Part shown: positions 1 through 33,585 of the stretch, in pieces
Numbering within the stretch: position 1 is the stretch's first letter
Layout: each line of letters begins with the position of its first letter
NCBI GenBank assembly: GCA_022562475.1
Contig: JADFPD010000014.1
Coordinates: forward strand, 1 to 33,585
Length of the DNA stretch: 33,585 nucleotides
Origin: Chloroflexota bacterium
GTDB lineage: Bacteria; Chloroflexota; Dehalococcoidia; Lucifugimonadales; UBA3495
Reading direction: 5' to 3'
The notes under the pieces: generated by a model
Seen by the model: only the letters and a program-made list of their open reading frames with translations
What the model was told of the DNA's origin: nothing
Database searches by the model: none
Program-made: the position numbers and the translations under genes

Positions 1-7
1 GGTGGCT

Positions 8-658
8 TTAGGCGCCGGTGCGGTTATTCTCCCACTCGGCCAGCCGGGTCTCCAGAGAGTGCTGGCGGAGGGCCATGGTCAGGTCGCCCCGGGTGCGCTC
101 CAACACGCCGCGCATGGCGTCGGTGTTGTGCCGCAGGCCGCTGGTAACGCCCTCGGGAAAGTCGATGGTCACGAGCACGCCGTACATCTCGTCCATGATG
201 TCCATGAACTCTTGGCAGCCGTCCACGGCGTCGCGGCGCAGGGCGTCCAGGATATAACGGCGTAGTTCGCCGATGACCTCCGCCATGCCGTTGATATAAG
301 CCGCCGCATCCACTTTCAGGTCGCTGATGGTCGGAATATCGGCGCCTGAGATAACCGCCAGAGTGACGTTGGCCTCGGTGAACTCTTTGCGGGCGTCGTT
401 CATGAACCCCGCGTTGAATATCGATGGGCTGCTCTCCCGGATGTGGTCCGCCTCCCGAAGCCTGGCATCACCCTTGCCGATCAACTCCCTGGCATCGTCG
501 AAGTCCCCGCGGTGGACGGCCCGGATGGCGTTGGCTGAGAACCGAATCACTTCCCTGGAGACGGACAAGGCCAGTTCCCGGTCGCGGTTCCGTTCGGTGA
601 GTTCGTCGATGACAGAGGTCCCGATCAGGGATAGGTCTGCGCTATAGCGCGATGGCAT
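8..658 (-). CDS. Translin family protein
   Basis: 216-aa soluble, mainly helical protein of the translin family (the family of nucleic-acid-binding ring-forming proteins known from eukaryotes and archaea). What is seen: an N-terminal helix with the pattern SREVIRFSANAIRAVHRGD, a central acidic helix EFTEANVTLAVISG, then YINGMAEVIGELRRYILDALR and near the C-terminus a LRHNTDAMRGVLERTRGD helix, which together follow the order of conserved blocks in archaeal and bacterial translin-like proteins. Start is the ATG at 658. It lies 24 bp downstream of the thiE stop, so it is probably the last gene of the fmdB-fmdB-thiE-translin operon. Its role in bacteria is not established; RNA or single-stranded DNA binding is inferred from the family only. 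Confidence 0.75.
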   Translation of the reverse strand: MPSRYSADLSLIGTSVIDELTERNRDRELALSVSREVIRFSANAIRAVHRGDFDDARELIGKGDARLREADHIRESSPSIFNAGFMNDARKEFTEANVTLAVISGADIPTISDLKVDAAAYINGMAEVIGELRRYILDALRRDAVDGCQEFMDIMDEMYGVLVTIDFPEGVTSGLRHNTDAMRGVLERTRGDLTMALRQHSLETRLAEWENNRTGA

Positions 659-682
659 TTGATTGTCCCCCGGCGTCTTTCA

Positions 683-1678
683 TTAAACCCTTCCACCCGC
701 CTCTTCGATGACTTTCACCAATCTGGCGGCGGCGGCTTCCGGCTCCGGCGCGGACCCCACTGCGGCGGTGACGCAGATGGCGTCGGCCCCAGCCTCGATG
801 ACCGGTGCGGCGTTCTCGGCGTTGATCCCGCCGATGGCCACCAACGGAGTTTGGGCGGCGTCCCTAGCCAGCCGAAGTTGTTCGATGCCCTGGGGAGGGC
901 GGCCCACGCCCTTGGTGTCGGTATGGTAGATGGCGCCAAAGGCCACGTGGTCGGCGCCCATGCGCTCTGATTCCACCAGCTCTTCTATCTCATGGTTGGA
1001 ACGGCCCAATACTTGGTGAGGCGCCAGTACCCGCCGGGCCTGGTCCACGGGCAGGTCCGTCTGGCCAACATGCAGCCCCGCCGCGCCAACTATGGCGGCG
1101 ATGTCGGCGTGGTCGTTGAGAATCAGCGACGCCCCCGACTCCACACAGAGTTTCTGCAGGTCGCGGGCCAAGGGCAGAGATTCGCCCTTGTCGCGGAGCT
1201 TGTCCCTTAGCTGCAACATCCGGGCCCCGCCCTGGATGGCTGCCTGGGCTATGGCAAAGGGGTCCCGGCCGCCCGTGACCTGAGGGTCGATTATCACGTA
1301 AAGTCCCCGCACCAGGTCCGCCTTTTCCCTGCGGACCGTTGCCCCAAGTTGGCTGGTGAGTTCGTTCAGGACGCGGGTCACCCCCGCCAACGTTTCCCAG
1401 CCCAAAGGATTGGCGGACGACGCCTCATCCAAATGGGAAAGCAAGTTGGCGGCCACGATGACCAGTTCCAGGGTTTGCTGGGCCGTCTTCGGTGGGCCGT
1501 CGTCGGTCTCGGCCATCGCCGAAGCGGCGGGCATGGAAGGGATAAAATCCCGCAGATTCTGCAAGGCCGGCGCGGGCGACTGGGCCGGTGGGACGAACCG
1601 GGACGCAGCTTCGATACAGTGGAAGATGACCTGATAGCGGCTTTGGCTGGGGCTATTGATTCCCCTGGCGCTGGTCAC
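683..1678 (-). CDS. thiE: Thiamine-phosphate synthase with N-terminal extension
   Basis: Joins hydroxymethylpyrimidine pyrophosphate and thiazole phosphate to make thiamine phosphate, in the cytoplasm. The C-terminal ~210 residues form the TIM barrel with the expected motifs: QLRDK, ILNDHADIA, GLHVGQTDLP, GRSNHEIEE, the phosphate loop region GAIYHTDTKGVGRP and AIGGI. About 115 residues precede the barrel, including a predicted helical stretch (TLELVIVAANLLSHLDE) not found in the short standard enzyme. The longest reading frame begins with a GTG at 1678 that overlaps the upstream FmdB stop in a GTGA, typical of coupled translation; internal ATGs at 1534 and 1516 have no clear ribosome site, so the start remains uncertain. 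No TPP riboswitch was seen before the operon. Confidence 0.88.
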   Translation of the reverse strand: MTSARGINSPSQSRYQVIFHCIEAASRFVPPAQSPAPALQNLRDFIPSMPAASAMAETDDGPPKTAQQTLELVIVAANLLSHLDEASSANPLGWETLAGVTRVLNELTSQLGATVRREKADLVRGLYVIIDPQVTGGRDPFAIAQAAIQGGARMLQLRDKLRDKGESLPLARDLQKLCVESGASLILNDHADIAAIVGAAGLHVGQTDLPVDQARRVLAPHQVLGRSNHEIEELVESERMGADHVAFGAIYHTDTKGVGRPPQGIEQLRLARDAAQTPLVAIGGINAENAAPVIEAGADAICVTAAVGSAPEPEAAAARLVKVIEEAGGRV

Positions 1679-2016
1679 AGTTCCAGGCCCTTGGGTGTTT
1701 CTCCGGAGCGGGCGGCGTCGATGTTGTTCCGGACCGTTTGGGGCATTTCCATGCCGTATTTGGTGAAAGCGTCTTCCACGCCGCGGCCGATGTTTCGGGG
1801 GTCGCTGTAGTAATCGGGCGACCGATGCTGGCTGCCGGGACCGAAACTCTCGTGGACCGAGCTCACTGTCTTGCCCATCGCGAAGGAAGACATGCGCCTC
1901 TCCATGTCCTTGCTCTGGCAGTGGGCGCAGACCGGCTCAAGCTCGCTTTTGATGGACCTCAGAAAGAACGAAGAGAGCTTGGCGCAATCCTGGCAACGGT
2001 ATTCATATATGGGCAT
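1675..2016 (-). CDS. FmdB-type zinc ribbon protein (second copy)
   Basis: 113-aa protein of the FmdB / putative regulatory zinc-ribbon family. The N-terminus MPIYEYRCQDC followed by PVCAHC gives two CxxC knuckles that should bind one zinc; the rest (a polar tail with a tyrosine/proline-rich segment) is not conserved. The family is named after a regulator of formamidase but the function of most members is unknown. It is a paralogue of the gene immediately upstream (2085-2399), with which it shares the zinc knuckle and general plan but little of the tail. Its stop overlaps the GTG start proposed for thiE by 4 bp. Confidence 0.85.
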   Translation of the reverse strand: MPIYEYRCQDCAKLSSFFLRSIKSELEPVCAHCQSKDMERRMSSFAMGKTVSSVHESFGPGSQHRSPDYYSDPRNIGRGVEDAFTKYGMEMPQTVRNNIDAARSGETPKGLEL

Positions 2017-2084
2017 TGGGAGCCATCTCCGAGGTTCTGAAAGCTGGCCGCCCCGATAGAATCGGGGCTGACGCCGTTCCTGGC

Positions 2085-2399
2085 TTACGTATCTTTGATC
2101 TCGCGCCGTTCGCGATTAAATTCGGGCGTTGTCTGGCCACCCATTTCCTTCTTGATCCGGCCCATGTATTTGTCGACGCTGGCGCCGCTGCTCTCATCCA
2201 AGTCACTGGTGGTCTCTCGGCTGGGCACCCAGTTGAGGCTGTCGCCCCAGGACGGACGGAAGGAAAACCTGGAGATCAGTCTCTGCACATTCGCACTATC
2301 GCAATGCTCGCAACTCGGCTGCTTGTCCACAGAGTAGCTGTAGACCAGCAGGGATGTGATTCCTTTGCAGTCGTCGCAGCGGTATTCGTAGAGAGGCAC
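2085..2399 (-). CDS. FmdB-type zinc ribbon protein (first copy)
   Basis: 104-aa FmdB-family zinc ribbon, starting MPLYEYRCDDC with the second knuckle at PSCEHC; the segment after the knuckles, SANVQRLISRF, aligns with KDMERRMSSF in the downstream paralogue. It is the first gene of the minus-strand operon and is divergent from polA; the 205-bp intergenic space between them should hold both promoters. 68 bp separate it from the second copy. Cytoplasmic; no function beyond metal binding can be inferred. Confidence 0.85.
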   Translation of the reverse strand: MPLYEYRCDDCKGITSLLVYSYSVDKQPSCEHCDSANVQRLISRFSFRPSWGDSLNWVPSRETTSDLDESSGASVDKYMGRIKKEMGGQTTPEFNRERREIKDT

Positions 2400-2604
2400 G
2401 TATCTAGTCCAGGTCAGCCAGAGTCGATTAATTCACTATCGGGGTATACATTTTAACATGGGGCGATCCCCTGTGGACTTAGCCGAATCCCAACGGCCTC
2501 TACTGACTCCCATCAGGCGCGCGGACGAGGATTGGCTAATGTATAATGCGGCCACCTGAGCCGATGGATTTCAAGGCTAACAGCGACGATTCCGAGGTGC
2601 CGCC
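2400..2604. promoter_or_regulatory. Divergent intergenic region fmdB / polA
   Basis: This 205-bp space must carry the promoters of the fmdB-thiE operon (minus) and polA (plus). On the plus strand a consensus TATAAT lies at 2542-2547, 58 bp before the polA start, but no recognisable -35 hexamer is at the right spacing. The half next to fmdB is AT-rich (2425-2458). A GAGGTG ribosome site lies 5 bases before the polA ATG. Confidence 0.35.
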
Positions 2605-5430
2605 ATGGCGGATGAACAAGCCCGCACGCTCCCGATGTTCGGCGATGACGAGCCGGAAGAATCTGTCGCTCCAGTTGGACCGGCTGTGCCGGATCCCAAA
2701 GAACGTGAGCCCCTGCTGATGATCATGGACGGCCACGCCATGGTCCACCGGTCTTTCCGGGCTATTTCCACCCAGCGGCACCTGACCGTGAACGCCACCG
2801 GTGAGGATGTGACCGGGGTCTACGGGTTCGCCAACGTGTTCCTGCGGGCGCTGAACGAGTGGAACCCCGCCTACTGCGCCATCGCCTTCGACACCTCAGC
2901 GCCCACATTTCGCCACAAACAGTTTCCTGATTACAAGGCCCAGCGGGAGGCGACGCCCGAAGAACTCCGGCCCCAATTCGGCCGGGTGAAGCAGCTGATG
3001 GAAGCCTTCGGCGTGGCGGTCTTCGAATTGGAGGGATGGGAAGCGGACGACGTCATCGGAACGCTCTCAGCCCAGGCCGAGAAGATGGGCCTGGACTCGG
3101 TTATTCTCACCGGCGACCGGGACACCTTCCAGTTGATCTCCCCCAAGGTCAGGGTGGACCTGGCCTCCAGCATACAGGACCGCAAGGTCTACGACGAAGC
3201 GGAGTTGGCGATACGGTATTCGGGCCTCACCGCCGCGCAGCAGACCGATTTCAAGGCACTGCTGGGGGACACGTCCGACAACATCCCCGGCGTTCCCAAG
3301 GTGGGTGAGAAAACGGCCATCGCCTTGCTAAATGACTACCACGATCTGGAGGGCATCTACGAGCACCTTGAAGAGGTGACGCGCCCCAGCGTGAAGCAGT
3401 CGCTGGAGGAGTTCAAGGACCGGGCCTTCTTCAACCGGGAGTTGATGACCATCGACCGCGATAGCCCGGTCGAACTGGACCTGGAAAAAGCCAAGTTCGG
3501 GGATTTCGACCGGAACGCGGTGGTGCAGTTGATGACCGAACTCGAGTTCTTCACCATTATCCCCCGAATCCCGGAAACCGGGGCCACCCCGGGAGCGTCT
3601 GAAGCCGCGGCACCACCCATGCAGGCCCCCGGCGAGGGCGCTGATTACACAGTGGTGCAGACCAAAGAGCAGTTGGACCAGATGCTGGCGGCATTGCACG
3701 AGGCCGGCAGCTTCTCATTCGACACCGAGACCACCGGACTGGACGCGGTACAGGCAGGGCTGGTGGGACTGAGTTTTTCGACGGCGCCCTCCGTGGCTTG
3801 GTACGTTCCGGTGGGCCACCAAGAGGGGGAGCAATTGCCCTTGGAAGAGGTCCTAGCGGCGCTGCGCCCGCTGTTCGAGTCGCCGGACATCAGCAAGTGC
3901 GCCCACAACGCCAATTACGACATGACGATACTGGCCAGCCACGGCATCGAATGCCGAGGGGTCGATTTCGACACCATGGTCGCCGCCCATCTCCTGAGCC
4001 GGAGTCAATTGGGGCTGAAGAACCTAACGCTTGACGTGCTGGGCCAGGAGATGACTCCGATCACAAAGTTGATCGGCATCGGCCGCAAGCAACTCACCTT
4101 CGACCAGGTGGACATCGCTCAGGCGGCGCCCTACGCCGCGGCCGACGCCGACATGACCGGGCGTCTCCGCCTGGCCTTCGAAGAACCCATCGTCCGGGAC
4201 GGATTGAGTTCGCTGATGACCGACATGGAGATGCCCCTGGTCCCCGTGCTGGTGACCATGCAGCGTCATGGCATAAAGCTGGACTCAGCGGCCCTGCGGG
4301 AGATGTCGGAGGACTTAAGGGAGCAGATGTTCCAGACCGAGGAGGAACTCTACAAATCCATCGGCCATACGGTGAATATCAACTCGCCGCAACAACTGAG
4401 CGACCTGCTTTTCAATGAGATCGGCCTGCCCAAGACCAAACGCACCAAGACCGGCTACTCCACCGACGCCAACTCACTGGAGGGGTTGAAGGGGTTGCAC
4501 CCGGTGGTTGACCAGATCCTGGATTACCGTCAGGTGTCCAAGTTGAAGTCGACCTATGTTGACGCCCTGCCGGACATGGTGAACCCGGCGACGGGGCGGG
4601 TGCATACGAGCTACAACCAGACCGGCTCGGCCACGGGGCGGATGTCCAGCAGCGACCCAAATCTGCAAAACATCCCCATCCGCACCGAGATGGGCCGCCA
4701 GGTGAGAAGGGCGTTCGTGGCCGAGGGCTCGCCGGACTGGCTGCTGTTCTCCGCCGACTACTCGCAGATCGAGTTGCGGGTGCTGGCCCACATATCCCGG
4801 GACCCCGCCTTGCTGGAAGCCTTCCGGCGGGGTGAGGACATCCACTCGTCCACGGCATCGATGATGTTCGATGTTCCGTTGAAGGACATCGACGCCGAAC
4901 AGCGCCGGATCGCCAAGGTGCTGAATTTCGGGGTGATCTACGGCCTGTCGGCCCACGGCATATCCCAGCAGACGGGCTTCAGCAGGGAGGAAGGAGCATC
5001 TTTCATCGAGGCCTACTTCAACAAATACCCCGGCATCAACGATTATCTGGAGCAGGTGAAGGTAAAAGCAAGAGAGGAGCAGTACGTCGAGACCCTGCTG
5101 GGCCGCCGCCGTTACTTGCCCGATATCAATAGCTCCAACTTCAACGTCCGGGGCGGCGCGGAACGCATGGCCATCAACATGCCCATCCAGGGCACGGCGG
5201 CCGATATCATGAAGCTGGCCATGATCCGGGTGCAGAACCGGTTGGATAAAGAAGGTCTCCGCACCAAGATGCTGTTGCAGGTCCATGACGAATTGGTCTT
5301 CGAGACGCCCAAGGAAGAGATGGACGCCCTCAAGGAGCTGGTCTTCGACGAGATGCCCGCGGCCATGGAACTGGATGTAACCCTGAAGGTGGACGCCAAG
5401 TGGGGCCCAACTTGGGGAGATATGGGGTAG
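2605..5430 (+). CDS. polA: DNA polymerase I
   Basis: 941-aa repair and Okazaki-processing polymerase with all three domains. The 5' nuclease domain (about residues 30-320) shows FDTSAPTFRH, EADDVIGTL, LTGDRDTFQL and GDTSDNIPGVPKVGEKTA. The 3'-5' exonuclease domain (about 345-530) keeps its catalytic motifs: FDTETTGL with D373 and E375, the HNANYD block and YAAADADMTGRL, so proofreading should be active, unlike many bacterial PolA proteins that lost it. The polymerase domain shows DPNLQNIPIRTE, motif A DYSQIELR (D718), the motif B block RRIAKVLNFGVIYG and motif C QVHDELVFE (D895, E896). Start ATG at 2605 is preceded by GAGGTG. Monocistronic by spacing: the next gene is 87 bp away and compositionally foreign. 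Confidence 0.97.
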   Translation: MADEQARTLPMFGDDEPEESVAPVGPAVPDPKEREPLLMIMDGHAMVHRSFRAISTQRHLTVNATGEDVTGVYGFANVFLRALNEWNPAYCAIAFDTSAPTFRHKQFPDYKAQREATPEELRPQFGRVKQLMEAFGVAVFELEGWEADDVIGTLSAQAEKMGLDSVILTGDRDTFQLISPKVRVDLASSIQDRKVYDEAELAIRYSGLTAAQQTDFKALLGDTSDNIPGVPKVGEKTAIALLNDYHDLEGIYEHLEEVTRPSVKQSLEEFKDRAFFNRELMTIDRDSPVELDLEKAKFGDFDRNAVVQLMTELEFFTIIPRIPETGATPGASEAAAPPMQAPGEGADYTVVQTKEQLDQMLAALHEAGSFSFDTETTGLDAVQAGLVGLSFSTAPSVAWYVPVGHQEGEQLPLEEVLAALRPLFESPDISKCAHNANYDMTILASHGIECRGVDFDTMVAAHLLSRSQLGLKNLTLDVLGQEMTPITKLIGIGRKQLTFDQVDIAQAAPYAAADADMTGRLRLAFEEPIVRDGLSSLMTDMEMPLVPVLVTMQRHGIKLDSAALREMSEDLREQMFQTEEELYKSIGHTVNINSPQQLSDLLFNEIGLPKTKRTKTGYSTDANSLEGLKGLHPVVDQILDYRQVSKLKSTYVDALPDMVNPATGRVHTSYNQTGSATGRMSSSDPNLQNIPIRTEMGRQVRRAFVAEGSPDWLLFSADYSQIELRVLAHISRDPALLEAFRRGEDIHSSTASMMFDVPLKDIDAEQRRIAKVLNFGVIYGLSAHGISQQTGFSREEGASFIEAYFNKYPGINDYLEQVKVKAREEQYVETLLGRRRYLPDINSSNFNVRGGAERMAINMPIQGTAADIMKLAMIRVQNRLDKEGLRTKMLLQVHDELVFETPKEEMDALKELVFDEMPAAMELDVTLKVDAKWGPTWGDMG

Positions 5431-5517
5431 GGCGGGCCAGAAAATTTCAATCTGACCAAGATTCCGAATCCTGTATTCGCTGGCAGTACCTGGCGAGAAG
5501 GAGTAGTACCCGAACCG

Positions 5518-7032
5518 ATGGAATATCGTTATGCCTTCAACGAGGTTATATCAGCGTTGTCTCCCTCTTACAAAAGTATCGACCTTAGGGCCATCTTGGT
5601 TATCTTGGGTGACGGTAAGGGGTGGAGATGCCTTTTTGGCGTAGTCCGGCTTTCCCGTAAACCCCAAGATGATGTTGAGATCGAGCACAGCGAAATCAGG
5701 CAACTCCAAAAGTTACCTGATCATTTCCTTCGGCATTCGCTGTCACCAGACGTTAACCCTCAACCGTTCAGAGGCATGAACGTAGAATTGTCTTCGTTTG
5801 GGATAGATCAGCTTGGTGGTATCTTGAATAATTTTCGTGATGGCAAGGTTCACGTTCGTGAGAGGACATTCGACCTTTGGGACGCTGTAGCCAGCTCTGA
5901 CCTTGCATTCGAATATATGGACCGCAGGGACGATCCATACGCGAAAGGTTATGAAGATTGGCCCACATTCTTTTTGGGACTCGGCCAACAGACCGACTCT
6001 CTGTCGGCAGACATGGATTCTATCTCTTCGATTGGGAGAGATGACCTGAACATCTGGGCAAGAGAAGTGGGCTATTCAACGTATAGAGACCTGTGCGAAC
6101 GAATTCTAGGCGTTCCATGGGGGCAGGGAAATCGGTTTGAAATTAGAGCGCCTATTTACGCCGCAGTTAATCGAGTGGACCATTCGGGCAATTCGATTTG
6201 GGTAGACGGCGTGGCCGACCAAAAATTTAACAATTTGGTTCTCGAATGCACCACCTCTGGCGTTAGCGGGGTTCACGGCACTGCGACGCCTGAACGAGTC
6301 ATCGGGAGAGAAGACATCAACGAACCGGTTGACCGTGACGGTCTCATCCACTTTTCGAAAGAATTCCCGGCAGATACTATTCCTGAATCGGGCTATGCGA
6401 CAGCTATCTTGTTCCGAGAACAACCAATCCGGTTTGACCTTTCACAAACCAAATCTAGGTTAAGGAACGGATTTTCTGCGTTCAATGTCTTCACTGCATT
6501 TATCCCACGGGATGATGTTAGGGAATATCTCGATTGCCTGGTTTCAGGTGAACGTTTAGAAGAGTCAAAGCTTTTTGACAATTTCAAGCCGAAATATCGA
6601 GGCAAGAAAAGAGACGAACTGTTTGAATACGTCGTCGTTTATCTTCTAGGTCTTTGTCAACTGAACCCTATTCTGCTCTCTAATCCTCAATATGATTCGC
6701 TGAACGGAGGTCTAAACTCGGCGAGCGCCGATATATTGGCCCTAACACCTGAGAAAGAACCGCTTTTGGTCAGTTGTACAATGGCGATGCCCGACGTTAA
6801 GAAAATCGGCACGTTGGCGGCTGCGAATACAGCCATTTCCGAGCGATTGGGACGCGTAAGCGGACAGCTAAATCTTTTGCTAGTTTCGGGAAAGCCGAGT
6901 GTTCCTCACGTGGAAAACTCTGTTCCTACGCTGGGCGCAGTGGACCTACGCGCGATATGGGAGATGATCGAGAACGGGGATATTCGGGGCACATGGAACT
7001 TGATGGGATTAGCTCGAGGATTCCAAATTTGA
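5518..7032 (+). CDS. Unrecognised AT-rich protein with PD-(D/E)XK-like motifs
   Basis: 504-aa protein that I do not recognise. Composition differs sharply from its neighbours: the row 5821-5880 has 26 G/C of 60, against 42 of 60 in a polA row (4141-4200), which suggests transfer. No signal peptide or membrane helix is seen. Two segments resemble the core of restriction-endonuclease-like folds: residues 228-245 (IWVDGVADQKFNNLVLEC then T; acidic D230, E243) and residues 404-430 (ADILALTPEKEPLLVSCT then a KKI at 428-430; D405). In the second the usual E-x-K strand reads S-C-T, so it may be degenerate or a non-catalytic variant. A defence or DNA-processing role is a guess based on these motifs. 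Start ATG at 5518; several internal alternatives exist. Confidence 0.7.
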   Translation: MEYRYAFNEVISALSPSYKSIDLRAILVILGDGKGWRCLFGVVRLSRKPQDDVEIEHSEIRQLQKLPDHFLRHSLSPDVNPQPFRGMNVELSSFGIDQLGGILNNFRDGKVHVRERTFDLWDAVASSDLAFEYMDRRDDPYAKGYEDWPTFFLGLGQQTDSLSADMDSISSIGRDDLNIWAREVGYSTYRDLCERILGVPWGQGNRFEIRAPIYAAVNRVDHSGNSIWVDGVADQKFNNLVLECTTSGVSGVHGTATPERVIGREDINEPVDRDGLIHFSKEFPADTIPESGYATAILFREQPIRFDLSQTKSRLRNGFSAFNVFTAFIPRDDVREYLDCLVSGERLEESKLFDNFKPKYRGKKRDELFEYVVVYLLGLCQLNPILLSNPQYDSLNGGLNSASADILALTPEKEPLLVSCTMAMPDVKKIGTLAAANTAISERLGRVSGQLNLLLVSGKPSVPHVENSVPTLGAVDLRAIWEMIENGDIRGTWNLMGLARGFQI

Positions 7033-7098
7033 TGGAAAATCAATCCGTAGTAGGCCATCGCTTCTCTACCTAACATCTAAATTGACGGGGATATTCAA

Positions 7099-7977
7099 TT
7101 GGAACTCTACCGCAGCTTTATCTTTGTGCCCGGCAACCGGGAAAATATGCTGGAGAAGGCACGTAACTTCACCGCCGATGTTGTGATGGTGGACCTGGAG
7201 GACTCGGTGCCTTCCGGCGAGAAGACCGTCGCCAGGGACATGGCCAAGGAGTGGGTGCCCATCCTACGGCGCGAGGGTCAGAGGGTCATGGTGCGGGTGA
7301 ATTCCCTGGATACCGGCCTGACCCGCTCGGAATTGGAGGCCATCGTTTCGCCCGACCTCTACGGAATCAGCCTGGGCAAGGTCGAGTCAACCTGGAATAT
7401 CCGGGACGTTGACCGGATGCTGAGCGCGATAGAGCCGGTGGCCGGTGTGGCGCCGGGCTCCATCAAGATCGTCGCCTGGACCGAGTCGGCCATCGCTCTT
7501 ATCGATGCCCGCGACATCGCAACCTCCTCACCGCGTGTGATCGCCCTTGCCTTCGGCGCCGAGGACTTCACCAACGACATGGGGATCGAACGTTCCGACA
7601 CCGGCGAAGAGGTCCAAGTGCCCCGGTCATTGGTCCCGGTGGCGGCCAGGGCGGCGAATGTAGCGTCCTTGGACTCTCCCTTCGTTCTGTTCCAAGACCT
7701 CGACGCACTGCGGGCCGACGCCAAACGGGCCAGGCAGATGGGCTACACCGGTAAGCACGCCATCCACCCCTCCCAACTTGACATAATCAACGAAGTATTC
7801 AGTCCGTCGAACGAGGAGACTGCCTACGCCCGGAAGATAGTGGAAGCCTGGGAACAGGCCGAAGCGGATGGCCGAGGGTCGCTGGCCATGGATGGCCGCA
7901 TGGTGGACGTGCCGGTGGTGAAACGGGCCCAGAACCTGTTGGCCTTCGCCGACGCCATCGAGGCCCAAAAGCGCTAG
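7099..7977 (+). CDS. HpcH/HpaI aldolase family CitE-like CoA-ester lyase
   Basis: 292-aa TIM-barrel enzyme of the CitE / malyl-CoA lyase branch, which cleaves or forms carbon-carbon bonds in 3-hydroxyacyl-CoA thioesters using a divalent metal. Seen: RSFIFVPGNRENMLEKA at the start, VVMVDLEDSVP (metal-binding acidic pair region), VMVRVNSLDTG, WTESAIALIDA, ALAFGAEDFTNDMG and GYTGKHAIHPSQ, all in family order. Start is a TTG at 7099 with GGGG 8 bases upstream; no ATG fits. It lacks partners for a citrate lyase complex (no CitF or CitD nearby), so a stand-alone malyl- or citramalyl-CoA-type lyase is more likely; the true substrate cannot be read from sequence. Followed 13 bp later by folB. Confidence 0.88.
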   Translation: MELYRSFIFVPGNRENMLEKARNFTADVVMVDLEDSVPSGEKTVARDMAKEWVPILRREGQRVMVRVNSLDTGLTRSELEAIVSPDLYGISLGKVESTWNIRDVDRMLSAIEPVAGVAPGSIKIVAWTESAIALIDARDIATSSPRVIALAFGAEDFTNDMGIERSDTGEEVQVPRSLVPVAARAANVASLDSPFVLFQDLDALRADAKRARQMGYTGKHAIHPSQLDIINEVFSPSNEETAYARKIVEAWEQAEADGRGSLAMDGRMVDVPVVKRAQNLLAFADAIEAQKR

Positions 7978-7990
7978 GCGCTGGTTCATT

Positions 7991-8377
7991 TTGAAAGACG
8001 ATTTTCCAAAGACCGACCGGATCGTCCTTGAAGGCATGCGGTTCTACGGTTTCCACGGCGTGAACCCCGAGGAACGGGTGCTGGGGCAAGAGTACCTGGT
8101 AGACCTGGCCGTGGAGATCGACCTTCGCCGGGCCGGCGACTCGGACCGGTTGGAAGACACCATCAGCTACACCAGCATCTACCGCGCCGTACGGGATGTC
8201 ATGGAGGGCGAACCGCGAAACTTATTGGAGGCAGCCGCTCAGTCGATAGCCGACCGGTTGCTGTCTGAATTCCCGGTGGACTCGGTCGCCGTCCGGGTGA
8301 AGAAACCCCACCCGCCCATCCGCGGGTCGGTGATCGAGAACGCCACCGTTGAGATATTACGCCGCCGCGAGAATTAG
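7991..8377 (+). CDS. folB: Dihydroneopterin aldolase
   Basis: 128-aa enzyme of folate synthesis that converts dihydroneopterin to hydroxymethyl-dihydropterin and glycolaldehyde. Family features: DRIVLEGMRFYGFHGVNPEER near the N-terminus (shown by its key FYGFHG), EYLVDLAVEIDL, DTISYTSIY, the NLLEAAAQSIAD helix with the catalytic-site glutamate, and VRVKKPHPPI with the conserved lysine. Length is typical. The frame opens at a TTG (7991); the first ATG (8036) would remove the first conserved strand, so the TTG is preferred even though the ribosome site is weak. Probably cotranscribed with the CitE-like gene and the PPOX gene. Confidence 0.93.
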   Translation: MKDDFPKTDRIVLEGMRFYGFHGVNPEERVLGQEYLVDLAVEIDLRRAGDSDRLEDTISYTSIYRAVRDVMEGEPRNLLEAAAQSIADRLLSEFPVDSVAVRVKKPHPPIRGSVIENATVEILRRREN

Positions 8378-8394
8378 ACGGCCGGAGAATCGAT

Positions 8395-8958
8395 ATGAAG
8401 GTCCACGACTATCACCAAGGCAACCGTCAACTCCAGGACAAGTTCGGCACCCGGAATCTGGCCGACAAACTAGCCAAACGGGCGACCGAGACCCTGGGCG
8501 TCAACGAGCGCAAGATGATCGAGGGCGCCAGCATGTTTTTTCTCGCAACCTGCGACGACCGGGGCCTACCAACCTGTTCGTATAAAGGGGGCGAGCCGGG
8601 GTTCGTCCGGGTCGTGGACGAAGGGACGATCGCGTTTCCCAATTACGACGGCAACGGGAAATACCAGTCCATGGGCAACCTGCTGCAAAACCCCAACGTG
8701 GGCATTTTATTCATCGACTTCGAAGGCCAGGTGCGCCTCCGGCTTCAGGGCACGGCATCCATAGAAGACAACGACCCGTTGCTGTCTGAGTACCATGAGG
8801 CCCAGTTCATCGTGCGAGTGCGGGTGAGTGAGTCGTACCGGAATTGCCCGCGCTACATCCACAAACTCAAGATGGTCGAGACATCGGAGTACGTGCCCCA
8901 GATTGGCCGTGAGACACCCCAACCGGCGTGGAAGAGCGACCCGGAACTACAGAATTAG
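8395..8958 (+). CDS. Pyridoxamine 5'-phosphate oxidase-fold protein
   Basis: 187-aa flavin-binding split-barrel protein of the PPOX superfamily. The characteristic core is MFFLATCDDRGLPTCSYKGG, FVRVVDEGTIAFPNYDGNG, NLLQNPNVGILFIDFE and the strand VRLRLQGTASI. The N-terminal QDKFGTRNLADKLAKR helix and the C-terminal SESYRNCPRYIHK are as in the subgroup annotated as pyridoxamine 5'-phosphate oxidase family proteins rather than true PdxH. Cofactor could be FMN or F420; the window also contains a luciferase-like F420-type enzyme, but this does not decide it. 17 bp after folB, so probably the third gene of that transcript. Confidence 0.88.
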   Translation: MKVHDYHQGNRQLQDKFGTRNLADKLAKRATETLGVNERKMIEGASMFFLATCDDRGLPTCSYKGGEPGFVRVVDEGTIAFPNYDGNGKYQSMGNLLQNPNVGILFIDFEGQVRLRLQGTASIEDNDPLLSEYHEAQFIVRVRVSESYRNCPRYIHKLKMVETSEYVPQIGRETPQPAWKSDPELQN

Positions 8959-8988
8959 GCTGTTTTAAAGTCCGTTGCGTCGATACGG

Positions 8989-9012
8989 TCATTGCGACGA
9001 AGGCCGGAATGA
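8989..9012. repeat. Imperfect palindrome, possible dispersed intergenic repeat
   Basis: Arms TCATTGCG (8989-8996) and CGGAATGA (9005-9012) pair at 7 of 8 positions around an 8-base loop. The resemblance to common genome-wide palindromic elements is by eye; copy number in the genome is unknown and no second copy was noticed in this window. Confidence 0.4.
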
Positions 9013-9254
9013 CGGAAGAGAACTTTCAAACCCGTTCGCGGGACCCTTCCGCGGATAGCCAGGCCGTACAGGGAAGATGCCCTCTTCCGCTCGTCCTGGG
9101 TTGAGCAAGCGCCACCGAAATATGCGTTAGCCTCAGGAATTGTCCTTCTAGAAGTCGGCGACTGGCTGATGCGGCTTGGAAATTCAGCATAATTCGGGCT
9201 TGGTCTCAAAATATAGTTTGCCTCTGTAATCCCAAAGTACTAGAACCACTAGGC

Positions 9255-9281
9255 AAAAAGGCTGGTTTAACAGCCAGCCTT
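9255..9281 (-). terminator. Candidate intrinsic terminator
   Basis: Perfect 8-bp stem AAGGCTGG/CCAGCCTT (9258-9265 and 9274-9281) with an 8-base loop. On the minus strand the stem runs into a TTTTT tract (9259-9255), which fits an intrinsic terminator for leftward transcription, although no leftward gene is evident just upstream of it. On the plus strand it is followed only by TTATT. Confidence 0.4.
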
Positions 9282-9792
9282 ATTGCATGCCACAAATCAG
9301 ACTCCTTGCCGATTTCGTCTGTGAAAGATTGAGCTAATGTTGATGAATCAGATCTCACCTGACTTGGCACTAGGAGTGGCATGATTGAGAGAAAAGAGCC
9401 CAGGTCGGACACGACTGGGAACCCCGACGAAATTAGATTTTCGCAGTTCATTTTAACCCAAAGCTGGGAGATCGCCGAAGCAATGGTGCGATTCATGGTG
9501 ACCCCTCCAACGACCGAGCGCGAGCGGTTATCGAGAAACGTAGCGGACGCACGGATAAATTTATGGGGTAACTTGCCGATTTGAGGAGAAGCCGTTCTTT
9601 GACCGATTTTCAGAAGGCCTTCGCCTGGACCGCTATTCCAATCGTCACTATAAGCATTGTGAGTACCGCTGGAGCAGGCTACGGAGTTTCAGGTGTTAAA
9701 TTCAGGACAGTGGGACGATGGGGACATCGCCTACAAGTTCAAATTGATGGTTACCAGCTAAAATGAACACTGAAAACAAGAAGAACACCACA

Positions 9793-10731
9793 ATGAAACG
9801 CTTGTTCTCGATCGTGGTACTCACGATTTCGCTGCTAGCAACGCTAGCAGCATGCGGTAACGAAGCTACGCCTACAGTAAATCCTGGCCCAGCCCCGTCG
9901 GCAGACCAGGACCTAAAACAGGCTGCCCAAGGACTGTGGGACACTTTCTCGGCGTCAACTCAAACGCTGGATGGCGCCGCTGCCCTCCACGGGATTTTCA
10001 CCGCCGATATCAGGGAGCAGTGCTCCGTCGAGCAGATGCAAGAGACCTTGTGGAGCGGTGAAGGAGCCTTCCCTGACATAGAGGTTAGAAGTGTCTACTT
10101 GGACTTGGAGGACCCGTCCAGAGCTTTGATGCAACTGGCCCTGGTAGATCCGCCCGGAGGTAACCCAAAGGCCGACGGTAACCTGCAGGGTATTGCATCG
10201 GGTTTTGCCTACGCTTTCCCATTCCCATTGGTGCGGGAGCAAGGAGTGTGGCGGCTCGGTTTTCCAATCCTGGCCATGGGTACCGAACCCGGCTGTCCAT
10301 TCACTCTAAACTCCGGCCAAGGAGAGACAATATCCCCGCCGCCAAGGCAAATTGAGGCGACACCTCAACCAGCTTTCCCACGTCTTGAGCCCCCGCCTGG
10401 GGCATGGGCGAATCGCAGCGGCAGCGGAGGTGGCAAGGGAGAATACAATGCATCTGCGCTCCTGATAACAGACATGACATTGGCGGCCCTCTTGGAGCAC
10501 TACCGCCAACAGGTGCTCCAGCCAGACTGGAAAGTGCAACAGGAAACGATGGATGAGGGTCTAGCAGGGTTTACTTGGACTCTCCGTGATGAGGCAGACC
10601 AACCTTGGTTCGGGGTGTTGCTAATCACCCCCGCTGAAGACGGCATGTGGGTAAGACTCTGGATGGCGGGTGGCGGAGGAGACCAGACATTTGTTTTCCC
10701 GGACAGACGAGAGCCTCCGGTTCCCCATTAA
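9793..10731 (+). CDS. Hypothetical lipoprotein
   Basis: 312-aa predicted lipoprotein. From the ATG at 9793 the sequence begins MKRLFSIVVLTISLLATLAAC, a lipobox signal peptide with the lipidated cysteine at residue 21, followed by a threonine/proline linker. An upstream in-frame ATG (9763) would place ten polar residues before the signal peptide, so the inner start is chosen. The mature part contains two mixed alpha/beta segments: about residues 45-165, with a pattern like a small secreted snoaL/NTF2-type domain (inference), and about 205-300, with glycine-rich ends (RSGSGGGKGEYNASALL, WMAGGGGDQTFVF). I recognise no family. It should sit on the outer face of the cytoplasmic membrane. Confidence 0.75.
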   Translation: MKRLFSIVVLTISLLATLAACGNEATPTVNPGPAPSADQDLKQAAQGLWDTFSASTQTLDGAAALHGIFTADIREQCSVEQMQETLWSGEGAFPDIEVRSVYLDLEDPSRALMQLALVDPPGGNPKADGNLQGIASGFAYAFPFPLVREQGVWRLGFPILAMGTEPGCPFTLNSGQGETISPPPRQIEATPQPAFPRLEPPPGAWANRSGSGGGKGEYNASALLITDMTLAALLEHYRQQVLQPDWKVQQETMDEGLAGFTWTLRDEADQPWFGVLLITPAEDGMWVRLWMAGGGGDQTFVFPDRREPPVPH

Positions 10732-10760
10732 GATCGCGCCAGTGGGAGACTCAGGACCTC

Positions 10761-10889
10761 ATGTAAAAATACAGAATTTGGTCGGCGTGATTTAAAGTTT
10801 ATCTAGCTTATGAGCCCACTAAAAGGGGAAGACAATGAATGAAATAGTAAGAGAGTTTGCCCCCTCATCATTGATTGGGGCAATCGAAG
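10761..10889 (+). repeat. Leader duplication, copy 1 (native to the GNAT gene)
   Basis: Upstream sequence, ribosome site (AAGGGGAAG) and first 18 codons of the GNAT gene. It recurs at 11825-11952. From 10810 to 10889 the two copies are identical over 80 bp; from 10761 to 10809 they differ at several positions and by one indel. A possible promoter, TTGGTC with a 16-base spacer to TATCTA, lies at about 10779-10806 in this copy; the same -10 is not conserved in copy 2. Confidence 0.95.
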
Positions 10890-11656
10890 CCAACACGATA
10901 GAAAGTTTTCTAACGTGGACGAAATGGGACAAATTGGCGGTGCACCAAGATGGAAATGATCTTTGGATCGAATCCGAAATTCCCTTCTTCATCTATAACT
11001 TGGTTCTTCAATCAGAAAGCGCCTCGGCAGGACCGGCGTCCGTGATTGATGCTGCCATCTCCCGCGCCACATCTCGTAAGGTGCCGATGGCTTGGTGGGT
11101 TGGCCCCTCTGATCCGGTTCCTGATATCGGGCAGCACCTGGAAATGAAGGGCTTCTTCCACGCCGCAACATTAAACGGGATGGCCGTGGACCTACAAGCT
11201 CTAGATGAACCTGCGTCGATGCCCCAGGGGTTCACCATAAGCAAAGTTAACGATTCTGAGGACCTGGAAACTTGGTGCCAGATCATGACCGAGGTTAGCG
11301 AATTTCCCGACTTCGTGCAAACGGCTTGGTTGGAGATGTACCAGGCTATGGAAATTATCGACAGCCCGTTATGGCGCCTTTACCTAGGCAGACTAGACGG
11401 GACCCCGGTGGCCACGTCGGGTCTTTTTTTGGGCGCTGGAGTGGCGGGGATCCACGGAGTCACTACCGTGCCGGAACACCGGGGACGAGGGATCGGTTAC
11501 GCAATGACCCACCTGCCGCTATTGGACGCGCGAAGCCAAGACTATCGGGTTGGTGTGCTGTTTTCCTCTGAAATGGCGCTTGGGATCTATCTGAAACTGG
11601 GATTCCAAGAATTCGGCGACGGCAAAATTTATCTATGGCAACCGCACGAAGAATAA
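10835..11656 (+). CDS. GNAT family N-acetyltransferase
   Basis: 273-aa protein with a C-terminal GNAT domain: the acetyl-CoA-binding motif A is visible as GVTTVPEHRGRGIGYAMT (residues about 207-224, with the R-x-x-G-x-G signature RGRGIG) and is followed by LLDARSQDYRVGVLFSSEMALGIYLKLGFQEFG in family order. The N-terminal half, beginning MNEIVREFAPSSLIGAIE and running into ANTIESFLTW, matches the usual opening of this two-lobed GNAT subfamily (an AIEAN-type helix), so the leader peptide appears native here. Substrate unknown. Strong ribosome site AAGGGGAAG 5 bases before the ATG. The gene is preceded by a 103-bp gap after the lipoprotein, part of which is duplicated downstream. Confidence 0.88.
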   Translation: MNEIVREFAPSSLIGAIEANTIESFLTWTKWDKLAVHQDGNDLWIESEIPFFIYNLVLQSESASAGPASVIDAAISRATSRKVPMAWWVGPSDPVPDIGQHLEMKGFFHAATLNGMAVDLQALDEPASMPQGFTISKVNDSEDLETWCQIMTEVSEFPDFVQTAWLEMYQAMEIIDSPLWRLYLGRLDGTPVATSGLFLGAGVAGIHGVTTVPEHRGRGIGYAMTHLPLLDARSQDYRVGVLFSSEMALGIYLKLGFQEFGDGKIYLWQPHEE

Positions 11657-11824
11657 GCCATGTAATCGGGGAGAACTCATATATAGCGCCAACAGGGGAT
11701 TACTCGGCAATAGGCATACCAAATGACCAGGAATCTCTAAGGAAAAGGCCGGCCTATCCGCTAGCGTTTTCGCCTGTTGAAAATCAGACCGCCTTGCCGA
11801 TTACCTCATCGTCAGAATGCCCTA

Positions 11825-11952
11825 ATGTAAAAATACAGAATTTGATCGGCCTAATTTAAATTTTTCGAGCTGATGAGCCCACTAAAAGGGGAAGACAATG
11901 AATGAAATAGTAAGAGAGTTTGCCCCCTCATCATTGATTGGGGCAATCGAAG
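11825..11952 (+). repeat. Leader duplication, copy 2 (now starting the ABC ATPase)
   Basis: Second copy of the GNAT leader, offset 1063 bp from copy 1 at the start codon. The 80 bp 11873-11952 are identical to 10810-10889, ending at the codon for glutamate 18; after that the sequences have nothing in common. The junction is therefore at 11952/11953. It supplies a strong ribosome site and the only start codon for the downstream ATPase. Confidence 0.95.
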
Positions 11953-12671
11953 GGCCTGCTGTCGAGTTCCGGAACGTCACCCGGGTCTACGGCTCCGGTG
12001 GTACCCGTGTGGTGGCACTCGATGACGTCACAGTTGAGTTCCCATCGGGATCGTGGACGGCGGTGATGGGTCCTTCGGGGTCGGGGAAATCGACCTTGCT
12101 GCACATCGCCGGCGGGCTCGAAAATATTACTAGCGGGCAGGTGCTGATCGATGGGCAGGACATTACCGACGCGTCCGAGGCCGAGCTGACTCGGCTGCGT
12201 CGTACTAAGGTTGGCTTCGTCTTCCAGAATTTCAACCTCCTGGGCTCGTTGACCGCCGAGCAGAACGTGGCTATGCCGCTGAAGCTGGCGGGGCGGCGTC
12301 GCTCACGACTCGAGGTGCGAGCCGTGCTCACCCAAGTGGGGCTCGGCGATCGACTGAGTCATAAGCCGCGCGAGCTGTCCGGTGGACAGCAGCAGCGGGT
12401 GGCCATCGCCCGTGCGCTCGTGACCAAGCCGACTGTATTGTTCGCTGACGAGCCGACCGGAGCGCTGGACTCCAACGCCGCACGCGCGGTCCTCGGGATG
12501 CTCCGATCGATGGTCGACGACGGGCAGACCATAGTGATGGTTACCCACGATCCCGTAGCAGCGGCGGGTGCTGATCAGGTCGTGTTCCTGTCCGACGGAC
12601 GTGTGATCGATCAGATGGTCCGTCCGTCCGCTCGCGAAGTGGCCGACCGGCTCGCGCGATTCGAGGAATGA
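11898..12671 (+). CDS. ABC transporter ATP-binding protein with captured N-terminus
   Basis: 257-aa ATPase of the MacB/LolD-type exporter family that energises an FtsX-fold permease. Seen: Walker A GPSGSGKSTLL, Q-loop FVFQNFNLLGSL, signature LSGGQQQRVAIARAL, Walker B VLFADEPTGALDS and the H-loop VTHDP. The first 18 residues, MNEIVREFAPSSLIGAIE, are identical to those of the GNAT protein encoded at 10835; the ordinary ATPase begins at AVEFRNVTRVYG. No ATG, GTG or TTG in frame lies between the junction (11953) and 12009, which is already inside the nucleotide-binding domain, so translation must start in the captured leader or lose the first strand. The FtsX-like permease follows after 4 bp. Actinobacterial-style coding is suspected by eye, not measured. 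Confidence 0.95.
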   Translation: MNEIVREFAPSSLIGAIEGPAVEFRNVTRVYGSGGTRVVALDDVTVEFPSGSWTAVMGPSGSGKSTLLHIAGGLENITSGQVLIDGQDITDASEAELTRLRRTKVGFVFQNFNLLGSLTAEQNVAMPLKLAGRRRSRLEVRAVLTQVGLGDRLSHKPRELSGGQQQRVAIARALVTKPTVLFADEPTGALDSNAARAVLGMLRSMVDDGQTIVMVTHDPVAAAGADQVVFLSDGRVIDQMVRPSAREVADRLARFEE

Positions 12672-12675
12672 AGTC

Positions 12676-14625
12676 ATGCTAAGGATGGCATGGAGCACAT
12701 TCCTCGACCGCTGGCCAGTGTTCATTGGCGCAATCATCACCGTTGCGGTGGGCGTTGCGCTGGTCCAGGCATCGCTGCTAACACTGATATCCGCTGTATC
12801 CTCAACAATTCCGCCCGGCCTCTCCGAGATCGAAGAAACAGCTATACGCGACGGCCTCACGAACGCTGCCGGTCTACTCGGAATGGTGGTAGGAATCTCG
12901 GTGCTCGTCGCTTTCTTCATCGTCGGATCCACGTTTTCGTTCACGGTCGCCCAGCGGGCTCGAGATTTCGCATTGCTGCGATTGGTCGGCGCCAGCCCCC
13001 GACAAGTTGGCAGACTGCTGCTTGGCGAAGCGTTGCTGCTCGGCAGCCTGGGGACGATCCTCGGGGTCCTGCTCGGCATCCCCGTCATACGCTTCGAGGT
13101 TTGGATGCTCACGCGGATGGAGTTCCTGCCGGCAGGATTCAGTCCGGACTGGCATCTGTGGATCCTCGCCGTTTCGGCGGGCACCGGCACCGTGGTCGCG
13201 GTGATCGCCTCGTTGGGTGCCTCCCACCGGGCTTCGCGTGTCCGCCCGCTGGAGGCGCTCCGCGACGCCGGCGGGGCAGACAAAGCCATGTCGTTGTCTC
13301 GCTGGGTCATCGGGCTCATAGCTCTGGCTGGAGCAGGTGTGCTTCTGGTGGTCACGCCGACTAGGGTCGGAGACCCATTGGAGGTCGTAATTCCCGGACT
13401 CATCGTGCTCATCATCGCTCTCAGCGCACTCACTCCGCTGGTTGTGCCACTGATCGGCGGTCTCATCGGTCTGGTCTTGGGGCCCCTCCTACGCCAGAGC
13501 CCGATCTACGAGCTGGCCCATGCCAACCTGCGCGACGGAGTGCGTCGTAGTGCATCCACTGCCGCACCCATCGTGATTCTCGTCGGGCTCGTCGTCGGCT
13601 TCAGCGGAGTAGTCAACGTCGTGAATGCGGGCATACAGGAGGAGACCATCCGAATCCTCGACGGCGACCTCATCGTGACCGCGACCAAACCGGTCGGCGA
13701 ACATTTGGCTGCACTTGATGGCGTCCGCACCGTGTCGGAAGAGGTCCCATTGCGGGTGTGGATTGAGTCCGCTGACACAGAAGGTGACACGGTCAACGGC
13801 ATCGCGATCAACCCGATCGCCTACCTTCAGACCCACCGACTGAGCGGCATTATTGGCGACCTCACAGGACTCCAGGGCGAGACCGTAGCCCTCGATCAGT
13901 TTTTCGCGTCGGGTCTCCATGTCCAGGTGGGTGGCATGGTCGATGTCCGCTTAGACGGTGCGACACGAGATATGCAGGTCATAGCCACTTTCCCGCACAC
14001 ACTGAGCCGCCCCAAGGTCCTGCTGCCGATCGCACTCGCACCAGCCGGTGACCACCAACGTCGATACATTATTCAGACCGACGAAACAGAGACCGCCGCC
14101 TCTGTAGCCGAGCAAATCACCAACACCATCCCCGGTCGATCTGCGGGTTCTGGCCCGTCGAACGTCTCGGTATCGGCCCTCGACGACTGGGTCCTAAGAG
14201 AGATCGATATCCAAGGGGAGGTGAACCTCAAAATCACCATCGCGGTGTTGGGGTTGGTGACGGTCTACATCGTTATCGCCATGATTAACGCAGTGGTAAT
14301 CTCTGCTGCCCCCCGCCGGGCCGATTTCGCCATCGCCCGACTGACCGGCCTGAGCCGCTGGCAAGTAGTCTGGATGGCGTTTTGGGAGTCACTGACCGTC
14401 GTGACAATTGGCGTCATCGTCGGCGCGCTCGCCGCCGGGGGCGCCATCGCGGGAGTCACCGCTGCGGTCTCCGAGATTGTCGGCACACGGGTCATGGCGA
14501 CGCCCTGGGCGCTGTTCGGTGCTGTCACTGTCGTCGCCGTGGTGGTCGTCGGACTCACCAGCGTTCTGACCACGCTCGCCGCAACACGTCAGCCGGCGGT
14601 CGAGGTTTCAGGCGCCAGAGAATGA
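12676..14625 (+). CDS. FtsX-like permease of an ABC exporter
   Basis: 649-aa membrane protein with two FtsX-type permease units. An N-terminal helix (VFIGAIITVAVGVALVQASLL) is followed by a short extracytoplasmic loop, then the first FtsX unit (LLGMVVGISVLVAFFIVGST, RARDFALLRLVGASPRQVGRLLLGEALLLG), further helices, a large extracytoplasmic domain of about 200 residues and a C-terminal FtsX unit (VLGLVTVYIVIAMINAVV, RRADFAIARLTGLSRWQ). This is the layout of large exporter permeases common in actinobacteria and related to MacB-type systems; cargo could be a lipid, peptide or drug. GAGGAA ribosome site inside the ATPase end. With the ATPase it makes a complete transporter. No membrane-fusion partner is nearby. 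Confidence 0.92.
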   Translation: MLRMAWSTFLDRWPVFIGAIITVAVGVALVQASLLTLISAVSSTIPPGLSEIEETAIRDGLTNAAGLLGMVVGISVLVAFFIVGSTFSFTVAQRARDFALLRLVGASPRQVGRLLLGEALLLGSLGTILGVLLGIPVIRFEVWMLTRMEFLPAGFSPDWHLWILAVSAGTGTVVAVIASLGASHRASRVRPLEALRDAGGADKAMSLSRWVIGLIALAGAGVLLVVTPTRVGDPLEVVIPGLIVLIIALSALTPLVVPLIGGLIGLVLGPLLRQSPIYELAHANLRDGVRRSASTAAPIVILVGLVVGFSGVVNVVNAGIQEETIRILDGDLIVTATKPVGEHLAALDGVRTVSEEVPLRVWIESADTEGDTVNGIAINPIAYLQTHRLSGIIGDLTGLQGETVALDQFFASGLHVQVGGMVDVRLDGATRDMQVIATFPHTLSRPKVLLPIALAPAGDHQRRYIIQTDETETAASVAEQITNTIPGRSAGSGPSNVSVSALDDWVLREIDIQGEVNLKITIAVLGLVTVYIVIAMINAVVISAAPRRADFAIARLTGLSRWQVVWMAFWESLTVVTIGVIVGALAAGGAIAGVTAAVSEIVGTRVMATPWALFGAVTVVAVVVVGLTSVLTTLAATRQPAVEVSGARE

Positions 14626-14724
14626 CCGGTGAGGCAGCCGCTAGGTGGACCGCCTACATCACCGCGGCCGTGCTCACCAATCATCTCTTGGTCTTTGTGT
14701 CGCTCTTATGAGAGCCGGCTACCT

Positions 14725-17094
14725 TTAATCGTCAGCGGATGCCGGCGCAGGTTGTGCGCCGGCTGATCCCCGGACTTGATTCTGCCCTCCCGGGATCCAG
14801 TTAAGCCAACTGGGCAGGTACCACAGATACTTCCCGGCCGCCCCCATCAGCGCGGGGAGCAGCACCAGCAGGATCACCGTGGTGTCAAACAACACAGCAA
14901 TCGCCAAAGCGAAGCCCAACTGCTGTATGGCGAGGAAGCGCATCAGCGCGAACACGGCAGCGACGGCAATCATGATGGCCGCAGCGCTGAACACTATGCC
15001 GAAGCTATCCCCCACCCCCTCGACGATGGCATCCTGAACGCTATAACCGCGGCGGAACAACTCTTCCACCCGGGTAATGGCAAAATTGAGATAGTCCATG
15101 GATATTCCGAACATCAAGGTGAAGACGAACAAAGGCAGCCAGGATTCGATGATACCCGTGGCCTCAAAGCTGAGCAGACCTTCCAGCGCCCAGCCTTCCT
15201 GGAAGACCAGGGTCAGCACTCCATAGGCGGCGCCGACGGCCAGCAGGTTCAGAAACACCGTGATCAACGGGACCAGCAGCGACCGGTACAAAGCCACCAG
15301 AACTACAAATGCGGTCAGCACTACAAAGATGATCACGTACGGCGTCTTTGCCAATATTTCATCCTTGAAGTCCACGTTTGCACCGGTGGCGCCGGTCACC
15401 AGGGCCCTGACCGAACCATCCGGGAAGGCCTCTGGTATCAGTTTTTCTCGAAGCATTGCGACAGCATCCAGGGCTGCGTCGTCGCCGGTGTCGGCGTTGA
15501 GCGGAATCTCGATCGTCTCCAAGTCCCCGGACCGGTTGACGGCGGTCTTGATGGGCTCGGCGAAGGGTATGTGTTCACCGGCGGCCTCCGCCCGCCTGTT
15601 TTCCTCTTGGACTAGCTCAATGAGACGGTTCACACGCTGTTGCACGTCGGCCGCGAAGATATTCTTGCCCTTGCCGGGATCCACGACCACGATCGCCGGC
15701 GCCAGCAGACCGATGGTGAAGTTATCCTCCAGCGCCAGGATCGCAGCCTTGGACTCTACGTCGTCGTGGAGGGCGCGTGCGCCGTTGAAGCCCAGGTTGA
15801 GGGTGAGCATGGGGTAGGTGATGGCCAGCATAACCGCTACACCGAGCGGTGCCACGATCAATGGCCATCTCACCGAGGCCCGGACAATCCAGCGAGCCAC
15901 GGGGTTCAGGAGACCGGCCTGGGCGACGTTGAACCGGCGGCCGACGTAGGGGATGTTGAACCGGCTGAGGCCATCACCTAGCAGGGCCGGCGTCAAGGTG
16001 AGCGCCATCAGCAGGACCATGAAGATTGTCAGCACGGCCGCCACGCCGACGCTGTTGAACGTTACGTTGCCGATGAGGAACATACCCACAAGGGCCAGCA
16101 TGGTGGTAAGACCCGCGATAAAAACGGCCTTCCCGGCGGTGTGGCTGGCGACCGCCGCGGCATCGGCAGCCAAGCGGCCCCGCTCCCTCTCGGCGCGGAA
16201 CCGGGTGAACAGGAACAACGTGTAGTCGATTCCGGCCGCTAGACCCATCAGCAACACTATCTGGATCCAGGCGTCGAACATAGGCACCAAGTTGCTGGCC
16301 AGAGCGACGACCCCCGCCGCCATCGCCACGCCCCCGTAGGCCAGGATGACGGGCAGGCCCGCCGCCACCAGTCCCCCCAATGCGATAAGCAAAATGATCA
16401 GGGTCAAGGGCAGGTTGAGCAGCGAGGCGCTGCTGAAGTCCTCCTCAATGATCTCATTCAACTCCTCAATTATGGTAGCGCCTCCGCCGATCAAGATATC
16501 GAAGCCGGAAGCCGCCGCCGCTTCCGAAACCAGGCGGATAACCTCGTCGACGTCATCGCCGAGTCCGTCGAGTTCGTCGAGTTCGTCGAGTTCCTTGGAG
16601 TATTCCGCCTGGGCGAAGGTCACGTCGCCGCGGGATTCGCCAACCGAAACCAAGGGCGATGACTCCCGTGGCGCCCCAATGTCATAGTGGCTAAGGGTTT
16701 TGGAGAACAACCGATAGCTGGAGGTGACATCGGTACCACCGACAGGGCTTTCTACAGTGGTGCGAAGATCCCGCAAGCCGCTCAGAAGGCCTTGAACCAC
16801 CGCTTCGTACTCTGGGTCGTCAACGGTGAGCGTCGGGTGGGAAAAGACGATTGTTTCGGTGGGCACGCCGCCTTCACCGAAGTCGAAGCGGTCCTGGAGC
16901 AGCACCAACGCTTCGCCAGACTCGCCGGGCAGTGTTTCCTCAAGGTCCTCGTTCGCCCCAACGCTGAAACACGTCCCTATTAGAACAACCGCAATTATCA
17001 ACCACCCAAGGAGCACCCTCTTGCGATGGCGCCTGACCCAGGCCGCGATGTGTCCTGTGAAAAATGGCGTGTATTGCTGGTCCGAAGCTGCCAT
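14725..17094 (-). CDS. MMPL family RND transporter
   Basis: 789-aa integral membrane protein of the MMPL branch of the RND superfamily, whose members in mycobacteria export lipids and siderophores using the proton gradient. Topology by eye: TM1 (VLLGWLIIAVVLIGTCFSVG), a periplasmic domain, five helices with GLAAGIDYTLFLFTRFRAER, a second periplasmic domain, five more helices with MFGISMDYLNFAITRVEELF; the two GxxxDY segments are the expected proton-relay motifs. Start ATG at 17094 has GGGGGA 8 bases upstream; the frame is open to 17157 but the extra 21 residues are unlikely. It ends in an alanine/proline tail. Probably cotranscribed with the binding lipoprotein upstream (68-bp gap). The substrate is unknown. 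Confidence 0.93.
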   Translation of the reverse strand: MAASDQQYTPFFTGHIAAWVRRHRKRVLLGWLIIAVVLIGTCFSVGANEDLEETLPGESGEALVLLQDRFDFGEGGVPTETIVFSHPTLTVDDPEYEAVVQGLLSGLRDLRTTVESPVGGTDVTSSYRLFSKTLSHYDIGAPRESSPLVSVGESRGDVTFAQAEYSKELDELDELDGLGDDVDEVIRLVSEAAAASGFDILIGGGATIIEELNEIIEEDFSSASLLNLPLTLIILLIALGGLVAAGLPVILAYGGVAMAAGVVALASNLVPMFDAWIQIVLLMGLAAGIDYTLFLFTRFRAERERGRLAADAAAVASHTAGKAVFIAGLTTMLALVGMFLIGNVTFNSVGVAAVLTIFMVLLMALTLTPALLGDGLSRFNIPYVGRRFNVAQAGLLNPVARWIVRASVRWPLIVAPLGVAVMLAITYPMLTLNLGFNGARALHDDVESKAAILALEDNFTIGLLAPAIVVVDPGKGKNIFAADVQQRVNRLIELVQEENRRAEAAGEHIPFAEPIKTAVNRSGDLETIEIPLNADTGDDAALDAVAMLREKLIPEAFPDGSVRALVTGATGANVDFKDEILAKTPYVIIFVVLTAFVVLVALYRSLLVPLITVFLNLLAVGAAYGVLTLVFQEGWALEGLLSFEATGIIESWLPLFVFTLMFGISMDYLNFAITRVEELFRRGYSVQDAIVEGVGDSFGIVFSAAAIMIAVAAVFALMRFLAIQQLGFALAIAVLFDTTVILLVLLPALMGAAGKYLWYLPSWLNWIPGGQNQVRGSAGAQPAPASADD
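14741..14763. terminator. Perfect GC hairpin between converging genes
   Basis: Stem GCCGGCGCA/TGCGCCGGC (9 bp, perfect) with a 5-base loop, located in the last codons of the minus-strand MMPL gene and 115 bp beyond the plus-strand permease. There is no T tract on either side, so it is not a classical intrinsic terminator, but its place between convergent genes suits a transcription barrier. Confidence 0.35.
16567..16593. repeat. Three perfect 9-bp repeats inside the MMPL gene
   Basis: GTCGAGTTC occurs three times in tandem (16567-16575, 16576-16584, 16585-16593), coding on the minus strand for the acidic run ELDELDELDG in the first periplasmic domain. Being a multiple of three, slippage would change the length of the acidic run without breaking the frame. 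Confidence 0.9.
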
Positions 17095-17162
17095 GTTGAT
17101 TCCCCCAAGGTGAGATGGGCTTTCCTTCTGAACCGCTTTCCAGGAAAGCAGAAACAAATGTG

Positions 17163-18470
17163 CTAATTAAAGTAAGCGATAGCCCCGTTCTCGATCCGGC
17201 AGGGCACGAGGCCCAATTCACGGGCGAACTGATCAAGGTCTGCCAGTTCCGAACTGAATGCGCGGTCGCCAGCTGAATCGAATGCGATGTCACCGGATCT
17301 TCCACCAGGTAAGGTCGATGCCGACACGGCATCTCTCAGCGCTTTCGGGTCAATCACCATTGCCCCGGCCTCATCTTGCGCCACTGATCTGACGGCATTA
17401 AGCAATATGGTGGCGGCGTCCGAGTACTGAGCGATAAAAGCCGCCGTCGGCTCACCGCCATGCACTTCGGTAAACTCATTTACGAAAGCCGTATCCAAGG
17501 GCGGCGAACAGCCGGAAAATGCCGCGCCCTCCGCCAGTTCTCCCAACGCAGCAAGAAACTCGCAATTAGCGGCTCCGCAAACAGCGTCGCCAGAGGCATA
17601 AGCTCCGTTCCAACCGGCGTCCCTGAGTTGCCGCAAAAGTAGGATGGCCTCTGGATTGAATCCTGCGAAGAACATCGCGTCCGGATTCGCTTCGGTGATC
17701 TCCCGGGCAAGTTCGCTGAAGTCGACCGTGCCTCTGTCGATGCTGGCCATGGTGACTTGAAGGCCCGCTTCCACAAGAAGGGGTTGTGCTCTGAAGGCTA
17801 AGTCAGAACCGTAGGTCTCATTGTCATGAACAATATAGACATCGCTGGCGCCAAGAAAATCGGGATCAGAGAAATACACTGCGATCAGGACTCCTTGGGA
17901 GTCGTTTCGGTAGGCGGTCCGGAAGAAAAATCCGTCGCCAATTTGCTGTTCCGCCAGTTTTGTCGATGTAGCTGAGCCGGAAATCATAACAATCCCGGCG
18001 TCGGCATAAATACCTTGGGTTCTGACGGCCCCCGCCGAACACTGGGGTCCCAGGACGCCCACCAAGCCTGGGCGCTTTAACAACCGCTCGGCCGCTAGCC
18101 GGGTGACGTCTGCCTCGGTGCAACCGTCGTCTTCCGAGACTATCGATATCTCGTGGCCGCCGATAGTTGCCCCATTTTGCGTTTTCCACTGCTCGACCGC
18201 TACCACCACAGCATCCCGGTACTCTTGCCCGCGAGGGGCTGCCGATCCAGTCAGTGCTGATGATACTCCAATGACCACTGGCTCCCCCAATGGGATGATC
18301 ATGGATGTTTCCGGGCTGCGGGCAATATCCGCCAGCGCCACGTCCCTGACCTCATCATCGCTTGAGCATGCCCCAACAGCGAATGCGAACACCAAGGCCA
18401 GGGCGCTCAATAAGAAAAAATGCCGAAATCGGCGTCTTGGTTCGGCAGCGCCGACACGCGAGAATGACAT
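17163..18470 (-). CDS. Branched-chain-amino-acid-type ABC substrate-binding lipoprotein
   Basis: 435-aa periplasmic-binding-protein type I (LivJ-like, receptor family ligand-binding) lipoprotein. The ATG at 18470 with AAGGA upstream gives MSFSRVGAAEPRRRF, then a hydrophobic segment ending FAFAVGAC; cysteine 35 should be lipidated. Mature motifs: VVIGVSSALTGSAAPRGQEY, GHEISIVSEDDGC, GVLGPQCSAGAVRTQGIY, VYIVHDNETYGSDLA and MFFAGFNPEAILLLRQL, all in the order of Liv-type proteins. The open frame continues upstream to 18719 but that part covers pseudogene sequence. No LivH, LivM, LivG or LivF gene is in the window, so it is an orphan receptor; it may serve a distant permease or act as a sensor. 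Confidence 0.92.
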   Translation of the reverse strand: MSFSRVGAAEPRRRFRHFFLLSALALVFAFAVGACSSDDEVRDVALADIARSPETSMIIPLGEPVVIGVSSALTGSAAPRGQEYRDAVVVAVEQWKTQNGATIGGHEISIVSEDDGCTEADVTRLAAERLLKRPGLVGVLGPQCSAGAVRTQGIYADAGIVMISGSATSTKLAEQQIGDGFFFRTAYRNDSQGVLIAVYFSDPDFLGASDVYIVHDNETYGSDLAFRAQPLLVEAGLQVTMASIDRGTVDFSELAREITEANPDAMFFAGFNPEAILLLRQLRDAGWNGAYASGDAVCGAANCEFLAALGELAEGAAFSGCSPPLDTAFVNEFTEVHGGEPTAAFIAQYSDAATILLNAVRSVAQDEAGAMVIDPKALRDAVSASTLPGGRSGDIAFDSAGDRAFSSELADLDQFARELGLVPCRIENGAIAYFN

Positions 18471-18709
18471 CTCAAATCCTTCGCCAAGTTGGCTGGGAAT
18501 ACGTCCCCTCCAGAGCCGGCCACTAAGCATGGCGGCGGAGCGCCATATCACCAATGTCACGACGCCGAAGAGAGGCAGCTTTCTCGACTCATTCAAATAA
18601 ATTTTTATACAAACGCCATGAAAGCCAAAAAGACAATCCAACACCGATTTTTCGTGTAAACACCGTAACCCTGACGCTGTTGAGCGAGCAGTGACTTGCA
18701 AGTCTGAGA

Positions 18710-19138
18710 GTGAAATCAAATGGTGAACTTGTACCCACAGAGTTGGGTATGAATGCGTCCGGGAGCGCGCGACTTAGGGCGACTTGCGCACTGGATCCCG
18801 TGCAGTGAGCTGGGACCAGCACCGAAGGCGCGAGCCTGACCATGTCAGCAACCGTGGGAGCGATCATTGGTTCCAGGATCGCAAAAATTGAGCCCACATC
18901 ATATTCGACGTCCTGGATACTGGGATTCCCCAACCTCCAGGTCATCAGGATGCCCCGCACTATAAGTAGACTTCCCGAGTCCGTCAACTGCCATGACATT
19001 GTTTTCAATTGACCCACACTCATTGTTGAGTGCGATGGTGCGCACAATCGTCGTTATGGGCCGGAGGAGGGCAGTCGCCCACCTATTTCGTGGGTCGGCA
19101 AACCCGCTGAAGAAACCCGGCTCACTCGATGCAATCAT
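18710..19138 (-). pseudogene. Decayed metallo-beta-lactamase-fold hydrolase (C-terminal half)
   Basis: No intact gene, but two frames together match the C-terminal half of an MBL-fold enzyme of the kind annotated as dihydropterin ribofuranosyl-aminobenzene phosphate synthase-like. One frame (18710-18970) reads LGNPSIQDVEYDVGSIF, then APSVLVPAHCTGSSA and LPDAFIPNSVGTSSPF, which follow the family's HLG-S, PAHCTG and PNSVGT blocks. The other frame (about 18960-19138) gives EPGFFSGFADPRNRW and ENNVMAVDGLG, like the preceding strands. At least one frameshift lies around 18950, the GCSHAG-type metal motif expected between the two parts is gone, and the N-terminal HxHxDH region is missing. The neighbours on both sides are intact. 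Confidence 0.65.
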
Positions 19139-19202
19139 TATCTTTCCTCCACCTGGGTCAAATTAGTCCTTAGAGGAATTTGCCGTTGAATATGATTAGG
19201 GC

Positions 19203-21569
19203 CTAGCACTCGACGCCGAACGCGTCCCGGACCGTGTCTCCGATCTGGTCTATGTAACCGTCGATCGTGTTGTCCAAACCGTAGCGCAGCTCCATCAGGC
19301 GATGTTGCACGGCGATCTTCATGTAGGCGCCGCAGGGCAGCAGATTGGAGTTGGTTAGGACAACGATCCCTGTATCCGACTCTGGCAAGAGGGCGGTATG
19401 CGCCGACCACCCTTCCAGGTCGCCAGGGTTGTGCACCACGGGTATGCCATGGTAAGTCCCAACGAACCACCCCATTCCGTAGTCGTATTGGGAGTCCAGG
19501 GGGTTATATAGGGCACTCGGTAGCCAAAGTCGATCTAAGAAAGCGTCTTGGCCACCGCCGATGTTTATCTGGGGCGCCCATGTTTCAGTCAGGTTTTCAG
19601 ATGAGATGACCCGCACGCCGTCGGGAGATACGCCCCGGTTAAGTTGGGTAATGAGGTAGCGGGCCAGGTCGTTGGCGGTTGACGCGACACCACCGGCGGC
19701 TTCGATCCCCTCACCCGGAATAAACCCTTCGAAAAAGCTGCTGGAAGCAACGGGTTCGCCCGCCTCATTCCAATTGTGGGGTCTAGCTCCTTCAGGGTGG
19801 GAATCCATCGATTCAAGATCGAGGGTAGTGCTGGTCATGCCGATTGGATCAAATACGCGTTCTTGCATCTGCTCGGCGTAGGAGTCGAACAAACTGCTTA
19901 ATTCGCCGCCCGCTGCCATGACTCCCAGATAAGCGGCTGTGGCTACTCCCTGGTTGTCATAGAAGTGTTGGTCTCCCGGGGGTCCCGCAATTGGGACCTC
20001 GGCCAGGGCAATCATGAGGTCTTCGGCGCTGAGGCCTTTGCCGATCCACAGACTATCGTCCCGCCTCATTCCAGTTTGCATGCTTAGCAGGTCGCGAACG
20101 GTTACGGCCAACGTGCTGTCCGGGTGGGACAGTTGAAAGTCGGGCCAAATCTCAATGGCGGGAGTGTCCCACTCAAAGAATCCATCATCTACCAAGGAGG
20201 CCAACATCATGGCGTTGATCGACTTGGTCATCGAGCCTATGCCAAACAAAGTGTCGGCGGTCACCGGGTCCTCTTTGCCTAGTTCGCGGACTCCAAAGCC
20301 CTCGGCGTAAACGACCTCGCCGTCAGCAACGACAGCCACAGCCGCGCCCGGAATGTTCCATCGCTCCACGGCCTCTTCTATGTATTTCGTGAATCCAGCC
20401 AGAACCTCATCAGTGAGGGGCTGCTGGTCAGGAATGACGGCGGCAGCGAGCTGCCTCGGACCGAACAGCCATGCCGACGCGTCGTTGCCAACGATCTGGT
20501 CGATCTCTTCTTGAGTGAATGGATACTTGGTTAGCGTATCAAGAGCTTTTTCGGGGGTCTCCACCGCCGCGACCATCAGATAGTCGGAACCAAAAAACAC
20601 CTGCTCCAGACCCCAGCGCCTCAGGTTCCACACTATCATTTCTCGTTGTGACAGCGGCGCATCTTGGTAAATCTCAAGGCAGGCGCTCAAATCCAGGAAA
20701 AGATTATCAAGGCGTACAAAACGCGGTTGTGCGTTGCGAGCTCCAAACAGAATGTTCTCTATTTCACCTGGCGTCAGCCCGGCGCAATGAGCCAATAGGA
20801 GCCGAAGTTTGGAGTGGGTTCCGAGCATGCGGTACATATTTAATACCCCACCGCGGTCGAGAGCGACGCCAGCGAGATGGATCAATACAGGAATGTCCAG
20901 CTCCTGGCTCTTGTCCAAAACGAGAGACAAAGCTTCGACCTGCTCATCGTCTTCCCAATCCATGCCCGATGCTTGCAGCTTTACGCCGATCATTCCAGAC
21001 AGGCTAAGACAACGATCTATTTCGGCAACTGCGCCTTCAACTACCGGGTTGATACCGCAAAAGCCGATTAAACGGTCTGGAAAACCCGCTATCTGCTCGG
21101 AAACCCAGTCGTTCTCGGCACTCACCCCTTCGCTCGATTTTGCTTGGTAGGCGGTGGACAGGACTACGGCCTTTTCCACATTGCCTTGATCTAAACGGTT
21201 GATAAGGTCTGCCGCATCCGAGGCTGGCGTGCCTTCTGGGGCGCCGTAAGCCGAAACGACATGCTCAGCGCTTAAGAGATGAGTGTGCACATCGATGGCG
21301 GCGCCGGTGGCTACCAGAGGAGCAGCGGCTGATATTCCCTCCCCTTGTGGGCCTTCTGCCCCTTGCTCACCTTGTGTGCCCTGCGAACCCTGCGCGCCTG
21401 CGGGTCCCTGAGCGCCTGCGGGTCCCTGAGCGCCTGCGGACCCCTGTCCACCTTGTGGTCCTTGAGGTCCCTGAGTTCCATCGGAACCTGGGTCTCCTCC
21501 GCAGGCCATAGCCAAGATCAGGATAAATATTAGTGTTGCTCCCAGTACAGGTCTTAGATTCCGAATCAT
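19203..21569 (-). CDS. Lipoprotein with collagen-like stalk, amidohydrolase and beta-lactamase domains
   Basis: 788-aa exported protein with four parts. (1) Lipobox signal peptide from the ATG at 21569 (GGAAAAAAAGAA upstream): hydrophobic run ending LILAMAC, lipid cysteine 23. (2) Residues 28-79, about seventeen G-x-y triplets rich in Q, A and P, a collagen-like stalk. (3) An amidohydrolase (amidohydrolase-2 type TIM barrel), about residues 90-390: AIDVHTHLL with H95 and H97, VLIHLAG, LLLAHCAG and FFGSDYL, so the metal ligands look intact. (4) A serine beta-lactamase/esterase domain (S12, class C-like), about residues 400-788: GIGSMTKS with S446 and K449, YDNQG with Y537 and N539, and HNPGDLEGWSA in place of KTG. 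I know of no standard protein with this arrangement. It is probably displayed outside the membrane and hydrolytic; substrates are unknown. Confidence 0.92.
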   Translation of the reverse strand: MIRNLRPVLGATLIFILILAMACGGDPGSDGTQGPQGPQGGQGSAGAQGPAGAQGPAGAQGSQGTQGEQGAEGPQGEGISAAAPLVATGAAIDVHTHLLSAEHVVSAYGAPEGTPASDAADLINRLDQGNVEKAVVLSTAYQAKSSEGVSAENDWVSEQIAGFPDRLIGFCGINPVVEGAVAEIDRCLSLSGMIGVKLQASGMDWEDDEQVEALSLVLDKSQELDIPVLIHLAGVALDRGGVLNMYRMLGTHSKLRLLLAHCAGLTPGEIENILFGARNAQPRFVRLDNLFLDLSACLEIYQDAPLSQREMIVWNLRRWGLEQVFFGSDYLMVAAVETPEKALDTLTKYPFTQEEIDQIVGNDASAWLFGPRQLAAAVIPDQQPLTDEVLAGFTKYIEEAVERWNIPGAAVAVVADGEVVYAEGFGVRELGKEDPVTADTLFGIGSMTKSINAMMLASLVDDGFFEWDTPAIEIWPDFQLSHPDSTLAVTVRDLLSMQTGMRRDDSLWIGKGLSAEDLMIALAEVPIAGPPGDQHFYDNQGVATAAYLGVMAAGGELSSLFDSYAEQMQERVFDPIGMTSTTLDLESMDSHPEGARPHNWNEAGEPVASSSFFEGFIPGEGIEAAGGVASTANDLARYLITQLNRGVSPDGVRVISSENLTETWAPQINIGGGQDAFLDRLWLPSALYNPLDSQYDYGMGWFVGTYHGIPVVHNPGDLEGWSAHTALLPESDTGIVVLTNSNLLPCGAYMKIAVQHRLMELRYGLDNTIDGYIDQIGDTVRDAFGVEC
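21394..21447. repeat. 18-bp tandem repeats encoding the collagen-like stalk
   Basis: The unit GCGCCTGCGGGTCCCTGA occurs at 21394-21411 and 21412-21429 exactly and at 21430-21447 with differences in its last third. Each unit codes for two collagen-type triplets (minus strand). The repeats indicate recent expansion of the stalk by slippage or unequal recombination. Confidence 0.95.
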
Positions 21570-21766
21570 TTCTTTTTTTCCTTTGCCCGTTTGGGGCGTG
21601 TTGCCTAGATAGTCGAATCTTGCCAGGCATAGGCTAGGCGAATAAATGGCAGGCGTAATCAGCAAGAACGCTGAAATTTGGTCAGCCCTCTTGCCTAGAA
21701 ACCTCTGATACTTCGGTATGAGCAGAACTTAATCGAGCTCTGAGGCATAGGCTTGGTTAGCGCAGA

Positions 21767-24016
21767 CTAATCGTCGTCGCTAGCACCCATGGCCGGCTCG
21801 GAGCTTCGGGCTCCCTCTGCAGAGATCTTGGGTAGCCACTCCAACCAACCTGGCAGGTACCAGTTCTTATCGCCAAGCAGCTTCATGCTTGCCGGCAGCA
21901 GGACAGCCCGGATTATCGTGGCGTCGATGAGGATCGCCACCCCCAGACCGATCCCGATCTGCTGAAAGAACATGATTCTGGATGTCGCGAACGCGCCGAA
22001 CACCAATACCATGACCAACGCAGCGGTCGTGATGATAGCAGCGGTCGATTTGATTCCCATTGAAACCGAATCGTCGTTGCTATGCCCAGCGTCGTAGGCT
22101 TCCTTGACCCTACTCAGGAGCAGCATGTGGTAGTCCATGGACAGCCCAAATAACACTGCAAACAGGAATAGAGGCATGAAGATCTCAATGGTCCCGTTGG
22201 CCTGGAAGTTCAAGAACCCCTCTCCAAATCCCTCCTGGAAGACGATGACCAGCACTCCATATGCCGCCCCAACAGACAACAGGTTCAAGATGATGGCCTT
22301 GATCGGGATGATTATGGACCGGAACATAACGAGGAGCAGCAGGAAGGCTAAGATCAATACAAAGGCGAATACGATCGGCGCCTTTTCCTTGGTGTTCTTC
22401 TCGGAATCGTAGGTCCCAGACGGGCCGCCGGCTACGAAGACATCGACGCTAACGCCGGCGAAAGCCGCCGGAGCCAAATCGCGCAAAATCAGTACGGCCT
22501 CATTGTCTCTTGCTGTGTCATCAATACCGGACACGGGAATAGAGACTCCCAGCAGATCGCCTGCGTTGTTGACGATCGTCTCTATCGGCGCGGCAAAGTG
22601 ATTGTCCTGCTCGGCGGCCGAAATCAGGTCCGCCGTCGCTGCACGAATAGCCGGCGTATCCACCGACACCCCCTCTCCCGGATCAACGAGCACTACCAGG
22701 CCGGAAACCTCGCCCAGAACAAAATGTTCGTCAATGAGGTTAACGCCGCTGGCGACCATTCCGATCTTCCCGCCGTCTTCCACAGCCCCATCCCAATCAA
22801 AGACTTTAGTAATTGGCGTGCTATCTATGTCCAGCGAGAACAAAGGGATTGAAAGGGCAATCAGCGCGGCGAGCGTCACTCCTGCATAGATTACCGGGCG
22901 AGCCAACACTACATCCGTGATCGCTCCCCAGATGCCGCCGCCAGTAGATGGCTTTCCGAGCCCCGGGATGTGTAACCAGTTCATTCGGTGGTCAAGCAAC
23001 GAGATCAATGCTGGCAGGAGCGTGAGGGAGGCGATCACGGCCACTACGACAACGATCATCGCACCCAAGCCCAGGCCATAGAACAGAGCGTCCCCCGTAA
23101 GCAGCATGCCTGCTAGAGACACAAACACGGTGACGCCAGCGTAGAAAACGGCTCTGCCGGTGGTATTGGAAGCGGATTGAATCGCCTCAATCTTGTCTAG
23201 ACCTTCAGCTCGCTTTTCCCGGTATCTATTAATGATGAACAGGCTGTAGTCGATACCAACGGCCAGACCCATCAGAATGATCATCTCGAAGAAGTTGAAG
23301 TTTAAGGGCTTGGCCTGGCTCGCGAATGTGGAGACACCAACTGCGATAAATATCGAGATGAGTGCCATGCCGATCGGAATCAGAGCAGCCACCACCGCAC
23401 CCAGCGACAGGGTCAAAATGATCACGGCGCCCACAAGGCTGATAAGGAGAATCTTCTCGAAGTCCTCCCCGACCACTTCGTTCTGAGCGACATTGATCGT
23501 TGCCCCTCCGAGGACGCCAAGATCGAAGCCATCGGCTGAGATCGCGCTCTCGGTTTCCAGCAGCGCGTCCAGAATACCCTCGGCGAAGTCGTTCAGGTCG
23601 TCTACCTCCGCCTTCTCCAACTCAACGCGGGCAATGACTACATGTCGATCATCGGACACAAGGTGCGGAGATCCGGATTCGTAAAAGCTCTCCACATTGG
23701 CCACACCGTCCATACCCCTGAGGTCTTCGACCAGGGAATCAACGATGGACCGAAAGGCCGGGTCATCGATATCCAGGCCAGGGTTTTTAATGACCACGGA
23801 TTCGAATGACGGCAACTGCTCGAACCGATCCTCGATGAGAGCGTGGCCTTTTTGGGATTCGCCGACGCCGGTCACTTCACTGGTTTCAACACCGAGCGAA
23901 CTCGACAGCAGAAAGGAAATAACCAGTAGAGCAATCGCTGCAAATAACGTCTTCCAGCGATTGCGAGCGCTCCAACCGGCGATCCGGCCGGTGAATGACA
24001 CAGAAGATGAAGCCAT
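21767..24016 (-). CDS. MMPL family RND transporter (second)
   Basis: 749-aa MMPL/RND transporter related to the one at 14725 but clearly diverged. ATG at 24016; TM1 is LFAAIALLVISFLLSSSLGV, followed by the small periplasmic domain (QLPSFESVVIKNPGLDIDDP), helices including GLAVGIDYSLFIINRYREKR, the second periplasmic domain and LFGLSMDYHMLLLSRVKEAY. Both GxxxDY proton-relay segments are present, so it should be active. Acidic C-terminus. 197 bp separate it from the stalked lipoprotein downstream on the same strand. A 16-bp palindrome lies 56-71 bp before its start; MMPL genes are frequently controlled by TetR repressors, but none is in this window. Confidence 0.93.
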   Translation of the reverse strand: MASSSVSFTGRIAGWSARNRWKTLFAAIALLVISFLLSSSLGVETSEVTGVGESQKGHALIEDRFEQLPSFESVVIKNPGLDIDDPAFRSIVDSLVEDLRGMDGVANVESFYESGSPHLVSDDRHVVIARVELEKAEVDDLNDFAEGILDALLETESAISADGFDLGVLGGATINVAQNEVVGEDFEKILLISLVGAVIILTLSLGAVVAALIPIGMALISIFIAVGVSTFASQAKPLNFNFFEMIILMGLAVGIDYSLFIINRYREKRAEGLDKIEAIQSASNTTGRAVFYAGVTVFVSLAGMLLTGDALFYGLGLGAMIVVVVAVIASLTLLPALISLLDHRMNWLHIPGLGKPSTGGGIWGAITDVVLARPVIYAGVTLAALIALSIPLFSLDIDSTPITKVFDWDGAVEDGGKIGMVASGVNLIDEHFVLGEVSGLVVLVDPGEGVSVDTPAIRAATADLISAAEQDNHFAAPIETIVNNAGDLLGVSIPVSGIDDTARDNEAVLILRDLAPAAFAGVSVDVFVAGGPSGTYDSEKNTKEKAPIVFAFVLILAFLLLLVMFRSIIIPIKAIILNLLSVGAAYGVLVIVFQEGFGEGFLNFQANGTIEIFMPLFLFAVLFGLSMDYHMLLLSRVKEAYDAGHSNDDSVSMGIKSTAAIITTAALVMVLVFGAFATSRIMFFQQIGIGLGVAILIDATIIRAVLLPASMKLLGDKNWYLPGWLEWLPKISAEGARSSEPAMGASDDD

Positions 24017-24270
24017 GTTCTTAATCCTCGTTTGAACGAAATTCCCGATGTACGATGGTAGCTATCGAAACCGTTATATTAATAACGAATTGTTGCCAAT
24101 TTTGTCCATTATGAATAGAACAAGCGCTATTCTGGCAGAGAATACGATATACGTCAATCTATGTAATCGCCGCATACTCTTTACGGAATAGTAGACGGCT
24201 TAGATTATACGTAAATCGGTATGATAATGGCGGTATTAGTCAGGAATCGTCTGCTAGCGAATTCTGATAA
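24017..24270. other. AT-rich non-coding stretch before the second MMPL gene
   Basis: Strikingly AT-rich (row 24061-24120 has 18 G/C of 60). It carries the presumed promoter of the minus-strand MMPL gene and the palindrome at 24072-24087. Further right it may be the decayed body of the transporter whose 3' end is recognisable at 24271-24471; no protein similarity could be read here in any frame. Confidence 0.5.
24072..24087. promoter_or_regulatory. Palindrome, candidate repressor operator
   Basis: CGTTATATTAATAACG: perfect 6-bp inverted half-sites CGTTAT/ATAACG around a 4-base centre, 56-71 bp upstream of the MMPL start at 24016. Size and place fit an operator for a dimeric repressor such as TetR-type; this is inference, and AT-rich DNA makes chance palindromes more likely. 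Confidence 0.35.
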
Positions 24271-24471
24271 TCACGCGAATTTATTTCGTCGTACAAAAGT
24301 ACCAGCTTCGTCATCCTGGGCTTCGCACCGATGCCCTTGTTCTCTTCATTTGGATTCCTAACGGCCATCATGATCTTCCGGGCTCTGGCGTCTTACCTGT
24401 TGGTGATTCCATGTCTGTTACTACCGGTGACTCCTGAGGAGGCGGGCCAGAGAGCGTCTGCGGGGGATTAG
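24271..24471 (+). pseudogene. 3' remnant of an RND-type transporter
   Basis: A short plus-strand frame after a stop at 24268 and ending at the TAG at 24469-24471 reads, in pieces, SYKSTSFVILGFAPMPLFSS, then FGFLTAIMIFRALASYLLVI, then PCLLLPVTPEEAG. This is the usual end of RND/MMPL-type transporters: a helix with G-F, a conserved loop with F-G, and a last helix running into P-x-LL. There is no start codon or ribosome site and the upstream DNA does not code, so it is a truncated relic, oriented opposite to the intact MMPL gene 254 bp away. Confidence 0.6.
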
Positions 24472-24502
24472 TCAGCCTGGTGAGATGTCTATCAGCCTGT
24501 CC

Positions 24503-24718
24503 TTAGCTCGCCACGGCGGTCAGATCGCTCTTGTGGGTGTGCCAGCCGGTGGTGGCTCCCTTCTCGAAGTTGACGATGCTGCTGTTGAAAGTCTTGCTGG
24601 CGCCCTCGGGTAGCAGGGGCTGCCTGGTGCGCTTGACCTCGCCGCCGGTCCAGCCGGGGATGGGCGTGGCGGTTGCGATGGGTTCTATATCAACCTCGGC
24701 GATTCGGATAACCCTCAT
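24503..24718 (-). pseudogene. Truncated cupin-domain protein
   Basis: 71-aa frame with a very good ribosome site (AGGAGG 7 bases before the ATG at 24718). It begins MRVIRIAEVDIEPIAT and reaches the first half of a cupin motif, VNFEKGATTGWHTHKSD, the histidines that start the metal site, then ends after LTAVAS. Ordinary small cupins continue about 40 residues to the second motif and its histidine, so the barrel here is incomplete. It may be a recent truncation, with the promoter and ribosome site still intact. The sequence following the stop does not restore the second motif in a frame that I could see. Confidence 0.6.
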
Positions 24719-24897
24719 AAAATCCTCCTGGGTCGGCATGTGATTCAGACTTAAATTCCAGACAGGATATTACACTTCTATCTGAGGGTAGGAAACCGCC
24801 AACCACCGTCCCCGGCCACCAACGGAAGCCGGTGCGTTGCAGTTGTTTGAGCCTAGTGATTGTGTTAACCTGAGGTTCGTTCAACCGATCAATAACG

Positions 24898-24906
24898 TGA
24901 TACTAT
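24898..24906 (+). promoter_or_regulatory. Extended -10 promoter for rpmB
   Basis: TGATACTAT forms an extended -10 (TG-n-TACTAT), with -10 at 24901-24906, 45 bases before the rpmB ATG. The -35 is weak (CGTTCA at a 17-base spacing), as is usual with extended -10 promoters. Confidence 0.5.
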
Positions 24907-24950
24907 GCTGTCCTGCAGTGAGCCTGGACGGTGGCGAATGGGACGAAGAA

Positions 24951-25157
24951 ATGCGCTGTGAGATCTGTTTCAAAGCCGGGATGAGCGGCAACAACGTGAG
25001 CCACTCCAACCGGCACACCAAGACCCGATTCGTGGCCAATGTCCACAAGCAGACCTTGGTGCGTGATGGCAGATCAGTCAAGGTCAAGATCTGCACCCGT
25101 TGCCTGCGCTCCCTTCACAAATCCAAGAAGGTCCAAAAAGCCTTCGCCTCCCTCTAA
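24951..25157 (+). CDS. rpmB: 50S ribosomal protein L28
   Basis: 68-aa L28 of the large ribosomal subunit. It starts MRCEICFKAG and contains SHSNRHTKTRFVANV and the KICTRCLRSL block; the cysteine pairs C-x-x-C near both ends mark the zinc-binding form. The frame is open upstream to 24837 but the family's beginning fixes the ATG at 24951. A purine-rich GGACGAAGAA precedes it. Single gene with its own promoter and a strong terminator. Confidence 0.97.
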   Translation: MRCEICFKAGMSGNNVSHSNRHTKTRFVANVHKQTLVRDGRSVKVKICTRCLRSLHKSKKVQKAFASL

Positions 25158-25182
25158 CGAGGAAAAATCATAGAGCCAAATT

Positions 25183-25217
25183 GGCCCCTCCCCAACCAAT
25201 AGGGGAGGGGCCTTTTT
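25183..25217 (+). terminator. Intrinsic terminator of rpmB
   Basis: Perfect 11-bp stem GGCCCCTCCCC/GGGGAGGGGCC (25183-25193 and 25202-25212), 8-base loop and TTTTT at 25213-25217, 26 bp after the rpmB stop. It also separates rpmB from the convergent rpe. Confidence 0.93.
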
Positions 25218-25270
25218 ATACGCCCAAAATGCCGATGGCTGAAAGCTGATAACTGAGACCTTTTTCGGCC

Positions 25271-25948
25271 TCAGCCCAAGATGCACCCCCGCATTACTTT
25301 CATGGCTTCCGGAATGCTTTCGCGGTCGTTGAAGATAGCCGAACCCGCTACCAGGATGGTCGCGCCGGCCTTCACCGAGTCCTGAGCGGTCCAGTCGGCT
25401 TTGATCCCGCCGTCGACCTCGATCTGGGCGCCGTACTTCCCCTCATCGATGATGGCCTTGAGCCGCCGTATCTTGTCGAGACTCTGGGGAATGAAGGACT
25501 GGCCGGACGCGCCGGGGTTCACCGACATCACCATCACCATGTCCAGCAGGGGCAGGACATCTTCCACCGCGCTTATGGGGGTACCGGGGTTGATGGCCAC
25601 GCCGACCTGATTGCCGTTGTCTTTGATGCGGGAGACGGTGCGGTGCAGGTGTCCGCAGGCTTCGGCGTGGACCAGGATCTGGTCGGACTCAAGCTTGGCG
25701 AAGGTGGAAAACAGGTTCTCCGGCTCCTGAATCATCAGGTGGATGTTCAAAGGGACGTCGGTGTTGGCCCGGATCGCGTCAACCACCACTTCTCCAAAGG
25801 AGATGGCGGGCACGAACACGCCGTCCATGACGTCCACGTGAATCAGGTCGGCCCCGGCGTCGGTGACCTCCCGGACCTGGCGGCCCAGGTCGGCGAAGTC
25901 GGCGGATAACACCGACGGGGCGATGAGCACCCTGGCCTCAGAAACCAT
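25271..25948 (-). CDS. rpe: Ribulose-phosphate 3-epimerase
   Basis: 225-aa enzyme interconverting ribulose 5-phosphate and xylulose 5-phosphate (pentose phosphate pathway). Motifs: IAPSVLSADFADLG, HVDVMDGVFVPAISFG (metal and catalytic aspartate), NIHLMI, HAEACGHL, VMVMSVNPGASGQSF and EVDGGIK with the second catalytic aspartate, then AGSAIFN. The ATG at 25948 overlaps the argH stop (25938) by 11 bp, so the two are translationally coupled; the longer open frame upstream lies inside argH and is not used. Confidence 0.97.
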   Translation of the reverse strand: MVSEARVLIAPSVLSADFADLGRQVREVTDAGADLIHVDVMDGVFVPAISFGEVVVDAIRANTDVPLNIHLMIQEPENLFSTFAKLESDQILVHAEACGHLHRTVSRIKDNGNQVGVAINPGTPISAVEDVLPLLDMVMVMSVNPGASGQSFIPQSLDKIRRLKAIIDEGKYGAQIEVDGGIKADWTAQDSVKAGATILVAGSAIFNDRESIPEAMKVMRGCILG

Positions 25949-27287
25949 CTCCGGCAGCCTCCAGTATCTTCTTCGCTTCTTCCAAAGCAGCGGCCACCCG
26001 GCCCGGCGCTGTGCCTCCGGGGTTGTCCCGGGCGGCGGCCGATGACTGGGCGGTGATGTCGAAAACGTCCTGCTGGAAGAGATTAGATAGCTTTTGGTAC
26101 TCCTCCAGCGGCAGCTTTTGTAGGCTGATATTCTGGTCTTCACAGTGCCGGGAAAGCTCCCGCATGATGCCGTGGGCCTCCCGGAACGGCATGCCTTTCC
26201 CCACCAGGTAGTCGGCCAGGTCGGTGGCCAGCATCTGGCTCTCGCCGGCCAGAGCGGAGACCCTGTCTACATTCAGTTTCATGCCCGGCAGCATGGCCTG
26301 GAAGACGTCCAGGGTCGTGGCGAGGGTGTCGGCGGCGTCGAAGAAGCCCTCCTTGTCTTCCTGCATGTCCCGGTTGTAGGTCAATGGCAGGCCTTTTAGC
26401 GTGGTCAGCAGCCCCATCAGGTCGCCGTAGACCCGGCCCGTCTTGCCTCGGGCCAGTTCTGCGAAGTCGGGGTTCCTCTTCTGCGGCATGATGCTGCTGC
26501 CGGTTGTGAACTCATCGGCCAGCCGGATGAACCCGAACTCGCTGCTGGACCAGAGGACCAGTTCCTCGGACAGCCTGGAGAAGTGCATCATGCAGACCGA
26601 GGCCGCGGCCAGGAACTCCACGACGAAGTCCCGGTCGGACACGGCGTCCATGCTGTTGGCGCTGATGCGGCTGAAGCCCAACTCGGCGGCCAGGAACTCC
26701 CGGTCCGTCTGGTAGGCCACCCCGGCCAAGGCGCCGCTGCCCAGGGGCATCACGTCGGTGCGGCGGTGGCAGTCTTGGAACCGGCCGATGTCCCTTTGGA
26801 ACATCTCGAAGTAGGCCAGCATGTGGTGAGCGAATAGCACCGGCTGCGCTCGTTGCAGGTGGGTATAGCCGGGCATGACCACACTTTTGTGCCTTTCAGC
26901 AAGCTCTAGCAGCGCACCTTGCACTCCCCGGAGTCCTTTGGCGATGGCAACGATAGTCTCTTTAGTGTAAAGGCGGAGGTCGACGGCTACTTGGTCGTTC
27001 CGGGACCGGGCCGTGTGCAGCCTCCCGGCCGCCGAGCCGATAATCTGGTGCAGGCGGCTCTCGATGTTCATGTGCAGGTCTTCGAGGTCCGGGTCCCAGG
27101 TGAAACTCTCTTCCTTGATCTCTTGTTCTATCGTCGCCAGGCCCTCGGCGATCTGGGCGGCGTCCTCCTGAGAGATGATGCCCTGCTTGGCCAGCATCTT
27201 GGCGTGGGCCATCGACCCGGCGATGTCCTGCTTGTACAGGCGCCGGTCATAATCGATGGAAACGGTGTATCTACTGTAATCAGCCAT
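25938..27287 (-). CDS. argH: Argininosuccinate lyase
   Basis: 449-aa last enzyme of arginine synthesis, releasing fumarate from argininosuccinate. Family blocks: DIAGSMAHAKML, HMNIESRL, HTARSRNDQVA, MPGYTHLQRAQPV, LGSGALAGV, and the mobile catalytic loop GSSIMPQKRNPDFAEL (from about residue 263). The ATG at 27287 gives MADYSRYTVSIDYD, which lacks the W-GGRF motif seen at the start of many ArgH proteins, so the N-terminus is a little short; upstream codons up to 27371 do not supply that motif. No argG or argF is nearby. Heads the argH-rpe transcript. Confidence 0.96.
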   Translation of the reverse strand: MADYSRYTVSIDYDRRLYKQDIAGSMAHAKMLAKQGIISQEDAAQIAEGLATIEQEIKEESFTWDPDLEDLHMNIESRLHQIIGSAAGRLHTARSRNDQVAVDLRLYTKETIVAIAKGLRGVQGALLELAERHKSVVMPGYTHLQRAQPVLFAHHMLAYFEMFQRDIGRFQDCHRRTDVMPLGSGALAGVAYQTDREFLAAELGFSRISANSMDAVSDRDFVVEFLAAASVCMMHFSRLSEELVLWSSSEFGFIRLADEFTTGSSIMPQKRNPDFAELARGKTGRVYGDLMGLLTTLKGLPLTYNRDMQEDKEGFFDAADTLATTLDVFQAMLPGMKLNVDRVSALAGESQMLATDLADYLVGKGMPFREAHGIMRELSRHCEDQNISLQKLPLEEYQKLSNLFQQDVFDITAQSSAAARDNPGGTAPGRVAAALEEAKKILEAAGDGF

Positions 27288-27407
27288 GCTATTAAGACTA
27301 TAAACCCGTGTGGGGCGGGGCTCAAGGAATAACCGGCACCGCCCTGTGCTAAAATTTCCCGGCGCGGGCACAGTTTAATTTCAATAGGCCCACCACGAGG
27401 TGTCAGA

Positions 27408-27770
27408 ATGACCGGATTGAATAACGAAAAATGCGTGGCCTGCCGCCGGGACTCGCCCAGCGTCACCGACGCAGAGGTGGCGGAGCTGAAACCGGAGGTC
27501 CCCGACTGGGAACTGACCCATGAGAACGGCATCCCCAAGCTGGACCGCGTCTTCAAGTTCAATGATTTCCAGACGGCCCTGGACTTCACCAACCGGTTGG
27601 GCGAACTGGCCGAAGACCAAGGGCACCACCCCCGCCTGATAACCGAATGGGGCCGCGTCCAGGTGACCTGGTGGACCCACAAGATACGGAACCTGCACCG
27701 GAACGACTTTGTCATGGCCGCCAAGTCGGACCAGATCTTCCTGAACATCGAGACTGCCAGGCAGGACTGA
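27408..27770 (+). CDS. Pterin-4a-carbinolamine dehydratase
   Basis: 120-aa protein of the DCoH/PhhB family, which removes water from 4a-hydroxytetrahydropterin. Seen: WELTHENG, KLDRVFKFNDFQTALDF, then LAEDQGHHPRL with the catalytic histidine pair, VTWWTHKI and LHRNDFVMAAKSD. An N-terminal extension has the pair CVACRRDS, which some bacterial members share (LNNEKCVACR). No aromatic amino acid hydroxylase is in view, so it may serve another pterin pathway. 2 bp before the next gene, hence cotranscribed with the F420-type oxidoreductase. Confidence 0.94.
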   Translation: MTGLNNEKCVACRRDSPSVTDAEVAELKPEVPDWELTHENGIPKLDRVFKFNDFQTALDFTNRLGELAEDQGHHPRLITEWGRVQVTWWTHKIRNLHRNDFVMAAKSDQIFLNIETARQD

Positions 27771-27772
27771 TC

Positions 27773-28795
27773 ATGAGAGTAACCTACCGGCTTGCCTCCG
27801 ATAACCTGGCTTCGGTGGCCGCCGAGGCCGCCTGGGCCGAGAACATGGGCTACGACGCCATGTCCAGCAACGAGACCGCCCACGACTCGTTCCTGCCCCT
27901 GGCCCTGGCCGCCACTTCAACCACACGGGCCACATTGGAGACCCGGGTGGCCATCGCCTTTCCCCGTTCCCCCATGGTCACCGCCTACCTGGCCCGGGAC
28001 CTGCAGGACCTGTCCAAGGGCCGGTTCCGGCTGGGACTGGGCACCCAGGTCAAGGGACACATCGAGCGCCGCTTTTCCACCAGTTGGGAGGCGCCGGGCC
28101 CGCGGTTGAGAGAATACGTCCAGTCATTGAAGGCCATCTGGCATAGTTGGCAGACCGGCGAAAAGCTGGAGCACCATGGCAAGAGCTACAATTTCTCGCT
28201 GATGACCCCATTCTTCGACCCCGGCCCCAGCGAATACCCGGCGCCGGAGGTCTTCACCGCCGCGGTGAACGCCTACAACTGCCAGGTGGCCGGAGAGGTC
28301 TCCGACGGTTTGATGCTCCACAGCCTGACGTCGCCCGAGTACGTCCGAAAGGTGGTCCGTCCCGGCGTGGAAAAAGGGGCCCAGAAGGCCGGCAGGGACA
28401 GCACCGCGATAAAGATCACCGGGGGCGGCTTCATCATCACCGGACCGGACCGCTCCAGCATCAGAGCGATGCAGGCCGACGTGCGCCGGCGCATCGCGTT
28501 CTATGCCTCAACCCGGTCATATTTCCCTGTTCTGGAGGCCCACGGGTTCCTGGAGACCGGCCAGCAACTTCACGAGATGTCCCTGAAAGGCGAGTGGGCC
28601 GAGATGGGCGAGTTGGTCAGCGACGAGATGCTGGACGCCTTTTCCATATCGGGCGAGTACGACGAGATAGCCGACAAGTTCGTCGAGCGCTACGGCGGCC
28701 TGCTGGACGAGGTGAGCTTCACCCTCGTCAGCCAAGAGCGGCCCGAAGAGGCCCAGATGCGGAAGATGGTCCGTAGGCTACAAGAGTTGGGCTAA
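27773..28795 (+). CDS. LLM class F420-dependent oxidoreductase
   Basis: 340-aa TIM-barrel protein of the luciferase-like (LLM) superfamily, closest by pattern to members annotated as F420-dependent oxidoreductases. Seen: AWAENMGYDAMSSNETAHDS, TRATLETRVAIAFPRSPMV, LQDLSKGRFRLGLGTQVKGH with the usual G-R-F-x-L-G-L-G-x-Q turn, and RLREYVQSLKAIW. The ATG at 27773 follows the dehydratase stop by 2 bases; a longer frame from 27647 overlaps that gene and is rejected. Cofactor (F420 or FMN) and substrate are not decided by the sequence. Abundance of this superfamily is a feature of SAR202-like Chloroflexota, but that is general knowledge, not a result from this window. Confidence 0.92.
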   Translation: MRVTYRLASDNLASVAAEAAWAENMGYDAMSSNETAHDSFLPLALAATSTTRATLETRVAIAFPRSPMVTAYLARDLQDLSKGRFRLGLGTQVKGHIERRFSTSWEAPGPRLREYVQSLKAIWHSWQTGEKLEHHGKSYNFSLMTPFFDPGPSEYPAPEVFTAAVNAYNCQVAGEVSDGLMLHSLTSPEYVRKVVRPGVEKGAQKAGRDSTAIKITGGGFIITGPDRSSIRAMQADVRRRIAFYASTRSYFPVLEAHGFLETGQQLHEMSLKGEWAEMGELVSDEMLDAFSISGEYDEIADKFVERYGGLLDEVSFTLVSQERPEEAQMRKMVRRLQELG

Positions 28796-28832
28796 GCGGC
28801 ACAGCCGCAGTCAGTTTTATAGGTGATTCATC

Positions 28833-29873
28833 ATGCCTAGCAGCCGCACGGTACATCTAGTTGGCAGCATCCCGTTGCCCGATTCGGAGACTGTGTTCCG
28901 CACGGTTTGTCAGGCACTGGGGTCCTCGGTCCGGCGCATACCGGATGGGGAGACCGGCGACCGAATCCGGTGGATCTGGTTTCAACGGAATATGCTGGAA
29001 AACCACCCCGATATGGAACTGGACAGCAGTGTCGAGCCATACCGTCTTCATCAGTGGGACGGCAAGCTGCTGCGGGAGACGCCGTGGATCAAGTTCAAGG
29101 ACGACGCCGACCCAACCACCGTGTCCTTTCCCACCGGATACCGTGACGCGGCAGTGGAGTCATACCAGGTCTTTGCCCGCCTGCACGACGAAGGCGTGAT
29201 CGGCTCGGACGTCCGGTTTCAAGTCAGCATCCCCACGCCCATGGCCACGGCGTACATGTACATCAGCCCAAATGCCCGGGACGCCTACCTGCCGGCCTAC
29301 GAACGGGCGTTGGCGGAGGCGGTGTCTGGGATATTGGACGCCATCCCACATGACCGGCTGGCCATCCAATGGGATGTCTGCCAGGAGGTGCTGCTGTTCG
29401 AAGACTATTTCGACGAGCGGCCCGCCGATTACAAACAACAGATTTTCGAGGAATTAGCCCGCATCGGAAGCCTCGTCCCAGAAGCAGTGGAGTTGGGCTA
29501 CCACCTATGCTATGGAAGTCCCGCTGACGAGCACTTGGTGATGCCCAAGGACATGGGAATCCTGGTGGAGATCTCCAACGCGATCGCTTCCCGTTTAACC
29601 CGCCGCCTGGACTTCTTACACCTGCCGGTGCCCAAAGACCGCACTGACGTTGGCTATTTCCAGCCCCTGCGGTCCCTGAATATCCCGGACGGCGCCGACG
29701 TGATGTTAGGACTGATCCACTACGACGACGCCCAAGGAGATGCGGAGCGAATGGCCACCGCCGGCAACTATTTGGCGTCCTTCGGCGTGGCCACCGAGTG
29801 CGGTTGGGGTAGGACCGATCCCGCACGCGTCGCCAGCCTGCTGGAGAGCCATGTCCGGGCGGTCCAGGATTAG
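28833..29873 (+). CDS. MetE/UROD-like zinc-site protein
   Basis: 346-aa cytoplasmic protein with a TIM-barrel layout like the C-terminal half of cobalamin-independent methionine synthase. It begins VHLVGSIPLPDSETVFRTV and has RRIPDGETGDR. H224-x-C226 in GYHLCYGSPADEH and C323 in ATECGWGRTDP occupy the places of MetE zinc ligands (its HMCY and CGLKTR segments), with an acidic residue in LVEISNAI between them. So a zinc-activated thiol as methyl acceptor is possible, although it lacks the N-terminal folate-binding half and is too short to be MetE. Members are usually annotated hypothetical or UROD/MetE-like. 37 bp after the F420-type gene; probably the same transcript. Confidence 0.75.
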   Translation: MPSSRTVHLVGSIPLPDSETVFRTVCQALGSSVRRIPDGETGDRIRWIWFQRNMLENHPDMELDSSVEPYRLHQWDGKLLRETPWIKFKDDADPTTVSFPTGYRDAAVESYQVFARLHDEGVIGSDVRFQVSIPTPMATAYMYISPNARDAYLPAYERALAEAVSGILDAIPHDRLAIQWDVCQEVLLFEDYFDERPADYKQQIFEELARIGSLVPEAVELGYHLCYGSPADEHLVMPKDMGILVEISNAIASRLTRRLDFLHLPVPKDRTDVGYFQPLRSLNIPDGADVMLGLIHYDDAQGDAERMATAGNYLASFGVATECGWGRTDPARVASLLESHVRAVQD

Positions 29874-29917
29874 GTATTGATGTATCCGTTACCGCAGTGG
29901 CCCCACCTGGAACACGT

Positions 29918-30187
29918 TCAGAGGGTGTTGTGAAGTGGCAAGATGCGGGGCTCAGCGGGTGTGGCCCCCGTCCCAGCCATGATGGGCACTAGGGTTTCCG
30001 AAAATGCACCCAGTAATGCCTCCGACTCCCAGATATCGACTATGAAAAGGCCCTTCTCCATGGAAGCGGCCAAGTGGCTGATTCGGCCTTCCGGCGACCC
30101 TAGTCCGGCAGAATCTAGACCACTGAGGGTTTGGGCGTATTGCTCTTGGCTAAAATCCGGGAGTTCAAATATTGCGACAATGGCCAT
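29918..30187 (-). CDS. Small dimeric alpha/beta-barrel-like protein
   Basis: 89-aa protein starting MAIVAIFELPDFSQEQYAQTL, with SHLAASMEKGLFIVDIWESE and ending PAEPRILPLHNTL. The strand-helix-strand-strand pattern and the conserved V-D-I-W-E-S-E followed by a PxxPxxHN-type end are like small ferredoxin-fold proteins related to antibiotic-biosynthesis monooxygenases; members are mostly uncharacterised. The ATG at 30187 has GGAAGGTGGAGG before it, better than the outer ATG at 30226. Converges on the MetE-like gene, 44 bp away. Confidence 0.7.
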   Translation of the reverse strand: MAIVAIFELPDFSQEQYAQTLSGLDSAGLGSPEGRISHLAASMEKGLFIVDIWESEALLGAFSETLVPIMAGTGATPAEPRILPLHNTL

Positions 30188-30362
30188 GGCCTCCACCTTC
30201 CTTTTCGGCTCTAGATCGGGAGACATGTTACCATAGGCCCCATCTTTGGCAAAGCGTCATCGGCGAGCCAGGAGAAAAAGACAGAAGCGCGTTGAAATTC
30301 GATAACCCCGCCTGCATCATTGTCATGGCCCAACGGCTCTAAAAATAGATCGGTGACCAGAT

Positions 30363-31103
30363 GTGCGCATGGCGGACGTGGTGCAGGCCCCCGGCCCCTT
30401 CAAACGGGGCAACGAGACCGGACTGACCTACGACCTGAAGATGGCGGCCTGGGAGTGGCTTTACCGCGAGGCGGGCTGCCGGGTCATCGGGTTAGAGGTC
30501 AAGCTGGAAGGTCCGGGCGGACGTATCGTAGACCTGGCCGCGGTGGGGCCACAAAACACTTTCTACATAATCGAGGTCAAGTCCAGCAGGTCAGATTTCT
30601 CCAGGGACGACCACACAACCGGCGACTTCACGGAACTACAGGGACGGGAGCGCACGGTAGTGGGCCGAACCGGCCTGGCCAAAGAGACCCTGCGTCAGGC
30701 CATGGACTATGCCAAAGAGACCAGCCCCGATGCCTGGCGGGAGGTGCCGGCGTTCAAACAAGCCTTGGCCGACTACCGCCGTGTGTCCGGCAAGGAAGAA
30801 GCCTACCACAACCGCATCGCGGCCTTCAGCACCAAGTTTCACGACCCCAGATTCATGGGCATCGCCGACTTCCACTATCTGATCGCCCCCAAGGGCGTGG
30901 TCACCCGCAGCAGCCTGCCGCCCCAGTGGGGCCTGTTGGATGACACATCGGCGGTCTCTCTCCCCGCTACCCACAAAGAAGTCCGGAAGAACACGGGCAT
31001 CGTCTCCAACTTCCTGCGGTCCATCGCCCGCAGCAACACCACGTCGATGATGCGCTCACAGGGGATGGTTTTTAACAGAGGAGAGATGGGGTCGACGAGT
31101 TGA
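30363..31103 (+). CDS. MmcB-like PD-(D/E)XK protein
   Basis: 246-aa protein with a nuclease core similar to MmcB-family DNA repair proteins: RIVDLAAVGPQ with D57, then FYIIEVKSSRSDFSRDDH with E71 and K73 (D-x13-E-x-K), and later FHYLIAPKGVV with LPPQWGLLD. Between the core and the last strands are about 95 extra, mostly helical residues not present in short MmcB proteins. The first codon is a GTG at 30363; the ATG at 30369 is an equally good start. Cytoplasmic; involvement in DNA repair or processing is inferred from the family. Stands alone between two convergent minus-strand units. Confidence 0.75.
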   Translation: MRMADVVQAPGPFKRGNETGLTYDLKMAAWEWLYREAGCRVIGLEVKLEGPGGRIVDLAAVGPQNTFYIIEVKSSRSDFSRDDHTTGDFTELQGRERTVVGRTGLAKETLRQAMDYAKETSPDAWREVPAFKQALADYRRVSGKEEAYHNRIAAFSTKFHDPRFMGIADFHYLIAPKGVVTRSSLPPQWGLLDDTSAVSLPATHKEVRKNTGIVSNFLRSIARSNTTSMMRSQGMVFNRGEMGSTS

Positions 31104-31130
31104 GGTGGTCCGACTTTCCCCAAACCGGGA

Positions 31131-32537
31131 TTATGGCAGAGTCCAAGAATGGACTTCCCCAGCATCGTCCGAGACCACCACCCGCAGTCCACTCACCGAA
31201 TCACCGCCATCGTCGGACGCTGAGACGGTGAATACGTCGCGCACCTCGATCAAGGCCGTTGGCCAGGTATATTTGTCCCGTGGGAACGTCCCGCCGGCGA
31301 AATCTGCTAGAACGTCGCTACGGTAATCTCCCCTGGTAAGGTTCGCGGTGGTCGAAAATCTGACGGTTTGTGAGGTGCCAGACAACAACAGGATGTCCGG
31401 GTTGAACCGCCAGGTTACCTCATCGCGGCTTACCGAATTTTTAGTCTGCACCTTCCACGGAGCTTCGGTGATGTCACCAGAGAAGTCCATGATCCCAAAA
31501 TTAAAGCCCGTCGGCAGCAGATCGATCAATTCGGTAATCTCAAGGTCATCAGTTCCGATATTTTCCAATTTGATCTCGAAATTGATGTCGAATGTGTAGG
31601 TGCGGGGAGAGGTACTCGTGTCGGTCGCAGTTAACGTCACGGAGGTCCAAGTTTTGGTCACCACCGCTGCTTCACCTGGGCAAAGGCCGGCGGTGGGACC
31701 TATCTGCACGAGCGCCGTGGCGCCGCTTCGGTTATCAAACCCATCGGGCGTGGCCTCGACCCCATTACAGTATGTTCCGAAGGTCGTGCTGGTCACGGCT
31801 GTAAAGGTCAGAGTGGCGACCTCACCAGCTAGAAGATCGGGGTCCCCTGGTATGTCCCACTTGATCTCAACCCCTCCGAAGTCGCCACAGAGCTCATCAT
31901 CGTCGTCAGGGACGATGTCCACGGGCGCCGCCCCCGGCAGGGTCAATTGATCGGCCGGACCGTTACAGTCGTAGGATAACCCAGCGGGTAGGGTATCTGT
32001 GATTGCTTTTAAGCTGTTTTTCTTGTCATCGTGATTGGATATATTGATCGTATAGGTGACCGAATCACCGCCGGTGGGATTCGGGTCCGACACAGTTTTG
32101 GCAGCCTGGAGTTCCCTTTTGTTGTAGGCCGCAAGGGCAGGGATGACGGTTGGAGAGTCCAGATCGTCGTCGACCTCACCAGGGGGCTGAACAGGGGCTT
32201 GGACCGCGGTTATGGTGATGTTTCTTCCGCAAATGTCCAAGGTTTCAGCGTAGGTGGCGCCTGTGGGGTCGCTGGGGTCCGGATTATCGGTCAGCCACGC
32301 ATCCCAACGCCCGGTGTCCGATAGTAAGTAGGAGAGGTACTCCCCCGCCGCCAGTCCGCAGTATTGGCGGTGTGTAATGTTGGTCTTCACTCTGGCGTCG
32401 ATGGCCGTGTTTTGCGCCAAGTTAAGCGACGATGTGATCAGGGGCACCGAAAAAAGCAGAAACCCCAACGCGGTCAGGATGGCTATGCCGCCCTGTTGGT
32501 CACACAATTGGACTCTATTGATGATTGACCTGATCAA
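31131..32537 (-). CDS. PilX-like minor pilin with DUF11-type ectodomain
   Basis: 468-aa exported protein. A TTG start at 32537, with GAGGAAG upstream and overlapping the previous stop (TTGA), gives MIRSIINRVQLCDQQGGIAI and a single hydrophobic helix (ILTALGFLLFSVPLITSSLNL). As in PilX/GspK-like minor pilins the glutamate at +5 is absent. The remaining ~420 residues are beta-rich: KTVSDPNPTGGDSVTYTINI with DTLPAGLSYDC is a DUF11-type repeat of bacterial surface proteins, a second similar unit is around VTKTWTSVTLTATD to DLLPTGFNFG, and an acidic DDDDELCGD loop lies between. The long open frame upstream of 32537 belongs to the preceding gene. It may form the tip of a type IV pilus-like fibre. 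Confidence 0.72.
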   Translation of the reverse strand: MIRSIINRVQLCDQQGGIAILTALGFLLFSVPLITSSLNLAQNTAIDARVKTNITHRQYCGLAAGEYLSYLLSDTGRWDAWLTDNPDPSDPTGATYAETLDICGRNITITAVQAPVQPPGEVDDDLDSPTVIPALAAYNKRELQAAKTVSDPNPTGGDSVTYTINISNHDDKKNSLKAITDTLPAGLSYDCNGPADQLTLPGAAPVDIVPDDDDELCGDFGGVEIKWDIPGDPDLLAGEVATLTFTAVTSTTFGTYCNGVEATPDGFDNRSGATALVQIGPTAGLCPGEAAVVTKTWTSVTLTATDTSTSPRTYTFDINFEIKLENIGTDDLEITELIDLLPTGFNFGIMDFSGDITEAPWKVQTKNSVSRDEVTWRFNPDILLLSGTSQTVRFSTTANLTRGDYRSDVLADFAGGTFPRDKYTWPTALIEVRDVFTVSASDDGGDSVSGLRVVVSDDAGEVHSWTLP

Positions 32538-33058
32538 GAGAGCTTCCTCAAGTAGGTAATCAGGTCCAGATTGTCGGTAGTGGTGCGGTCTGCCTGAACG
32601 TCCATATTCAATCGCAGGGTGTTCCCGCACAGTGTGAAGCTGATTGAATTTGCCACTACCCCGGTGGCCATGACCAACGGTGTTCCATTGCTGTCGAAGT
32701 CCCGGCGCAGTTCGTCTCCTGTTACGCTGTAAACCACGTTGTGAGGCGTTCCAGCTTGGTCGCTCCAGGTCAGGGTGATCTGCTCAACCGAGGGGCTGGG
32801 TGTGCAGGTGAGCCGGGCGACGCCGCCAGCGTCCAAAACGTCCGTGGCGTTTAGCGCGTCCCCGGAGAACCAACTGCCGGCGTGGCGGACCTCTCTGACC
32901 GCTCTGACATCGTCGGTCCAGAACCGCTGTATCGACAGCACCTGGAACATGGCTGAGCCGAAAATGCTCACAACTACAGTTAAGATACTGAGGGAGACGA
33001 GCAGTTCGACGAGAGTGAACCCCTGCGATGAGGCCAGTATGTTCTGGATCTTCTTCAT
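32534..33058 (-). CDS. PilW/GspJ-like prepilin
   Basis: 174-aa type IV prepilin-like protein. MKKIQNILASSQG is a short basic leader; prepilin peptidase should cut after the glycine to leave FTLVELLVSLSILTVVVSIF, with the glutamate at +5. The body has two cysteines (TCTPSP and LCGNTLRL) that could form a disulfide. Typical of the minor pilins PilW and GspJ. Lies 3 bp after the preceding prepilin gene and overlaps the next one, so the three form one translation unit. Confidence 0.88.
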   Translation of the reverse strand: MKKIQNILASSQGFTLVELLVSLSILTVVVSIFGSAMFQVLSIQRFWTDDVRAVREVRHAGSWFSGDALNATDVLDAGGVARLTCTPSPSVEQITLTWSDQAGTPHNVVYSVTGDELRRDFDSNGTPLVMATGVVANSISFTLCGNTLRLNMDVQADRTTTDNLDLITYLRKLS

Positions 33059-33061
33059 CGT

Positions 33062-33517
33062 TCACTGCCCCGAACGCAGGGACTCCAGGACGAGAATGCT
33101 CTGTCCGTCTCTGGTGACCGTCACCACCACTTTCTCGATGGATCCGGTAAACCCGTCATTGGCAAGATACGTCTGCGCGGCGGCGCTTACGGTAAAACCG
33201 GTGGGGATGCTGAGATTTAGGCCGACGTCATCGGCGACGGAGGCGTAGCTGCCGGGCGGGACCACGTACACCAGCGACAATACGTACTCCATCTGGTTAC
33301 GGGCCAGGTTCTCGGCCACGGCGCTGGCTTTCACTCGGTCGCTGGAGATGTGGGCCGCGCTCACGCCCAACAGGACCGCTGTTCCCGCGGATGAAAACAT
33401 CGCAAGAGCGATCACCGTCTCCATCAAAGTTAACCCTAGCGAGCCGAAGACGGCCGGCCGGAAACGGTCTGCCAGTTTTTTCGCGGACCGATTGATGAGT
33501 GTTGAAAATCGGGTCAT
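33062..33517 (-). CDS. PilV/GspI-like prepilin
   Basis: 151-aa prepilin-like protein. A leader of 29 residues ending in SLG is followed by LTLMETVIALAMFSSAG, with glutamate at +5 of the predicted mature protein. The body AENLARNQMEYVLS is typical for PilV and GspI minor pilins. The ATG at 33517 is preferred over the TTG at 33520. It overlaps by one base (TGATG) a frame that enters from the right edge, so another member of the operon probably lies outside. Confidence 0.85.
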   Translation of the reverse strand: MTRFSTLINRSAKKLADRFRPAVFGSLGLTLMETVIALAMFSSAGTAVLLGVSAAHISSDRVKASAVAENLARNQMEYVLSLVYVVPPGSYASVADDVGLNLSIPTGFTVSAAAQTYLANDGFTGSIEKVVVTVTRDGQSILVLESLRSGQ

Positions 33518-33585
33518 CAAGGACTTCCCGGGGGATGCGGATCATGTTCAGAACGGAGGGCCTGTAAGCGAATCGCCAGGAGCCA
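33517..33585 (-). CDS. Possible 3' end of an upstream operon gene (partial)
   Basis: A minus-strand frame enters the window and ends with TGA at 33519-33517, directly overlapping the ATG of the next gene, the overlap style of this operon. Only 22 codons are visible (WLLAIRLQALRSEHDPHPPG and two more). Another frame ending at 33548 is also open, so the assignment is tentative. Confidence 0.3.
   Translation of the reverse strand, partial: WLLAIRLQALRSEHDPHPPGSP

Follow-up and report, generated by a model that had tools for sequence, protein, structure and literature searches.

Our analysis revealed that a predicted lipid anchor, a collagen-like stalk, a metal-dependent amidohydrolase barrel and a serine hydrolase of the S12 family follow one another in a single protein of a marine SAR202 bacterium. 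The window, by which we mean the whole stretch of 33,585 nucleotides analysed, is one entire contig of a 2.96-Mb Chloroflexota SAR202 MAG (166 contigs, 78% complete); the same order/family includes the SAR202 MAGs Casp-Chloro-G4 (G106, MUCK01000010.1) and Io17-Chloro-G2 (G034, MUCP01000045.1). The gene is a single uninterrupted frame of 788 aa on the minus strand, from the ATG at 21569 to the stop codon at 19203. All three of its domains score above the Pfam gathering cut-offs: Collagen (PF01391, residues 25-77) with 29.5 bits against 27.2, Amidohydro_2 (PF04909, residues 92-362) with 72.3 bits against 26.4, and Beta-lactamase (PF00144, corresponding to S12, residues 394-743) with 188.1 bits against 27. 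The signal peptide and lipobox were read by eye from the translation, where the N-terminal hydrophobic signal ends in LILAMAC, as in a lipoprotein. The initial annotation had proposed one protein with these same four elements, and both the Pfam scores and the lipobox Cys23 bear it out. It had put the number of G-x-y triplets at about 17, close to our uninterrupted count of 18, and the 18-bp stalk repeats that it described are real (Table 1). Taken as anatomy alone, the predicted order of anchor, stalk, metal barrel and S12 domain in one frame is something of which we are highly confident.

Table 1. Predicted features of the fusion gene, with positions in the window
Feature	Coordinates	Strand	Basis
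Lipoprotein signal peptide, residues 1-22	21504..21569	-	MIRNLRPVLGATLIFILILAMA then Cys; hydrophobic core
Lipobox +1 cysteine C23, predicted lipid anchor	21501..21503	-	invariant in 6/6 aligned collagen-amidohydrolase proteins
Collagen-like stalk, residues 25-78, 18 G-x-y triplets	21336..21497	-	PF01391 and triplet count
18-bp tandem repeat in stalk, 2.9 copies, 97% matches, encoding GAQGPA repeats	21388..21439	-	TRF
Amidohydro_2 (ACMSD-type) TIM barrel, residues 80-371	20457..21332	-	PF04909, AlphaFold2 model, fold matches, ligand table
Short linker at fusion point, residues 372-393	20391..20456	-	S12-less relatives end at the equivalent of 368-371
S12 (PF00144) serine hydrolase domain, residues 394-743	19341..20390	-	PF00144, alignments
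C-terminal tail, residues 744-788, ending in VEC, and stop codon	19203..19340	-	translation

An architecture seen in one genome only, and in a MAG as fragmented and incomplete as this one, naturally raises the concern that an assembly chimera or a one-off frame error has joined two genes, the more so as we found no independent copy. However, the stop codon or frameshift between the enzyme domains, near 20400, to which the initial annotation had pointed as one way its proposal could fail, was looked for and is not there. The frame stays open over 841 codons across the fusion gene region, and the join coincides with the end of the first domain. Third-position GC is alike on the two sides of the join (0.57 and 0.67, with 0.60-0.76 in the neighbouring genes), and the S12 part has no signal peptide of its own, as expected of a true fusion. 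An artefact thus seems very improbable. Judged by its sequence, the fusion is real and unusual, seen once, and represents a new form of known kinds of proteins.

The search for the same architecture elsewhere brought up one half of it. Searches of 250 genomes from the order, 393 from the class and 400 from the phylum, at a threshold of E<=1e-30, turned up no second fusion. A contig search across genomes gave no match to the full-length fusion protein; run with the barrel alignment, it recovered relatives of the barrel, none of which, among those checked, has a fused S12. The combination of stalk and amidohydrolase, on the other hand, recurs: five other genomes of the order (of 250) encode a collagen-stalked lipoprotein whose barrel domain is 36-45% identical to that of the window protein, and the copy in a sixth genome is broken. 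In Io17-Chloro-G2, the amidohydrolase copy (L006 / L138) is broken by stops or a frameshift. The SAR202 proteins G106 (from Casp-Chloro-G4), G107, G108, G015 and G021 have the lipobox cysteine, the G-x-y stalk, the barrel and a cysteine pair, C262/C297, in common with the window protein, but they differ from it in lacking S12, in having degenerate metal ligands and, in some cases, in carrying an Ig-like insert or a duplicated domain. As predicted from their sequences, stalk-plus-amidohydrolase proteins make up a lipoprotein family that is sparsely distributed in SAR202 and has no S12. Since these S12-less relatives terminate only a few residues from the equivalent of residue 371, the S12 domain has been added at a domain boundary.

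Other stalked proteins illustrate the variety of this design. In another SAR202 family, the stalked amidohydrolase lipoproteins (L033, L034 and L035) have lost nearly all metal ligands, yet are conserved, and we regard them as putative pseudoenzymes; an alpha/beta hydrolase gene adjoins them. In one stalked amidohydrolase (L004:427-2361), a domain of ~130 aa with no Pfam match occurs twice in tandem. A small domain inserted in the protein of L005 occurs behind collagen stalks both with the barrel (L005) and without it (L070, L096); because the same insert is found behind barrel-less stalks, modules have been exchanged behind the stalk. Within the open-access literature (subscription journals being outside its scope), our search returned no description of collagen-like proteins in SAR202 or other Chloroflexi, and nothing relevant on an amidohydrolase/beta-lactamase fusion. 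The SAR202 collagen-stalk design therefore appears to be undescribed in the open literature, and it is a more general finding than the fusion itself.

The amidohydrolase barrel of the window protein has a complete metal site. The HxH motif, read as intact in the initial annotation, is formed by H95 and H97, and alignment with outgroups shows that H231, H261 and D329 are present as well, so that the full pattern of HxH, beta-5 His, beta-6 His and beta-8 Asp is found. The same set (H/H/H/H/D) occurs in Caldilineaceae, Rhodobacteraceae and cytosolic-type outgroup proteins. All five aligned SAR202 relatives, in contrast, have lost ligands, the series being M/H/H/H/D, R/H/H/H/D, K/Q/H/Q/G (twice) and N/I/N/R/G: G021 and G015 lack the first His alone, G106 and G107 lack HxH together with the beta-6 His and the Asp, and G108 lacks all five. 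The window copy is thus the sole complete metal site among the SAR202 members aligned. Such repeated loss suggests that the barrel may have ceased, or may be ceasing, to be catalytic and may serve for binding or as a spacer, leaving S12 alone to turn over substrate. In line with this, the ligand-less pair G106/G107 is conserved: with a dN of 0.16 against a dS of 1.9, which is near saturation, the metal-less barrel is strongly constrained and so still has some role. On the other hand, not only the window copy but also the exported homologues outside SAR202 keep all five ligands. Moreover, in a tree where the exported clade is supported at 100/100, the window branch lies outside the others, ligand-less lineages included (94/91, below the starred level). 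For the window protein, we therefore consider a non-catalytic barrel unlikely, and a catalytic metal site remains our preferred reading.

Further features place the barrel in an exported clade of a known superfamily. The C262/C297 pair is found in all exported members, the outgroups having W/F and S/T/A at these positions, and is consistent with a disulfide in the exported clade. The AlphaFold2 model (pLDDT 90.9, pTM 0.91) is a (beta/alpha)8 barrel. Its best solved folds are 2dvt (Z 22.2) and 4dlf of COG3618 (Z 21.5), and the top Foldseek match is 4i6k, a probable 2-pyrone-4,6-dicarboxylate hydrolase. Because the matches to ACMSD-superfamily decarboxylases, COG3618 proteins and PDC lactonases are tied at Z 20-22, comparison of the modeled fold fixes the family of the barrel, but not its reaction, be it that of a lactonase or of a decarboxylase. 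The window barrel shares its TIM-barrel fold and metal-ligand pattern with the ACMSD / gamma-resorcylate decarboxylase / PDC lactonase superfamily (PF04909, COG2159/COG3618), but at 12-20% identity and given the varied chemistry of these enzymes the substrate is not transferable. To our knowledge, characterised ACMSD-superfamily members are cytosolic and have neither stalk nor partner.

Exported homologues without a stalk were identified, through the contig search with the barrel alignment, in Caldilineaceae CHL12 and in two Rhodobacteraceae MAGs (L129-L131). These Amidohydro_2 proteins have the exported-type barrel, the five ligands and the cysteine pair, and are 43-50% identical to the window protein, but they have no collagen stalk, and their S12 is not fused and belongs to another subgroup. 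The distribution is very sparse: homologues were found in only one of 46 Caldilineaceae-family genomes and one of 395 Rhodobacteraceae-family genomes, in each case the query's own; there was no close homologue in plasmids and none in viral contigs. The Caldilineaceae and Rhodobacteraceae proteins (L129 and L130) are nevertheless 69% identical, and this identity, combined with absence elsewhere among the genomes sampled in the two families, suggests horizontal transfer of the exported amidohydrolase between them.

The CHL12 locus (L129:255-2765) is of particular relevance to the fusion. Here, the TAA of the exported amidohydrolase (48% identity) is followed by a GGAGGA-type ribosome site and then by an in-frame ATG, at which an exported S12 gene starts. 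The 7.6-Mb CHL12 genome has 16 PF00144 matches, which, assuming ~7,000 genes, puts the chance of an S12 gene on either flank at ~0.5% per genome, and at 1-2% over the three loci inspected. A gene pair in one class and a fusion in another suggest a Rosetta-stone signal for functional pairing. The S12 domains of CHL12 and the window are 24-31% identical, depending on the alignment, whereas S12 domains from other Chloroflexota classes reach 39%, so that pair and fusion may have been independent, convergent events. In another genome of the SAR202 order (G136, L037:3-2619), an S12 gene and an exported Amidohydro_3-like gene are neighbours on one strand.

The S12 domain itself, assigned on the basis of Pfam and PDB sequence matches, is less regular than the barrel. 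Two of its motifs, S446-x-x-K449 and Y537-x-N539, are present, in agreement with the initial annotation. The third, on which the initial annotation was silent, is N714-P715-G716, where nearly all aligned relatives have H-x-G, and so departs from the [K/H]-x-G pattern. A His lies one residue before N714, but ungapped local alignments to 7spn and to AmpC 3iwi agree on the N714-P-G716 register. The third motif is known to vary within the family, the esterase EstB having W-G-G. The profile match and the first two motifs are unaffected, and we therefore place the domain within the S12 fold family, as an atypical case; the N-P-G motif lowers our confidence in catalysis of the beta-lactamase type. 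The earlier proposal that both catalytic parts are functional thus holds for the barrel ligands and the first two S12 motifs, but is weakened by the third. The two successive hydrolyses that it also suggested are at most a possibility, given this altered motif and the conserved relatives whose barrel has lost its metal site. The domain shares its length of about 350 aa, S-x-x-K and Y-x-N with S12 serine hydrolases such as AmpC, EstB-type esterases, D-aminopeptidases and LACTB; it differs from them in the third motif and in its fusion to a metal barrel, and its nearest relatives are uncharacterised lipoproteins of other Chloroflexota classes (39%, L051), while S12 matches within the genus are 24-28% identical.

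Alternatively, the S12 domain could be the main enzyme, working in D-amino-acid or cell-wall chemistry and being of the DD-peptidase, D-aminopeptidase or beta-lactamase type, with everything else serving as an anchor. The best PDB sequence match of the domain is 2qmi, a PBP-related beta-lactamase, the phage tail lysin family phrog_382 also matches it, and the S12 gene next to the Amidohydro_3-like gene in G136 would fit such chemistry. Profiles for class C beta-lactamases and D-aminopeptidases match too, yet all far under their curated cut-offs, the class C (AmpC) equivalog scoring 75.7 bits of the 415 required; the third motif, moreover, has neither Lys nor His. S12 sequence by itself does not tell esterases, lactonases and peptidases apart. 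We find a dedicated cell-wall enzyme rather improbable and continue to favor a hydrolase with two working domains.

The stalk is short, and Pro occupies the second position in 5 of 18 triplets and the third position in 1 of 18. This scarcity of Pro, the small number of triplets, the absence of a known trimerisation domain and a TRF repeat that looks recently expanded would all be compatible with a flexible spacer instead of a triple helix. Against this, the G-x-y register is uninterrupted and has Pfam support, and all SAR202 relatives, like many other proteins of the family, keep stalks of varied sequence. A mere spacer is a possibility that we take seriously, though not the one we favor. Among known systems, a counterpart is found in bacterial collagen-like surface proteins such as streptococcal Scl, where a G-x-y stalk likewise displays a functional head outside the cell; the window protein differs in its short stalk, its lipid rather than wall anchor and its enzymes as heads.

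Collagen-like segments are common in this lineage, with PF01391 matches in 44 of 50 genomes of the SAR202 family that holds the window. A recurrent protein of the genus combines a collagen-like stalk with a trypsin-like domain (L038:895-1782, L074, L075, L078, L079, L084 and L088); Trypsin_2 was confirmed for L038 and L074, and a lipobox is recognisable in most of them. The L038 protein, which has a lipobox, is encoded in the window's own genome. Such proteins are possible surface proteases. In a second architecture common in the family, the collagen segment lies just before a C-terminal membrane helix (L077, L082, L090, L094, L097 and L099). One might speculate that the family has a general lipoprotein platform with a collagen stalk, on which free-living marine cells present interchangeable enzymes (proteases, amidohydrolases and serine hydrolases) to the outside. 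The window protein would then be its most elaborate product, a trimeric sequential metal and serine hydrolase with six active sites, and sister proteins would reuse the dead barrel as a binding module. As a whole, this broad scenario is doubtful.

The neighbourhood offers little guidance. The flanks of the fusion gene do encode two MMPL proteins and a Peripla_BP_6 protein, matching the transporters and binding protein of the initial annotation, which had taken them to indicate an envelope scavenging or detoxification locus. However, the closest MMPL2 relatives in seven genomes of the genus have no stalked enzyme or amidohydrolase, S12 or binding protein adjoining them, and the window genome has several MMPL paralogues. 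Because the MMPL2 relatives lack these neighbours, the transporters are weak evidence for function, and we discarded both the neighbourhood as a functional clue and the locus proposed from it. Inside the first MMPL gene, a 9-bp tandem repeat (16556-16593) encodes an acidic run of the ELDELD type.

The dark ocean harbors SAR202 bacteria in abundance, and these bacteria are believed to attack recalcitrant dissolved organic matter. Our preferred, if tentative, reading is that of a membrane-anchored, collagen-stalked two-domain hydrolase, joint catalysis on lactone, ester or amide compounds included; as a package it is quite possible, at somewhat short of an even chance. The lipid would hold the protein on the outer face of the membrane, and the G-x-y segment, assuming that it trimerises, would form a short triple helix of ~15 nm and so display each enzyme in three copies. 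At the surface, the metal barrel and S12 would attack one and the same class of small lactones, esters or amides, and the cell would take up the products. The fusion most likely arose when a stalked amidohydrolase gene lost its stop codon beside an S12 gene, or recombined into one, thereby turning a gene pair of the Caldilineaceae type into a single polypeptide. The ring opening proposed for SAR202 metabolism proceeds via lactones and needs a lactonase or esterase (PMC5395668); cultured SAR202 grow better on sugar lactones, and COG3618 paralogues have been assigned to that path (PMC10444878). A stalked pair of lactone/ester hydrolases, as proposed here, would fit this biology.

If the enzymes are indeed stalked, hydrolysis would take place at a fixed distance from the membrane, and the products could be captured instead of being lost by diffusion. 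The fusion, together with the gene pair in another class, points to activities that belong together and makes the protein a candidate bifunctional enzyme. Its ligand-less relatives, in turn, would provide a natural series of transitions from enzyme to pseudoenzyme on the same stalk.
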